Shown here one piece after another: positions 1 through 53,938 of a stretch of 53,938 bases of DNA. Below the pieces are notes generated by a model. That model saw only the letters and a list, made by a program, of their open reading frames with translations. It was not told the origin of the DNA and ran no database searches. The translations under genes and the position numbers were made by a program. The DNA lies in contig JAFDEE010000002.1 in the NCBI GenBank assembly GCA_019310525.1, forward strand, positions 1 to 53,938, written 5' to 3'. This DNA comes from Deltaproteobacteria bacterium. Its GTDB lineage: Bacteria > Desulfobacterota > DSM-4660 > Desulfatiglandales > HGW-15. Position 1 is the stretch's first letter. Each line of letters opens with the position of its first letter.

Positions 1-13
1 CCCGATTTCTCAC

Positions 14-45
14 TCGAACCCTGGACCCCTTGGATCCTTGAACCC
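14..45. repeat. Four degenerate tandem octamers
   Basis: Four consecutive 8-base units, tcgaaccc, tggacccc, ttggatcc and ttgaaccc, form a short degenerate tandem repeat at the left edge of the window. The unit resembles TTGAACCC. The array may continue to the left beyond the window. No function is assigned. Confidence 0.5.
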
Positions 46-115
46 TATTATAAAACGATCGAACTAAAGTCTTCGCCTGAAGGTCCAAGGTTCTCCTATT
101 CCCGGAATGGGACAT

Positions 116-145
116 TAAAAAGGGAGCCCGTTGGGGCGGGCCCCC
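116..145 (-). terminator. Rho-independent terminator, minus strand
   Basis: Read on the minus strand, GGGGGCCCG, a CCCCAA loop and CGGGC-TCCC form a GC-rich stem of about nine pairs including one G-T wobble, followed directly by TTTTT. It would end a leftward transcript. The only open frame just upstream on that strand is a 45-codon one (291 down to 154), so what it terminates is unclear. Confidence 0.6.
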
Positions 146-822
146 GTTGAGGTTTACGCGTGTCTTGGCATAGTTACATAACATCTCCCGCCGACATAAT
201 GATCTGGCTGTTCGCTCTTTCTTCGTTTAATCGTCAACGCGGTGATGGGTTGGGTTGATTGGTAAGCAGACCGACATCGCTGATGGAACATCAGGGACTG
301 TTCCGTCAACCCCTTGTCGCTCCTGGAATCGAAGGGGCGTTGTGATGAGATCCACCCCCTTTCCCGGGCGATATAGAAAAGGAGGGGAGAAGGTCTTTGA
401 TCGGGACCCGCAGGAAAAACGAACGCTTTCTAAAGCTGCCGGTGGAGTTGAATGATGCCTGATGTGCGCTTCCCCACGCTTTTCGCCCGAGCCCTTCGAT
501 CCGGTAAAGATAATTTATATATTGAATATCACAATATGATGGAGAATGTCAAGTTAAAAATACCAGATATTGTGTTAGATCGGGTGACTATTCCGATCCC
601 CTTCATGGGGACCCTGCCCCAGGATGGAAGAACCCTTTCCGGATACCTTTATTTGATCCTTGCAGGATAAGGATCATTGTGATTTAAGCAATTCAGGACA
701 CGGAGGATGCAAACTCTGGAAACCGATCAGCGCGTGAATCGAGGGCGGTTTCCCGGGTGGGGTGCAGGCCTTATTGTCAACCTTGAGATTGACGACTCTC
801 TTTTTCCAGGAGGTTTTCACCT
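146..822. other. Non-coding leader region upstream of ade
   Basis: No convincing gene is visible in this stretch of nearly 700 bases. Short frames on the plus strand (255-455, 452-670) lack family resemblance and good ribosome sites. A minus-strand frame of 45 codons (ATG at 291, stop at 154) ends ten bases before the minus-strand terminator. Its reading frame is open back to about 436 but has no upstream ATG, so it could be a short peptide or a remnant. A hairpin TGATCCT/AGGATCA lies at 654-676. Around 510-540 the sequence is AT-rich and may hold the ade promoter. I could not fit a purine riboswitch here. Confidence 0.4.
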
Positions 823-2634
823 ATGGCGTCATTTATTCCACTTGAAGAGGTCACCCGGGAACTCTGTGATGTGGCCATGGGACGGCTGGCGGCTGACATG
901 GTGATTCGCCGGGGAAGGCTCGTCAACGTCAATACCCTTGAAATCCTGGAAGGGGTGGATGTGGCTGTGAAAAAAGGGCGGATCGCCCTTGTCGGAGATG
1001 CCTCAGGGTGCATTGGAGAAGATACCCACGTCATTGATGCCAAGGGTTACTATCTCACCCCCGGGTTCATGGACGGACACATCCACGTGGAAAGCAGCAT
1101 GCTGACGGTTTCCCAGTACAACAACACCGTGGTGCCCCGCGGAACGACCGCCATTTTCATGGATCCACACGAAATTGCCAACGTCCTGGGTCTCAAGGGT
1201 GTTCGGATCATGATGGAGGAGGCAGAGGCCCTCCCCCTCCGGGTATTTACCACGATACCCTCCTGTGTGCCTGCAGCCCCGGGTTTTGAAGATACGGGTG
1301 CGGAAATCGGGCCGGATGAAATCGCTGAAGCCCTTGAATGGGAGGGAATTGTCGGCTTGGGAGAGCTCATGAATTTCCCTGGTGTCATAAACAGCGACCC
1401 GGAGACCCACAGGAAAATCGAGGTGACCCTCAGGGCCGGAAAACCCGTAACCGGGCATTTCTCCATACCCGATACGGGATCCATGCTGAATGCCTATGCG
1501 GCTGCCGGAATCCGTTCTTGCCATGAATCGGTTCACCCCGAGGAGGCCCTGGCCAAAATGCGCCTCGGGATGTATGCCAAGATCCGAGAAGGATCGGCCT
1601 GGCGCGACCTAAAATCCGTCATCCGGGTCCTTACCGAAGAACGGGCATCCAGCCGTTTCGCCATATTGGTAAGTGACGATACCCACCCAGACACCCTGAT
1701 CAAAGATGGCCACATGGACCATATCGTGAGACGTGCGATCGAGGAAGGGGTGAATCCCGTCACCGCCATCAGGATGGTTACCCTCAACCCGGCGGAATGT
1801 TTCAATATGGGCAAGGATTTCGGAAGCATCTCCCCTTCAAAGGTGGCCGATATCCTCTTGATCGAAGACCTCAGCCGGGTCAAGGTGGATCGGGTGATCG
1901 TGGGTGGTCACATGGTGGCCGAGGGTGGAAAAATGATGAGAGAGAGTCCACCCCACCCTTACCCCGACTGGTCCAAGAACACCCTCAATCTCGGAAAGAC
2001 CTTGACCCGGGAGGACTTCATGTTGAGATCGACCGAAGGCTCGGTGACCGTCCGCGTCATGGAGATCGAAGAGGCCAAGGTGGGTACCATCCAGGGGACT
2101 GCCGAGCTCAGGGTCGTTGACGGCAACGTTCCTCCGGATCCCGACCGGGATATTGCAAAGGTGGCCCTGTTCGAACGACACAGGGCGACCGGTACACGAG
2201 GACTGGGATTCGTGAAAGGATTCGGCATGAAGGGAGGGGCGGCCGCTTCAACCGTGTCCCACGATTCCCACAACCTCCTTGTTGTGGGAATGGACGAGGG
2301 GGACATGGCCTTTGCAGGGAACCAACTGGTCAAGGCCGGGGGCGGCATGATTGTGGTTAGGGACGGCAAGGTGCTGGCCCTTCTCCCCCTTCCGGTCGCC
2401 GGACTACTCACGGACCGCCCCGTTCACGAGGTTCAACGCCTGGTGGAAAGACTGGACGGGGCATGGAAGGAACTTGGATGCGATCTCGTCTCTCCGTTCA
2501 TGACCATGTCTCTCCTGGGCCTGCCGGTGCTTCCGGAACTCAGGATCAGTAACCGGGGCCTGGTGGATACCCTGAAATTCCGATTCGTGGATGTTATTGT
2601 CCCACCCGGGAAACGGGAGAAACCTTCGCCTTAA
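823..2634 (+). CDS. ade: Adenine deaminase
   Basis: Hydrolyses adenine to hypoxanthine and ammonia for purine salvage, or for use of purine nitrogen; cytoplasmic, amidohydrolase superfamily. The 603-residue protein has the metal-binding GFMDGHIHVESS (H86, H88), PHEIANVLG, the GLGELMN segment, and SDDTHPD with the following TAIRMVTLNPA stretch. A C-terminal domain carries the family's SHDSHNLLVVG and GGGMIVVRDGKV motifs. Length is slightly above the usual 580-600 because of an N-terminal extension of about 20 residues. The start is fixed by AGGAGG nine bases upstream of the ATG at 823. It is a single-gene unit facing a convergent neighbour. The downstream gap carries a stray transposon-type terminal repeat. 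Assignment to ade is firm; in vivo role in nitrogen supply is inference. Confidence 0.95.
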   Translation: MASFIPLEEVTRELCDVAMGRLAADMVIRRGRLVNVNTLEILEGVDVAVKKGRIALVGDASGCIGEDTHVIDAKGYYLTPGFMDGHIHVESSMLTVSQYNNTVVPRGTTAIFMDPHEIANVLGLKGVRIMMEEAEALPLRVFTTIPSCVPAAPGFEDTGAEIGPDEIAEALEWEGIVGLGELMNFPGVINSDPETHRKIEVTLRAGKPVTGHFSIPDTGSMLNAYAAAGIRSCHESVHPEEALAKMRLGMYAKIREGSAWRDLKSVIRVLTEERASSRFAILVSDDTHPDTLIKDGHMDHIVRRAIEEGVNPVTAIRMVTLNPAECFNMGKDFGSISPSKVADILLIEDLSRVKVDRVIVGGHMVAEGGKMMRESPPHPYPDWSKNTLNLGKTLTREDFMLRSTEGSVTVRVMEIEEAKVGTIQGTAELRVVDGNVPPDPDRDIAKVALFERHRATGTRGLGFVKGFGMKGGAAASTVSHDSHNLLVVGMDEGDMAFAGNQLVKAGGGMIVVRDGKVLALLPLPVAGLLTDRPVHEVQRLVERLDGAWKELGCDLVSPFMTMSLLGLPVLPELRISNRGLVDTLKFRFVDVIVPPGKREKPSP

Positions 2635-2667
2635 GAAAAAACTTTTGCTTGAGTATTTTCTCAAAAA

Positions 2668-2684
2668 GAGACCTTTGAAAAAAC
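2668..2684. repeat. Solo MITE-type terminal repeat
   Basis: GAGACCTTTGAAAAA occurs here, between the convergent ade and synthetase-like genes. It matches the terminal inverted repeat of the element at 14029-14171. No partner end is visible nearby, so it is a remnant or a chance match. It is followed by a small palindrome, ACGTTTCGTAACGT. Confidence 0.45.
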
Positions 2685-2734
2685 GTTTCGTAACGTTCAA
2701 AAGTTGTGGCACGGCCCTGATGGGCAGTATTATT

Positions 2735-3664
2735 TCAGGCCCCGGATAGGATCTCCACGGCCGGAGACTGTTTCTTGGTATCTCTAAGAATACTCTTGGC
2801 GCAAATGTCATAGTTAAAGATCATGTCCGAATGGACATCCGACAGGGCGACCTTGCCTTCAGGCTTGAGATAGGGATACACCAGGTCGTAGTTCTCCCGA
2901 AGCAGTCCTGTGATCCAGAAAAACTGGCTTTCCACGCTCTCTCCGAGTTTGACCTCGTATCCCCGGCCATATTTGGCTTTTCCCTTATCGCAGGCAAAAC
3001 GCGGGAAGGGCTGTTTGGGGACTTCCACGGCCACGCCGAGCATCTTCAACTCCTCTTCATTTTTCTCCACCACCCGTTCCATGGCAAAAACGATCAGCCG
3101 TTCAAAAAGGTCCATGCCCCGTTCCATGTCTTCACGCAATATCGCCGTGACCTTTTCCGGTTCCCTGAGATATTCCTCAAGACCGATCCCGCGATTCCGC
3201 CGAACCTCAACACCCATCTGGCTGAAATCGATCAGATACCTTCCCCGCTGAACGCGGTCCGGACTTTCCAGCTCAAGCCGGATATTGGGGCTGTCCACAT
3301 AGATTCCCTTGATCCTGGGGTTCATGCAGGCCAAGAACTTGCTGTAGATCATGCTGTGGGTCATCACGTAGCGATGCCCCTTGTAATGAATATGGGGGAC
3401 ATATTCCACGTCATGGGCCAAAGGGTCTGTCACTGGACTCAGTTGCACCCTCTCCAGGTTGAACAGTCCTTCATTTTCCAGGAAAACATGCATGGCATTG
3501 ACAAAGGTGGTCCTTATGGCCATGGCGGCATAAGTCGTATCGCTCATCCACTTTTCGGAATAGTATTTGTCAAGGAATTCCTCCAGGCTGGAACCGCCTT
3601 CTTTCAGCGCCGCCTGGAACCCGTAAAGACCCTGGCCGATCATCTCCATGGTTTCATCTTTCAT
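2735..3664 (-). CDS. Class II aaRS-like (asparagine synthetase-related) protein
   Basis: A 309-residue protein resembling the catalytic core of class II Asp/Asn-tRNA synthetases without an anticodon-binding domain. It is most like the archaeal asparagine-synthetase-related family. Visible landmarks are SPVTDPL (76-82), HRYVMTHSMIYSKF (97-110), a motif-2-like SPNIRLELES (125-134) and YLIDFSQMGVEV (143-154), the counterpart of the synthetase HLPEFTQLDVEM segment. A FWITGLLREnYD segment near the C terminus matches the region before motif 3, but the glycine-rich GxGxxR motif 3 is not recognisable; instead the protein ends with KVALSDVHSDMIF. It lies 42 bp downstream of glnA on the same strand, so glutamine or asparagine amide metabolism is a reasonable guess. 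Whether it is an active ligase is open. Confidence 0.6.
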   Translation of the reverse strand: MKDETMEMIGQGLYGFQAALKEGGSSLEEFLDKYYSEKWMSDTTYAAMAIRTTFVNAMHVFLENEGLFNLERVQLSPVTDPLAHDVEYVPHIHYKGHRYVMTHSMIYSKFLACMNPRIKGIYVDSPNIRLELESPDRVQRGRYLIDFSQMGVEVRRNRGIGLEEYLREPEKVTAILREDMERGMDLFERLIVFAMERVVEKNEEELKMLGVAVEVPKQPFPRFACDKGKAKYGRGYEVKLGESVESQFFWITGLLRENYDLVYPYLKPEGKVALSDVHSDMIFNYDICAKSILRDTKKQSPAVEILSGA

Positions 3665-3706
3665 GATATCTGACTGCTCCTTTGTTTTTGGAAAAACTTC
3701 AAACCG

Positions 3707-5035
3707 TTAAAGAATAGGCAAATACTTTTCTACTTCGAACCTGCTTACATGGACACGATAGAGGTCCCATTCAATCTTCTTGTTCTCGATGAATTTATTG
3801 AAGATATGTTCTCCCAGCGTCTTCCTCACCAATTCGCTATTCTCGGCCTCAAGGATCGCCGAATAGAGATTTCCGGGCAGATCGACGATCCCGTATGCCT
3901 TTCGCTCTGTAGGATTCATTTCAAATATATCTTCTTCCACGGGATCAGGCAGTTCATACTTCTTTTCGATCCCTTCGAGTCCGGCGGCCAGCATGGCTGC
4001 AAACGCCAGGTAGGGATTACAGGCCGGATCCGGAGAACGAAATTCGATCCTCGTGGCCTTCTCCTTGCCGGGCTTGTACATGGGGACCCGAATCATGGCC
4101 GAACGATTGCGGCGGGCCCAGGATACATAAACGGGGGCCTCGTATCCGGGAACCAGGCGCTTGTAAGAATTCACCCACTGATTGGTAAGCACGGTGATCT
4201 CCGGGGCATGGCGCATAAGCCCGGCGATGTAACATTTGGCGGTCTCCGAAAGATTATGGGGGTCATCGGGATCATAGAACTCGTTTTTCTCGCCCTTGAA
4301 AAGGGACTGGTGTACGTGCATTCCGCTGCCGTTAACCCCGAAAACGGGTTTGGGCATGAAGGTCGCATAGTAGCCGTTGCGTCGGGCGATCTCTTTTACG
4401 ACCAGCCGGTAGGTCATCGTCTTGTCCGCCATACGCAGGCCTTCATCGTACCGTAGATCGATTTCGTGCTGACTGGGAGCAACCTCATGGTGGCTGTATT
4501 CCACCTGGATTCCCATGGATTGAAGAGCAAAGATGGTCTCCCGCCTCAGATCACTACCCAGATCGAGGGGCCGCGCATCAAAATACCCGCCTTTGTCAAG
4601 GGTTTCGGGATTCATGTTGTCCGCGAAATAGAAATATTCCAGTTCAGGACCGACATAAAAAGTGTAACCTTTGTCCGCTGCGGCCTTCAATACCCGTTTG
4701 AACACGTAACGGGGATCCCCTTCATAGGGAGTACCGTCCGGGTTGAGAATATCGCAAAACATCCGGGCCACCGGTCTCTCATCGATACGCCAGGGCACCA
4801 GGTCGAAGGTAGTGGGGTCTGGCTTTGCGATCATGTCGCTCTCGTGTATCCTGGCAAACCCTTCAATAGATGAACCATCGAAACCCATACCTTCACTCAG
4901 GCCCTCATCCAGTTCCGACGGGGTGATGGCAAAACTCTTGAGCATGCCCAGAACGTCCGTAAACCAAAACTGAATAAAACTGACATTCTTTTCCTTCACG
5001 ATCCTTTTGACATCATCGGCGTTCTTGCAGAGCAT
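3707..5035 (-). CDS. glnA: Glutamine synthetase, type I (alpha-like)
   Basis: Makes glutamine from glutamate, ammonia and ATP; a cytoplasmic dodecamer. The 442-residue length and the motifs FDGSSIEGFARI, VGPELEYFYF, NGSGMHVHQS, RIEFRSPDPACNPYLAFAA and the C-terminal EWDLYRVHV are those of GSI. Two features point to the alpha subtype. The SIEGFARI segment has the arginine used for feedback inhibition in Gram-positive enzymes. The adenylylation Tyr of beta-type enzymes (NLYDLPPEE) is replaced by Phe in DIFEMNPTE, so control by adenylylation is unlikely. GAGGAGG sits upstream of the ATG at 5035. A sigma-54 promoter lies at 5089-5104, giving a 5' leader of about 43 bases. The synthetase-like gene follows 42 bp downstream and may be co-transcribed. 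Confidence 0.97.
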   Translation of the reverse strand: MLCKNADDVKRIVKEKNVSFIQFWFTDVLGMLKSFAITPSELDEGLSEGMGFDGSSIEGFARIHESDMIAKPDPTTFDLVPWRIDERPVARMFCDILNPDGTPYEGDPRYVFKRVLKAAADKGYTFYVGPELEYFYFADNMNPETLDKGGYFDARPLDLGSDLRRETIFALQSMGIQVEYSHHEVAPSQHEIDLRYDEGLRMADKTMTYRLVVKEIARRNGYYATFMPKPVFGVNGSGMHVHQSLFKGEKNEFYDPDDPHNLSETAKCYIAGLMRHAPEITVLTNQWVNSYKRLVPGYEAPVYVSWARRNRSAMIRVPMYKPGKEKATRIEFRSPDPACNPYLAFAAMLAAGLEGIEKKYELPDPVEEDIFEMNPTERKAYGIVDLPGNLYSAILEAENSELVRKTLGEHIFNKFIENKKIEWDLYRVHVSRFEVEKYLPIL

Positions 5036-5088
5036 CGTTTACCTCCTCACTGTGGACTTTCACTATAAAAAAACTTTGTCCACCCTTA

Positions 5089-5104
5089 AGCAACGGGTAT
5101 GCCA
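5089..5104 (-). promoter_or_regulatory. Sigma-54 promoter of glnA
   Basis: On the minus strand, TGGCATACCCGTTGCT matches the -24/-12 consensus TGGYRYRNNNNTTGCW at every position. Transcription would start near 5078, about 43 bases before the glnA ATG. This implies control by an enhancer-binding activator such as the one at 36545-38071. Confidence 0.85.
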
Positions 5105-5180
5105 GGAAGATTTTCGGTTATCATATGCCCTGATATCAATGAATTAACAAGCTGTCCAACGTAGTTCAGCCTTTTCAATG

Positions 5181-5196
5181 CCTACAAATTTGTAGG
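5181..5196. promoter_or_regulatory. Perfect 16-bp palindrome upstream of glnA
   Basis: CCTACAAATTTGTAGG is a perfect inverted repeat, centred about 85 bp upstream of the sigma-54 promoter, where an enhancer site is expected. Its core, TACAAATTTGTA, recurs in similar form upstream of amtB (36119-36130) and of the sigma-54 activator (38185-38196). Activator binding is inferred only. Confidence 0.55.
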
Positions 5197-5475
5197 ATTG
5201 AGGGCCACAATCATACAAAAACGTCGCCCATGAGGGTAGTTGTCTTCCTGCCTGACCTGGCGCACGGAATCTACACTCTCACCGTCTGACTATTCTGGCA
5301 AGAGTTCGTGTTTGGCGACTGTCGTTCCGATTTTTCAGATTCATGAAGGATGAGGATATCACGCTTCAGGAAGGCATTCTTGACGGGGGCGGTGGAGGAG
5401 GAAAGAAGTATTGTGAATTTCTCTTAAATCCTCTATGATCCGGCCCCAAGCCTTTACCGAAGGAGGTCTTTTTCC
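5197..5475. other. Intergenic region between glnA and larA-like gene
   Basis: Divergent spacer holding the upstream control region of the racemase gene. I see no sigma-54 consensus on the plus strand and no clear -10/-35 pair. The only firm element is the ribosome site GAAGGAGG at about 5459-5466. Nothing else recognisable. Confidence 0.4.
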
Positions 5476-6792
5476 ATGAAGGAATACTATTTATTGGGAC
5501 ACGAAGGAAAGGTCCCGTTTCAACTGCCGGAGGAGTGGCGGGTTTTGAAAAACGCCGTTTTGAAATCTGTGCCTGCTGAAAAGGGCGTTTACGAGTTGAC
5601 CGAAGAAGCCCTCGACAACCCCGTGGGTACTCCCCGGATCGAGGAAATGATAGGTCCGGGGGACAAGGTGGCCATCATCCTTGATGACGCCACCCGGCCC
5701 ACACCGAGAAGGGAGATGCTCGAGTGTCTCTTGGAACGACTGGAGGGATGCGGAGTCGGTCCCGACAGGATCGACCTGGTCTTTGCTCTGGGAACACATC
5801 GTCCCCTTACGGAAAGGGAAGTGGAAGGGCTGCTGGGGACGGAACTCAAGCGAAAACTCAGATATCACCAGCATGACTGCAAATCCCGGGAACTCGTTTC
5901 CGTCGGGACCTTGAGGGCGGCCGGAGAAGTGAAGATTCATCCCGTGGTGGCAGGGGCCGATTTCCGCATCGCCCTCGGATCCATTCTACCCCATCCCATG
6001 AACGGTTTTGGAGGGGGGGCCAAAATAATCCTGCCCGGCGTGGCCAACGAGAAGGCCATCCAGGATCATCACACTGCACTGTTGGTCTCAAAAGGCCTGG
6101 CCTTCGGAAGGCTCGAGGGAAATCCTTTCCGGGATGAAATCAACGAGGCGGGAAGGCTTTCCAGGCTGGATTTCATACTCAACGCCGTTTACAATGCGAG
6201 CGAGCAGGTCAAGGGAATCGTGGCCGGAGATCTGGACAAGGCCCATGCTCACGGAGCCGAATGGACCCTGAAGGAATGTTCCGCCACCTTCGATGAACCT
6301 GCGGACGTAAGCATCGTCTCAGCCTTTCCACACCTGGAGGGGCCCCAAGTCACCAAGCCCCTCGGTCCCGCCACGATGATCACCAGGGAAGGAGGAACCG
6401 TCATCCTTTACTCCAGCGCCATTCACGGAGGCGGATTTCCCGAGCCCCTCCTCCAGGCATTTGATACGGCCTTTGGGCTTTGCAAAAACGGCGACACCAA
6501 GGGCCTCATCCTGGACTTCCTCAAACGGCGCGAACTGATCGTGCCCTCAGCCCCAATGGACTTCAACTGCGCCCTCGACCTTACCCTCCTTTATCTAAGC
6601 CGGATAAAAGTGGTGATGGTTTGCCGGGATGTAAATCAAGAGCAGGCGGAGAGATTGGGTTTTTCCTACGCCCCCTCGCTTGAGGAGGCCATTGCCTTCG
6701 TTTCAAGGGAAAAACCCGTTGCCACGGTCAACATCCTGCCCTCGGGCGGCCTGGCCATTCCCATCGTGAAGGAACCTGTCATTTTCCATTGA
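5476..6792 (+). CDS. LarA-family nickel-dependent racemase (DUF2088)
   Basis: Belongs to the lactate racemase LarA family, which uses a nickel-pincer nucleotide bound to lysine to racemise or epimerise 2-hydroxy acids. The 438-residue length is normal. The key residues fall almost exactly where they do in LarA: H108 (GTHRP), H173 and the HPMNGFGGGAK segment with K183 for cofactor attachment, and H198/H199 (QDHH). The DDATRPTP segment of the N-terminal domain is also present. AAGGAGG precedes the ATG. The substrate cannot be read from the sequence: the family includes malate and other 2-hydroxy-acid racemases. The cofactor genes larB, larC and larE are not in the window. The gene stands alone and ends 28 bp before the convergent ABC permease gene. 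Confidence 0.85.
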   Translation: MKEYYLLGHEGKVPFQLPEEWRVLKNAVLKSVPAEKGVYELTEEALDNPVGTPRIEEMIGPGDKVAIILDDATRPTPRREMLECLLERLEGCGVGPDRIDLVFALGTHRPLTEREVEGLLGTELKRKLRYHQHDCKSRELVSVGTLRAAGEVKIHPVVAGADFRIALGSILPHPMNGFGGGAKIILPGVANEKAIQDHHTALLVSKGLAFGRLEGNPFRDEINEAGRLSRLDFILNAVYNASEQVKGIVAGDLDKAHAHGAEWTLKECSATFDEPADVSIVSAFPHLEGPQVTKPLGPATMITREGGTVILYSSAIHGGGFPEPLLQAFDTAFGLCKNGDTKGLILDFLKRRELIVPSAPMDFNCALDLTLLYLSRIKVVMVCRDVNQEQAERLGFSYAPSLEEAIAFVSREKPVATVNILPSGGLAIPIVKEPVIFH

Positions 6793-6820
6793 TCAGGTGG
6801 ACCGGCCCGCCGGGAAGGAC

Positions 6821-7801
6821 TTATTCCGGGGAAAAGGTCTTCCCAAGGGCCCTCGGGGGAGCACCACCTAGTACGCCGACAATTCTTGCCAGGATGGAAG
6901 GGGCTCCGTCAAGGTCAGCCCCGGACCTTCTTTGGGCCGCGGAAAGGAGCAGAAGCGTAAAGATCATGAGGGGGAAGGGGGCGACCTGAAACACCTGCGC
7001 CGGTATGGAAGGCCACCACCTCTGGAACTGGATTCCCATGACCTGGAGAAATGAGAACAGGTAGGCCCCAAGGGCGACCTTGACGGGATGCCACCCCCCG
7101 AAGATCACGATGGCAAGGGCGATCCATCCCGTCCCTTCCGCCCCCTGGGGGCGGCCCCACCCGGGCTTGACGCAAAGGGAAAAAGCCGCCCCTGCGAGTC
7201 CCACCAGGAGCCCTCCAATGACGGTATACGTCATCTGGACGGCACGGCTGTCCGTCCCCCTTGCATAGGCCGCCTCGGGATGCTCCCCGACCATCCTGAG
7301 ACGAAGGCCCTGGGGAGTCCTGTAAAAATACCACCAGCAGAGGAAAATCATCAACATGGAGGCATAGACGATCCATCCGTGGTTGAAGAATGCCTGTCCT
7401 ACCAGGGGGATCTCATGGAGCCCTGGGATGGGCCAGGGTATCACCTGAGGCCCGTACTGCCTGGCATATGGATTTCCGAAAAAATAGGCGAGATCCCGTG
7501 CCGTGAGGGTGAGGACGAAGCCGACCGCCACCTGGGATTGACCCAAGTAGATACTGAACAGACCCACAACACCCGCGATCACGGCACCCGCCGCGGCACC
7601 GCCTGCAAAGCCCAGGAGGAGATTCTTCGTTTCGAATGCCGTGACAAAAGCGACCATGGCGCTGAGCAGAATCGATCCGTCGAGGGACAGGTTGATCACT
7701 CCGGCCTTCTCCGAGATCGTCTCCCCGAGAGAGGCCAAGACGATGGGAGCAGCCCCCGCCACGATGGATCCGAGTATTACGGCGACATTCAGATCATTCA
7801 T
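6821..7801 (-). CDS. BMP-type ABC transporter permease 2 (nucleoside-like)
   Basis: Second inner-membrane subunit of a BMP-family importer, the branch known mainly for purine nucleosides (YufQ/NupC type). The 326-residue protein is very hydrophobic, with about eight to ten segments. It opens with a helix followed by EKAGVINLSLDGSILLSAM, the usual N-terminal signature (NxxxEG/DG) of this permease family. The frame stays open a further 184 codons upstream to 8353, but that part is the antisense-like shadow of permease 1. The ATG at 7801 follows GGAGGAGGAAAAGGAAGG and overlaps the stop of permease 1 by four bases (ATGA), which fixes the start. Last gene of the transporter operon. Confidence 0.88.
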   Translation of the reverse strand: MNDLNVAVILGSIVAGAAPIVLASLGETISEKAGVINLSLDGSILLSAMVAFVTAFETKNLLLGFAGGAAAGAVIAGVVGLFSIYLGQSQVAVGFVLTLTARDLAYFFGNPYARQYGPQVIPWPIPGLHEIPLVGQAFFNHGWIVYASMLMIFLCWWYFYRTPQGLRLRMVGEHPEAAYARGTDSRAVQMTYTVIGGLLVGLAGAAFSLCVKPGWGRPQGAEGTGWIALAIVIFGGWHPVKVALGAYLFSFLQVMGIQFQRWWPSIPAQVFQVAPFPLMIFTLLLLSAAQRRSGADLDGAPSILARIVGVLGGAPPRALGKTFSPE

Positions 7802-8847
7802 GGTTCCGTGCCCTTCCTTTTCCTCCTCCATGCATAAAGCAGCAAAGCGGCAAGGACGAAAGTCCCCTGGATAATTCCGCTCAGGGATGAATCCACCTGG
7901 AGCATCATGGGAAGCTGGATGCTCCCCACGTTCAAGGACACAAAAAAGAAGGCGATAGCAGGAGACCACCCCAGGCGAAAGCCCGCCAGCATGACCACCA
8001 GCAGCGCCAGGTATCCGTAGTTGCTGGAGATGGATGGAATGAGCCGATGGTAGACCCCCGTCACCTGGAAGGCTCCGGCCATCCCTGCGCAGGCACCGGC
8101 AAGGGCCATGGCCACGATAAAATAACGTTGGGGTTTCAATCCGTGAAGATAGGCGGCCCGAGGATTGCTTCCGATTCCCTTCAGAGCGAGTCCAAGCCGT
8201 GTTTGGCGGAGCATCCAGCCCGTCAGTAGAATGACTCCCACGGTCAGGGCCAGGCCGCCCGGATTGATCCTTAGTCCCTGGATGGCGGGAAGCCAAAGGG
8301 CCTTGGGGAAGACTTCCGTGCCGCTCATGGAAGCAATCCCCGGTCTCTTCCACGGCCCGAATATAAGCCAGAGGGTGATTCCCTGGGCAACGAAGTTCAG
8401 CCCCAATCCCCCGAAAATTTCATTGACCCCTCCCTTGGTCTTAAGGACACCCGCAAGGACGGCCCATAGGCTCCCTCCGAGCACCCCACCTAAGAAGGCC
8501 ATAACAAGCATAAGGGACGGCGCTCCACCATCCGTTCCCAGGCGCAAAACGGCCGTGGCGCAAACGGCCCCGGCAAGCACCTGGCCCTCCACGCCGATAT
8601 TCCAGAGTCCCACCCTGAAGCTGAAGACCAGGCCGCAAGCACAGAGGGTAAGAGGAATCCATCCGGTCAAGACCTGGCCGATTTTGATCCAGGACCCCAG
8701 TGATCCCTGGAAAAGATACTTGAAAGCCTCGATCGGGGGTGCGCCGGCAATCAGCAGGATTATGGTGTTCAGGGCGAAGAGACCGGCAAGCATAACCAGA
8801 ATCTCGAAAAGAGTCCGGTTCCATCCTTTCCGCCCCTTACCGATCAT
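7798..8847 (-). CDS. BMP-type ABC transporter permease 1 (nucleoside-like)
   Basis: First permease of the importer, 349 residues with roughly nine membrane segments and the family motif FRVGLWNIGVEGQVLAGA near residues 80-100 (YufP/NupB type). It starts two bases after the ATPase stop and overlaps permease 2 by four bases, so the three are translationally coupled. Located in the inner membrane, it forms a heterodimer with permease 2. Substrate is inferred only from the family: purine nucleosides, or another small solute bound by the BMP protein at 10545-11738. Confidence 0.9.
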   Translation of the reverse strand: MIGKGRKGWNRTLFEILVMLAGLFALNTIILLIAGAPPIEAFKYLFQGSLGSWIKIGQVLTGWIPLTLCACGLVFSFRVGLWNIGVEGQVLAGAVCATAVLRLGTDGGAPSLMLVMAFLGGVLGGSLWAVLAGVLKTKGGVNEIFGGLGLNFVAQGITLWLIFGPWKRPGIASMSGTEVFPKALWLPAIQGLRINPGGLALTVGVILLTGWMLRQTRLGLALKGIGSNPRAAYLHGLKPQRYFIVAMALAGACAGMAGAFQVTGVYHRLIPSISSNYGYLALLVVMLAGFRLGWSPAIAFFFVSLNVGSIQLPMMLQVDSSLSGIIQGTFVLAALLLYAWRRKRKGTEP

Positions 8848-8849
8848 CC

Positions 8850-10307
8850 CTATACCCTCCCTGCGATCGCGCGGCCGAGATCCTCAAGATTCGTATCACC
8901 GGTTTTCACGTCACGAACCACGGAACCGTTGAAAAACACAACAACCCTGTCGGCCACTTGCATGATCTCTTCCAGTTCAGGAGAGGAAAAGATGATGCTC
9001 GCCCCTTTTTCTACGTAAGTCATGAGATGTTCCCACACCCACTGAACCGATTCCATGTCCAGACCGCGGGTGGGGTTTTCGAGAAGAAGGAGCCGGGGAT
9101 CTCGGGGTATCAAGGAAAGAAGCAATCTCTGCTGGTTTCCCCCTGAGAGGGATCGGGCGGCCGAGTAAGGGTTTCCCACAATCCGGAAGCGACGGATATT
9201 CTCCCGGGCTCCGCTCAGCGCCCTGTTCCAGGCGACCCTTATCCCTCCTCTTTGATGCAATGCGAAATGTTCCAGTATGCTCAGCCCGGGGATCAATCCC
9301 TCTTCCAGTCGGGCTGTCGGCAGAAAGGTCACTCCTCGGTCCCTGAAGGAATGGTACCCTTTCCCCGTCATGTCCCTGGCCCCAAGTAGTATCCTTCCAT
9401 TAAGGGGTGGGAGAAGTCCGGCCGCAAGCCTCAAGAAGACGTCCTGCCCGCTTCCCGACAGTCCCGCCAGACCCACCACTTCACCTTGCCGGATGGTCAT
9501 GGTGCAGGATCTAAGACCTGCCCTTCCTCCCGCCCCCGAGAGTTCCTTAACGGAAAGAACCGGTTCTCCCAACCGGGCCTTGCTGCAAGGGGGCGGGGCC
9601 GGCACGGAACCGAACATCCAGTTGAGAAGCTTTGCCGTATCAAAAGGGCGGCTCATCTCGCCGGTCACCTTTCCCTGCCGGAGTACGGTAAGCCGGTCAC
9701 AAAGCACTTCCATGTCCTCAAGCTTATGGGAAACAAGGAGAATGGTCTTACCTCTGGCCGCCAAGCTCTTGAGGGCCCCAAACAGGATTTCCCTCTGGAG
9801 ACTGGAGATGCCGGTCGTAGGCTCATCCAGGATCAGGACTTCGACTCCCAGGGCGAGGAGCCTCAGAAGCTCAAGCTGCTGCCGTTCTCCAACAGTGAGG
9901 TCCTTCACGGTCCGTTCCGGATCCAGTTCAAAACCCAGGGAATCCGCCAGTTCCCCGAGTCGGCGCAGGTGATCGGGTTTTCTCATGAAGAATCCACTGA
10001 CGCGTCCCATCATGAAATTCTCGATGACCGTCATGGAGGGAAAATCGAGGGGGTCCTGGTAAAGCATACCGATTCCCAGCCCGGTGGCGGAGGCAGGTCC
10101 CCGGTACTCCACTTCCCTTCCGTCCAGGAGAACAGCTCCCCGGGTCTTGCGGACGTATCCGGCCAGGATCTTCATCAAGGTGCTCTTCCCGGCGCCGTTC
10201 TCCCCCAGAATGCCGTGAATGGTTCCCGGCAGGATATCCAGAGTGATGCCGTTGTTCGCCCTGATCTTTCCGTAATGCTTGTGAATGTTTTTCAGGGTGA
10301 TGTGCAT
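8850..10307 (-). CDS. BMP-type ABC transporter ATPase, tandem domains
   Basis: 485 residues with two nucleotide-binding domains in one chain, as in sugar/nucleoside type ATPases (YufO/NupA, RbsA-like). Domain 1 has a full Walker A (GENGAGKST, about 36-44), a variant signature (LTVGERQQ) and Walker B LILDEPT. Domain 2 has a degenerate Walker A (GLSGSGQD), a full signature LSGGNQQR and Walker B-like LLLENPTRGLD. One site is therefore probably weak, as is usual for the family. Energises uptake with the two downstream permeases. A 237-bp gap with a hairpin (10497-10534) separates it from the upstream binding-protein gene. Confidence 0.92.
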   Translation of the reverse strand: MHITLKNIHKHYGKIRANNGITLDILPGTIHGILGENGAGKSTLMKILAGYVRKTRGAVLLDGREVEYRGPASATGLGIGMLYQDPLDFPSMTVIENFMMGRVSGFFMRKPDHLRRLGELADSLGFELDPERTVKDLTVGERQQLELLRLLALGVEVLILDEPTTGISSLQREILFGALKSLAARGKTILLVSHKLEDMEVLCDRLTVLRQGKVTGEMSRPFDTAKLLNWMFGSVPAPPPCSKARLGEPVLSVKELSGAGGRAGLRSCTMTIRQGEVVGLAGLSGSGQDVFLRLAAGLLPPLNGRILLGARDMTGKGYHSFRDRGVTFLPTARLEEGLIPGLSILEHFALHQRGGIRVAWNRALSGARENIRRFRIVGNPYSAARSLSGGNQQRLLLSLIPRDPRLLLLENPTRGLDMESVQWVWEHLMTYVEKGASIIFSSPELEEIMQVADRVVVFFNGSVVRDVKTGDTNLEDLGRAIAGRV

Positions 10308-10496
10308 GGGTACACCGGCCTCAGGGGCCGACTCGAACCGTAAACGGTCCGCGGTTCAATGGAGATGATTTTCGGAGGATAAAATCCTGGAAGCCCGGGC
10401 CGGGACTTTGGCCGCAACCCGAAAATCACGCATAAGTAAAAATGTCCCAACAGAGGATTGGTTCCAGACCTGGCAACGGGACCGATCCGGTGAAGA

Positions 10497-10534
10497 GGCG
10501 CCGGGAGTCCTCAACAGGGGAGATTCCCGGGCGC
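10497..10534 (-). terminator. Intra-operon hairpin between binding protein and ATPase
   Basis: GCGCC-GGGA pairs with TCCC-G-GGCGC (nine pairs, one bulged base) just after the binding-protein stop. There is no T tract. It could protect the 3' end of the binding-protein message and set its higher level relative to the ATPase and permeases, as in many ABC operons. Role inferred. Confidence 0.4.
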
Positions 10535-10544
10535 ACTTCCCTTA

Positions 10545-11738
10545 CTATTTTGCAGCGCTCTGCCCCGTCATTCCTTCGAGGAGTTGCTCCATGTACCAAA
10601 TCTGTTGGTCCGTTGCGGTCTCACCCGCCTTTACGAAGGGTTTTCCATCCTGGTAGTTCAGGGGTCCCTTAAAAAGGTTTACCTTTCCTGAGGCAAGGTC
10701 ATGGATGAAAGCGATCAGGGCGCCGTGGGTATCAACGGAAAGGGCGGTCCCGGGTTGGAAACCGATATTGCTCGTGTCTTTATTATTGATATCGTTCCAG
10801 TCCGGTCCAAGCCAGAGCCATTCCTGTTTCCATTTTCCTTCCATGGCCGCCTTGATGAAATGGACGTACCCAGGACCCCAATTGAAGTAAGGCACCCCGA
10901 GACAGGCAAAGGGAGCTCCCGAGCAGGCTCCTTCGTAATCATAAGGGATGGCCCACACCTCCTTGCCCTCCTGTCGTTTCTGACCTGCCACTACAAGGGC
11001 CTCCGTGGTGTCGATCCCGGAAACCACCACGTCATGGCCGGTATTGAAAAAATTCTGGGCGACCTGGGTCGGATCAGCGGTCACCCCTGGAATATTGAAC
11101 CAGAACCCGATCCAGGTCACCTGGAAGGTGAGATCCCGGGGGTCCCTCTTGAGCACCTTTTCCCAGGCGTAGCGGGCACCCAGGTAGCAGGAGGCCGCCA
11201 GACGCCGGGTCTCCTCGTTGTTCAGGGGGCCGAGGTAACCGATCTTCCCGGTCTTGGTGGTAAGGGCCGCCACGAATCCCGCCATCATCTTGCCGTACTC
11301 CATTCGGCCCATGAGATTGGAGAGATTCTTCGGGGCCTTTCCGGTCAAGGCATCATCCCCGGAGATATGCACAAAATATACGTCCGGATGCTGGAGGGCC
11401 GCTTCCCTGGTCCCGTCCTTCATGTCATCGGAGTTGGCGATGATCACCTTCACCCCCTTGGACACGAGGTCATCCACCAACTGGGGGACGGTGATGCCAG
11501 GCCTGTCCGCCGGATTGACCTTGTCGATATAAATCATCTTGGTCCCAGGAAGCTTCTCTTCCACGTACTTTCCGGCCTCGAAGTGGGCCTGGCTCCATCC
11601 GTGGTCATTGTATGGTCCCACCATCAAGAGCCCGAACATGAAAGGTTTTTTGGCCTCCGCGGTCCCGACCATGGAAAAAAACGCAATGAAGAGACACAGA
11701 AGAATGCCGCCTACGATGCCTGCCAGTCTTTTCGCCAT
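10545..11738 (-). CDS. BMP family ABC transporter substrate-binding protein
   Basis: Periplasmic receptor of the importer encoded downstream. 397 residues with a Sec signal peptide (MAKRLAG, a hydrophobic core to about residue 27, then GTAEA before KKPFMFG). The start of the mature part, FGLLMVGPYNDHGWSQAHFEAG, is the BMP family hallmark (xVGPxxDxGW), and VQNFFNTGHDVVVSGIDTTEA is the middle domain. The ATG at 11738 follows GAGGAGGAAGC; an in-frame ATG at 11777 would place 13 polar residues before the signal and lacks a ribosome site. First gene of the four-gene transporter unit. Ligand not determinable from sequence; purine nucleosides are the commonest for the family, which would fit ade elsewhere in the window. 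Confidence 0.92.
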   Translation of the reverse strand: MAKRLAGIVGGILLCLFIAFFSMVGTAEAKKPFMFGLLMVGPYNDHGWSQAHFEAGKYVEEKLPGTKMIYIDKVNPADRPGITVPQLVDDLVSKGVKVIIANSDDMKDGTREAALQHPDVYFVHISGDDALTGKAPKNLSNLMGRMEYGKMMAGFVAALTTKTGKIGYLGPLNNEETRRLAASCYLGARYAWEKVLKRDPRDLTFQVTWIGFWFNIPGVTADPTQVAQNFFNTGHDVVVSGIDTTEALVVAGQKRQEGKEVWAIPYDYEGACSGAPFACLGVPYFNWGPGYVHFIKAAMEGKWKQEWLWLGPDWNDINNKDTSNIGFQPGTALSVDTHGALIAFIHDLASGKVNLFKGPLNYQDGKPFVKAGETATDQQIWYMEQLLEGMTGQSAAK

Positions 11739-11879
11739 AACGCTTCCTCCTCTCGCCGTTATTTCTTTTGGGATCAAAATTTAGGTGGGGTATAGGGGAA
11801 ATGTCCCGGACTGTCAAGGGACAAGGGATCCAATAACCTGCATCGGGCAATCCAAGCCCGGAGGCCCGTGAAAGAGGGT

Positions 11880-13931
11880 CTACCCCTCGGAAAACTCCCT
11901 TATCTTCTCATCCGCCACGTCCACGAAGGCCTGGTTGATCCCGGACAGGATTTCCTTTTCAAGCCCTTCTATGTAAAACCTGAGAACCGCGTCCGTTCCG
12001 GACGCCCTCAGTTCGAACCAGAAGTCTCCGAAGTCGATATAGGTCCCGTCACCGGCCCAGAAGATACTGTGGATCTCGGGTATCTTCACCCGGTCTTTCA
12101 CCATTTCCTGAAATCTCTCTCTCGCCTCTTCACGGGAAATACCCCGGGTCAGGGACCGAAAGGCCTCCACCATGTAATCCTTGGCCCGGTTGCCAATACG
12201 CCTGGCCCTTTCCCTTTCCCGGCCCATAAGGGATTCGTCGAAAAGCTTCCTGTCGATCCTTTCAGAATATCGATACCGGATCCCGTATTTTTCTATCGCT
12301 TCCACGTAAAGGGCCGCATAAGATTTTCCCTCCAGGAAAAGCTTAGCCATCACCCCCAGGTTCAGGAGGGAGATCTGCATGCCGTCCTTTTCTTTCAAAG
12401 CAAGGCTCCGTCTCTTTCCACTTTTACTGACGTTCCAGGCGGCACCTCCCATGCTCGCCCCTCCCGACTCCTCCGCCATGATCAGGATCCTGGGAAGACG
12501 CCCCATCGAGACCCGCTCTCCCCTGATGTCTTCCAGAACGACTTCGCCCCCCTTTTCCGCCCAGGCCTCGATCTCCTCCACCATTCGGCCGAAGTATTTG
12601 AATCCCACCGGGGTATGGAAAACCCTCAACCGGGTTCCCCTCTTCTCGAATCGTTCCTTGTATTTCCGGTTGAAAAAATCCGCCAGTTCACTGATGGACC
12701 GGGTGGTGGGATAAGTGGTGCCGATTATGAAATCGTATTCAAAAAGTTCCCCGCTCCGAGCCATCATTTCCAATCGCTGCGCAGCAATCAAAAAATAGAG
12801 CTGGTTGGGGCGGAAGTAGACCACACATTTCCCGCTCCCCTCCACCTGCTCCACCTCAAGCCCGATCTCCTCCGCCCTTGGGGCCATGGAGGCTTCGGCC
12901 AGGGTGACGATGTTGTACCGATCCCCGTCGGGGTCCCAGATGAATCCAAAGTGAATCTCACCGGAGAGCATCCTCTCTTTGAGACCGATGTTCCGGTAGA
13001 TCACGGCCTTGGTAGGGTCACAACCGTGGTCCTCTCCTCCGATCAATCCCACCCCATGGAAATCGTCCCGTTTCTCCTTATGCATATATTGAATCATGCC
13101 CCCGGGCCCGGTGGTAATCCCGAACCGTTGGAAAATAGGAAGGGAGTTTTCATGCATGCTTCCGCCAACAGTGGATACTCCGACCTTCAATCCCTTCTTC
13201 TGGGCCTCAAGGATCAATTCCAGGGCCTCTTCGGGGATGATCCCTCTCAGGTAGTCCGAGTAGGCGTCGATATATTGAAAATCCTTACGGATAAGGGATG
13301 AACCAAGAGAAGCGAGATGGAGCCTTAAGCCTGCCTTCTCGGCTTCTTCTCCCATCCGGACCATCTCTTCCCGAATCTCATCCGCCATGTCCAGGAGCTG
13401 CATTCCCCGCTCGTCCATCGGCTTTATACCCTGTTTGAAGCACTGGGAGTGGCTGGCGGTTATATTGGCCGCTCCATCCAGCTCGTTGTAAAAGACCCCG
13501 AAAGAAGAGGCCCAGATCGGGGTCGTTTCACGATCGGCATGGAGGTGAACCATGATACCATGGTGGGCGAAGACCCGGGAAAGGAGCTGGATTATCTCCT
13601 TGGTATACCTTCTGACCTCCCCCCCGATGTGAAAGGATTTATGCCCCCTGCGTTCATGGATTCTTGCCATGGCCTCAGAGATGAGGAGGACCGTATGGGC
13701 ATTGAAAGGGGCGTCCGTGGCGAAAAAATTGTTCATGTTTACGGCATCCCTGTAACCGGCGGTTCCCAGCTTGAATTCTTTCATCCACCGAAAGATGCCG
13801 TTCTCCTCAAGGAAGCGCCGAGAATAATCGATGATAACCTCACATTCCACCGGGATGGCAAGATTGGAATCCCGGTCCACTTCAATGACAATGGCCCCAG
13901 TTGAGGAGGCCTCTTTAGGATTCTTTTTCAT
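11880..13931 (-). CDS. Large alpha-D-phosphohexomutase family protein
   Basis: Phosphoglucomutase/phosphomannomutase superfamily enzyme of 683 residues, clearly longer than the usual 450-580. Motifs in order: KLGTAGYRD (54-62), the active-site phosphoserine loop as NITASHSQ (S160; most relatives have TASHNP), the metal loop DPDGDRY (D333, D335, D337), sugar-binding EESGG (487-491) and the phosphate-binding RASGTD near the C terminus. All four domains are thus present. The extra length lies in the N-terminal 50 residues and in a stretch of about 60 residues before the last domain. It interconverts hexose 1- and 6-phosphates by family; exact sugar unknown. Stands alone on the minus strand, 12 residues from a weak GGGGAG site. 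A MITE-like element lies just upstream. Confidence 0.82.
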   Translation of the reverse strand: MKKNPKEASSTGAIVIEVDRDSNLAIPVECEVIIDYSRRFLEENGIFRWMKEFKLGTAGYRDAVNMNNFFATDAPFNAHTVLLISEAMARIHERRGHKSFHIGGEVRRYTKEIIQLLSRVFAHHGIMVHLHADRETTPIWASSFGVFYNELDGAANITASHSQCFKQGIKPMDERGMQLLDMADEIREEMVRMGEEAEKAGLRLHLASLGSSLIRKDFQYIDAYSDYLRGIIPEEALELILEAQKKGLKVGVSTVGGSMHENSLPIFQRFGITTGPGGMIQYMHKEKRDDFHGVGLIGGEDHGCDPTKAVIYRNIGLKERMLSGEIHFGFIWDPDGDRYNIVTLAEASMAPRAEEIGLEVEQVEGSGKCVVYFRPNQLYFLIAAQRLEMMARSGELFEYDFIIGTTYPTTRSISELADFFNRKYKERFEKRGTRLRVFHTPVGFKYFGRMVEEIEAWAEKGGEVVLEDIRGERVSMGRLPRILIMAEESGGASMGGAAWNVSKSGKRRSLALKEKDGMQISLLNLGVMAKLFLEGKSYAALYVEAIEKYGIRYRYSERIDRKLFDESLMGRERERARRIGNRAKDYMVEAFRSLTRGISREEARERFQEMVKDRVKIPEIHSIFWAGDGTYIDFGDFWFELRASGTDAVLRFYIEGLEKEILSGINQAFVDVADEKIREFSEG

Positions 13932-14426
13932 TCAAGCTTCTCCCCGGGCATGGATTGCCGGTCAACGACCATTCCGGTTCAGAATGGCTTGAGGGGTCAA
14001 AGATTCAAAGGAGTCGGATGATGAAATCGAGACCTTTGAAAAATGTTCAATTTTGTTCAAGGTCAAGGAAGGCGAAAATTTTAACCGCAGGAATACATCG
14101 AAGTATTTCGAGGATTAAAATTTGAGCCTGACGCCGAGATTGGGTAAAAGGGGACGTTTTTCAAAGGTCTCGAAATCCATTATAATACATCGCCCTTGGA
14201 GGAATCCTTAGTCCCTCGAACCTTCTCGGATAAAAACAAACCAAAGACTTTGATCTTTTATTACGGTAAACCAGTCCCTGGCGAATCTCAACATCCTTTT
14301 TTCCATTGCGCTTGATCTCAGACAACTTCCTGGGCTATGATGGCGCTTGTGAATTTCGGTAATCGTCGTTTTCGGATGGTCCGTGGTTCACTCACCTTTT
14401 TCCATGTCAGCGAAGGTTCGGGAGAT
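13932..14426. other. Intergenic region with MITE-like insertion
   Basis: Divergent spacer of nearly 500 bases between the phosphohexomutase and the transglycosylase. Its main content is the 143-bp element at 14029-14171. The remainder, about 14178-14426, is AT-richer and should contain the transglycosylase promoter; no clear promoter elements could be assigned. Confidence 0.5.
14029..14171. mobile_element. MITE-like element with TIRs and 6-bp TSD
   Basis: The element begins GAGACCTTTGAAAAA and ends TTTTTCAAAGGTCTC, exact inverted repeats of 15 bases. It is flanked by GAAATC at 14023-14028 and again at 14172-14177, a likely target-site duplication. At 143 bp it is too short to code. The centre contains AATAC-ATCGA-AGTATT flanked by AATTTTAA and TTAAAATT, so the whole can fold into a long hairpin. 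Its left 54 and right 51 bases recur separately at 31449 and 32718. The parent transposase is not in the window. Confidence 0.8.
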
Positions 14427-15572
14427 ATGCCGATCCCAAAAAATTTCATCCCCAAGAATAGACCGACAAACGGACGTTGGGCCGTATTGATCATTGCGGC
14501 TTTTCTCTTTCTTCTCCACTTCCTGTTCCTCCCTTCCCCTGCCCTCTCCCAAGAGAGCGGGATAAACCATTCCGTCCCTCTCGTGACGGACTTTCCCGTC
14601 CCCAAGAGATTGAAACTTTGCAACGAGCCCATGCCCCTTGAGGACCGGTGGGTGTGGGAGATGCTGGACCGTGAGCTGACCATCGCCGCCTGGGACCGAG
14701 CTCAGGTATTCATGTGGCTGAAGCGGGCGGGCCGGTATTTCCCCTATCTTGAAAAAAGACTCCGGGAAGAAGGGATGCCCGGAGATCTCAAGTACCTGGC
14801 AGTCGCGGAGAGCTCTCTTTTGACTCATATCCGTTCCTCAAAGGGGGCTATCGGGCCCTGGCAGTTCATGCCGAGAACGGCCAGGCGCCACGGCCTCCGC
14901 AAGGATCGCCGAATGGATGAACGCAGGGATTTTGAGCGCGCCACGGATGCGGCCTTGAGGTACCTGAAGAAACTGAAGAAAACCTTCGGCTCCTGGACCA
15001 TGGCCATGGCCGCCTATAACTGCGGGGAGGCCAGGATGAAACAGGAGATCAGGGCCCAGAAGGAAAAAAGCTACTATCGGCTCAATCTACCCAACGAAAC
15101 AGAGCGCTTTATTTACCGAATCGCTGCCATCAAACTCATCATGGAAAATCCTGAGACTTACGGCTATCGGGTGCCGAAAGAGAAGATCTACCGGCCTGTG
15201 CAATACGATTCAGTCAGGATCAGGGTTCGAGTCCCCATCCATCTCGCGGACTTCGCCAAGGCCCTGGGCACGAACCTGAAGGCCATAAAAGACCTCAATC
15301 CCCAGATCCTGGGTTATCACCTGCCCACGGGGACCTATACCTTAAAAACTCCGCCCGGTACGGGAAGGCAGGTCAAACAGGTGCTGGTCCGCTTAGCCCG
15401 ACAAACCCCCTCGCCCGGCAAGGTCTCGGGCAAGTATTATATCGTTCGAAACGGTGATACCCTGTTGCGGATTTCAAGAAAGACAGGGGTCCCGGTTTCG
15501 GCTCTGCAGGCCTTAAACGGTATCGACGGCTCCCTTATTCGTGTTGGACAAAGGCTTAGAATCTCTCACTGA
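14427..15572 (+). CDS. Membrane-bound lytic transglycosylase with LysM (MltD-like)
   Basis: Cleaves peptidoglycan glycan strands with formation of anhydro-muramic acid; periplasmic, cell-envelope associated. 381 residues from the ATG at 14427: an N-terminal hydrophobic segment (about 17-36, possible signal ending SPALSQ), a family-1 SLT domain with the catalytic Glu in LAVAESSL (E128), SSKGAIGPWQFMPRTAR and AMAAYNCGEARM, and a C-terminal LysM domain (YYIVRNGDTLLRISRKTG, about 336-381) for glycan binding. An in-frame ATG at 14337 would add 30 residues but lacks a ribosome site; 14427 has AAGG ten bases upstream, so the start is probable rather than certain. Single-gene unit. Confidence 0.9.
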   Translation: MPIPKNFIPKNRPTNGRWAVLIIAAFLFLLHFLFLPSPALSQESGINHSVPLVTDFPVPKRLKLCNEPMPLEDRWVWEMLDRELTIAAWDRAQVFMWLKRAGRYFPYLEKRLREEGMPGDLKYLAVAESSLLTHIRSSKGAIGPWQFMPRTARRHGLRKDRRMDERRDFERATDAALRYLKKLKKTFGSWTMAMAAYNCGEARMKQEIRAQKEKSYYRLNLPNETERFIYRIAAIKLIMENPETYGYRVPKEKIYRPVQYDSVRIRVRVPIHLADFAKALGTNLKAIKDLNPQILGYHLPTGTYTLKTPPGTGRQVKQVLVRLARQTPSPGKVSGKYYIVRNGDTLLRISRKTGVPVSALQALNGIDGSLIRVGQRLRISH

Positions 15573-15573
15573 G

Positions 15574-15860
15574 CAAAAGGGTTCTTTGAACAACCCCTTT
15601 GTGAAGCGTGCAATCCGGGAATTTCGGTCGCGGCGTATATTATTAACTCCCCCATGGAATCAATATCATACGAGCCAGAGGGCAGAGACATTTATACTTG
15701 CCTCTATGCAGGCCTTTGTGGTACCAAACACGGATCAGGCAGGCGCTGAGATTGGGGTAAAATGGGCGTTTTACAAAGATCTCCCTGCGCGAAGCCAGGT
15801 AGAGAGGTTGTGCAAGTAATCTAAAAAAAAACCCATAAGGCAGAAAGGAGAGATTGTATC
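15574..15860. other. Intergenic region upstream of aapJ
   Basis: Spacer of 287 bases. An imperfect hairpin, AAAGGGTT/AACCCCTTT, follows the transglycosylase stop at about 15577-15600 but has no T tract. A decayed MITE end is at 15748-15783. The ribosome site AAAGGAGAG for aapJ is at about 15844. No sigma-54 consensus is seen. Confidence 0.4.
15748..15783. repeat. Decayed right end of the MITE-like family
   Basis: The 36 bases beginning GAGATTGGGG and ending CAAAGATCTC align with the last 36 bases of the element at 14029-14171 with about six differences, including the terminal GGTCTC changed to GATCTC. The left end is not recognisable, so this is an old, truncated copy. Confidence 0.55.
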
Positions 15861-17009
15861 ATGAAAATGCGTTTACGTTTTCTCGTAAGGGCGAGTGTAT
15901 TGGTTTTCGTACTCCTTTGGGTGGCGGCCCTCACCACTTCGTGCGGTAAATCCGAAGAAACGGCCCAACTGGAGAAGAGGGCGACGGAACTGGAAAAGAA
16001 GGTGGCTGACCTCCAGAAGCAACTCGAAGAGGCGAAAAGCGCTGCACCGTCGGCAGCCGGCAAGACCCTTGAAACCGTCCGAAAGAGGGGTTACCTTCTG
16101 GCCGGCGTAAACGGCGATGTTTACGGATTCAGCATGCCGGATGAAAAGGGCGTGTGGAAGGGTCTCGACGTGGATACGGCCAAGGCCATCGCCGCAGCGG
16201 TCTTCGGGGATGCGGAAAAGGTGAAGTTCGTGGCGCTTACAGCTGTCCAACGGCTTCCGGCCCTCCAGTCCAAGGAAATCGACGTGCTCTGCAGGAACAC
16301 GACACAGACCCTGACCAGGGAGACCACCAACGGCCTGAACTTCTGCCACGTCAACTTCTATGATGGCCAGGGTTTCCTGGTTAACAAAAAGACGGGGATC
16401 AAAAGCGCTAAGGAACTCGACGGTGCGACGGTCTGCGTGCTTCCGGGAACGACCACGGAGATGAATGCCGCGGATTTCTTCCGGAAAAACGGCTTCAAAT
16501 GGAAACCCGTTGTCATAGAGCAGGCCTCCGAGCTTAATAAGGCCTTTTTCGCCGGCCGCTGTGATGTGCTCACATCCGACTCTTCCCAGTTGGCCGCCCA
16601 CCGTTCAGTAGCACCTAATCCCGATGATTATGTGTTGCTCCCCGAAATCATCTCCAAAGAGCCCTTGGCCCCGGTGGTACGCCATGGAGACGACCAGTGG
16701 TATGACATCGTGAACTGGACCGTCATGGCCCTCATTGAGGCGGAGGAACTGGGTATCACCTCCAAGAATGTTGATGAAAAGCTCAAGAGCAAGGATCCCA
16801 AAGTCATGCGTTTTCTTGGGGTGACTCCTGGAATGGGTAAAGCCCTCGGGCTGGATGACAAGTGGGCATACAATATCATCAAGCAGGTGGGCAACTACGG
16901 TGAAATCTTCGAAAGAAACGTGGGCGTCAATACCAAGCTCGGTCTTAAGCGGGGATTGAACGCCCTGTGGACAGAGGGCGGCCTGATGTATGCCGCGCCT
17001 TTCCGTTAA
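15861..17009 (+). CDS. aapJ: General L-amino acid ABC transporter binding protein
   Basis: Substrate-binding subunit of an AapJQMP/BztABCD-type importer of polar amino acids. 382 residues. The N terminus is a signal with a lipobox-like end (LTTSC, C28), followed by a heptad-rich helical linker (about 32-55, EETAQLEKRATELEKKV), which is unusual: most AapJ proteins lack such a coiled-coil spacer and are soluble. From TLETVRKRGYLLAGVNGDVYGFSMPDEKG onward it is standard AapJ, including CRNTTQTLTRET and the C-terminal GGLMYAAPFR. AAAGGAGAG precedes the ATG. A strong terminator follows, then aapQMP after a 238-bp gap, so the binding protein is likely made in excess and partly separately from the membrane components. 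Confidence 0.92.
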   Translation: MKMRLRFLVRASVLVFVLLWVAALTTSCGKSEETAQLEKRATELEKKVADLQKQLEEAKSAAPSAAGKTLETVRKRGYLLAGVNGDVYGFSMPDEKGVWKGLDVDTAKAIAAAVFGDAEKVKFVALTAVQRLPALQSKEIDVLCRNTTQTLTRETTNGLNFCHVNFYDGQGFLVNKKTGIKSAKELDGATVCVLPGTTTEMNAADFFRKNGFKWKPVVIEQASELNKAFFAGRCDVLTSDSSQLAAHRSVAPNPDDYVLLPEIISKEPLAPVVRHGDDQWYDIVNWTVMALIEAEELGITSKNVDEKLKSKDPKVMRFLGVTPGMGKALGLDDKWAYNIIKQVGNYGEIFERNVGVNTKLGLKRGLNALWTEGGLMYAAPFR

Positions 17010-17016
17010 TCCATTC

Positions 17017-17058
17017 GAAGAGGTGCCTTTCCCTCAAGGAAAGGCACCTCTTCTTTTG
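17017..17058 (+). terminator. Strong rho-independent terminator after aapJ
   Basis: A perfect 16-bp stem, GAAGAGGTGCCTTTCC with its exact complement, a CTCAA loop and a TTTT tail, begins eight bases after the aapJ stop. It should end most transcripts before aapQ. Because the stem begins with GAAGA and ends TCTTC, it could act in both directions. Confidence 0.9.
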
Positions 17059-17247
17059 ACCATCACTGACCCAAATCAGTGTCCATCCATGACAAACAGG
17101 CAATACCCTTAACCCGTAGATAAGCGCAGGGGACAAGGTGAATCTTTAAATAGGGCATGCCTCTCTCCACTTTAAGGGCGCGCTCAATTCAAGCTCGGCA
17201 GCCTGAAACCGTTTTTTCAAAGGCGTCAGTCATGATGTGAGGGATCG

Positions 17248-18420
17248 ATGGCGACCCAAAAAGGGGAAAAGATTCCATTCTGGCTGGATCCCAAGAAACG
17301 GGCGGTATTCTTCCAGTTTTGCGTCTTTTGTATGGTGGGACTCCTGGCCTATTATCTGGTATCCAATACCCTTGAAAATTTAGAAAAACAGTCTATCGCG
17401 ACGGGATGGTCCTTCCTCCATAAGGAATCTTCCTTCGAGATCGGGGAATCCTTGATCTCCTATTCCGCCGCCAGCACCTACCTGCGGGCCTTGATTGTCG
17501 GGGCCCTGAACACATTAAAGGTTTCCTTCATCGGTATCATTTTCACGGTGATCCTGGGGACCATTATCGGGGTGGCCCGTCTTTCCAGCAACTGGTTGGT
17601 ATCCAAGCTGGCCGGCCTGTATATAGAGGTGATGCAGGATATTCCCGTACTTCTCCAGCTCTTCTTCTGGTATGCCATCTTTTATGAAAGCCTCCCGGGT
17701 CCCCACGATGCCCTTTCACCAATAAAAGGACTTTTTCTCTCAAACCGAGGAGTCGCCTTTGCAGTCCCCGCTCGCCATCCCGCCCATCTATACATGCTTT
17801 TGGCCCTTGCCGCCGCTGTTATCGCGGTCTACCTGATCCGGCGTTGGGCAAAGAAGCGGCAGGATGCGACCGGGAAAATCTTTCCAACCTTCCGGGTGGG
17901 CATCGCCCTCATTATTGGGCTGCCTCTGGGCGTCTGGCTGGCCTTCGGAGCTCCGACGGCCATGAATATCCCGCGGATTTCCGGTTTTAATTTTAAGGGT
18001 GGTATGACCCTCAGCCCCGAGTTTATCGCTCTGCTCCTCGGGCTGGTCCTTTACACGTCCGCTTTTGTGGCCGAGGTTGTCCGGGCGGGAATCCAGTCGG
18101 TAAGCAAGGGTCAAAGGGAAGCGGCCATGGCCATCGGCTTGAGGCCCACCCTCGTCCTGAACCTGGTGATCCTGCCCCAGGCCTTAAGGGTGATCATCCC
18201 CCCCCTGACCAGCCAGATGCTCAACCTGACCAAGAACAGTTCCCTGGCCGTGGCCATTGGTTACCCGGATTTCGTATCCGTAGCCAACACGACCATCAAT
18301 CAAACGGGCCAATCCATTGAAGGAGTGGCCCTGATCATGGCAGTTTACCTTATTTTCAGCTTGTCTACATCGGCCTTCATGAACTGGTACAACAAACGTG
18401 TAAAACTCGTTGAGAGATAA
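17248..18420 (+). CDS. aapQ: General L-amino acid ABC transporter permease AapQ
   Basis: Inner-membrane permease, 390 residues. A long first helix (about 24-45) is followed by a periplasmic loop and a permease core with the usual EAA loop: RAGIQSVSKGQREAAMAIGL then VILPQALRVIIPPLTSQMLNLTKNSS, which docks the ATPase AapP. GAGGG lies upstream of the ATG. The 189 bp between the aapJ terminator and this gene must hold a promoter or permit read-through. Seven bases separate it from aapM. Confidence 0.92.
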   Translation: MATQKGEKIPFWLDPKKRAVFFQFCVFCMVGLLAYYLVSNTLENLEKQSIATGWSFLHKESSFEIGESLISYSAASTYLRALIVGALNTLKVSFIGIIFTVILGTIIGVARLSSNWLVSKLAGLYIEVMQDIPVLLQLFFWYAIFYESLPGPHDALSPIKGLFLSNRGVAFAVPARHPAHLYMLLALAAAVIAVYLIRRWAKKRQDATGKIFPTFRVGIALIIGLPLGVWLAFGAPTAMNIPRISGFNFKGGMTLSPEFIALLLGLVLYTSAFVAEVVRAGIQSVSKGQREAAMAIGLRPTLVLNLVILPQALRVIIPPLTSQMLNLTKNSSLAVAIGYPDFVSVANTTINQTGQSIEGVALIMAVYLIFSLSTSAFMNWYNKRVKLVER

Positions 18421-18427
18421 TAGATCA

Positions 18428-19525
18428 ATGGATTCCACAATCCAACCAACCCAAGGCGACACCCTAAAACCTCCAGTTACCCACATCGGTATCATCGGAT
18501 GGGTAAGGGCGAACCTTTTCAACGGCGTCTTCAACTCCTTCCTCACTATTCTGACGCTCTTCATCCTCTGGGAGACCGTGCCTCCCTTTTTCAAGTGGGC
18601 CTTTGTGGATAGTGTATGGAATACTCCGGCAGGAGCATGCCGCGAGGCGACGGGGGCCTGCTGGTCTGTCATCACGAAAAACCTGCGCTTTGTGATCTTT
18701 GGGTTCTACCCCTATGATCAGCAATGGAGGCCCCTGGTGGCGATGTTGCTCCTCATCGGGTTACTCTTCTACAGCAGGGACCGGAATCACTGGAAGAAAT
18801 CCCTCGCCTATGCCTGGATCCTGGGTCTCGTCATAATGGGTTTTCTTATGAGGGGCGGACTCTTCGGATTGGTTCCAGTGGAGACTACAAAATGGGGTGG
18901 CCTACCGCTCACACTCCTTTTATCCGTATTCGGTCTGACCGCGGCTTACCCCTTGGGGGTCCTCCTGGCCCTGGGCCGCCAGAGCCGGATGCAGGGCGTG
19001 AAATATCTCTCCGTTATATACATCGAGTTGATCCGTGGAGTTCCTCTCATCAGCCTTCTCTTTATGTCGGCCATCATCTTTCCGCTCTTCCTTCCGGAAG
19101 GTGTCAACATCAACAAGATTCTGCGCGCCCAAGTGGCCATCATCCTCTTTACTGCGGCATATATCGCTGAGGTTGTCAGGGGAGGGCTCCAGGGCATGTC
19201 CAAGGGGCAGTACGAGGCAGCGGAATCCCTGGGTCTGAATTACTATCTCACCATGCGCCTGGTGATTCTTCCCCAGGCCCTCAAGATCGTGATTCCTCCC
19301 ACGGTCAGCATCCTCATTTCCGCCTTCAAGGACACCTCCCTCGTTGTGATCATCGCTTTGTGGGACCTGCTCAAGACCTCCAAGGCCGTTCTATCCAATC
19401 CCGAGTGGATGGGATTCAGCCGGGAGATGTATATCTTTGTGGCGATCCTGTATTTCCTCGGTTGTTTTTCCATGTCCAATTACAGTCGAAAACTTGAAAA
19501 GGAACTGTCCCAGGGTGAGCGTTGA
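18428..19525 (+). CDS. aapM: General L-amino acid ABC transporter permease AapM
   Basis: Second permease, 365 residues, pairing with AapQ. Helix at about 30-50, a large extracytoplasmic segment with WNTPAGACREATGACW, then further helices and the EAA loop VRGGLQGMSKGQYEAAESLGLNYYLTMRLVILPQALKIVIPP. The frame is open from 18410, overlapping aapQ, but the ATG at 18428 has GAGAGA upstream and gives the expected N terminus. 35 bp precede aapP. Confidence 0.92.
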   Translation: MDSTIQPTQGDTLKPPVTHIGIIGWVRANLFNGVFNSFLTILTLFILWETVPPFFKWAFVDSVWNTPAGACREATGACWSVITKNLRFVIFGFYPYDQQWRPLVAMLLLIGLLFYSRDRNHWKKSLAYAWILGLVIMGFLMRGGLFGLVPVETTKWGGLPLTLLLSVFGLTAAYPLGVLLALGRQSRMQGVKYLSVIYIELIRGVPLISLLFMSAIIFPLFLPEGVNINKILRAQVAIILFTAAYIAEVVRGGLQGMSKGQYEAAESLGLNYYLTMRLVILPQALKIVIPPTVSILISAFKDTSLVVIIALWDLLKTSKAVLSNPEWMGFSREMYIFVAILYFLGCFSMSNYSRKLEKELSQGER

Positions 19526-19560
19526 CCCTGAATCCCTAACTTTAGAGACGCGAGGTCCAC

Positions 19561-20340
19561 ATGAATCAAAAAGGACATCCCCAAACCGAACGGATCCCTT
19601 CCAGTGATTCTCCGATGATTGAAATCATCGATGTACACAAGTGGTTCGGAGAGTTCCACGTGCTCCGGGGAATCAACTTGACGGTGGCCCGCCAGGAACG
19701 GATCGTAATCTGCGGTCCTTCCGGCTCGGGAAAGTCCACCCTGATCCGCTGCATCAATCGCCTTGAAGAGCATCAACGGGGCGAGATCATTGTAGACGGC
19801 ATCGAGCTGACCAACAATATCAAGAACATAGAGAAAATCCGGGCGGAAGTGGGCATGGTCTTTCAGCATTTCAATCTATTTCCGCATCTCACCATCCTTG
19901 AAAACTTGACCCTTGGCCCGGTTTGGGTCCGGAAGGTTCCCCGGAAGGAGGCCGAGGAGGCGGCCATGCATTACCTCGAAAAGGTCCATATCGCCGAGCA
20001 AGCCAAGAAATATCCAGGCCAGCTTTCCGGTGGGCAACAACAACGTGTCGCCATTGCCCGAAGCCTTTGCATGAATCCCAAGGTAATGCTCTTCGATGAA
20101 CCCACTTCCGCACTGGATCCGGAAATGATCAAGGAGGTGCTCGATGTCATGATCGAACTGGCCCAGGAAGGGATGACCATGATCGTAGTGACCCACGAAA
20201 TGGGGTTTGCCAAGAGCGTGGCCCACCGGGTGCTTTTCATGGACTACGGCCAGATCGTGGAAGGAAACACCCCGGAAGAGTTTTTCGAGAACCCACAACA
20301 CGAGCGAACCAAGCTTTTTCTCAGCCAAATCCTCCATTAG
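19561..20340 (+). CDS. aapP: General L-amino acid ABC transporter ATPase AapP
   Basis: Cytoplasmic ATPase of the importer, 259 residues. Walker [10 protein letters not shown] (about 57-65), Q-loop [10 protein letters not shown], signature [15 protein letters not shown], Walker [13 protein letters not shown] and the switch histidine in VVTHEMGFA are all intact. GAGG precedes the ATG. It ends 19 bp from the convergent stop of the large membrane protein gene; no obvious terminator fits between them. Confidence 0.95.
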
Positions 20341-20359
20341 GGGCGGAGTATCCCCCTTC

Positions 20360-22924
20360 TCAGGGCTTTCCGCCGTGGCGAGACGATGAAGATTCGTCTT
20401 CTTCACCAATCCGAGACTCTCCCGGATCAGGGAGTGTTATTTCCATTAGTAAGACCCCCACCGTTGAAAGGATCCCGAACAGAAACATCCTCCAGAGTGC
20501 ATGGGACACAATAGTCCCGGCCCCCACGTTTCCGCCTGCCGTCCCAACGAAAAAACCAGAGACCGTTGAAAAGATCCCCAGCATGGCCCCGCAAAGGGTT
20601 CCGCCCGCCACTCGTTTTCCCAAGGGGGCTCCTCCCGCTCCCAGGGTGACCGCCATTCCGCACAGAATTGGAACGATTCCCACAGCCCACCAGATCTCCT
20701 GGAGTGCCGGGAGCCTTGACCATTCGAGAAAATACCGGTAATCCACGAATCCCAGGATGGCCGCCCCAATGAGGGCACAGGGGGCAATATGCCAGTAGCG
20801 GGGCGAAGCAGCGGACCGCATCCTCTCCCTTGATCTTATCTTGCGCCTTATTGTCAGGGGCCAGTTGTAAAAGAGGTTGAAGACCTTGTGTTCCAAAAGG
20901 GCCCCTCTCTCTCCGAACACCGGAACCGCGTGCACGGCCTCGGTCGCCCAGTACCCGGCCATGAACCGGGCCAGGGCGGGATACCTGTAGGCCATCTGGA
21001 TCGGGAATGCGAGGTAGCCCACGTATTTGAAGAATCCCAGGAAAACGGCGATGTTGTAATCTTTGAAGTTCCGCTCGCGGATCACGAGAAGCACAACATA
21101 GAGCCCGCGCACCAGGGATCCGGGTGAAATGGGCACCACTTGAAAAAGCGCGATGATACCCACGCCAACGGCATAGGCCTGGGCCCGGGGTAATTCAGGA
21201 TGCATCAGCACGTAGATGGCGGCCGTCAAGATCGACACCACCTGGGTGACCGGCAGGGTACAAAGGTGTACGGCGAGGCTCTTGAGATATTTCTGGATAA
21301 AGGGTTCCTTGATTTGGGAGATGATGAGGTCGGCATCCTCCCGGCTGAGCAGGTTGTTCTCTTCCCCTTCGCTCACCATGTCCCTCAGCCACTGTTCACG
21401 CAGATGGGCGTTGAAATAGAGACGAACCGGACGGAAGACCAGATGGTCGATGCGCTCCTTGGCATACTGCCAGTCGGTGAAAGCGCGGTGGAGGCCTGCT
21501 GGAAGGATGGAAAGGGGGAAGTGGTAAAGATTGGGCCAGAAGGTCCTTGCCGCCTTTAAGGCGTGATCCGCATCCATCCTGCCGGATCTGTACCAGCCCA
21601 TCACCTTCTCTACCAGTTTGCCCCTGAAGGCCCTCCGCAGATATGAAACGCTCCCCAATATCCCAGTATAATGCCTTCGCCAGGCGGGGTGGCCCCACCA
21701 CTTCAACAGAATTCGGCCGAGCAGAGGGAAAAGATTCAGGATACAAAAAAAGAGGGTAAAGAAGGGCTTTTCCTGGAGCCTGCGGGCATGTTCTTCGTCG
21801 ATGAAGTTTCTTACCCTCCAGCCCATCACTGCACTCCGGAGGATACCGGACCAGATTTCACCTTTGTACAGGAGGCGCAGGTGATGGTGAGTGATATCTG
21901 GTATGGAACGCCTGTAGGTACGTTCCTCTTCTTTGAGTTCTTTCAGGGCTGCGTAAAGGTCGGAGAAGGCCTCTCGCTGTTTTTCGACAAAGCCTTCCAG
22001 CCGGCTGATGTCCCCGCGGTCGAATTGCACCAAGCTGCCTCTCCGAAGTCCCTGCAATATCAGTTTGAAATCGCCCGGGCTCATGGGCAGAAAGGGAAGC
22101 AGGACCAGCCCGGCCCGGAAGTCCACCGCCACCAGTCCCTCTGCAGGATCGGGATCACTCTCAAGTCTCTTCAACACATTGGGCTGACTCTTCCAGGTGG
22201 ACCATTCGTATTGCCTGGCGAATTCGTGGGCTCCCATGTCGTGGAGCAGACGAACGAATGCATGCATGAAGGCATGCTTGGCACGGTATTCAGGGGATCC
22301 GAGCCGTTTCTCATGGACCGCCCTCCCCTTCCGCCACTTCCTGAGCAAATCCAGTCGGTCATCCACTTCCAACCGCCAGGTCCGTCCCTCAATCCATTCG
22401 CTCAGTTCCCCGCAACTCCCCAGGACCGGATCCACAAAGGTGGCATGGATATCGGCCACTGTTCGATCATCACCGAACCGGAGCCTTGCCCCCCTTCGGA
22501 TGAAAATCTGCCAGAGGGCCCCGGCCCTGGCTGCATGGGGATTGACCTGGAGCTGGAAAGGTCCCTGAAATCCGACCCAGTAAAGAGTGTTCCGGAAAAA
22601 CCTCGAGAAACCCGTTGGGGGAACGAGTATCTTCATGGCGTAGTAGCGGTCCTTTTCGAGTCCGACCAGGGGCCCGTCGTGGGGTTCGAGTTGCAATATT
22701 TTCACCCTGTATACCTGTCCGGCAAAACCGCCCCCCACAAACCTATCGATTTCGAGGCGGACCCGTCCCATACTTCCTCCTGGAACGATCGATACCTCAT
22801 AGGTGCAAACCGTACCGGGCTCGTAACGTTCCACACGCATAGGCCGGTGAAGGGCGGCTTTCCGAAACTCCTTCTCTAATTCGGCAAAGATATGGTAGGG
22901 TTCCATCGATTTTTCAGCGTTCAT
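20360..22924 (-). CDS. Kinase-like domain fused to multispan membrane protein
   Basis: No known family recognised for the whole chain of 854 residues. The N-terminal third looks like a protein-kinase or UbiB-type fold: a glycine-rich loop GGGFAGQVY (64-72), AMKIL with the candidate ATP-binding Lys98, a hinge-like LSEWIEGRTW (about 174-183), a catalytic-loop-like segment LLHDMGAHEFARQ...SQPNVL (226-251, with E234 where Asp is expected, N249) and VAVDFRAG (265-272) in place of DFG. From about residue 385 follow at least six or seven predicted membrane segments (near 387-408, 552-575, 585-616, 624-646, 714-730, 745-765, 775-830) and an acidic tail. The ATG at 22924 is preferred over an in-frame TTG at 22939. 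It follows the DMT transporter gene by 33 bp. Activity, substrate and orientation unknown. Confidence 0.7.
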   Translation of the reverse strand: MNAEKSMEPYHIFAELEKEFRKAALHRPMRVERYEPGTVCTYEVSIVPGGSMGRVRLEIDRFVGGGFAGQVYRVKILQLEPHDGPLVGLEKDRYYAMKILVPPTGFSRFFRNTLYWVGFQGPFQLQVNPHAARAGALWQIFIRRGARLRFGDDRTVADIHATFVDPVLGSCGELSEWIEGRTWRLEVDDRLDLLRKWRKGRAVHEKRLGSPEYRAKHAFMHAFVRLLHDMGAHEFARQYEWSTWKSQPNVLKRLESDPDPAEGLVAVDFRAGLVLLPFLPMSPGDFKLILQGLRRGSLVQFDRGDISRLEGFVEKQREAFSDLYAALKELKEEERTYRRSIPDITHHHLRLLYKGEIWSGILRSAVMGWRVRNFIDEEHARRLQEKPFFTLFFCILNLFPLLGRILLKWWGHPAWRRHYTGILGSVSYLRRAFRGKLVEKVMGWYRSGRMDADHALKAARTFWPNLYHFPLSILPAGLHRAFTDWQYAKERIDHLVFRPVRLYFNAHLREQWLRDMVSEGEENNLLSREDADLIISQIKEPFIQKYLKSLAVHLCTLPVTQVVSILTAAIYVLMHPELPRAQAYAVGVGIIALFQVVPISPGSLVRGLYVVLLVIRERNFKDYNIAVFLGFFKYVGYLAFPIQMAYRYPALARFMAGYWATEAVHAVPVFGERGALLEHKVFNLFYNWPLTIRRKIRSRERMRSAASPRYWHIAPCALIGAAILGFVDYRYFLEWSRLPALQEIWWAVGIVPILCGMAVTLGAGGAPLGKRVAGGTLCGAMLGIFSTVSGFFVGTAGGNVGAGTIVSHALWRMFLFGILSTVGVLLMEITLPDPGESRIGEEDESSSSRHGGKP

Positions 22925-22957
22925 CTGCACCCCCGGCAATGGTTCCAGGCATCTTCA

Positions 22958-23785
22958 TCAGTAACGATCTTTTTCAGGTTGGAGGTTCGTCAGGGTAACC
23001 CCTCCGATCACGAAAACACCCCCGACAAGAAGGGAAAGGGTCACCGGTTCTCCCAGGAACAAGGAAGAGAGAAGGATAGCGCTTACCGGGACAAAATTAA
23101 TGAATTGGCCTGCCCGTGTTGCTCCCACAGCCTGAATTCCTTCATAGTACCAAACAAACCCAAGGACCGTTCCAAAGATGCCTAAATAAAGGATGCTCCC
23201 CCAGTCCACAAGATTGTAAGAAAAAAGATCCGGAAAGAGTCCCTCCATTAGGGCGGGAGGGAAGAGGGCCAGTGCGCCGACAATAGAAGAATAGGTTACG
23301 GAAACAAGGGGAGAGAGGCCCCTGCCCGCCATCACCGCCTTCCCGATCAAAGAATAAACGACCCAACTGGCGACACACCCGAAAATAAGCAACTCTCCCG
23401 GCCCGATCCCTTCTTCCAGGATCCCGGCCAGATTCCCCTTGGAGATGACGATCACGGCCCCGAAAACAGACAACAGGATGCCCGCCGATTTGGCCGGTGT
23501 CAACTTCTCCCTTAAAAACAAGGCGGCGAAAAGTGTTATGAAAACCGGATTGTTTGCAATGATGAGGGAGGCCCTCCCGGCGTTGATCATCTGGAGGCCC
23601 TTAAAAAAAAGATAATTGTAAGAAAATACTCCCGTAAGGCCGAGAAGAATCAGCGGAAGGATTTGCCCCTTCCTGATAGGGGAAAAGCTTGACCCGGACC
23701 TCCTGACCAGATAGAAAAGGCAGGCAGAGGCGAATACAAACCTCAAGAAAGCGGCAGAAAAGGGCCCTACCCTCCCTGCGATCAT
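22958..23785 (-). CDS. EamA/DMT family transporter, start unresolved
   Basis: Inner-membrane exporter of the drug/metabolite superfamily; substrate unknown. Two EamA repeats: the second repeat begins at GPGELLIFGCVASWVVYSLIGK, and the C-terminal GEPVTLSLLVGGVFVIGGV is typical. The first ATG in frame (23785) falls inside the first membrane segment. The frame continues upstream and reads TKLLLTSIFWGGTFIAGR, exactly what the family has at this place, yet between there and the stop at 23903 there is no ATG, GTG or TTG. A CTG at 23833 or another rare start, or a sequence error, must be invoked. The gene follows the ferredoxin gene in the same operon direction. Confidence 0.82.
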   Translation of the reverse strand: MIAGRVGPFSAAFLRFVFASACLFYLVRRSGSSFSPIRKGQILPLILLGLTGVFSYNYLFFKGLQMINAGRASLIIANNPVFITLFAALFLREKLTPAKSAGILLSVFGAVIVISKGNLAGILEEGIGPGELLIFGCVASWVVYSLIGKAVMAGRGLSPLVSVTYSSIVGALALFPPALMEGLFPDLFSYNLVDWGSILYLGIFGTVLGFVWYYEGIQAVGATRAGQFINFVPVSAILLSSLFLGEPVTLSLLVGGVFVIGGVTLTNLQPEKDRY

Positions 23786-23913
23786 TCTTCCTGCAATAAA
23801 AGTGCCTCCCCAAAAAATGGAGGTTAAAAGCAGTTTGGTATATACGGGAACAAGTTCTCTTTTGTGTTTTCCTTCCGTTTTCCGCCCTCTCTTTCCTCTA
23901 TATCATCGCTCTT

Positions 23914-24228
23914 TTACTGTTCTTCTTCCAGGACCATGCTGATGGCCCCTTTCGGGCATATGGAAGCACAAATCCCGCATCCCTTGCAAAAATCCAGGTC
24001 GATCTCTATATCCCCTGTAACGGGATTCCGGGTGATGGCCAGATCAGGACAAAGAAGCCTGCAAAGATCACACGCCTCACAGCTCCGGGCGCCCATGCAG
24101 CGCTGGGCCTCATACTCCGCCTCGTGGGGAAGGAGGGCGGCATCCCGTCCGCGCCCGAAATCGATCCGGGCCTCTTCTCCGCCAATTCTTCTCTTAATAG
24201 ACTCCCGATTGCAATCCCTGTTCAACAT
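23914..24228 (-). CDS. Ferredoxin-type 2x[4Fe-4S] subunit
   Basis: 104-residue electron-transfer protein. After a non-cluster N-terminal 40 residues come cysteines in CMGARSCEACDLCRLLCPD and the classic CKGCGICASICPKGAI. This gives two binding motifs for [4Fe-4S] clusters, the first with an atypical spacing. It overlaps the end of the GltD-like gene by seven bases (24222-24228), so the two are translationally coupled. Likely relays electrons between the flavoprotein and the KorABC core; it resembles the delta-type subunits of 2-oxoacid:ferredoxin oxidoreductases. Confidence 0.85.
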   Translation of the reverse strand: MLNRDCNRESIKRRIGGEEARIDFGRGRDAALLPHEAEYEAQRCMGARSCEACDLCRLLCPDLAITRNPVTGDIEIDLDFCKGCGICASICPKGAISMVLEEEQ

Positions 24229-25625
24229 GCCTCAGCCTCTCCCAAGTACTCCAGGACCCGGCGTGCAACCCGCTTCCCGGAAGCAATGGCTTCCACGACC
24301 GTTGAGGGTCCGGTCACGGCATCGCCCGCCGCAAAGACGCCTTCCATACCCTCCACCATACCGTCGGCGGAACAACGCACCCTCCCTTCCGGGGAAACCG
24401 AATCCCCTTCAAGGAAAGAGGGGTCAGGGCGCTGCCCGATGGCTGTTACGATCAAGTCCGCCGGTTCCTTGAAAGCGCTTCCAGGCAAGGGCACCGGGCT
24501 TCTTCTCCCGGAATCATCGGGGGATCCCGGCCTTGTACGAACCAGCTCCACCCCCGTAACCCTGTCTCCCTCCCTGATCATCCTTACGGGGGCGACACGG
24601 TATTCGATCCGGACACCTTCATCAAGCGCCGCCTTCATCTCTTCCCGAAGGGCCGGCATCTCTTCGGGGCCCCGTCGATAAAGGATGACCACTTCCCGGG
24701 CGCCGAGCCTTGAGGCGCATCTGGCCGTATCGACCGCCGCGTTCCCACCCCCGATTACCAGGACCCGGCCCGAGACGGACCCAAGCTCCCCCCGGTTGGC
24801 TTTGCCGAGGAATTCCAGGCAAGGGATGCAGCCTTCATCCCCCTCTCCCTCGATTCCCAGTTCCAGGTCTTTCCATGCCCCGGTGGTGACCACGATGGCA
24901 CCGTTTTCCTCTTCACGGAGTTCCCGGAAGGTAACGTCTTTCCCCAGGCGAAAGGAAGTCATGAATTCCACGCCAAGGGATCGAACCATCTCCACCTCGT
25001 GTTCGATCACCCACCGCGGCAACCGGAAGGAGGGAATTCCGTGGATCAACATCCCTCCGGGCCTATCCAGGGCGTCCATGACCTGGACTTCCATCCCCCC
25101 CATCGCCAACTCGTAGCTGCAAGCCAACCCGGCGGGTCCGGCTCCCACGATCACGGCCTTCCTACCGGTGAGGGGGCGTTTTCGGCTTTTAAGGACCTCC
25201 AAGATCTCTTCCCGGTTATCCTTCTCATACAGGAAGGCGTGACGTTTGAGTTCCCGAACGGCCACGGGCTCGTCCCAAGTACCGCGAAGACACGCTGATT
25301 CACAAGGGTGGTGACACACATAGGCGCAAAGTCCTGGGAGGGGATTGTCCTCCCGGACGGTCAGGAGAGCCTCTTTGACCCGTCCCAAGCTAAGGAGCCG
25401 CACGTAGTCCATCACCTTTTGATCCAAGGGACAGGCGGCCGTGCAAGGAGGCAAAGAGGCCCTTTCCGCCAAGTCCGTTTCCATGTATAGGTATCCTCTG
25501 ACCGTGTTTTCGTCGAGCCTGAAGTCCGCTGTGCTGTCCGCAGGGCATGCACGGACACAGACTCCGCATTGCCGGCAAAGCTTCGTATCTAGGACAGGTC
25601 TTTGTGTTCTGCCTGCAAACGCCAT
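24222..25625 (-). CDS. GltD-like FAD/NAD(P)-binding iron-sulfur oxidoreductase
   Basis: 467-residue flavoprotein of the glutamate synthase small-subunit family. Order: an added ferredoxin motif (CRQCGVCVRACP, 17-28), the GltD-type cysteine helical domain (C61, C65, C100, C104, C108, C112), FAD-binding GAGPAGLA (161-168) with DRPGGML, the NAD(P)-binding GGGNAAVDTA (292-301) and the C-terminal FAD motif VFAAGDAVTGPS. It lies in the kor cluster, starting within the last 37 bases of korC behind GGAGAGG. The context suggests electron transfer between ferredoxin and NAD(P)H for the 2-oxoacid oxidoreductase, not glutamate synthesis, as no gltB is visible. Confidence 0.85.
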   Translation of the reverse strand: MAFAGRTQRPVLDTKLCRQCGVCVRACPADSTADFRLDENTVRGYLYMETDLAERASLPPCTAACPLDQKVMDYVRLLSLGRVKEALLTVREDNPLPGLCAYVCHHPCESACLRGTWDEPVAVRELKRHAFLYEKDNREEILEVLKSRKRPLTGRKAVIVGAGPAGLACSYELAMGGMEVQVMDALDRPGGMLIHGIPSFRLPRWVIEHEVEMVRSLGVEFMTSFRLGKDVTFRELREEENGAIVVTTGAWKDLELGIEGEGDEGCIPCLEFLGKANRGELGSVSGRVLVIGGGNAAVDTARCASRLGAREVVILYRRGPEEMPALREEMKAALDEGVRIEYRVAPVRMIREGDRVTGVELVRTRPGSPDDSGRRSPVPLPGSAFKEPADLIVTAIGQRPDPSFLEGDSVSPEGRVRCSADGMVEGMEGVFAAGDAVTGPSTVVEAIASGKRVARRVLEYLGEAEAC

Positions 25626-26161
25626 TTTTCCTCTCCGATCCGGTATCCCAAGTCAACGCCCTTCAGGTTCGCATCCAGAAAGCGCTCATTCACCGTATCT
25701 TTCACCGCCCTTTCAAGGGAATCCCTGCTCACGATTCCCGTAATGGCGGCCACAGCCCCGAGTATGAGGACATTGGCCGCCTGCTTCTGTTTCAGGTCCC
25801 GGATGGCCCTGGAGGTTGCGGGGATCCCAACCTGGGACAGGCCATCGATGGGCCTTGCCCGCACCAACTGTTCATCGTAGATCACTATTCCGCCCCGGCC
25901 CACTCCCCCCACATGTTCTTCATAGGCCTCCTGGGCCATGGGAACAAGAATATCGGGTTCCAGGACGTGGGGATAGACGATGGGCCCACCGGAAACCACC
26001 AGGTCGGACAGGGCATATCCTCCGCGGACCCTCACCCCGTAAGAATCGGAACCCGCCACGTATTTTCCGTCATAGGCGGCCGCTTTTCCCAGGATCATTC
26101 CCCCCAGGACGAGCCCCTGTCCGCCGAGTCCGCACAATCTCAACTGCTTAACACCCGCCAT
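25589..26161 (-). CDS. korC: 2-oxoacid:ferredoxin oxidoreductase, gamma subunit
   Basis: 190 residues of the POR/KOR gamma family: the opening GLGGQGLVLGGMILGKAAAYDGKYV and SYGVRVRGG are diagnostic; GVDLGYRIGE closes the domain. It overlaps korB by 14 bases and the GltD-like gene by 37. The ATG at 26161 behind GGGGG is preferred to a TTG at 26167. With korA and korB it forms the thiamine-diphosphate enzyme that interconverts a 2-oxoacid and an acyl-CoA. Confidence 0.88.
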   Translation of the reverse strand: MAGVKQLRLCGLGGQGLVLGGMILGKAAAYDGKYVAGSDSYGVRVRGGYALSDLVVSGGPIVYPHVLEPDILVPMAQEAYEEHVGGVGRGGIVIYDEQLVRARPIDGLSQVGIPATSRAIRDLKQKQAANVLILGAVAAITGIVSRDSLERAVKDTVNERFLDANLKGVDLGYRIGEEKWRLQAEHKDLS

Positions 26162-26915
26162 CGACAAATACCCCCGTGACCATCTTTCCCTCCAGCTCTT
26201 CAGGTTTCATGCCTCGGGCCTCTTCCCGGGTGACGCACTGGTCCCTGAGCATCTCTATCATCTTTTCCGGGCTTCCATAACGGTTTCTTCTCCCGAATTG
26301 AGTGGGGCATGGGGAGAGAACCTCCACGAAGGTGAACCCCTTCAAGGAGATTGCCCGTTTAAGGGCCCCGATAAGAGAGAGGGGCTGGGTGACCGCGAAC
26401 CGGGCCACGTAACGGGCCCCGGCTGCGGACACCAATTTCACCAGGTCAAAGGCCTGGTAAGGGCTCCCATCCGGGTAGGTGGAAGACATCGCCCCGATGG
26501 GAGTGGTGCATGCCAGTTGTCCACCCGTCATTCCGTAGATCATATTGTTCGCGCAGATTACCGTGATGTCGGTATTTCTTCTGGCCGCGTGGATCAGGTG
26601 GTTGCCCCCGATGGAAACCAGATCTCCGTCCCCGCTGACGATGATAACGTTCAATTCGGGATTGAAGGCCTTTGCACCCGTTGCAAAGGGAATAGCCCTT
26701 CCATGCAAGGTGTGGAGAGTGTCAGCCTTGAAATTCGGGCTGGGGATCCACGCGGCGCAACCGATCCCGGACACGAAAAGGACCTTCATCATGTCTAGCC
26801 CAAGTCCATCCACCGCCCTGAGGAGAAGCCCCATGAGAATCCCATGGCCACAACCAGGGCAAAAGGGCGTTTCCTTGACTTCGGGGCGAAGGTATTTTTC
26901 CAGGTCTCTGGCCAT
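26148..26915 (-). CDS. korB: 2-oxoacid:ferredoxin oxidoreductase, beta subunit
   Basis: 255-residue TPP-binding subunit: PFCPGCGHGI near the N terminus, VSGIGCAAWIP, and the TPP/Mg motif GDGDLVSIGGNH...NNMIYGMTGGQ. The ATG at 26915 overlaps the korA stop in TGATG and is preferred over an upstream frame extension that is merely the korA shadow. The C-terminal Cys-rich tail seen in some beta subunits is reduced to a single Cys. Specificity (2-oxoglutarate, pyruvate or branched-chain oxoacid) is not certain; 2-oxoglutarate is favoured by overall similarity to KorB. Confidence 0.9.
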   Translation of the reverse strand: MARDLEKYLRPEVKETPFCPGCGHGILMGLLLRAVDGLGLDMMKVLFVSGIGCAAWIPSPNFKADTLHTLHGRAIPFATGAKAFNPELNVIIVSGDGDLVSIGGNHLIHAARRNTDITVICANNMIYGMTGGQLACTTPIGAMSSTYPDGSPYQAFDLVKLVSAAGARYVARFAVTQPLSLIGALKRAISLKGFTFVEVLSPCPTQFGRRNRYGSPEKMIEMLRDQCVTREEARGMKPEELEGKMVTGVFVDGGC

Positions 26916-28063
26916 CAGGAAAGCCTCCTCATGTTTTCTTCGATGATGCCGGGATGAATAGTCCTTCCGTCCGTTTGGTTCAGGGAGAAGACTTCGCAGG
27001 CCGCATACTCCCTGACCTGATGGACCACCTGTCCCCTGTTCATTTCGGGTACGAAAAGCCACCCGGCGCGTTCGCTGATCTCGTGGATCACATCGTCTGG
27101 AAAGGGCCACAGGGTCTTCAACCGCACCATGCCGACCCGTTTTCCCTCTGCACGCAAATGATTAACGGCGAAAAGAGCGCTCCTGGCTGTAAATCCATAG
27201 CCGACCACCGCCCCGTCCAGATTATCTTCATCGCAGTGGAACATTTCCACCTCCTGGATTTCCCTTCGGTGATCCATGATCTTTCGATGGAGCCGACTTA
27301 CGAGCCTTTCATGCACCCCGGGATCATCGGACTTTCGGAAGCCGTATCCATCATGGGTGGAACCGGTTACAAGGAGGTTTTCCCCTTCCCCGAAGGCGGG
27401 CATAGGCGGGACTCCGTCCGGCTCCCCGGTATCGAAGGGCGGAGCGCCGGGCTTCTTCTCTCTATGAAAAACCTCTACCTTCCCACTGATAACCACCTGT
27501 TCCCTCAGGTGCGCCATGGCCTCGGAACCCATCAAGAATACTGGGACCCGGTACCGTTCGGCCATATTGAAGGCCTTGATGGTAAGGTCATACATCTCCT
27601 GTACAGACCAGGGAGAATAGGCTATCACCTGGTAATCTCCGTGAGATCCCCACTTGACCTGCATGATATCCCCGGACCCTACATGGGTGGCCTGACCGGT
27701 ACAGGGACCGGCCCGCTGGATGTCCACCACAACGATGGGCGCCTCGGTAAAGGCCGCATACCCAATGCCTTCCATCATCAGGCTCAGCCCGGGGCCGGCC
27801 GTTGCAGTCATGGCCTTGGCCCCGGCCCATGAGGCCCCGATCACCGAACAGATGGAAGCCAGCTCATCCTCCATTTGCATGAACACACCGCCCACGTCAT
27901 CAAACCGTCTTGCGATGCGCTCCATGATCTCGCTCGAAGGGGTGATGGGATACCCCCCATAGTAGCGGCACCCCGCCGCGATTGCACCCTCGGCCACCGC
28001 ATCGCTGCCGGAAAAAAAATAGGTGCCCGCCGGCAAAGGGCTCGGCACGATACTGATTCCCAT
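26915..28063 (-). CDS. korA: 2-oxoacid:ferredoxin oxidoreductase, alpha subunit
   Basis: 382-residue alpha subunit. The domain I motif FSGSDAVAEGAIAAGCRYYGGYPITPSSEI and MEDELASICSVIGASWAGAKAMTATAGPGLSLM, with the TEAPIVVVDIQRAGPCTG stretch, are hallmarks of the KorA/VorA group. GAGAGGAGAAG precedes the ATG. It opens the tightly overlapping unit korA-korB-korC-GltD-like-ferredoxin. In reductive or oxidative C4/C5 metabolism it would exchange 2-oxoglutarate and succinyl-CoA using ferredoxin. Confidence 0.9.
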   Translation of the reverse strand: MGISIVPSPLPAGTYFFSGSDAVAEGAIAAGCRYYGGYPITPSSEIMERIARRFDDVGGVFMQMEDELASICSVIGASWAGAKAMTATAGPGLSLMMEGIGYAAFTEAPIVVVDIQRAGPCTGQATHVGSGDIMQVKWGSHGDYQVIAYSPWSVQEMYDLTIKAFNMAERYRVPVFLMGSEAMAHLREQVVISGKVEVFHREKKPGAPPFDTGEPDGVPPMPAFGEGENLLVTGSTHDGYGFRKSDDPGVHERLVSRLHRKIMDHRREIQEVEMFHCDEDNLDGAVVGYGFTARSALFAVNHLRAEGKRVGMVRLKTLWPFPDDVIHEISERAGWLFVPEMNRGQVVHQVREYAACEVFSLNQTDGRTIHPGIIEENMRRLS

Positions 28064-28110
28064 GGATAGGCTTCTCCTCTCTAAGTTCTCTCACTTGCGG
28101 AGTTGATACC

Positions 28111-28126
28111 TCCTCCTTTTGGAGGA
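28111..28126. other. Small hairpin between amidase gene and korA
   Basis: TCCTCC-TTTT-GGAGGA is a perfect six-pair hairpin in the 89-bp spacer upstream of korA. On the kor strand it contains GGAGGA, a ribosome-site-like sequence without a start codon at suitable distance. No T tract follows, so it is probably not a terminator. Confidence 0.3.
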
Positions 28127-28152
28127 TTCCACTTTTACCTTCTCCCCGGGGA

Positions 28153-28929
28153 TCAAGGAGGGAACACTATGTCCCGGAGGGCCGGGAATTCCTCCCTCGC
28201 CCGGGTGACCATGTCCTTGTCGATATCGGCCGTGATCACTTCTTCTTCGTCTCCTCCAGCGGCCACGGCCTTGCCCCATGGATCCACTATCATACTGTGG
28301 CCGCAGAAACGTACCCCACGGTTTACTCCCGCGCAGTTGCAAGAGACCAGGAAGGCGAGATTCTCCAGGGCGCGCACCCGGTTGAAAAGAATCCACGGCT
28401 CCAGCCTGGGGAAAGGCCACCCCGAAACCACGAGAAAAATCTCCGTGCCCATGGACATCATCTTCCTGAAGAGTTCAGGGAACCTGAGATCATAACACGT
28501 CGCGATCCCGATGGTGCCAAAATCGGTCCTGTGGGTGACGATTTCTTTTCCGCCCTCGAGGATTTCCGTCTCCCTGGAGCCATAGCCAAAGAGATGGATT
28601 TTCCGGTACTTGGCGACGAGGTCCCCGTTACGGTCGAACAGGAAACTGGTATTGAAAAGCTTACCCCCTTCCTCACGGGTGATCCAACTCCCGGCCAGGA
28701 GGTAGGTCCCCAATTTCCGCGCCATAGAGGACATCCTCTCCGCCGTCTCACCTCCCGGCGCTTCACTTTCCGGCCTGTAGCGATCGAAGGAAAAATATCC
28801 GATGTTCCAGACCTCCGGAAGAAGAACGAGGTCTGCTTCCTCTACCCGTTCGAGAAGCTTTTCCGCCCGGGCGATGTGTTCACTTTTCGGCCGGTCCCCG
28901 ACCTCCATCTGTATGCAGGCGATACGCAT
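28153..28929 (-). CDS. Nitrilase-superfamily amidase (omega-amidase-like)
   Basis: 258-residue cytoplasmic carbon-nitrogen hydrolase with the Glu-Lys-Cys triad E39 (LLPEVWN), K110 (KYRKIHLF) and C145 (ATCYDLRFPELF). Length and spacing fit the Nit2/YafV branch, which hydrolyses omega-amides such as 2-oxoglutaramate to the oxoacid and ammonia. It precedes korA by 89 bp in the same direction, so the product 2-oxoglutarate could be used by KorABC. AAAGGGTG lies ahead of the ATG. Substrate is an inference from family and context. Confidence 0.82.
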   Translation of the reverse strand: MRIACIQMEVGDRPKSEHIARAEKLLERVEEADLVLLPEVWNIGYFSFDRYRPESEAPGGETAERMSSMARKLGTYLLAGSWITREEGGKLFNTSFLFDRNGDLVAKYRKIHLFGYGSRETEILEGGKEIVTHRTDFGTIGIATCYDLRFPELFRKMMSMGTEIFLVVSGWPFPRLEPWILFNRVRALENLAFLVSCNCAGVNRGVRFCGHSMIVDPWGKAVAAGGDEEEVITADIDKDMVTRAREEFPALRDIVFPP

Positions 28930-29108
28930 ATAAGCACCCTTTCACCAGGCTCCGAGACTCAAGGAAAAGAAAAATGGGGCATGGGCCCCGAAGTACTGAA
29001 GGTCCCATCCGGAAATACGGCGGGACCTCGGGTGAGATTGACTTTACCGATAGTCGTTTACATACCCGAACGCGGGTCCCCGAGTCAACCGGGTTGGAGG
29101 CGCCCGGT

Positions 29109-30440
29109 TCAGATCTCCTTTAGGGGTTTATTGGCGTTTGACTGTTCAACGAGTCTTTCGAATGTCTCAAGGCTCTTGCTGATCTTGTCCAGTTCCTCCG
29201 ATTGAAGCACCGGTATGTTGTCAGTCCCCGCTTTTTCCAATGCTGCGATCACGCTGTAAAGGGTCAGGCCCTCGGGGTCCTTGGCAGGCTGGTAGGCCAT
29301 TTCCCTATCGTTTTCGACTCGAACCTCGGAGACGATCCTGGATCTCGTCAATTCGTAAAGGATCTGCCTGACCAGTCGTATGGGAATATCCAGGGCCTGA
29401 GATATCTGAGAGGCGCTCCACGGCTCGCTGCCTTCCGAAAATTTATGGACCAACAAGTTTACGATACGCAAGGAAAGCAGTTTCTTGAAGGAATGACTGA
29501 CGGAAAGACAGTCCTGCTCAAATTCGTAAGTATCCACGTTCTGATGGGCGAAGGTCATCTCCGCCCCGAAAAGCACGATCAACCAGCTTATCTGGAGCCA
29601 AATAAAGAAAAGGGGAAGGGCTGCGAAACTTCCGTATATGGCATTATATCGTGATACTCCGACCTGGAAGGTGATGTATACATTCTGGAACAAAACATAC
29701 ATGGTGCCTGCGACAAAACCTCCCAGCAGTCCGGACTTAAAATGTACCCGGGTGTTTGGAATGAACATGTAAAGAAAGGTGAAAAGGACCCAGACGGTAA
29801 AATAGGGCAAGGCCTTGAGGAGATAAAAAATCATGGGACCAACGGCGCTCAAAAGAGATATCTTCTGAACAATGAATCTGGCACTCCCCGAAATGAATAC
29901 CGTCACCGCGCTTGAAAGGGTGAATAAGAGGGGGCTGATGAGCATGAGGGAGAGGTAATCGGTCACCTTTCTCCCCAGGCTTCGTCCCTTTTTTACGCCC
30001 CAGATGTCATTGAAGGCATTTTCGATATGGGAAAGGATCTTGATGATCGAATAGAAAAGCAGCAAGAGTCCGATCCCGGCCACGAGTCCTCCCTTGACGT
30101 TTTCAAGCAAGGTGCGGGCGAACTCGAAGACCTTGCTGATTACCGCCTCCTGGCCCTCGAAGTTCTCGTACAGGGCCCGTTCCACCGTCTTTTCAAATCC
30201 GAAACCTTTGGCTACTCCGAAGATCATGGCCACGACGGGAACGATGGAAAGCAGGCTGAAAAATGTCAGGGCCGACCCCCTCAACATGGTCCGATCCTCG
30301 GTGATTCCGCGAACGGTGAGCACGATTACACGAAGCGAGTGTATGATCAAGAACTTCGGGCGTGGAAGATCCCGGGATCGAATCCTCCAGATATCGGTTT
30401 TCAGGAACCGGACCGCTTTAATAACACTTTCCCGATTCAA
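29109..30440 (-). CDS. YihY/BrkB family membrane protein with winged-helix tail
   Basis: 443-residue inner-membrane protein of the YihY family (formerly annotated RNase BN). The LRGSALTFFSLLSIVPVVAMIFGVAKGFG, IENAFNDIWGVKKGRSLGRKVTDYL and YNAIYGSFAALPLFFIWLQISWLIVLFGAE stretches are diagnostic, with about six membrane segments in residues 30-310. The remaining 130 residues look like a winged-helix domain (ASQISQALDIPIRLVRQILYEL), common in longer members. The start is a TTG at 30440 with GGGAGG seven bases upstream. Function in the family is not settled. Confidence 0.9.
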   Translation of the reverse strand: MNRESVIKAVRFLKTDIWRIRSRDLPRPKFLIIHSLRVIVLTVRGITEDRTMLRGSALTFFSLLSIVPVVAMIFGVAKGFGFEKTVERALYENFEGQEAVISKVFEFARTLLENVKGGLVAGIGLLLLFYSIIKILSHIENAFNDIWGVKKGRSLGRKVTDYLSLMLISPLLFTLSSAVTVFISGSARFIVQKISLLSAVGPMIFYLLKALPYFTVWVLFTFLYMFIPNTRVHFKSGLLGGFVAGTMYVLFQNVYITFQVGVSRYNAIYGSFAALPLFFIWLQISWLIVLFGAEMTFAHQNVDTYEFEQDCLSVSHSFKKLLSLRIVNLLVHKFSEGSEPWSASQISQALDIPIRLVRQILYELTRSRIVSEVRVENDREMAYQPAKDPEGLTLYSVIAALEKAGTDNIPVLQSEELDKISKSLETFERLVEQSNANKPLKEI

Positions 30441-30632
30441 GACACACCTCCCGGCCCGGAGCGGGCCCTGCGGTTTTTTGGGGTGGAAATTTATCTTCGG
30501 TCATCAAAATCCTTTCTTCTTGATTCGGACCGCGTTATGTTTTCCCTATATAACCGATGGGAATCTACTGGGTCAATGGATTGGAATTTCAATGATGAAC
30601 TCTGATTGCCGCCGCCGGCCCGAGACCGGGAT

Positions 30633-31274
30633 ATGAAAAGGTACCTGAGTTACGAGCAACTGGAGTTGGAGGAGAAGCAAGGGCGGGACTATCGGGTAAG
30701 ATTTCGATGGGGTCCCACAGGGATTGCGGTCATGGCACCCCACGGTGGAAGAATAGAGCCAGGGACTGGTGAAATCGCGGAGGGCGTCGCTGGCTGGGAA
30801 CATTCTTTCTATTGTTTCGAGGGTCTGAAGAAAGAGGGTAACCTATCGCTTCACATCCCCAGCCCTCTTTTCAACGAACCTATTGCCATTAGAGTCGCGG
30901 AATCCTCCCATACCGTTGTCACCATCCACGGATGCAAGACCGAGGAAGAGGTGATCTTCATCGGGGGGAGAGACGAGTTGCTCGCCTCAAAGATCGGCAA
31001 GAAATTGGAGACATGCGGCTTTTCAGTAAGGGAAAGCCATAGATTGCCGGGAATCCACCCGATGAACCTGTGCAACCGGTGTCGGTCTGGAAAAGGTGTA
31101 CAGATTGAAATATCAGCATCTTTGCGGCGTTCCATGTTCAGATTCAGATCCTCCAGGTTTAACTGGTTGTTTAAAAACGCGGCAAGCACAGTAGCCTTTC
31201 AACAACCTGTTAAAGAAGAAACCACGAAAACCTTCTCAAACCTCGTGGCGGCCTTGAGAGAAGGTTTGAGGTGA
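30633..31274 (+). CDS. Poly-gamma-glutamate hydrolase-like zinc peptidase
   Basis: 213-residue protein resembling the phage/Bacillus PghP family (zinc carboxypeptidase fold) that cleaves poly-gamma-glutamate. Visible landmarks are VMAPHGGRIEPGTGEIAE (H37, E42), SFYCFEG, LHIPSPLFNEP, VVTIHGCK (H99) and the C-terminal GVQIEIS (E159). Usual partners are phages or capsule genes; neither is present here. The frame begins at a TTG (30606), but the ATG at 30633 has GAGACCGGG upstream and is preferred. Divergent from the YihY gene by about 190 bp. Confidence 0.78.
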   Translation: MKRYLSYEQLELEEKQGRDYRVRFRWGPTGIAVMAPHGGRIEPGTGEIAEGVAGWEHSFYCFEGLKKEGNLSLHIPSPLFNEPIAIRVAESSHTVVTIHGCKTEEEVIFIGGRDELLASKIGKKLETCGFSVRESHRLPGIHPMNLCNRCRSGKGVQIEISASLRRSMFRFRSSRFNWLFKNAASTVAFQQPVKEETTKTFSNLVAALREGLR

Positions 31275-31448
31275 GAAGGGCAAAAGTCTTTACAACCTTA
31301 CCTCCTCGGATGAAGCGGGATTCCCCCTTAATTCCCTTGAGAAATTTCATTCTTTGTTCTATTTTTTCTGAGCCTTGTATGCCTTTTGAGGAGGTGCCGA
31401 GATCAGGCAAACCCGGAGGTGACTTGCTAAGCTCCGAGACCTTTGTCC
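31275..31448. other. Non-coding spacer before split element
   Basis: Between the hydrolase stop and the left MITE half. A 62-codon frame beginning with GTG at 31271 is open here but has no recognisable content. TCCGAGACCTTTG is repeated in tandem at about 31433-31458, suggesting a small duplication at the element's end. Confidence 0.35.
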
Positions 31449-31502
31449 GAGACCTTTGAAAGATGCTCAATTTTGGTCAAGGTCAAGGAAGGCGAAAATT
31501 TT
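31449..31502. repeat. Left half of second MITE-like copy
   Basis: These 54 bases match the left 54 bases of the element at 14029 with three differences, starting at GAGACCTTTGAAA. The match stops abruptly at GAAAATTTT. The corresponding right half lies 1.2 kb away at 32718-32822, with the tetraheme cytochrome gene between. Confidence 0.75.
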
Positions 31503-31564
31503 GAAACACTCAGTTTAGGTTCGGTATTGTTTATAAATGCTTTGTTTCGATGAACGGAGGTTTC

Positions 31565-32002
31565 ATGATGGGCAAAAGAGGATTGTGGCTTTCCATGTTG
31601 ATTCTAACCAGTGTGTTCATCCTGTTTTCAGGGAACCTGATCGCCCAGGAGGACTCGGACGAACCCCCCGAGGAAATCACCATAAACAATGAAGGGTACC
31701 GGCAGGACCGAAAGGGTCCAGTTGTCTTTTCCCACCTGGCCCACGCCGAAGATTACGAAGTGGCCTGTAAGGATTGTCACCATGATTATGAAGATGGGAA
31801 AAATCTCTGGGAAGAGGGTGATCCCGTGAACAGGTGCTCCGAATGCCACGATCCAGAAGTAAGTGACGGCAATGTCAAGAAATTGCTCCTCGCTTATCAT
31901 GCCAAGTGTATCGGATGTCACAAGAGACTCGTGAAGGAAGGGATATCAGAGGAAGCCCCTTATAATAAATGTTACCAGTGCCACGAAAAGAAAACGGACT
32001 AG
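31565..32002 (+). CDS. Tetraheme cytochrome c, class III (c3-like)
   Basis: Small periplasmic electron carrier of 145 residues. Signal peptide MMGKRGLWLSMLILTSVFIL with cleavage near LIAQ. Four CXXCH sites: C68-H72, C91-H95, C115-H119 and C136-H140. Four further histidines (H57, H60, H73, H112) fit as distal ligands, giving bis-His coordination of all four hemes, as in cytochrome c3. FSHLAH before the first site and CHH are family signatures. It probably exchanges electrons with hydrogenases, formate dehydrogenases or membrane complexes not in this window. GGAGG is five bases before the ATG at 31565; the codon after it is a second ATG. The gene stands alone between the halves of a MITE-like element. 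Confidence 0.9.
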   Translation: MMGKRGLWLSMLILTSVFILFSGNLIAQEDSDEPPEEITINNEGYRQDRKGPVVFSHLAHAEDYEVACKDCHHDYEDGKNLWEEGDPVNRCSECHDPEVSDGNVKKLLLAYHAKCIGCHKRLVKEGISEEAPYNKCYQCHEKKTD

Positions 32003-32654
32003 CCATTTTGCTACAGCGGGTCAAAAAACATCATTTTGGGGAATAAAAAAGGGAAGGGATGTCACGAACGGCAGGATGAAAGAGGTAGTCAGCCCTGAAC
32101 TTCACTTTCCCGCAAAGAGTTTACTTTGCGGAAAACTGTAGTTACGTCCCGCTCGTCCGTGACACCGTCTCTTCCGCGCTGCCCTTTCGGGCCAGCAAGG
32201 ACCATAAAACAAGAGGAGAGAAAAAGGTCCTTTACCGTAGGCATTCATATTTATTTCAATCTGCGTGCCAGAAAAGGGACCTGTCGCCTCAGGCTTCTTT
32301 TGCAGGATGAATCATCACATATTGACCCGTCAATATCCTGATATATTTCATTTTTTACATTTTTTTAAAAAAAAGCCCATAAAAGGAAATGGTAACTGCC
32401 AATCTGGGCAATCGATTGAAAAGTGATAGTATGCACAAAATTTTGGGCATTTTACAAAATTTCCTGATCATTCCCACCAATCCGCCCACAAATCCCGGCT
32501 AAACTTGAGTTTTATCACCAAACCTGGACACCCTTGCCGCCCCTTTCAGGGCACGGGAAAAACCATGCCCCAAGCCTGAGAATTTCAGGCCCTTTTTGAT
32601 GATTGCCCGCTTGCCATTAACCCTGAAAACCTGTTAATTTAGGAAAGCAAACTA
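32003..32654. other. Non-coding AT-rich stretch after the cytochrome gene
   Basis: About 650 bases with no gene. It holds a perfect eight-pair hairpin CCGCAAAG-AGTTTA-CTTTGCGG at 32110-32131, a long A/T run near 32346-32380, and a terminator-like hairpin GCCTGA-GAATT-TCAGGC followed by CCTTTTT at 32574-32597. The last sits too far from the cytochrome stop to be its own obvious terminator, so an unannotated small RNA is conceivable. No coding signal is seen. Confidence 0.4.
32574..32597 (+). terminator. Terminator-like hairpin, transcript unknown
   Basis: Six-pair stem GCCTGA/TCAGGC, five-base loop, then CCTTTTT on the plus strand. It is 570 bases beyond the cytochrome stop. It would end a long cytochrome read-through transcript or a separate small RNA. 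Confidence 0.35.
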
Positions 32655-32709
32655 CTATCGGCTGAAGCCGATAGCTTTAGGGGCCTTGGACTCCCCACCC
32701 TTCGGGTGG
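32655..32709. repeat. REP-like cluster of three hairpins
   Basis: Three adjacent hairpins: CTATCGGC-TGAA-GCCGATAG (32655-32674), GGGG...CCCC (32680-32696) and CCACCC-TTC-GGGTGG (32695-32709). The tight packing and tetraloop resemble REP/RAYT-type palindromic repeats or the foot of an IS200-like end. It lies directly before the right half of the MITE-like copy. Confidence 0.5.
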
Positions 32710-32717
32710 CTCCCCAG

Positions 32718-32822
32718 TTTGAGCCTGACGCCGCTTGTCCGCCGCTGTCTGGCGGACTTGTCACGCCGTAGCCATAGCGAAGGCGGAAGATTGGGTAAAA
32801 GGGGACGTTTTTCAAAGGTCTC
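32718..32822. repeat. Right half of second MITE-like copy with 54-bp insert
   Basis: Bases 32718-32733 and 32788-32822 are together identical to the last 51 bases of the element at 14029-14171, ending GGTCTC. Between them a 54-base insert (32734-32787) contains TGTCCGCC and GGCGGACTTGT in inverted orientation and ends GCGAAGGCGGA, so it is itself a small palindromic repeat. The 6-bp flanks of this copy do not match each other. Confidence 0.75.
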
Positions 32823-32895
32823 GGGACATTAATGTGTCGTTTCACGCCTCTTTTTTTTCCTTCAAAACCTCGACCCTTTGCAATGGTGACGCGAC

Positions 32896-33660
32896 ATGGA
32901 TCTTATCAAAGGACTTCAGTACAATCTCCGGGGACTCCGCATAGCCTTGGCTGACAGAAAACTGCTTTTCTGGGGGCTCCTCAGGTTCATCCTGGTGATC
33001 GTCATTGCTATCATCCTTTCAGGCATTATCCTGGCATACCATGCGGACATCTTGAACCTCCTTTGGCACAAGCCTCAGAGCCAATGGGTGGTCTGGCTGT
33101 GGTATCTTCTTTCCTGGGTGGTCTCCCTGTTTCTTGTGGGAATCTCCGCCGTTGTCTCATACATTCTTTCGCAGATTCTTTTCAGTGTCCTGATTATGGA
33201 TCACATGTCCCGCCTCACGGAAAAAAAGGTGACCGGACATGTGCTGGAACCCAAAGGCGTCTCCCTTTTTCAAACCTTTCTCCACCTCATCAGACAGGAA
33301 ATTCCAAGGACAGTGATCCCGATCACCCTTTCCTTGATCATCATGGTGCTGAGCTGGTTCGTTCCATTCCTGGGTCCCGTAATGGTATTCGTGTCCTCGG
33401 GCCTGACCATTATTTTCCTCTCCTGGGACAATACAGACCTTATTCAGGCAAGACGCCTTGTTCCATTCAAAAAAAGGTGGGCGTTCCTTTCAAGGAACAT
33501 CCTGTTTCATGTTGGATTCGGACTGCCCTTTCTGGTTCCTCTGTTGAACCTGGTCTTCCTGTCTTACGCCCCTGTTGGGGCCACGCTCTATTATCTTGAA
33601 AGACACGAGACAAAGGAGGCCGAAGAGCCGCAGCCGCCACCCTTGCCCTCAGCCGAATGA
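32896..33660 (+). CDS. EI24/CysZ-like membrane protein
   Basis: 254-residue inner-membrane protein of the EI24 domain family (which includes the sulfate transporter CysZ). GLQYNLRGLRIALADRKLLFWGLL at the N terminus is the family start; about six hydrophobic segments follow, with RQEIPRTVIPITLSLIIMVLSWFVPFLGP and FGLPFLVPLLNLVFLSYAPVGATLYYLE typical of the C-terminal half. It ends in a short Pro/Glu-rich tail. No sulfate genes are near, so a CysZ function is not implied. A terminator follows at 33696. Confidence 0.8.
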   Translation: MDLIKGLQYNLRGLRIALADRKLLFWGLLRFILVIVIAIILSGIILAYHADILNLLWHKPQSQWVVWLWYLLSWVVSLFLVGISAVVSYILSQILFSVLIMDHMSRLTEKKVTGHVLEPKGVSLFQTFLHLIRQEIPRTVIPITLSLIIMVLSWFVPFLGPVMVFVSSGLTIIFLSWDNTDLIQARRLVPFKKRWAFLSRNILFHVGFGLPFLVPLLNLVFLSYAPVGATLYYLERHETKEAEEPQPPPLPSAE

Positions 33661-33695
33661 GTCTCTATTGATATCCCTGAAATCCCCACTATTCC

Positions 33696-33726
33696 CCCGG
33701 CAACCAATAAAGCCGGGACCTTTTTT
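33696..33726 (+). terminator. Terminator of the EI24-type gene
   Basis: CCCGGC-AACCAATAAA-GCCGGG forms a six-pair GC stem, followed by ACC and TTTTTT, 35 bases after the stop at 33660. The rest of the spacer up to 33947 holds the enoyl-CoA hydratase upstream region; no promoter could be assigned. Confidence 0.7.
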
Positions 33727-33947
33727 ACTCCAAGAGGGAGCTGTGCTCTTTGGTTAATGGCTCCGAGGTTCGTTCCGGGGACATGAGGATATGCAGGCAT
33801 TCGGGAGGGGCGGGGAAATATATTATGTAACCGGAAGGAGAAGCCACTCCCATGCCGCGAACCCCTTTAATCTATTTCCGCTGGAGCGGATGATGCCCAG
33901 GGTTTTGATGCATGGAAGAAGCAAATTTCGATAAAGGAGTTTAAGCC

Positions 33948-34733
33948 ATGGAAAAACCGCTAAAACTGGAAATGAAGGAAAATATCGCAATCCTCACCCT
34001 CAACCGACCTAAAGCCTTCAACGCTTTCAACCATGAAGTGGTAGAGCCCCTCACCCGGAATCTCATGTCGATCACAAAGGATCCGGATGTGGACGGGGTC
34101 GTCATTACCGGTGAAGGAAAGGCCTTTTGCGCCGGAGGGGATCTCAAATGGCTCTCAAAGTATGAAAAAAGTAGGTCAGAGCCCTTCCACAACCTTGCCG
34201 CACTCTTTCACCAGGGGATCCTTGAAATCAGGCGGATGCCCAAACCCGTTGTGGCCGCCATCAACGGGTTCGCTGCAGGAGGAGGTTTTTCCCTGGCCCT
34301 CGCCTGTGATTTCAGGGTGATGGAGACCTCGGCCACGCTCCTTCAGGGATATACCAGTAATGGCCTCAGTATCGATGGCGGCGGGACCTTCACCCTGCCC
34401 CGAATCGTCGGCCTGGCCCGGGCCATGGAAATCGTGGCCTTCGACCGTCCCATCCCGGCCGAAAAGGCCCTCTCCTGGGGCTTGATCACCAAAGTGGTGG
34501 AAGACGGCAAATCCCTTGAGGAGTCCCTGAACCTGATCAGGGAGATACTCAAGCGCCCCTTGTCTTCCTTTGCGGCCTCAAAAAGACTCCTTGGGGAATC
34601 CTTCCAGGTCCCTCTCGAAGTGGAACTTGAGCGGGAGCGTGAAGCCTTGGCATGGTGCGCGGAACATCCTAACGGGATCGAAGGCATCCAGGCATTTCTG
34701 GAGAAAAGGAAACCCCGGTATAACGCCCGTTGA
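33948..34733 (+). CDS. Enoyl-CoA hydratase/isomerase family protein
   Basis: 261-residue crotonase-fold protein acting on acyl-CoA. CAGGDL (61-66) and the oxyanion-hole region GFAAGGGFSLALACD (108-121) are intact. The usual hydratase glutamates are not seen: the equivalent region is GYTSNGLSIDGGGTFTLPRIVG. The Asp143 in IDGGG matches the PaaG-type isomerase pattern (xxDGG), so isomerisation is more likely than hydration. AAGGAG is upstream of the ATG. No other fatty-acid genes are adjacent; it faces amtB convergently with a 40-bp gap. Confidence 0.85.
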   Translation: MEKPLKLEMKENIAILTLNRPKAFNAFNHEVVEPLTRNLMSITKDPDVDGVVITGEGKAFCAGGDLKWLSKYEKSRSEPFHNLAALFHQGILEIRRMPKPVVAAINGFAAGGGFSLALACDFRVMETSATLLQGYTSNGLSIDGGGTFTLPRIVGLARAMEIVAFDRPIPAEKALSWGLITKVVEDGKSLEESLNLIREILKRPLSSFAASKRLLGESFQVPLEVELEREREALAWCAEHPNGIEGIQAFLEKRKPRYNAR

Positions 34734-34773
34734 TGAGTCCCGGGGGGCAGCCCCGGCGTGCCATACGCCCGCT

Positions 34774-35997
34774 TTAAAAAGTGTAGCCTGTTTCGTTGTG
34801 CAGGCTGATATCCATTCCGCGTTCCTCCTCCGCCGGCGAGACCCTGAGACCGATGGTCCAGTCAATGATTTTCAGCAGGATGAAGGTCATGATGAAGGAA
34901 AAACCCATGGTGATCACTATGGATAGGAGCTGCACCCAAAGCTGTGCGGCGTTTCCGAAGAACAGACCATTCGCCCCATCTGGGTTGACGGCGGTGGATG
35001 CGAAAAGACCGGTGGCAATGGCACCCCAGGCCCCGCCCAGGCCATGGATGCCTACTACGTCCAGGGCATCGTCATATCCCAGCTTGGATTTAACAAGCAC
35101 GCCGCCATAGCAAAGCGCCCCGGCCGCAGCCCCTACAAGAAGGGAAGAAAGAGGTCCAACAAAGCCCGCCGCCGGTGTAATGGCCACTAATCCCGCCAGG
35201 GCACCGCTTGCTGTTCCTAGAGCCGTAGGGTTGCCGCGGCGGGCCCACTCCAGGAACATCCAGGAAAGGGCCGCGGCGGCGGAAGCGATATGGGTCGCCA
35301 CAAAGGCGTTGGCTGCCAGCCCGTTGCAGGCAAGGGCGCTGCCGGCGTTGAAACCGAACCATCCGAACCACAGCAGGGCCGCACCTGTCATGGTCATTGG
35401 AAGATTGTGAGGGAGAAAAGAGGTGGAACCATACCCAGCACGCCTGCCTATGACCAGGGCCGCTGCAAGGGCCGATATACCGGAACTGATGTGGACCACG
35501 GTTCCCCCGGCAAAATCCAGGGCACCCATCCTTCCCATCCAGCCCCCTGAACCCCAAACCCAATGTGCGATGGGGTTATAGACCAGGGTGCCCCAAGCAA
35601 GGGTAAAGACCAGGAATGCGGTGAATTTCATCCTCTCGGCAAAGGCGCCGGTAATGAGCGCGGGGGTGATCACGGCGAACATACACTGAAAGATCATGAA
35701 CGCCAGTTGCGGAATATTGTCGGCATAGCTTGCATCGGGAACCAGTCCTACTCCCCTGAGCCCGATCAATTCCAGCCCTCCGATAATACCGCCGTGATCC
35801 GGTCCAAAGGCCATGGAATACCCCCAGAGTACCCACTCAATGGAGATGATTCCCAAGACCACGTAACTCTGTATAAGCGTTGCGAGGATATTTTTGGTCC
35901 TCACCATCCCGCCATAAAAAAGCGCCACCCCAGGGGTCATCAACATAACCAAAGCCGCTGATATCAACACGAAGACCGTATCCGCCGAATTCATCAT
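34774..35997 (-). CDS. amtB: Ammonium transporter (Amt family)
   Basis: Inner-membrane trimeric channel for ammonium, 407 residues with the expected eleven helices. MTPGVALFYGGMVRTKN, LAWGTLVYNPIAHWVWGSGGW and LDVVGIHGLGGAWGAIATG carry the twin pore histidines. The frame begins upstream at 36054, but the ATG at 35997 has GGAGGAGG five bases before it. A sigma-54 promoter is at 36038-36053. No glnK (PII) gene is adjacent, which is unusual as amtB and glnK are normally paired. Confidence 0.95.
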   Translation of the reverse strand: MMNSADTVFVLISAALVMLMTPGVALFYGGMVRTKNILATLIQSYVVLGIISIEWVLWGYSMAFGPDHGGIIGGLELIGLRGVGLVPDASYADNIPQLAFMIFQCMFAVITPALITGAFAERMKFTAFLVFTLAWGTLVYNPIAHWVWGSGGWMGRMGALDFAGGTVVHISSGISALAAALVIGRRAGYGSTSFLPHNLPMTMTGAALLWFGWFGFNAGSALACNGLAANAFVATHIASAAAALSWMFLEWARRGNPTALGTASGALAGLVAITPAAGFVGPLSSLLVGAAAGALCYGGVLVKSKLGYDDALDVVGIHGLGGAWGAIATGLFASTAVNPDGANGLFFGNAAQLWVQLLSIVITMGFSFIMTFILLKIIDWTIGLRVSPAEEERGMDISLHNETGYTF

Positions 35998-36037
35998 GGA
36001 CGCCTCCTCCATTCTTACTATTTTGCGAAACCAACAG

Positions 36038-36053
36038 AGCAAGGAGCATACCA
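36038..36053 (-). promoter_or_regulatory. Sigma-54 promoter of amtB
   Basis: Minus-strand TGGTATGCTCCTTGCT fits the TGGYRYRNNNNTTGCW consensus at every position. The start would be near 36027, about 30 bases before the ATG at 35997. Confidence 0.85.
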
Positions 36054-36118
36054 CTTTTCCGCCCCGAAAATTAACTGTAATTTCAGGATGTTAACCCATT
36101 GAAGCCCATCAGTCATAC

Positions 36119-36163
36119 AACAATTTTGTTTCTTTAGAGGCGATTTTCAACAATATCGTTGAA
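36119..36163. promoter_or_regulatory. Two palindromes upstream of amtB
   Basis: AACAA-TT-TTGTT (36119-36130) is centred about 71 bp upstream of the sigma-54 promoter and resembles the palindrome upstream of glnA. A second inverted repeat, TTCAAC-AATATC-GTTGAA (36146-36163), lies about 100 bp upstream of the promoter. Both are at enhancer-like distances; which one, if either, binds an activator is unknown. Confidence 0.5.
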
Positions 36164-36544
36164 TCTTAGGGTAAGAAAAGATTGAAGGCGGCGAATGGAA
36201 AGCGGTTTAAAGGAGCGAACTTGGGGTGGCATTGTAAAGGAAATACCCGGGCGGGTGGGATCCTTTAAACCCATATTATGCATGACAAATTTTGAAAGAA
36301 GTCATTTATTTAATAATTACAGACTGTTGGACATCTTTCCAGATCAGATCACATTCACCCAAAAGGTTCAGTCAGGAAACATCAAATTTATTCAAAATTT
36401 GTCACCCTTCGGGATTGCCGATTTTGCCGAATCTGCTGCGTTGTAAGGCGTGGGTGAAGGGTAAAAGGATGCTCCCTCCGCTACGTTCCCGCCAAACAGC
36501 CGGCGGGCAAGCATTCACGCATAATCTGGGTTAAAATATAGAGC
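36164..36544. other. Non-coding region between amtB control region and activator gene
   Basis: About 380 bases without a supported gene. It contains CAAATTT-ATTCA-AAATTTG at 36383-36401 and, further on, ACCCTTC (about 36404) facing GAAGGGT (about 36456), and a hairpin with GGCGGG/CCCGCC near 36490-36512. An 83-codon plus frame (36195-36446) has no family resemblance. The inverted arms suggest a dispersed palindromic repeat, but I have no second copy in the window to prove it. Confidence 0.35.
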
Positions 36545-38071
36545 TTATCTATATCTCTTAGGGTCGATACCGTATTTCTTGACCTTGTAACCGAAGATCC
36601 GCTCGGTGGTTTTCAGGTTTCTGGCAGCCCTCCGCATGTTGCCCCGGGTCGTCTTCAATGCGTCAATAAGGAGTTCCCTTTCAAAGGTCTCCACGGCATC
36701 CTGAAAGGATTGGCTCTGTTCCGTCCCGGTGTCTCCGGCGGTTCGGAGGGTGGGGGGGAGGTGGTAGCTGTGAATAACTTTGTCCTCACAGAGAAGAACC
36801 GCCCGTTCGATGCAGTTCTCCAGCTCACGAACATTCCCGGGCCAATGATACTGGGTAAGGGCATCAATGGCGGGCGTTGAGATCCGTTGAATATCCTTGT
36901 TGTATTCCTTGGCGTATTTTTCCAGGAAATAGTCGGCCAACAGGAGAAGATCGGCTTCCCGTTCCCTGAGGGGCGGCAGGTAGATCGGATACACGTTGAG
37001 GCGGTAAAACAGGTCTTCTCTGAACCGCCCCTTATCCACCTCCTTTGCAAGATCCCTATTGGTGGCCGCGATCAGCCTGATGTTGACGTGGAGCGTTTCC
37101 GTCCCTCCAAGGCGCTCCAGCTCCCGTTCCTGGAGCACCCTCAACAATTTCCCCTGACTTTCAAAGGCCAGGGAACCGATTTCGTCTAAAAAGATGGTTC
37201 CCTTATCCGCCCGTTCGAATTTTCCGGCCTTCTGCCGGACCGCACCAGTAAAGGCTCCTTTTTCATAACCGAAGAGTTCCGCTTCAACGAGATGGGCGGG
37301 CAGGGCCGCGCAATTGATCTTTACGAAGGGCTTGTCCGCCCGCAGGCTGTTGTAATGAATGGCATTGGCCACCAATTCTTTTCCGGTTCCGCTCTCGCCC
37401 AACAGGAGCACATTGGCGTTACTCTTGGCCACCTGGGTGATCAGGTAATAGACCTCCCGCATCTTTCGGCTGTTGCCTATGATATTTGAGAAGCTGTACT
37501 TCTCATTGAGATTTTTGCGGAGCAGGAGATTCTCCCGCCGCAACTGGTCCGTCTCCCTGCCGATTTTCTCCAGCAAGGAGACCTTTTGGGCGATAAGGGT
37601 GCTGATCACGGTCAACAACCGGACATCCTCATCCAGGGAGCGGGGCGGCCTGGAAATGGTGTCGGCACTGAGGGCACCGATTACCCGACTGTCATCCTTG
37701 ATAGGCACGCAAATAAAGGAAATTTTTGATCGGTCGATCCGTCTTCTCGCGCCCGTCCTGTCCAGAAACAGGGGTTCTTCGTCGATGTTGGGAACGGCCA
37801 TGGGGCGCCCTGACTCAATGACCCGTCCCGTAACCCCCTCCCCCAGCTTGTACCGCCCGCGCATTTTCTCGGCTGAAGTGATCCCATGGGCCAATTCGAT
37901 ATGGATCTCTGATGTGTTCGGATCTAGAAGCGTAATGAAGCCGCGCTTCATCCCCAGGTGCTCGGAGAGCAAATCCAGCACCCTGTTGAGAGATTTTCGA
38001 AGGTCCAGGGTGGCGTGAATGGCCTTGGTGATCTCGTACAGGCAACTTACCTGGTCCAGATGATTCTGCAT
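36545..38071 (-). CDS. Sigma-54-dependent activator, GAF-AAA-Fis (NifA-like)
   Basis: Enhancer-binding activator, 508 residues from the ATG at 38071. N-terminal GAF domain (about 10-165; no receiver domain, so not an NtrC), then AAA+ core with Walker A GESGTGKE (225-232), the sigma-54 contact loop GAFTGA (272-277) and Walker B FLDEIG (about 294-299), and a C-terminal Fis-type helix-turn-helix ([25 protein letters not shown]). The architecture matches NifA/NorR-like activators. The frame opens at a TTG (38125) without a usable ribosome site. It is transcribed toward amtB, and two sigma-54 promoters in the window drive glnA and amtB, so nitrogen control is the natural guess. What the GAF domain senses is unknown. 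No nif genes are present here. Confidence 0.88.
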
Positions 38072-38159
38072 AGCTGACCCGATCCTTGAAACCGGAGAAT
38101 CGTTACGGAGCAGTTGGACAGACAACCCTACGGATGCGAAGGATTAAAAATCTGAGCAA

Positions 38160-38196
38160 TGCCCCTTAATATGGGGCAAAAAAATACAAAAATGTA
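38160..38196. promoter_or_regulatory. Palindromes upstream of the activator gene
   Basis: TGCCCC-TTAATAT-GGGGCA (38160-38178) is an inverted repeat about 90 bp upstream of the activator ATG. Next to it TACAAAAATGTA (38185-38196) resembles the palindrome core upstream of glnA (10 of 12 positions). Possible autoregulatory sites; AT-rich palindromes also arise by chance. Confidence 0.4.
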
Positions 38197-38292
38197 CAAT
38201 GATTGACAAATGTTTTTTTCGTGAGGTGAGGATACTGCCGGATCAAGGGGGAGAATGCCCCCTCTTAGAGGCAGGTATTAGAGAGATGATAA

Positions 38293-38979
38293 TTAGGGTT
38301 CCTTCTTTGGTGTTTGGATCGATTCATTCCCGGCCGCCGCTTGAACAACCTGGTTATCACCTTCCCCGTCGATATCCTTTTCCATCTTGAATCGATCACA
38401 GGCCTCGGCTTTTTCCAGACTTTCCCGATGGGCGCTGAGCAGGCTTAATATCTCTTCCCCATGCCCGTCGCCCCTGTTCCGCTCAAGGGCCTTTTCCAGT
38501 TCACCCAGGGTTTCCATGGCTTCTTCCTGTGCCCTTATGATTCCGTTGATGCGTTCTGAGAGGGATTCGATCATTCGGTTAAAGGCTTCCGCCTCGGAAT
38601 GGAGGTAATCTTTCCTCCTCAACCGTATCCTGGTACTGAAATCACCCTTGCCGATTATTTCCATCACCTGCTCAAACCGATACAGGGGCCCCGCAATCCT
38701 GTGGAATACCCGAAAAGAGTGAAGCCCCATGACACAAAGGAGCGCTATCACGGCGGGCCACACCCTTGCATGTACATTCAGGACTCTATCTGCTGCAAGG
38801 GCCCTTATTTCAACCGGCTTGGTCGCATCATCCAAAAGGAGAAGATCAGGAATCAGAAAGACCCATGCCATCAACACGACAATAAGCAGCCCGTATCCCA
38901 AGATGAAACCCAGGAACCGGTATTGAAGAGATCGTTTCACGACAGGGTATCTGCGACGCCGATTTCGATTTCTCTTCAT
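38293..38979 (-). CDS. HAMP-domain membrane protein
   Basis: 228 residues: basic N terminus (KRNRNRRRR), two membrane helices (about 20-46 and 72-90) enclosing a short periplasmic loop, a HAMP domain (GPLYRFEQVMEIIGKGDFSTRIRLRRKD, then SEAEAFNRMIESLSERI, about 96-143) and a coiled coil to about residue 190 ending in an acidic tail. There is no kinase, cyclase or methyl-accepting output domain, so it cannot signal alone. AGGAG lies seven bases ahead of the ATG. It follows the histidine kinase gene by 84 bp and may act as its partner. Confidence 0.85.
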   Translation of the reverse strand: MKRNRNRRRRYPVVKRSLQYRFLGFILGYGLLIVVLMAWVFLIPDLLLLDDATKPVEIRALAADRVLNVHARVWPAVIALLCVMGLHSFRVFHRIAGPLYRFEQVMEIIGKGDFSTRIRLRRKDYLHSEAEAFNRMIESLSERINGIIRAQEEAMETLGELEKALERNRGDGHGEEILSLLSAHRESLEKAEACDRFKMEKDIDGEGDNQVVQAAAGNESIQTPKKEP

Positions 38980-39063
38980 CTCTTAACTCCTATCATTGCA
39001 GGGATTCCTCTTGAAGGATGCAAACGGGCCATCGGTTCAGTTGCCCGGAGGAACTCATCCCTG

Positions 39064-40821
39064 TCAGGAAGTGTTCTCATCCGAAGAGGAAGGAAAGCGG
39101 ATGGTAAAAACCGTTCCCTCTCCAATCTTGCTCCTCACCTCTATCCTGGCTTGGTGTTTATGTAAAATCGAGCTGATGATGGCCAGCCCCAGGCCGGTAC
39201 CTTTCTCAGGGTCTTTGGTCGTGAAAAAAGGTTCGAAAATATGCTCCAGTTTTTCCTCTGGGATGCCTGAACCGTTGTCCTCTACGGCCAGGCAGATTTC
39301 TCCATTTGAGCTGAAAGACCGGATAACAATCTTTCGTCGGTCTTCCCGGGTTTCCTCCAGGGCGTCCATGGCGTTGATTAGCAGATTGCTGATCACCTGC
39401 TGAAGGGCATGGTCGTTCCCTAAAATCAGCGGCAAACGGTCTTCGTGCTCGATGACACATTCGACCTTTTTCATGAACATTTGGTGCTCCAATAATTCAT
39501 AAACCTGTTTCACCACCAATTTTAGGGACAAGGGTTCGTGCTTTTCATCGGATTTCTGTGAGAAGGACCTGAACTTCATGAGTATGCCGTTGAGTCTGTC
39601 TAAGGCCTTTTCCATAGTCTCAAGGCGTTCACTGGATTTTCCTGAAGGCATTTCGAGTCTGGCGAGCTGGAGCAAACCATAGATCGCTGTCAGGGGCTGC
39701 TTTATTTCATGAACTATCCCGGCGGCCATTTGTCCCATCGTACTCATCTTGGCCGTCTGGACCAGAAGTGCCTGGGTCTCCTTGAGCTTTCCACTCATCT
39801 CGTTGAATGATTGGGCAAGGTCTTGGAATTCATCTCCGCTATTCAACTGGACGACACAATCGAAATCCCCCTCCGCGATCCTGCGGGTCGCCCCCTGGAG
39901 GATGTCCAGGGGGACTGTGTTTTTGCGGATCTGGGAAACACTCAGAAGGACAACCATCGCCAGACTGAGAACGGCGACGGCTATAAAGGTCGTTTTGAAG
40001 CCTTTTGCAAAGGCACTTGCTTGGTCCATGTCCTCCATCAGGATTACGATCCACCCCGGATAATGATAGGAGGCCTTGAGATTCACCTTTCGATAGCTCA
40101 CCAGGAATCCCTGATTCCCGGTCCTCCATTCGAAATTGCCGGATTGACCGGTGCACATGCCGATAAGGTCGGGTATTTGAGATAACAGGCTACCGGGAGC
40201 AGTGTTGAAAAGAAGACGACCCGCCGATTTATCCACCAGAATAAGTTCCGTAAGGGGAGGCCTGGCCTTTGCAGCCCCCCAGACAAACTGCAGATCGATA
40301 TCTCCCAAAAGGAGCCCCTGATTCGCCCCCCCCTTTTCCAGAGGCATAATCATACTATACTTCGGGGGTCCCTTGGGAGAGGACCGATCGATGATAAGTG
40401 GCCGATCCTCATTAAGATGGGCCTTCTGGCCGGGATCAAGATCCAGCGCTTTTTCCTCTGGGTCCCGGAAGGAACTACGACCTGTGGAGGGAGAAAGGAC
40501 GGCGAGCCTTTCAAAATGTCCGCCCCATTGCTTGAGAACTCCACCAATGGAATCCCCCCTGTCGGGATCGACATTCCTTGACAGGGAACCCGTCAGCAAC
40601 CGTAATTCGTCACCAAGAAGCGCGATCCGCTCATATATTGACACACTGATGCTCTTACACTGGAGGCCAAGGGTTTCCCTTTCCTGGTCCCGCAGTTGCT
40701 CCCTGACATTATAGAAGGCAGCCAAGGCCATTACAGTGGTGGGGAAAAAGGCGCATATCAGGAATAGGAAAAAAATCCTCTTTGCCACCCTGGTTCGGAA
40801 AGGTTTGATTTCAAACGCCAT
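39064..40821 (-). CDS. Membrane sensor histidine kinase (HAMP-HisKA-HATPase)
   Basis: 585 residues. TM1 (about 16-38), a large extracytoplasmic sensing region (about 40-272, dCache-like by size), TM2 (about 274-297), HAMP (about 300-352), the phosphoacceptor H371 in AAGIVHEIKQPLTAI, and an ATPase domain with N box NLLINAMDAL, G1 DNGSGIPEEKLEHIFEPFFTTKDPEKGTGLGLAI. GAGGAAGC precedes the ATG. No response regulator with a receiver domain is in the window; the next sigma-54 activator has GAF instead, so the cognate regulator is elsewhere. It lies six bases downstream of the small anchored protein gene, so the two are translationally coupled. Confidence 0.92.
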   Translation of the reverse strand: MAFEIKPFRTRVAKRIFFLFLICAFFPTTVMALAAFYNVREQLRDQERETLGLQCKSISVSIYERIALLGDELRLLTGSLSRNVDPDRGDSIGGVLKQWGGHFERLAVLSPSTGRSSFRDPEEKALDLDPGQKAHLNEDRPLIIDRSSPKGPPKYSMIMPLEKGGANQGLLLGDIDLQFVWGAAKARPPLTELILVDKSAGRLLFNTAPGSLLSQIPDLIGMCTGQSGNFEWRTGNQGFLVSYRKVNLKASYHYPGWIVILMEDMDQASAFAKGFKTTFIAVAVLSLAMVVLLSVSQIRKNTVPLDILQGATRRIAEGDFDCVVQLNSGDEFQDLAQSFNEMSGKLKETQALLVQTAKMSTMGQMAAGIVHEIKQPLTAIYGLLQLARLEMPSGKSSERLETMEKALDRLNGILMKFRSFSQKSDEKHEPLSLKLVVKQVYELLEHQMFMKKVECVIEHEDRLPLILGNDHALQQVISNLLINAMDALEETREDRRKIVIRSFSSNGEICLAVEDNGSGIPEEKLEHIFEPFFTTKDPEKGTGLGLAIISSILHKHQARIEVRSKIGEGTVFTIRFPSSSDENTS

Positions 40822-40827
40822 GCTTCC

Positions 40828-41328
40828 TCAACTCCGTGGTATGCTCCCTGCCCTGTCATCACTTTGCTTTCTCCACTCGATGGATCGGCGATTCTTGAAC
40901 TTGAGGATTTCTCCTTTAGAGTCTCTGTAATAAAAAAGGGTAAGATGGAATTCCTGGTGATCCCTGTTTTCATAATCGATATCAAAAAGCGTGGCCCGCC
41001 CCTCTTTTCTCGTTCTGACCCTCAGGATAAAGTTCACATCAATGAACTCCACGCCCTTAGAAAAGATGATTGTATCGGGAGCGAGTTCCAGGCTGCAGTC
41101 CTCATAACCTTCCGCATCCGTCCTCCACTCCCCGATCAGTTCCCTTGGGAAATCATCTCCGCTCCGGCCGCTGCAATCCGACACAAGCATCGCTATTGCG
41201 GAGATTAGAAGCAGGCATAGCATCAGGCGCCGAGCCCTTGGTCGCGGATTCGACCTCCGCCCTCGGTCCAAACCCTCCCCCATAGAGGATGCAGGCTCCA
41301 GATGCCCCATGGCAAAATATCTTTTCAT
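40828..41328 (-). CDS. Small membrane-anchored or exported protein of unknown function
   Basis: 166 residues from the ATG at 41328, which has AGAGGA upstream; later in-frame ATGs exist, including one at 41223 directly before the hydrophobic segment. A basic stretch (NPRPRARR) precedes a hydrophobic helix LMLCLLLISAIAMLVSDCSG, perhaps a signal anchor or an atypical lipobox with Cys after SD. The remainder is hydrophilic: ELIGEWRTDAEGYEDCSLELAPDTIIF, with beta-rich character like a lipocalin-style or DUF-type domain. No recognised family. Co-transcribed with the histidine kinase, so a periplasmic partner of the sensor is possible. Confidence 0.55.
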   Translation of the reverse strand: MKRYFAMGHLEPASSMGEGLDRGRRSNPRPRARRLMLCLLLISAIAMLVSDCSGRSGDDFPRELIGEWRTDAEGYEDCSLELAPDTIIFSKGVEFIDVNFILRVRTRKEGRATLFDIDYENRDHQEFHLTLFYYRDSKGEILKFKNRRSIEWRKQSDDRAGSIPRS

Positions 41329-41375
41329 GAATGATCCTCTTATGTCCCTGGATATCCCCCTTAATGCGGATCCTG

Positions 41376-41894
41376 TCAAAACTCCGAGGCCGGCCCGATG
41401 AAACCACCGTTATCGGCACGGACGATATCGTCCCTACTGGCTTTGGCTGTAAGGGGAGGTTTACTGATACCGTCCGGTCCCATACTGTAAAGATCGAAAT
41501 CAGTGTTGAGCGGATTCATGAAGTGGTCTTTTCTGCACTTACCATGCCCCGACACACCGGTCATGTCCATATACTGGTAAGGTGCGCCCCAAGGGTCCTT
41601 GAGGTTGCCGCGGCCGATATCGCCGAGGTTGGCGGGGAAGGCATCGTTTTCCGCCTGGAAGTTCAGGATCTCCTTCTGGAGGATGCTGATTTCGGCAATA
41701 GCCTTGGTGACCTTGGCCTTTTCGATATAGCGGGTATAGAGAGGGAGGGCGATGGCCCCAATGGTCCCAAGTATGACCATGACCATAAGAGCCTCAATAA
41801 GGGTGAATCCTCGGGGGCATTCCGGGACGCAAAGATACAACCGGCCCGAGGTGTTTCGGCGGTTAAGCAAAAACATTGCAAAGCCCGACACCAT
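41376..41894 (-). CDS. GspG-like type II/IV prepilin protein
   Basis: 172 residues. The prepilin signal CPRG|FTLIEALMVMVILGTIGAIALPLYTRYIEKAK (cleavage after G29, Phe at +1, Glu at +5) is a clear PilD substrate. The C-terminal part has the GspG motifs DPWGAPYQY and DFDLYSMGPDG. The pre-peptide (29 residues) is long for this family, and a later ATG at 41876 would shorten it to 23. No secretion or pilus genes surround it; it heads a unit with the small anchored protein, the histidine kinase and the HAMP protein. Likely a pseudopilin in a sensory or minor-pilin role; function is not shown. Confidence 0.8.
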   Translation of the reverse strand: MVSGFAMFLLNRRNTSGRLYLCVPECPRGFTLIEALMVMVILGTIGAIALPLYTRYIEKAKVTKAIAEISILQKEILNFQAENDAFPANLGDIGRGNLKDPWGAPYQYMDMTGVSGHGKCRKDHFMNPLNTDFDLYSMGPDGISKPPLTAKASRDDIVRADNGGFIGPASEF

Positions 41895-42154
41895 TGGAAA
41901 CTTCCATCTCTATAGCGGCCATGTGCCGCAGGATTCAAAACTCCATTACTAAATCGGCATATCTTAGCAGGAACTTTATCCGGGGCTGCATTACATCCAA
42001 GTGAAATCACTAAGGGGAGCGCTGGAAGTTCAAGTTTGTTCCATAAACGGCCGAATGATTGGTATAGATTCCCCCTCAACAGGCGTGGACTCAGGGCTTT
42101 CGCTGAATGAAAGCGTAATCGGGGGCCATAGCAGGGAAGGAGAAACAAGGGAAA
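41895..42154. other. Divergent spacer
   Basis: 260 bases between the pseudopilin and the FliM-N-like gene. GCTTTC-GCTGAAT-GAAAGC (about 42098-42116) is a six-pair hairpin. Both promoters should lie here; neither could be fixed. Confidence 0.3.
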
Positions 42155-42511
42155 ATGGAGTCAATGACCACTAAAGAGAAGATACTTTCACAGGACGATG
42201 TAGACGCAATCCTGGCCCAATCCGGAATTGAAGGCGACTATGAATCAAAACCCGAGGCCGAGGAGCCATCCCAGGTAGATAAAAAGGTTTTCACCACCAA
42301 GGGCAGATCAGATGAGGAAGTCCGCACCCTCTCCTACCAACTTTTCAACAAGGCCTTTCTCGAGAGAGGAGAAGAAGAGGTCTCGGTCATCTGGAACGCC
42401 GCTTTCGTGATGCCCATGGAGACAGGATTAAACATCAAGATTGGAGGCAAGGATTATATCACCATCGGTACGCTCAATGAAAAGCACCTCATTGTGGGTG
42501 CCGTGTCCTGA
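42155..42511 (+). CDS. Small protein with FliM-like N-terminal peptide
   Basis: 118 residues, no whole-length family recognised. The N terminus, KEKILSQDDVDAILAQSG (residues 7-24), closely resembles the FliM peptide LSQDEIDALL that binds phosphorylated CheY. After an acidic, disordered-looking linker (25-50) comes a compact mixed domain (TLSYQLFNKAFLERGEEEVSVIWNAAF, then IKIGGKDYITIGTLNEKHLIVGAVS). No flagellar or chemotaxis gene is in the window. The ATG at 42155 lies behind AAGGG; 42164 is an alternative. A response-regulator docking protein is an idea, not a conclusion. Confidence 0.6.
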   Translation: MESMTTKEKILSQDDVDAILAQSGIEGDYESKPEAEEPSQVDKKVFTTKGRSDEEVRTLSYQLFNKAFLERGEEEVSVIWNAAFVMPMETGLNIKIGGKDYITIGTLNEKHLIVGAVS

Positions 42512-42585
42512 GGGAACCCCGATCCAGGGCTTCCAAGGATCACTCTCTGAAAGAATGGCCTCTTCTCAACAGGCACAGAAACGGC

Positions 42586-42639
42586 AGCGGCCTGTTGCAT
42601 CCCGGGCTCCCTTGACACATCGAGATACGACAGGCCGCT
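42586..42639. other. Ten-pair inverted repeat in convergent gap
   Basis: AGCGGCCTGT and ACAGGCCGCT are perfect complements separated by 34 bases, between the FliM-N-like gene and the ABC permease stop (42676). No T tract follows on either strand. Could stabilise a 3' end. Confidence 0.4.
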
Positions 42640-42675
42640 CGTTCACTTCTTAATTTATAACGGCAACCGCTCCGT

Positions 42676-43641
42676 CTATGTCCTTATCTCCTGTTTCATA
42701 AACACCAGATAAGAAATAGCAAAACAAATGAGGCTCAGGGCCACCAAGGCCACGAGGTGAGGAAAGACCACGAGGAGGCTCTGCCCCAGGGAAAGGGGCC
42801 TCTGGAAACGTTCAGCCAGGATTTTTTCGATAGGGCCCATCCGGAGGAGCGATTGAATGCTGGTGGTGTTCAGCGTCGGATCGATAATGGTTGCGGATGC
42901 CTGGGAATAAATGGCCATGGGAGATAGGAGACCTATCCTTTCCTTGATCCGGTAATGCTTGATCAAGGTCTCCCGTCGCACCCCCTGGGTCTGATCCAAG
43001 GGAGCGATGGTGTTTGCCAGCACGCCCGCGCCCATGGAAACGAAAAAGGAAAGGAAGATCCACAGGGCTACCGATGCCAAGGCGGAGGTGGCGATTCCCC
43101 TGAAAAATATTGAGAAGAGGATGGCGACCCCGAGCCAGAAGGAAATGTAAAAAACACTGATCACCACGTATACGGCCAGTCGCAGGATCTCATCCAGTCC
43201 CGGAACAATACCCAGGAGGGTAAGGCCCAGCCCCGAGATTACGAGCACGATTGAAATCACCATGACGGCGATGGTGGTCACCCCGGCCAGGAACTTTCCA
43301 TTGATGACCGAATCGCGATAGATGGGCTGAGTGACGATCTTGATCAGGGTTCCGTCGGACCGCTCCCGGTTTATGGCGTCAAAACCCAGGACAAGGCCGA
43401 TCAGGGGGCCGAAAAAGGCCACAAATTGCACCATGGAAAACAGGGCCCCGGCCTGGTTGAAAAGGCCCAGGAAATAATAGGTCTGCCTGGCCGTTCCCTC
43501 GAGGTTCTCCCGAAGACTTACTCCCGCCATGTAACTCGTGATGAAGCTGACCATGGCGATCAGGGCGAAGAGCATGACGAACCGGTAACTGCTGAAATGG
43601 TCTGAAAGTTCCTTCCTGTAAACGGCGAAGAGCCCTTGCAT
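42676..43641 (-). CDS. ABC-2 type transporter permease (NosY-like)
   Basis: Membrane component of an export system, 321 residues with six predicted helices. LFAVYRKELSDHFSSYRF at the N terminus and LGFDAINRERSDGTLIKIVTQPIYRDSVINGKFLAG are characteristic of NosY/NatB-like permeases. It starts two bases after the ATPase stop, with its GGAGG inside the end of the ATPase gene, so coupling is tight. Substrate unknown. Confidence 0.88.
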   Translation of the reverse strand: MQGLFAVYRKELSDHFSSYRFVMLFALIAMVSFITSYMAGVSLRENLEGTARQTYYFLGLFNQAGALFSMVQFVAFFGPLIGLVLGFDAINRERSDGTLIKIVTQPIYRDSVINGKFLAGVTTIAVMVISIVLVISGLGLTLLGIVPGLDEILRLAVYVVISVFYISFWLGVAILFSIFFRGIATSALASVALWIFLSFFVSMGAGVLANTIAPLDQTQGVRRETLIKHYRIKERIGLLSPMAIYSQASATIIDPTLNTTSIQSLLRMGPIEKILAERFQRPLSLGQSLLVVFPHLVALVALSLICFAISYLVFMKQEIRT

Positions 43642-43643
43642 GA

Positions 43644-44399
43644 TCAGACCTCCTGAAAATACTTCATGTAGATTTCTTCCAGGGTGTAGGTTTTCCCTTC
43701 AACCCCCAGCTTCTCGCGGGCCAACTCGTCGATCGATCCCTCAGCCACCATTTTCCCGTTGATCATGATTCCCACCCGGTCGGAAATCTTCTGTACCTCG
43801 TGAAGGGCGTGGGAGGAGAGAAGAACCGTGATGCCCCGCTCCCGGTTCAAGGACTGAATCAACTCGATGAGGCGGATGGCCCCCTTCGGATCCAGCCCCA
43901 GAGTGGGTTCATCGAGAAAAAGGACCTTGGGTTTCTTGATCAACACCTCGGCTATCCCCAGGCGTTGTTTCATGCCCCTGGAAAATGTGCCGACTTTCTT
44001 CCCATCAGCCTCATCAGCGAGTCCCACGATCTCAAGGGCCTCCCTGATCCGCTCCCTCGCCTCCTTCCGGTCGAGGCCGTTCAGGTCGGCTACATATTCA
44101 AGGCTTTGTACGGCATCCAAATCTCCATAGAAACCCACGTTCTCCGGAAGATACCCGACTTGGCGTTTCACCTCCTTCGGGTTTCGAAGTGGGTCGAAAC
44201 CGCAAACGGATAGGGTCCCATCGCTGGGCTGGGTGAGTCCCAGGAGCATCAAGAGAGTCGTGCTCTTTCCCGCTCCATTGGGCCCAAGGAAACCGAAGAT
44301 CTCTCCTTCCAAGATCTGGAAAGACAGATTGTCTACGGCCGTATGATTCCCGTACCGTTTGGTCAGCCCTCTGGCTTCAATGATGTTTTTTCCGCTCAT
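43644..44399 (-). CDS. ABC transporter ATP-binding protein (exporter)
   Basis: 251-residue ATPase with Walker A GPNGAGKST (39-47), Q loop VGYLPEN, signature FSRGMKQRLGIAEVL, Walker B VLFLDEPTLGLD and switch-His LLSSHALHEV. NodI/NatA/NosF type, partner of the ABC-2 permease. It begins one base after the NEW3-domain gene. Confidence 0.93.
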   Translation of the reverse strand: MSGKNIIEARGLTKRYGNHTAVDNLSFQILEGEIFGFLGPNGAGKSTTLLMLLGLTQPSDGTLSVCGFDPLRNPKEVKRQVGYLPENVGFYGDLDAVQSLEYVADLNGLDRKEARERIREALEIVGLADEADGKKVGTFSRGMKQRLGIAEVLIKKPKVLFLDEPTLGLDPKGAIRLIELIQSLNRERGITVLLSSHALHEVQKISDRVGIMINGKMVAEGSIDELAREKLGVEGKTYTLEEIYMKYFQEV

Positions 44400-44400
44400 C

Positions 44401-45627
44401 TTAACGCCTTCCCATTTTGACGAACAGGATCACAAGCCCCAGGATTACCATCACGATGATTCCGATCCCGATCCATCCCCAGGCACTTGAGGCCTTAACT
44501 GTGACCCTGAGTTCCAGGTTTTTGGATGCCTTTTCGCCATCCACCGACAGATTCACGGAATAGTCTCCCACAAGGGCCTGCTCCGAAGGAGTGATGGTCA
44601 CCTCGATCTGCCTCAATTCACCCGGCGGAAGGACATCGATTTTTTCCGGCTTGAACTCAACTTTCCAGTTTTCGGGCTTGACGGACAAGAATTTTATCCC
44701 GTTTTGGGCCGCTGAACCGGTGTTCTTGACATAGAAAGAAAAGTTGGCCGCCTTACCCTGATAAGCGTCCAGGGATAGGAGACCGTCAGGGGTCCCGGCT
44801 TCGAGTTTGTAAGTACCCGTCAGCACCACCACGAGCTCGGCCTCGGCCTTCGCTCTGTCCGAGGCCACCTTGACCTTGATGGGATACCGGCCGGGCTGGG
44901 CGAGGGGATAGGGTTTGACCTCCACGGCCATGGTGGAACTCTGGTTGGCCTTGATCCTCAGGCTGGAAATGTACTTCTGCTCGTAGGCGGGTTTAAAATT
45001 GATATCCCAGTTTTTCGGTCCCTGGGCGATGAGATTGAAGATGGTATCCTTGTCGATCTTGCTTTCAACCTCCAGGGAAAATTCGAACCGGGCGTCCGTG
45101 GGCCCACGAAGCACGGGATAAGAGGTCATGATCTTGACCCCTTTCGACTTTTTCTCGGTTTCCTTTTCCTTGACCGTCACCTGGAATCGGCTGGTGGAGA
45201 CCAGCTTGCCGTCAAGGGTCTTTCCCTTGATCTCGAACACATATTTCCCGGGTCCCACACTCTTGTCCGGTTCCGCCTCGAAAGTCACGCTCCTGGAACT
45301 GTCGCTTTCCACGTGGATACCCGTGACATCGAACTGGTAGGTCTTGATTCGGGCCTTCCATCCCTTGGGGATAACGGGAATGCTTAGTTCGATGCTCTCG
45401 TCTCTCTGTCCCCCGTTTTTCACGTTCAGATCCAGGCTCACGTCCTCACCCTTCTGAACGATCACCCCCGTGTATTCCGGGGCCACGGATATCTCCCTCG
45501 GAGGAAGCTGTTTCTTGTCATCCTCGCCATAGGCGTAAGCCGGATAGGAGACGAAGATCATCGCCAGGAGAAAAGGGACCAAGACCGCGTAAAGGACCGA
45601 ATACGAACCATACCCTCTCGCTTTCAT
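44401..45627 (-). CDS. Exported NEW3-domain (NPCBM-associated) protein
   Basis: 408 residues with a signal peptide (MKARGYGSYSVLYAVLVPFL, cleavage near AYA), several beta-sandwich repeats of the NEW3 type (SVAPEYTGVIVQKGEDVSLDLNVKNGG, then GAAQNGIKFLSVKPENWKVEFKP) and a C-terminal membrane anchor WGWIGIGIIVMVILGLVILF followed by Lys-Met-Gly-Arg-Arg. It is the first gene of a three-gene exporter unit with ATPase and permease, overlapping or one to two bases apart. It is likely the extracytoplasmic part of that system. The ATG at 45627 behind AGGAGG is preferred over a GTG at 45633. Confidence 0.85.
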   Translation of the reverse strand: MKARGYGSYSVLYAVLVPFLLAMIFVSYPAYAYGEDDKKQLPPREISVAPEYTGVIVQKGEDVSLDLNVKNGGQRDESIELSIPVIPKGWKARIKTYQFDVTGIHVESDSSRSVTFEAEPDKSVGPGKYVFEIKGKTLDGKLVSTSRFQVTVKEKETEKKSKGVKIMTSYPVLRGPTDARFEFSLEVESKIDKDTIFNLIAQGPKNWDINFKPAYEQKYISSLRIKANQSSTMAVEVKPYPLAQPGRYPIKVKVASDRAKAEAELVVVLTGTYKLEAGTPDGLLSLDAYQGKAANFSFYVKNTGSAAQNGIKFLSVKPENWKVEFKPEKIDVLPPGELRQIEVTITPSEQALVGDYSVNLSVDGEKASKNLELRVTVKASSAWGWIGIGIIVMVILGLVILFVKMGRR

Positions 45628-45633
45628 AAACAC

Positions 45634-45915
45634 ATTCCTCCTTGTATTTATTGATCACGGGTTAGAATTTGCAGATCAATGTAAAACATGGTTGGTTAGG
45701 GTAGAGATGAAGTTGATCATGCCGGGTTAGATCGTTGGACAATATAATCCCCCATCCCCAAATGTCAAGCCGGGTCTATCGGTTCTGGTCGACGGGCAGG
45801 CGGGAAGATCGGACCGGCTTTCCCTTAGAAGATCCTGGAGGAGGACGCTCGGTTCATGGGTGGGTTCTCCTGTTGCGGAAAAAAGGTTGTACAACGGATT
45901 CGTTGAGGGTAATTT
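45634..45915. other. Divergent control region of recD2 and the exporter
   Basis: 282 bases. A TATAAT lies at 45743-45748, about 170 bp before the recD2 start, without a clear -35. GAGGG sits ahead of the recD2 GTG. Nothing else was recognised. Confidence 0.3.
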
Positions 45916-48147
45916 GTGGCCATGGATGAAACGATGGATTCCATTACACGCCGCGTGAAAGACCCCGGTGTGGAAGGCCTGGTGGACCTTCAGGGCCAAA
46001 TCGAGCGGATTACTTACACCAACGAGGAAAACGGGTTCACCATCGCCCGGGTGAAGGTTTACGGCCAGCGGGATCTCGTCACCGTGGTGGGGAACCTGAT
46101 GGCCCCCGTTCCTGGTGAGATCATCCGCATGCGGGGGGAGTGGACCCGGCATCCAAGGTATGGTGAACAATTCAAGATTCTCCATTACCGGTCCCTGGTG
46201 CCTGCCTCCGTTCACGGTATCGAGAAGTACTTGGGTTCCGGTCTCATCAAGGGAATCGGTCCCATTATGGCCAAGCGGATCGTGAAGCGGTTCGGGAAGG
46301 ACACCCTGGAGATCATTGAAAAGCAGATCGAAAGGCTCTCAGAGGTCGCGGGCGTCGGGAAGAAACGTATCGAGATGATCAGGAAGGCATGGGAAGATCA
46401 GCGGGAAATCCGCCAGGTCATGCTCTTTCTGCAGTCCCATGGGGTCAGCTCCGCCTATGCCACCAAGATCTTCAAACAGTACGGGAATCTTTCTATCCAG
46501 GTGGTCCGGGAGAATCCCTATCGCCTGGCCACGGACATCTTCGGGATCGGGTTTGTCACCGCGGACCGGATCGCTGAAAAATTGGGTTTTTCGAAGGATT
46601 CCGAACTTCGTGCACAGGCGGGGATCCTTTATGTTCTTCACCAGCTCTCGGATGAAGGGCATGTCTATTATCCTTATGAGGCCCTCATCGATCGGTGCCG
46701 GGAAATCCTGCAGGTGGACCGAGAGGTGCTCATCAAGGCCATAGGGAAGATCGCCCTTGAGGGAAGAATCGTTATCGAGGATGCAAACGAGGGGGAAGAA
46801 TATATCGAAAACCTAAAGGCGGTCTACCTGGCCAAGTACCATGTTTCCGAGACCGGGATTGCGTCCCGGCTCAAGGCATTGATCAGCGCGCCGAGATCCA
46901 TCCGTGAGATCAATGCCGCTGCGGCCGTTGAGTGGGTACAGGAGAAGTTGTCCTTCAGGCTCGCCCCCAAACAAATAGAGGCCATCCAGTGCGCGGCTCG
47001 AGGAAAAGTCACGGTCATCACCGGAGGACCCGGGACGGGTAAGACGACAATCATCAATGCCCTCCTGAAGATCTTCTCCAGGCTGGGGGTCAAGATCCTC
47101 ATGGCCGCTCCGACGGGCCGCGCCGCAAAAAGGATGACCGAGGCCACGGGCCATGAGGCCAAAACGATCCACCGTTTGCTCGAATACAGCATCCAGAAGG
47201 GGAAATTCCAAAAGAATGAAGCCCATCCCCTGGACTGCGATCTCCTTGTCCTGGACGAGACCTCCATGGTGGACACCATCCTCATGTACCATCTACTCAA
47301 GGCCGTCCCTCCGGGGGCCCTTCTCGTTCTCGTCGGAGACATCAACCAGCTCCCCTCGGTGGGAGCCGGAAACGTGCTAAAGGATATCATTGATTCCGGC
47401 AGCGTGCCGGTCGTGGAACTCAAGGAGATCTTCCGCCAGGCCCGCCGAAGCCTGATCATCGTCAACGCCCACAGGATCAACAACGGCCTCCTCCCTATCC
47501 TGCGGCCCGCGGGAGGGGCCCCGGGTGATTTCTACTTCATCGAGCAGGAAGACCCCGAGGAGGTGCCCCGGGTGATCATCGACCTGGCCGCAGAACGGAT
47601 ACCGAAACGGTTCGGATTCGATCCCCTGCAAGACATCCAGATCCTCACTCCCATGCACAAGGGAACCGCAGGAGCGGCCAACCTGAACCTGGAACTCCAG
47701 AAGGCCTTGAATCCTTCCGAGGAAAGGCTGGCCCGCGGGAACAGGGATTTCCGGGTCAGGGACAAGGTCATGCAGATCAAGAACAATTATGACAAGGAGG
47801 TCTTCAACGGCGACATCGGCTGGATACGCCGGATCGACCGGGAAAACCAGGAAATCGTCGTCACCTTTGAGGGCCGGGACATCCCCTACGACTTCTCGGA
47901 CCTGGATGAAATCATGCTTGCCTATGCCGTCTCCATTCACAAGTCCCAGGGATCCGAGTACCCGGTGGTGATCATTCCGGTGCTGACCCAGCACTATGTT
48001 CTTCTTCAACGCAACCTGATCTACACTGCAATCACGCGGGGCAAGAACCTCGTGGTCATGGTGGGTTCACGGAAGGCGTTGGCCATCGCCGTCGGCAACA
48101 ACAAGACGGAGAAGCGGTTCACCCGCTTGAGGGAACGGCTCCGTTGA
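45916..48147 (+). CDS. recD2: RecD2-type DNA helicase (RecD/TraA family)
   Basis: 743-residue 5'-3' SF1B helicase acting in DNA repair without RecBC. N-terminal OB-like domain (GQIERITYTNEENGFTIARVKVYG), HhH-containing region (LIKGIGPIMAKRIVKRFG and EVAGVGKKRIEMI), then helicase motifs: Walker A GGPGTGKTT (about 369-377), Walker B LLVLDETSMVD, and the C-terminal HKSQGSEYPVVIIPVL and ITRGKNLVVMVG of motifs V/VI. The GTG at 45916 has GAGGG six bases upstream; an ATG two codons later is less well placed. Its last 29 bases overlap the convergent amidohydrolase gene. Confidence 0.94.
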   Translation: MAMDETMDSITRRVKDPGVEGLVDLQGQIERITYTNEENGFTIARVKVYGQRDLVTVVGNLMAPVPGEIIRMRGEWTRHPRYGEQFKILHYRSLVPASVHGIEKYLGSGLIKGIGPIMAKRIVKRFGKDTLEIIEKQIERLSEVAGVGKKRIEMIRKAWEDQREIRQVMLFLQSHGVSSAYATKIFKQYGNLSIQVVRENPYRLATDIFGIGFVTADRIAEKLGFSKDSELRAQAGILYVLHQLSDEGHVYYPYEALIDRCREILQVDREVLIKAIGKIALEGRIVIEDANEGEEYIENLKAVYLAKYHVSETGIASRLKALISAPRSIREINAAAAVEWVQEKLSFRLAPKQIEAIQCAARGKVTVITGGPGTGKTTIINALLKIFSRLGVKILMAAPTGRAAKRMTEATGHEAKTIHRLLEYSIQKGKFQKNEAHPLDCDLLVLDETSMVDTILMYHLLKAVPPGALLVLVGDINQLPSVGAGNVLKDIIDSGSVPVVELKEIFRQARRSLIIVNAHRINNGLLPILRPAGGAPGDFYFIEQEDPEEVPRVIIDLAAERIPKRFGFDPLQDIQILTPMHKGTAGAANLNLELQKALNPSEERLARGNRDFRVRDKVMQIKNNYDKEVFNGDIGWIRRIDRENQEIVVTFEGRDIPYDFSDLDEIMLAYAVSIHKSQGSEYPVVIIPVLTQHYVLLQRNLIYTAITRGKNLVVMVGSRKALAIAVGNNKTEKRFTRLRERLR

Positions 48148-49372
48148 AGGGTTCTCTATAGGCCTTTGGCAGATCCCGCTGGTTGGCGGTGAAGAATCGT
48201 GGGAAATACTCCTTCGTGGCCCTGGAAGCAAGAAACTTAAAGGCGTTTTCTCCTACGGCCCGCCAGTAAAGATCCGGCATCAGGGTCTCGAAGGATCTCC
48301 AGTAGTTTTGTAAAGGACATTGGATTCGGAGCATGTACCAATCGCTGCCCAGCAGCACTTTTCCTTCCACTCCCCTGATCCTCTTTTCCAGCACCTTCCT
48401 ATAACCGTCAGCCAGGGGGGAGGTAACAACTCCATGGAATGAAAGATCCGTATACACATTCTCATAGTCCCTCATGAATTCGAGAATCGTGTCGCTCCAC
48501 CTCTCCCTGGGGGTGTCTCCCGCTGCCAGGGCCGCCCATTCGCCGAGTCCACCGAAATGGGCGAAATTGACCTTCAACCGGGGGAATCTGGCGAACACGG
48601 GCCGCCAGTGGGCCGGATCGGCCAAGTGGCGGTAATAACTCTTGGGGTTCCCGATCCCCGGCCTGTGTTCGTTGGAATAGACCCCGGCGCTCCAACTGCA
48701 GTGAACCGTAATGGGAATGGCCGGACGGGAATCGCAGCAAAAGGCGTAAAGGTTCCACAGGGCCTCCTCGACACCGGGCTCTTCATTTTCAGCCGGCTTG
48801 AACCCCAATGGCGGATAGAGCTTTATGCCGACAAAGCCCTGCCCCTCGATGGCCCTGACCGCCTTATCAAGGGCATCTTTTCCCCTGGGATCAAATCCGT
48901 AAAAAGGCATGAACCGGCCGCCGGCCTCCAAAACAAGCCCTGACATGATCTCCTTCTGGGTCTCGTAAGTACGGGCCGAACCGCTGCCGGGATAGGCATG
49001 GCTCATGTCCACCATCAATGGGACCCAAACATCCATTTGGGGGGCACGGCGCATCAGCTCCATTGCAATCTTTTTGATGCCAAGTCGGCCGATCTTCATG
49101 AAGGCGAGGAAATCTCCAGGGCTCTTGAGCACGGCGAAAAGGGAGTCCTTTTCCTGCCTGTCCGCGGCCTGGCGAAACAGCGCCAGGACGTCGAAAAAGA
49201 AGTTTTCAAAAGAAAGCAGGTTCCCGATGGATGTCCATTCGGCGCCTCCCTTGACTTTTTTGATCCATTCCCCGGCCTTTCTGCTGAGGGAGATTCCGAA
49301 GCGACTCGCGAGCATTCCCCCCACAGGAACGCAGTCGTTATCAAAGACATGGCAGTGGCAATCAATCTTCAA
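48119..49372 (-). CDS. Amidohydrolase family protein
   Basis: 417-residue metal-dependent hydrolase of the amidohydrolase_2 (TIM-barrel) superfamily. MKIDCHCHVFD (H6, H8), GIKLYPPLGFKP, ITVHCSW, VNFAHFGGLGEW and LGSDWYM give the metal and catalytic ligands in order. The start is a TTG at 49372 overlapping the stop of the SUMF1 gene (TTGA) behind GAGAGGA; no ATG fits. Substrate not recognised: such proteins act on decarboxylation or hydrolysis of carboxylic acids. The 3' end overlaps recD2 by 29 bases. Confidence 0.82.
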   Translation of the reverse strand: MKIDCHCHVFDNDCVPVGGMLASRFGISLSRKAGEWIKKVKGGAEWTSIGNLLSFENFFFDVLALFRQAADRQEKDSLFAVLKSPGDFLAFMKIGRLGIKKIAMELMRRAPQMDVWVPLMVDMSHAYPGSGSARTYETQKEIMSGLVLEAGGRFMPFYGFDPRGKDALDKAVRAIEGQGFVGIKLYPPLGFKPAENEEPGVEEALWNLYAFCCDSRPAIPITVHCSWSAGVYSNEHRPGIGNPKSYYRHLADPAHWRPVFARFPRLKVNFAHFGGLGEWAALAAGDTPRERWSDTILEFMRDYENVYTDLSFHGVVTSPLADGYRKVLEKRIRGVEGKVLLGSDWYMLRIQCPLQNYWRSFETLMPDLYWRAVGENAFKFLASRATKEYFPRFFTANQRDLPKAYREPFNGAVPSSG

Positions 49373-50337
49373 CGCTTCCTCTCCCCCCGCACCGGTAGCA
49401 TAACCGGCCTGAAACCCACCCCGGCTCCGGAAAGGTCTGCCCGGAGGCTGAAACGCCTCGCGCACCGTACGCTCCAGGCATCGATATTCCAGCTCCCGCC
49501 CCGGAGTATCCGGTCCAGGTCTTCTTTCAGGTGAACCGGGTTCCTGGAGGCATGTCTCTTGTAAGCATCCGCTTCGTACCCGTCCAGGCACCATTCCCAT
49601 ACGTTGCCGCTCATGTCGTGGATCCCCAGGCCGTTCGGTGCCTTGAGGCCGACGGGCCGAGTCGTCCCCCCGCTGTTCTCATCATACCAGGCCAAGGACT
49701 CCACGTCGTCGCCTCCGGCGTAAAACTCTTGTCTTCCTCCGCTCCTGGCCGCGTATTCCCACTGGGCCTCGGTTGGAAGATCAAAGACCCATTCTCCCTT
49801 GTGGGCCTCGGTCAATTTTCGCACAAAGGCCCGGGCCTCGTGCCAGGTGACCTGTTCCACCGGGTGGAGCTCTCCCTTGAACTTGCTGGGATTATCGCCC
49901 ATGAGAGTTGTCCACTGGGACTGGGTGACGGGATATCGGGCAATATAGTAGCTGTCTAGGGTTACCTCGTGGACCGGGAGTTCGTTTTCAAATCCATCCC
50001 CAAAGGTATCCCCCATCAGGAAAGAACCGGCGGGAACCGGCAGGAAAACCATTCCCGTGATGGGTTCCCTGAAGGTTTGGGAGAGAGGCTCATCCGCCGC
50101 CTCCCTCCGCCCGCAGGCCGGGCATTCGGCCTGCCCGGCGGACAGGCGGGTGCCACAGGTTTTGCAGATCAAGGGATTCCCGCATTCCGGACAGCGCCTC
50201 CAATGGGCCTTGACCGGAATTCCACAATGGGGACAGGAAGGAGGAGTCAAGGGGGTTTCGCAGGCCGGGCAAAACTTCCAACTTTCTTTTACCTCTTCCC
50301 CGCACCTGGGGCAGGAGGGTTTCCGGGTCTCCGTCAT
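49369..50337 (-). CDS. Zinc-ribbon plus SUMF1/formylglycine-enzyme-fold protein
   Basis: 322 residues. The N-terminal 78 residues hold three zinc ribbons (C9, C12, C23, C26; C35, C38, C49, C52; C58, C61, C72, C75). The rest is a SUMF1 domain (GMVFLPVPAGSFLMGDTFGDGFENELPVHEVTL, NPVHLKEDLDRILRGGSWNIDAWSVRCARR, GFRPVML). The redox cysteine pair of the formylglycine-generating enzyme is absent: the equivalent stretch is NIDAWSV, leaving only VRCARR. It is therefore a fold relative, probably a binding or enzyme-accessory protein, not a sulfatase activator. Begins a unit with the amidohydrolase. Confidence 0.82.
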   Translation of the reverse strand: MTETRKPSCPRCGEEVKESWKFCPACETPLTPPSCPHCGIPVKAHWRRCPECGNPLICKTCGTRLSAGQAECPACGRREAADEPLSQTFREPITGMVFLPVPAGSFLMGDTFGDGFENELPVHEVTLDSYYIARYPVTQSQWTTLMGDNPSKFKGELHPVEQVTWHEARAFVRKLTEAHKGEWVFDLPTEAQWEYAARSGGRQEFYAGGDDVESLAWYDENSGGTTRPVGLKAPNGLGIHDMSGNVWEWCLDGYEADAYKRHASRNPVHLKEDLDRILRGGSWNIDAWSVRCARRFSLRADLSGAGVGFRPVMLPVRGERKR

Positions 50338-50397
50338 TGGATATTTACTCCCTTACCAGGCACAAAAAAGGCTTCGCCCATCCATCCCTCGCCGTTT

Positions 50398-51651
50398 TTA
50401 CGGCCCCGCGGGACCAAATTCGTCGAGATAAAGGCAGGCAAACACCTTGGCATCAAACATGATATCGCTGATCAGGCAAAACTCATTGGGTTGATGGGCC
50501 GTGTCAGGGGCGGTCATCCATACGGCCGCCGGGAACCCAAGATTTCGAAAGAGGGAAGCCACCGTTGCTCCGCCGATGCCCATCGGGCGGGCCCTTTTTC
50601 CCGATACAACCCTGATGGATTGTACCAGTTCCCTGACAACCGGGGCATCCTCGGGTGTGGGATCTGCGGCCTTCTCCTTTTGGACCGCATCGATTTGAAC
50701 AGAAAGGCCCGTGGACTCAGCTACCTGCGCTGCGATCTCTCGGGCGGCGGTTAGAATCTCCTCAGGGCCATAGTGGGGCAGTACCCGGCAGTCCAGGTAG
50801 AAGATATCTTTTCCAGGGAGAGTATTTACGTTGGGGACGTTGGCTTCCATCTTTGTAGGTTCAAAGGTGGAATAGGGTGGCTTGAAGAGATCGTCACTGA
50901 AATCGTACCTTTCTTTCAGGCCTTTGTGGAGGGCCAGGATAAGCCTGGCCGCCCCCACGAGACTGTTTATCCCCTTCTCCGGGGTGCTGGCATGACACTG
51001 CCGGCCATTGACCGTAACCTTCAGCCACAGCACGGATTTCTCCGCCACCTCGATGAGGGTCCCCTCCTCGTTCCCGGCATCCGGCACGACGATGAGGTCC
51101 CTGGGGTCAAAATACTCCCTTCGCTGCTCCAGCAAATACTGAAGCCCGTAACGGCTTCCGCTCTCCTCGTCGGCCAGGAATACCAATCCGACGGATCTGC
51201 CGGGTCTCAACCCGGTTTCCCGGATGGCCTTCAAGGCGAGCAGGGAAGATACAATCCCGTGCTGGTCGTCCTGGACACCTCGGCCGATCAACCGATCACC
51301 TTCTACCCGGAGCTTAAAGGGATCGCTTTTCCAAAGGGAAAGATCCCCCGGTGGAACGATATCCATATGACTCAGGATCCACACCTTACGCTCCCCTTCA
51401 TTTCCCTTCCACCTGCAGATCAGGTTCGGTCTGTATCCGTCCTTCGCCCTGGGGTCAGGCGCCCGAACTTCTTCAATAACGTCGGCGCCGAGGGCCGTTA
51501 CTTCCTCTTTCAGGAAGGCCGCTTTCTCGTGTTCCCCTGATCCGCCGTTCCCCGGGCCAATGGCCGGTCTGGAGGTAAGCTCCGTCTGCAACCGGATGAT
51601 TTCATCCCTCGAATCATCGATCCACCCGAAAACTTCCTGAAGTTTCGACAT
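50398..51651 (-). CDS. M20 family metallopeptidase (ArgE/DapE-like)
   Basis: 417-residue di-zinc hydrolase. SHMDIVPPG (H95, D97), GRGVQDDQHGI (D128), FLADEESGSRYG (E162, E163 catalytic/metal), VPDAGNEEG, and HASTPEKGINSL of the dimerisation domain. Cleaves amide bonds of acylated amino acids or dipeptides. GGGAGAG precedes the ATG at 51651. The next gene upstream, plsC-like, ends at 51652, so the two are adjacent and probably co-transcribed. No amino-acid biosynthesis genes flank it, so the substrate is open. Confidence 0.87.
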   Translation of the reverse strand: MSKLQEVFGWIDDSRDEIIRLQTELTSRPAIGPGNGGSGEHEKAAFLKEEVTALGADVIEEVRAPDPRAKDGYRPNLICRWKGNEGERKVWILSHMDIVPPGDLSLWKSDPFKLRVEGDRLIGRGVQDDQHGIVSSLLALKAIRETGLRPGRSVGLVFLADEESGSRYGLQYLLEQRREYFDPRDLIVVPDAGNEEGTLIEVAEKSVLWLKVTVNGRQCHASTPEKGINSLVGAARLILALHKGLKERYDFSDDLFKPPYSTFEPTKMEANVPNVNTLPGKDIFYLDCRVLPHYGPEEILTAAREIAAQVAESTGLSVQIDAVQKEKAADPTPEDAPVVRELVQSIRVVSGKRARPMGIGGATVASLFRNLGFPAAVWMTAPDTAHQPNEFCLISDIMFDAKVFACLYLDEFGPAGP

Positions 51652-52383
51652 TCAGCTCTCCCTTTCGTATAGTCCGGCCGTTTCCCGAATTCCTGCAACC
51701 GGATCGGGTCCAAGGCCCGATAATGCCGCCACGTCATTCATTGCTTGAAGGAGAAGATCTCCCGTTCGATCAAAAGTCCGCCCCCAAAGGGGCTTCCCAA
51801 AAACAATCCGCACCTCCATCCGCCCTCTCCCCGGCAGGTAACGGATCCCAACGGGAATAAAAGGGACCTCCACCCGCGGGTGTATGTATCTGACCAACCC
51901 GGCCTGGAAGGCTCCCACACTTCCTACGTAATAGGTCCCTTCCGGAAAGATCACCACACCTTCGCCCCCTTGAAGGAGCCCCGCCATCAACCGAAAGGAA
52001 TCCCTGCTTTCCATGGGCCGGGCTCGATTTACAGGGATGCCGCCGAGAGCGGAGATGTAACGGCCCAACAGGGGATTCGAGAAGAGTTCGACCTTGGCCA
52101 TGAAATACAGCAGCCGGGGAGCCGCCAATGAAAGCAACGGCACATCTTCCCAGCGCTGATGCTTGGGCAGGAGGATGAAGGCGCCCCTTCTCGGGACGTT
52201 CTCCATGCCCGAAGCCCTCAACCGGAACCGGCATGAAAAAAAGATGGAGGCAACTATTTTTGTCAGGAAAACAACAGCGTTTTTTCTTTTTCCCACCCCT
52301 TTTACGACCAAAGCCAAAGACTCCCCGGGACGTTTTTCCGGAATGAGAGGCCCCTCTTTCAACAACACCGCCCCACGTTCCAC
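51652..52383 (-). CDS. 1-acyl-glycerol-3-phosphate acyltransferase-like (PlsC family)
   Basis: 243 residues of the acyltransferase family acting in phospholipid synthesis at the inner membrane. Catalytic HX4D as H75-QRWE-D80, acceptor-binding FPEGT (146-150), VNRARP motif and PFIPVGIRY. The frame begins with GTG at 52383, eight bases after the glmS stop, behind a weak AAGGCCGGG; another start a few codons later is possible. Transcribed with glmS. Confidence 0.82.
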   Translation of the reverse strand: MERGAVLLKEGPLIPEKRPGESLALVVKGVGKRKNAVVFLTKIVASIFFSCRFRLRASGMENVPRRGAFILLPKHQRWEDVPLLSLAAPRLLYFMAKVELFSNPLLGRYISALGGIPVNRARPMESRDSFRLMAGLLQGGEGVVIFPEGTYYVGSVGAFQAGLVRYIHPRVEVPFIPVGIRYLPGRGRMEVRIVFGKPLWGRTFDRTGDLLLQAMNDVAALSGLGPDPVAGIRETAGLYERES

Positions 52384-52391
52384 CCGGCCTT

Positions 52392-53938
52392 TTACTCGAC
52401 GGTCACGCTTTTTGCCAGGTTCCTGGGCTTATCAATGTCCCGATTGAGGAACCGGGCGCAGTGGTATGCGAGGAGTTGGCAAGGTACAACGGTCAATATG
52501 GGGTAGAGGAAATCCAGGGTTTCGGGCACCTCGATCACCTCGTCGGCTATCTCCCGCATCTTGACGTCTCCCTTGCTGACGATAGCGATGACCGGGCCCT
52601 TGCGGCTCTTGATCTCGTGGATGTTACTGATCATCTTGTCATACATGGAATCCCTCGGGGCAATGGCCACCGTGGGCATTTCGGGGTTGATGAGGGCGAT
52701 GGGTCCGTGTTTCATCTCACCTGCCGCATAACCTTCCGCATGGATATAGGATATCTCCTTGAGCTTCAGGGCCCCTTCCATGGCGATGGGGTATTCGTAG
52801 TGCCTTCCCAGGAAAAGCCAGTTGTTGCAACGGTAATACTTCTCCGCGATGGCCTGAATTTGATTGTCCTGTGAAAGAATCTCCCGGACCTGGTCCGGCA
52901 GGAGGGTCAGGGCCTTCAGGGCCTCCACTCCCTCTGTAAGAGAGAGTTTCTGGTGGCGGCCCAGCAAGAGGGCCAGGAGCGTTAGAATCGTCAACTGGGA
53001 GATAAAGATCTTAGTGGAGGCCACCCCGATTTCGGGACCCGCATGATTGTACACGCCTGCATCGGTCTCCCGGGCGATGGAGCTACCCACCACGTTGACG
53101 ATACCCAGCAGGTGGGCGTCTTTCCGCTTCGCCTCCCTGATGGCCGCCAGGGTGTCCGCCGTCTCCCCCGACTGGCTGATAGCTATGATGAAGGTATTGG
53201 GGGGGAAATTGAGCTTTCTATACCGGAACTCGGAGGCCAGTTCCACCTCCACGTCTATCTCGGTGAGCTTTTCAAAAATATACCTGCCCACACAGCCCGC
53301 ATAGTACGAGGTGCCGCAGGCGACGATAACCATGTGGCGACAGCTCTTCAGTTTGTCCCAGACCGGGGTGATTCCACCCAGCTTTGGGACGCCCTCGCCG
53401 ATTTCCAGCCTTCCCCTGATGGCATTCTTGATGGTATCGGGCTGTTCAAAGATCTCCTTGAGCATAAAGTGAGGGAATCCATTCAGTTCCGCGTCCTCGG
53501 CCTGCCATTCCACGGTTTCCATGGAGCGTTTTATCGGCTTGGCCTGGGCCGTCGAAAGGGTGAACCCGTCTTTTGTCAGGAGGGCCAGCTCATTGTCGTT
53601 CAGATGAACGACCTTGTTGGTGTACCGGACCATGGCGGAGACATCCGATGCGGCGAAGATCTCCCCATCACCGATCCCGATGATCAAGGGGCTTCCCCTG
53701 CGGGCGACCACGATCTGTCCCGGTAGATCACGGTGGATCACGGCGATTCCAAAGGTCCCTTCCACCTGGGACATCGCTTTGCGGACGGCTTCGTTCAGGT
53801 CTCCCTCATAGTTCAGGGCGATCAATTGTGCCAGGACCTCCGTATCCGTCTCGGATCTGAAGGTGATTCCCTTGTCCATCATCTTACGTTTCAGGGAATC
53901 AAAATTCTCGATGATACCGTTGTGGATGAGGAACACAT
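52392..53938 (-). CDS. glmS: Glutamine:fructose-6-phosphate aminotransferase, partial
   Basis: Makes glucosamine-6-phosphate from fructose-6-phosphate and glutamine for cell-wall synthesis. The 5' end runs off the window; about the first 95 residues, including the catalytic Cys, are missing. The visible part starts with HNGIIENF of the glutaminase domain, continues with SETDTEV, and has two SIS domains (VACGTSYYAG, ISQSGETADTLAA, KHGPIALI) and the C-terminal PRNLAKSVTVE. It leads a minus-strand unit with the acyltransferase and M20 genes. A glmS ribozyme, if any, would be outside the window. Confidence 0.96.
   Translation of the reverse strand, partial: VFLIHNGIIENFDSLKRKMMDKGITFRSETDTEVLAQLIALNYEGDLNEAVRKAMSQVEGTFGIAVIHRDLPGQIVVARRGSPLIIGIGDGEIFAASDVSAMVRYTNKVVHLNDNELALLTKDGFTLSTAQAKPIKRSMETVEWQAEDAELNGFPHFMLKEIFEQPDTIKNAIRGRLEIGEGVPKLGGITPVWDKLKSCRHMVIVACGTSYYAGCVGRYIFEKLTEIDVEVELASEFRYRKLNFPPNTFIIAISQSGETADTLAAIREAKRKDAHLLGIVNVVGSSIARETDAGVYNHAGPEIGVASTKIFISQLTILTLLALLLGRHQKLSLTEGVEALKALTLLPDQVREILSQDNQIQAIAEKYYRCNNWLFLGRHYEYPIAMEGALKLKEISYIHAEGYAAGEMKHGPIALINPEMPTVAIAPRDSMYDKMISNIHEIKSRKGPVIAIVSKGDVKMREIADEVIEVPETLDFLYPILTVVPCQLLAYHCARFLNRDIDKPRNLAKSVTVE

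Follow-up and report, generated by a model that had tools for sequence, protein, structure and literature searches.

What function might be served by a protein whose kinase-like N-terminal domain is followed first by a helical and then by a multispan membrane region? The question is raised by an intact open reading frame in a 53,938-nucleotide stretch of deltaproteobacterial DNA (the window), which runs on the minus strand from an ATG at position 22924 to a stop at 20360 (20360..22924), encodes 854 amino acids plus stop, and bears a GGGGGTG stretch resembling a ribosome-binding site immediately 5' of the start codon. A genome search located a single copy of the gene in its own 3.78-Mb genome. 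Pfam yielded no credible-score match for the window protein or for 10 diverse relatives, and neither NCBIfam, PADLOC, nor the sequences of the PDB (searched with a 64-row profile) returned a match, in agreement with the original prediction that no named family accommodates it. The PADLOC result also led us to reject a defence system, and the lack of matches in plasmid and phage collections led us to reject mobile-element cargo.

Here we describe an unnamed, new family of kinase-like proteins, each built from a kinase-like head, a helical linker, a membrane core and a swappable C-terminal module. The family is well conserved and unannotated, occurs in many phyla, and combines an atypical kinase head with a membrane core of unfamiliar fold. 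The kinase fold is known; in the literature searched, we met neither this family, with its mixture of active-site changes, its membrane core and its fusion to PgpA, nor any PgpA-kinase fusion. Conservation was assessed in an alignment of 64 relatives and in a larger set of 104 rows that adds more distant members.

The kinase-like head and its active-site residues

An AlphaFold model of residues 1-342 (pLDDT 82.9, pTM 0.82), together with Foldseek comparison, delimits a kinase-like domain at residues 39-342 (21899..22810, minus strand). The modelled head comprises an N-lobe sheet (39-99 and 159-176), a predicted alpha-C helix (129-150), alpha-E (211-230) and beta7/8 (250-266). Interrogation of the PDB with this model retrieved 62 matches at E<=1e-3, with a best E-value of 2.7e-5, and all 50 of the best matches listed were protein kinases, with a probability of about 1.00, including GSK3, CK2, VRK3 and ROP5. 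TM-scores of about 0.3 (about 0.33) accompanied by rmsd values of mostly 7-9 A suggest an N-lobe of canonical appearance and a divergent C-lobe. The full-length model also returned kinases, more weakly, and the two models concur on the secondary structure of the head. Structure prediction and Foldseek having pointed to protein kinases and not to an unrelated fold, we regard the kinase-like fold of the head as close to certain.

The sequence motifs from which such a domain had been predicted lie where they were reported: GGGFAGQVY at residues 64-72, AMKIL containing K98, SEWIEGRTW at 175-183, KSQPNVL containing N249, and VAVDFRAG containing D268. Their invariance among the 64 relatives and in the 104-row set argues that they are not fortuitous. 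In the smaller set G64-G66, A68-Y72, K98, N249, D268, F269 and R270 are all invariant. In the larger one, every position of the glycine-rich loop (22709..22735, minus strand) except F67 is essentially so, and the three residues singled out for a conservation check, the beta-3 lysine K98 of AMK (22631..22633, minus strand), N249 and D268, are retained in 103/104, 104/104 and 104/104 rows. The hinge-like SEWIEGRTW (22376..22402, minus strand), adjoining a modelled strand at 170-176, has nearly invariant W177, G180, R181 and W183. The catalytic-loop block EFARQYEWSTWKSQPN (residues 234-249; 22178..22225, minus strand) lacks the HRD aspartate, and its residues E234, K245, S246, Q247, P248 and N249 are invariant, with R237, Q238, W241 and, outside the block, D302 invariant or nearly so among the 104 relatives. 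The prediction had the catalytic aspartate replaced within an HEF triplet. The loss of the aspartate holds, in that residue 244, five before N249 and corresponding to the HRD Asp site, is C, W, A, L, G, M or S and never D in the 104 rows, and E234 is present in all of them; the triplet itself is not a conserved unit, H233 being variable. At the DFG position the protein does read DFR (residues 268-270; 22115..22123, minus strand), whereas the two PgpA-fused relatives (L213 and L214) have DFG there, and the most distant members have DWR or DLR. No acidic residue that could represent the alpha-C glutamate occurs within residues 105-150 of either the window protein or the family consensus.

The head thus retains a predicted bilobal fold, a GxGxxG loop, the beta-3 lysine, the metal-binding asparagine and the DFG aspartate. 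Because the residues at nucleotide and metal positions, including the whole glycine loop, are kept throughout the 104 relatives while the N-terminal extension and the C-terminal module drift, the pattern is that expected of an active site and not of a relic. Judged from the alignments, the family has conserved its nucleotide and metal positions and lost the usual catalytic base.

Relationships to established kinase families were barely visible to sequence profiles: hhalign gave no significant alignment to Pkinase (PF00069; probability 2%) or to ABC1/UbiB (PF03109; 1.2%), when a UbiB-Pkinase positive control reached 98%. Membership of Pkinase, for which the protein also falls below the Pfam cut-off, was therefore rejected. 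The family resembles Pkinase in its N-lobe fold, glycine-rich loop, beta-3 lysine, hinge-like motif and the order of its metal-site Asn and Asp, but departs from it in the missing HRD Asp and alpha-C Glu, in DFR for DFG, in the divergent C-lobe, in its unique QYEWxTxKSQPN catalytic-loop block and in its fusion to a large membrane domain. UbiB/ADCK proteins are atypical kinase-like proteins tied to lipid metabolism; membership was rejected here too, as the match lies in the wrong region and the KxGQ motif is absent, and the family has a true glycine loop in place of the Ala-rich loop of UbiB/ADCK. One might argue from the lack of a kinase profile match, and from TM-scores so low, that the order of the motifs is due to chance and the model is wrong, so that no kinase-like domain exists. 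We consider this very improbable, since only kinases appear among the 50 matches listed, at a Foldseek probability near its maximum, the two models agree on secondary structure, the motifs are invariant and in kinase order, and even the faint Pkinase alignment falls in the right register, pairing the glycine loop and the beta-3 lysine.

Linker, membrane core and exchangeable C-terminal module

The last 470 residues had been described as mostly membrane helices. This is accurate for the portion from near residue 541, where the membrane segments are dense; the preceding linker (residues 343-540; 21305..21898, minus strand) is mostly helical, with a single clearly hydrophobic segment at 388-406. 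The membrane core (residues 541-703; 20816..21304, minus strand) is the most conserved part of the protein, its mean column entropy being 1.03 bits versus 1.33 bits for the kinase-like part (104 rows), and R606, Q643, E672, E678 and N687 are invariant within it. Foldseek with the full-length model disclosed no membrane-protein or transporter relative of note. Comparison of the membrane half with LPG_synthase_TM (PF03706) gave a very weak hhalign score (3.8% over 46 columns) at a common P-x-x-PG turn, and there was no Pfam match. A PISPGS turn might resemble the UppP motif EFLPISSSGH; no UppP was present among the 50 Foldseek matches listed.

The C-terminal module (residues 704-854; 20363..20815, minus strand), a weakly conserved four-helix membrane bundle (704-834) followed by a tail, is variable. 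The bundle is missing from one relative of 745 aa (L226) and largely missing from another of 744 aa (L215); PgpA takes its place in L213 and L214, and it gives way to a longer membrane module in two relatives of about 1220 aa from large planctomycete genomes (L224:1985-5647, plus strand; L225:1635-5282, minus strand), in which a faint GDSL/SGNH-type hydrolase end was detected (E 0.02).

Association with pgpA and possible functions

PgpA is phosphatidylglycerophosphatase A, the enzyme that finishes phosphatidylglycerol. Its gene lies directly upstream of the family gene, on the same strand, in 17 planctomycete loci of our first set, and nearby in three more, out of 29. We then drew genomes evenly from the planctomycete class Phycisphaerae, obtaining a second sample of 37 carriers that overlaps the first set in a few genomes. 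In 24 of these, pgpA occurs within 1.6 kb of the family gene or fused to it (22 neighbours and two fusions): upstream on the same strand at <=150 bp in 12/37, convergent and downstream at <=1.6 kb in 10/37, and joined to the family gene in one open frame, with the PgpA domain complete, in 2/37. In the remainder it resides on another contig (10/37) or farther off (3/37). Pfam domain PF04608 was confirmed in all seven neighbour genes tested and within both fusion proteins (1.7e-33 and 3.9e-28), whose PgpA domain retains, where aligned, the signature residues of the free-standing enzyme; the family core itself has no similarity to PgpA. The same-strand and convergent arrangements fall on either side of a tree branch with 99% support, suggesting that proximity has been retained despite differing arrangement. 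Among Phycisphaerae, PgpA is present in 37/37 carriers versus 86/113 non-carriers (Fisher p 3e-4, a value that ignores kinship), and the gene-order counts, sharing ancestry, represent fewer independent events than their numbers suggest. On these grounds a functional tie between the family and PgpA in planctomycetes is likely, and the fusion supplies a first pathway assignment for the family. A CdsA gene (L215:4268-5221, minus strand; CTP_transf_1, 6.9e-52) is also convergent with the short-form relative of that locus, at a distance of 17 bp.

PgpA has another fusion partner in this class. PgpA-UppP/BacA fusions occur in Phycisphaerae genomes where the kinase-like family was not found (L218:686-2020, minus strand; L219:1587-2924, plus strand), from which it appears that PgpA there tends to join lipid-phosphate enzymes. 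Roughly a dozen other PgpA frames, 446-518 aa in length, may represent the same fusion.

The association is circumscribed. No link to pgpA was seen outside Planctomycetota, the window included: the genome to which the window belongs carries pgpA on a contig other than that of the family gene, and PF04608 was missing in five of 17 carriers tested outside Phycisphaerae, that genome among the 17. A conserved operon outside Planctomycetota was likewise rejected, the immediate neighbours there being mixed and apparently unrelated (beta-lactamase-like, Sua5, NamZ, GyrB-type, SmpB, MFS).

The sequence itself accords with either option first entertained, a pseudokinase or a lipid or small-molecule kinase; linkage and fusion to PgpA point to lipids. 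PgpA is Mg-dependent and is predicted to act at the cytoplasmic face of the membrane (PMC11629553), the side expected for a kinase-like head. Partly on this basis we tentatively favour, at somewhat less than even chances, a nucleotide-using transferase, embedded in the membrane, whose acceptor would be a glycerophospholipid or a precursor from the phosphatidylglycerol branch to which PgpA belongs. At the membrane face, the cytoplasmic head would bind nucleotide and pass a phosphate or nucleotidyl group to this acceptor. The lipid would sit in the membrane core (541-703), which would probably also complete the active site and so offset the absent HRD Asp; in Planctomycetota the transferase would work beside PgpA. 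ATP binding, catalysis, the lipid substrate and the use of membrane-core residues are each inferred. The restriction of pgpA linkage to Planctomycetota, the low TM-scores and a membrane core devoid of recognisable relatives count against this transferase. If it is correct, an ATP-dependent player would be added to a branch of lipid synthesis thought complete, and adjacency and fusion to pgpA suggest that a step of membrane-lipid metabolism has so far gone unseen. A more specific and still more tentative formulation has a membrane-embedded enzyme of kinase fold whose novel catalytic loop, E-x-A-R-Q-Y-E-W-x-T-x-K-S-Q-P-N, serves to modify a glycerophospholipid or a polyprenyl-phosphate lipid in an undescribed step coupled to PgpA, at a site completed by residues of the membrane domain.

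Since HRD Asp and alpha-C Glu are both absent, the family may not catalyse at all, and the main rival to a transferase is a lipid transporter gated by a pseudokinase, whose membrane part would move phosphatidylglycerol or another lipid, made by PgpA, across the membrane while the head binds nucleotide or a partner without phosphate transfer. The many invariant polar residues of the membrane core and the very weak LPG_synthase_TM match would suit such a role, and a distant precedent exists in mycobacterial MviN, a membrane protein of peptidoglycan synthesis with a pseudokinase domain (PMC12599244). In both cases a kinase-like domain is attached to a polytopic membrane protein involved in envelope metabolism; the head of MviN, however, has lost ATP binding and has a filled pocket (PMC12599244), whereas that of the family is N-terminal and keeps its glycine loop, K98, N249 and D268 invariant, and its membrane part has no Pfam or Foldseek match to MviN. 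As the whole-model search also brought up no noteworthy transporter, we consider a transporter rather unlikely. Less probable again is a membrane-anchored protein modifier, either a kinase or a SelO-like AMPylator, that would target proteins including PgpA and use its membrane part to sense lipid state. The nearest PDB folds among the matches listed are protein kinases, a fusion to PgpA would suit a modifier joined to its target, and SelO, an active AMPylase, retains Lys, Asn and the DFG Asp although it lacks the HRD Asp (PMC3281104, PMC12409994). The family shares with SelO/YdiU this pattern of loss and retention and a strong conservation across phyla (PMC3281104). It differs in being membrane-embedded and in lacking the alpha-C Glu, which SelO keeps (PMC3281104), and a Pfam library search gave no SelO match above cut-off. 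Moreover, a membrane core more conserved than the head would be odd for a mere sensor, and no conserved partner occurs outside Planctomycetota.

Phylogenetic dispersal and other neighbouring genes

At least 113 relatives were retrieved by a genome scan, the best 80 being 49-65% identical and mostly full-length. They derive from Desulfobacterota, Planctomycetota, Aminicenantes, Fibrobacterota/Chitinivibrionales, Latescibacterota, Gemmatimonadota, Chloroflexota, SAR324 and others, in genomes nearly all metagenome-assembled. Distribution is patchy: carriers account for 4/61 genomes among near relatives (the window's own genome counted), 3/297 in its phylum, 1/119 in the phylum on the Aminicenantes side, 14/392 across Planctomycetota and 37/150 in the class Phycisphaerae. 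No convincing distant paralogue was found in 17 carrier genomes. Phyla are intermingled in the family trees, which is suggestive, and only suggestive, of movement by transfer, perhaps out of planctomycetes, as the bins may be contaminated.

Within the window, an EamA-type transporter gene (22958..23785, minus strand; PF00892, 4.3e-47) precedes the family gene on the same strand, 33 bp before its start, and is a possible operon partner in this genome; downstream, an amino-acid ABC transporter set converges on the family gene. EamA-like genes also occur near relatives in some Desulfobacterota loci (L012, L015, L020 and L025), in other orientations. Many planctomycete loci have two uncharacterised genes following the family gene, encoding about 255 and 153 aa and without a Pfam match (for example L049:8699-9487 and L034:9357-9815, both plus strand), beyond which lie apparent purA, uppS, cdsA and phoH, named by eye from sequence. 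In three loci of the Desulfobacterales type (L009:2932-3273, L010 and L011), a gene downstream on the same strand encodes a 114-aa protein that belongs to no known family.
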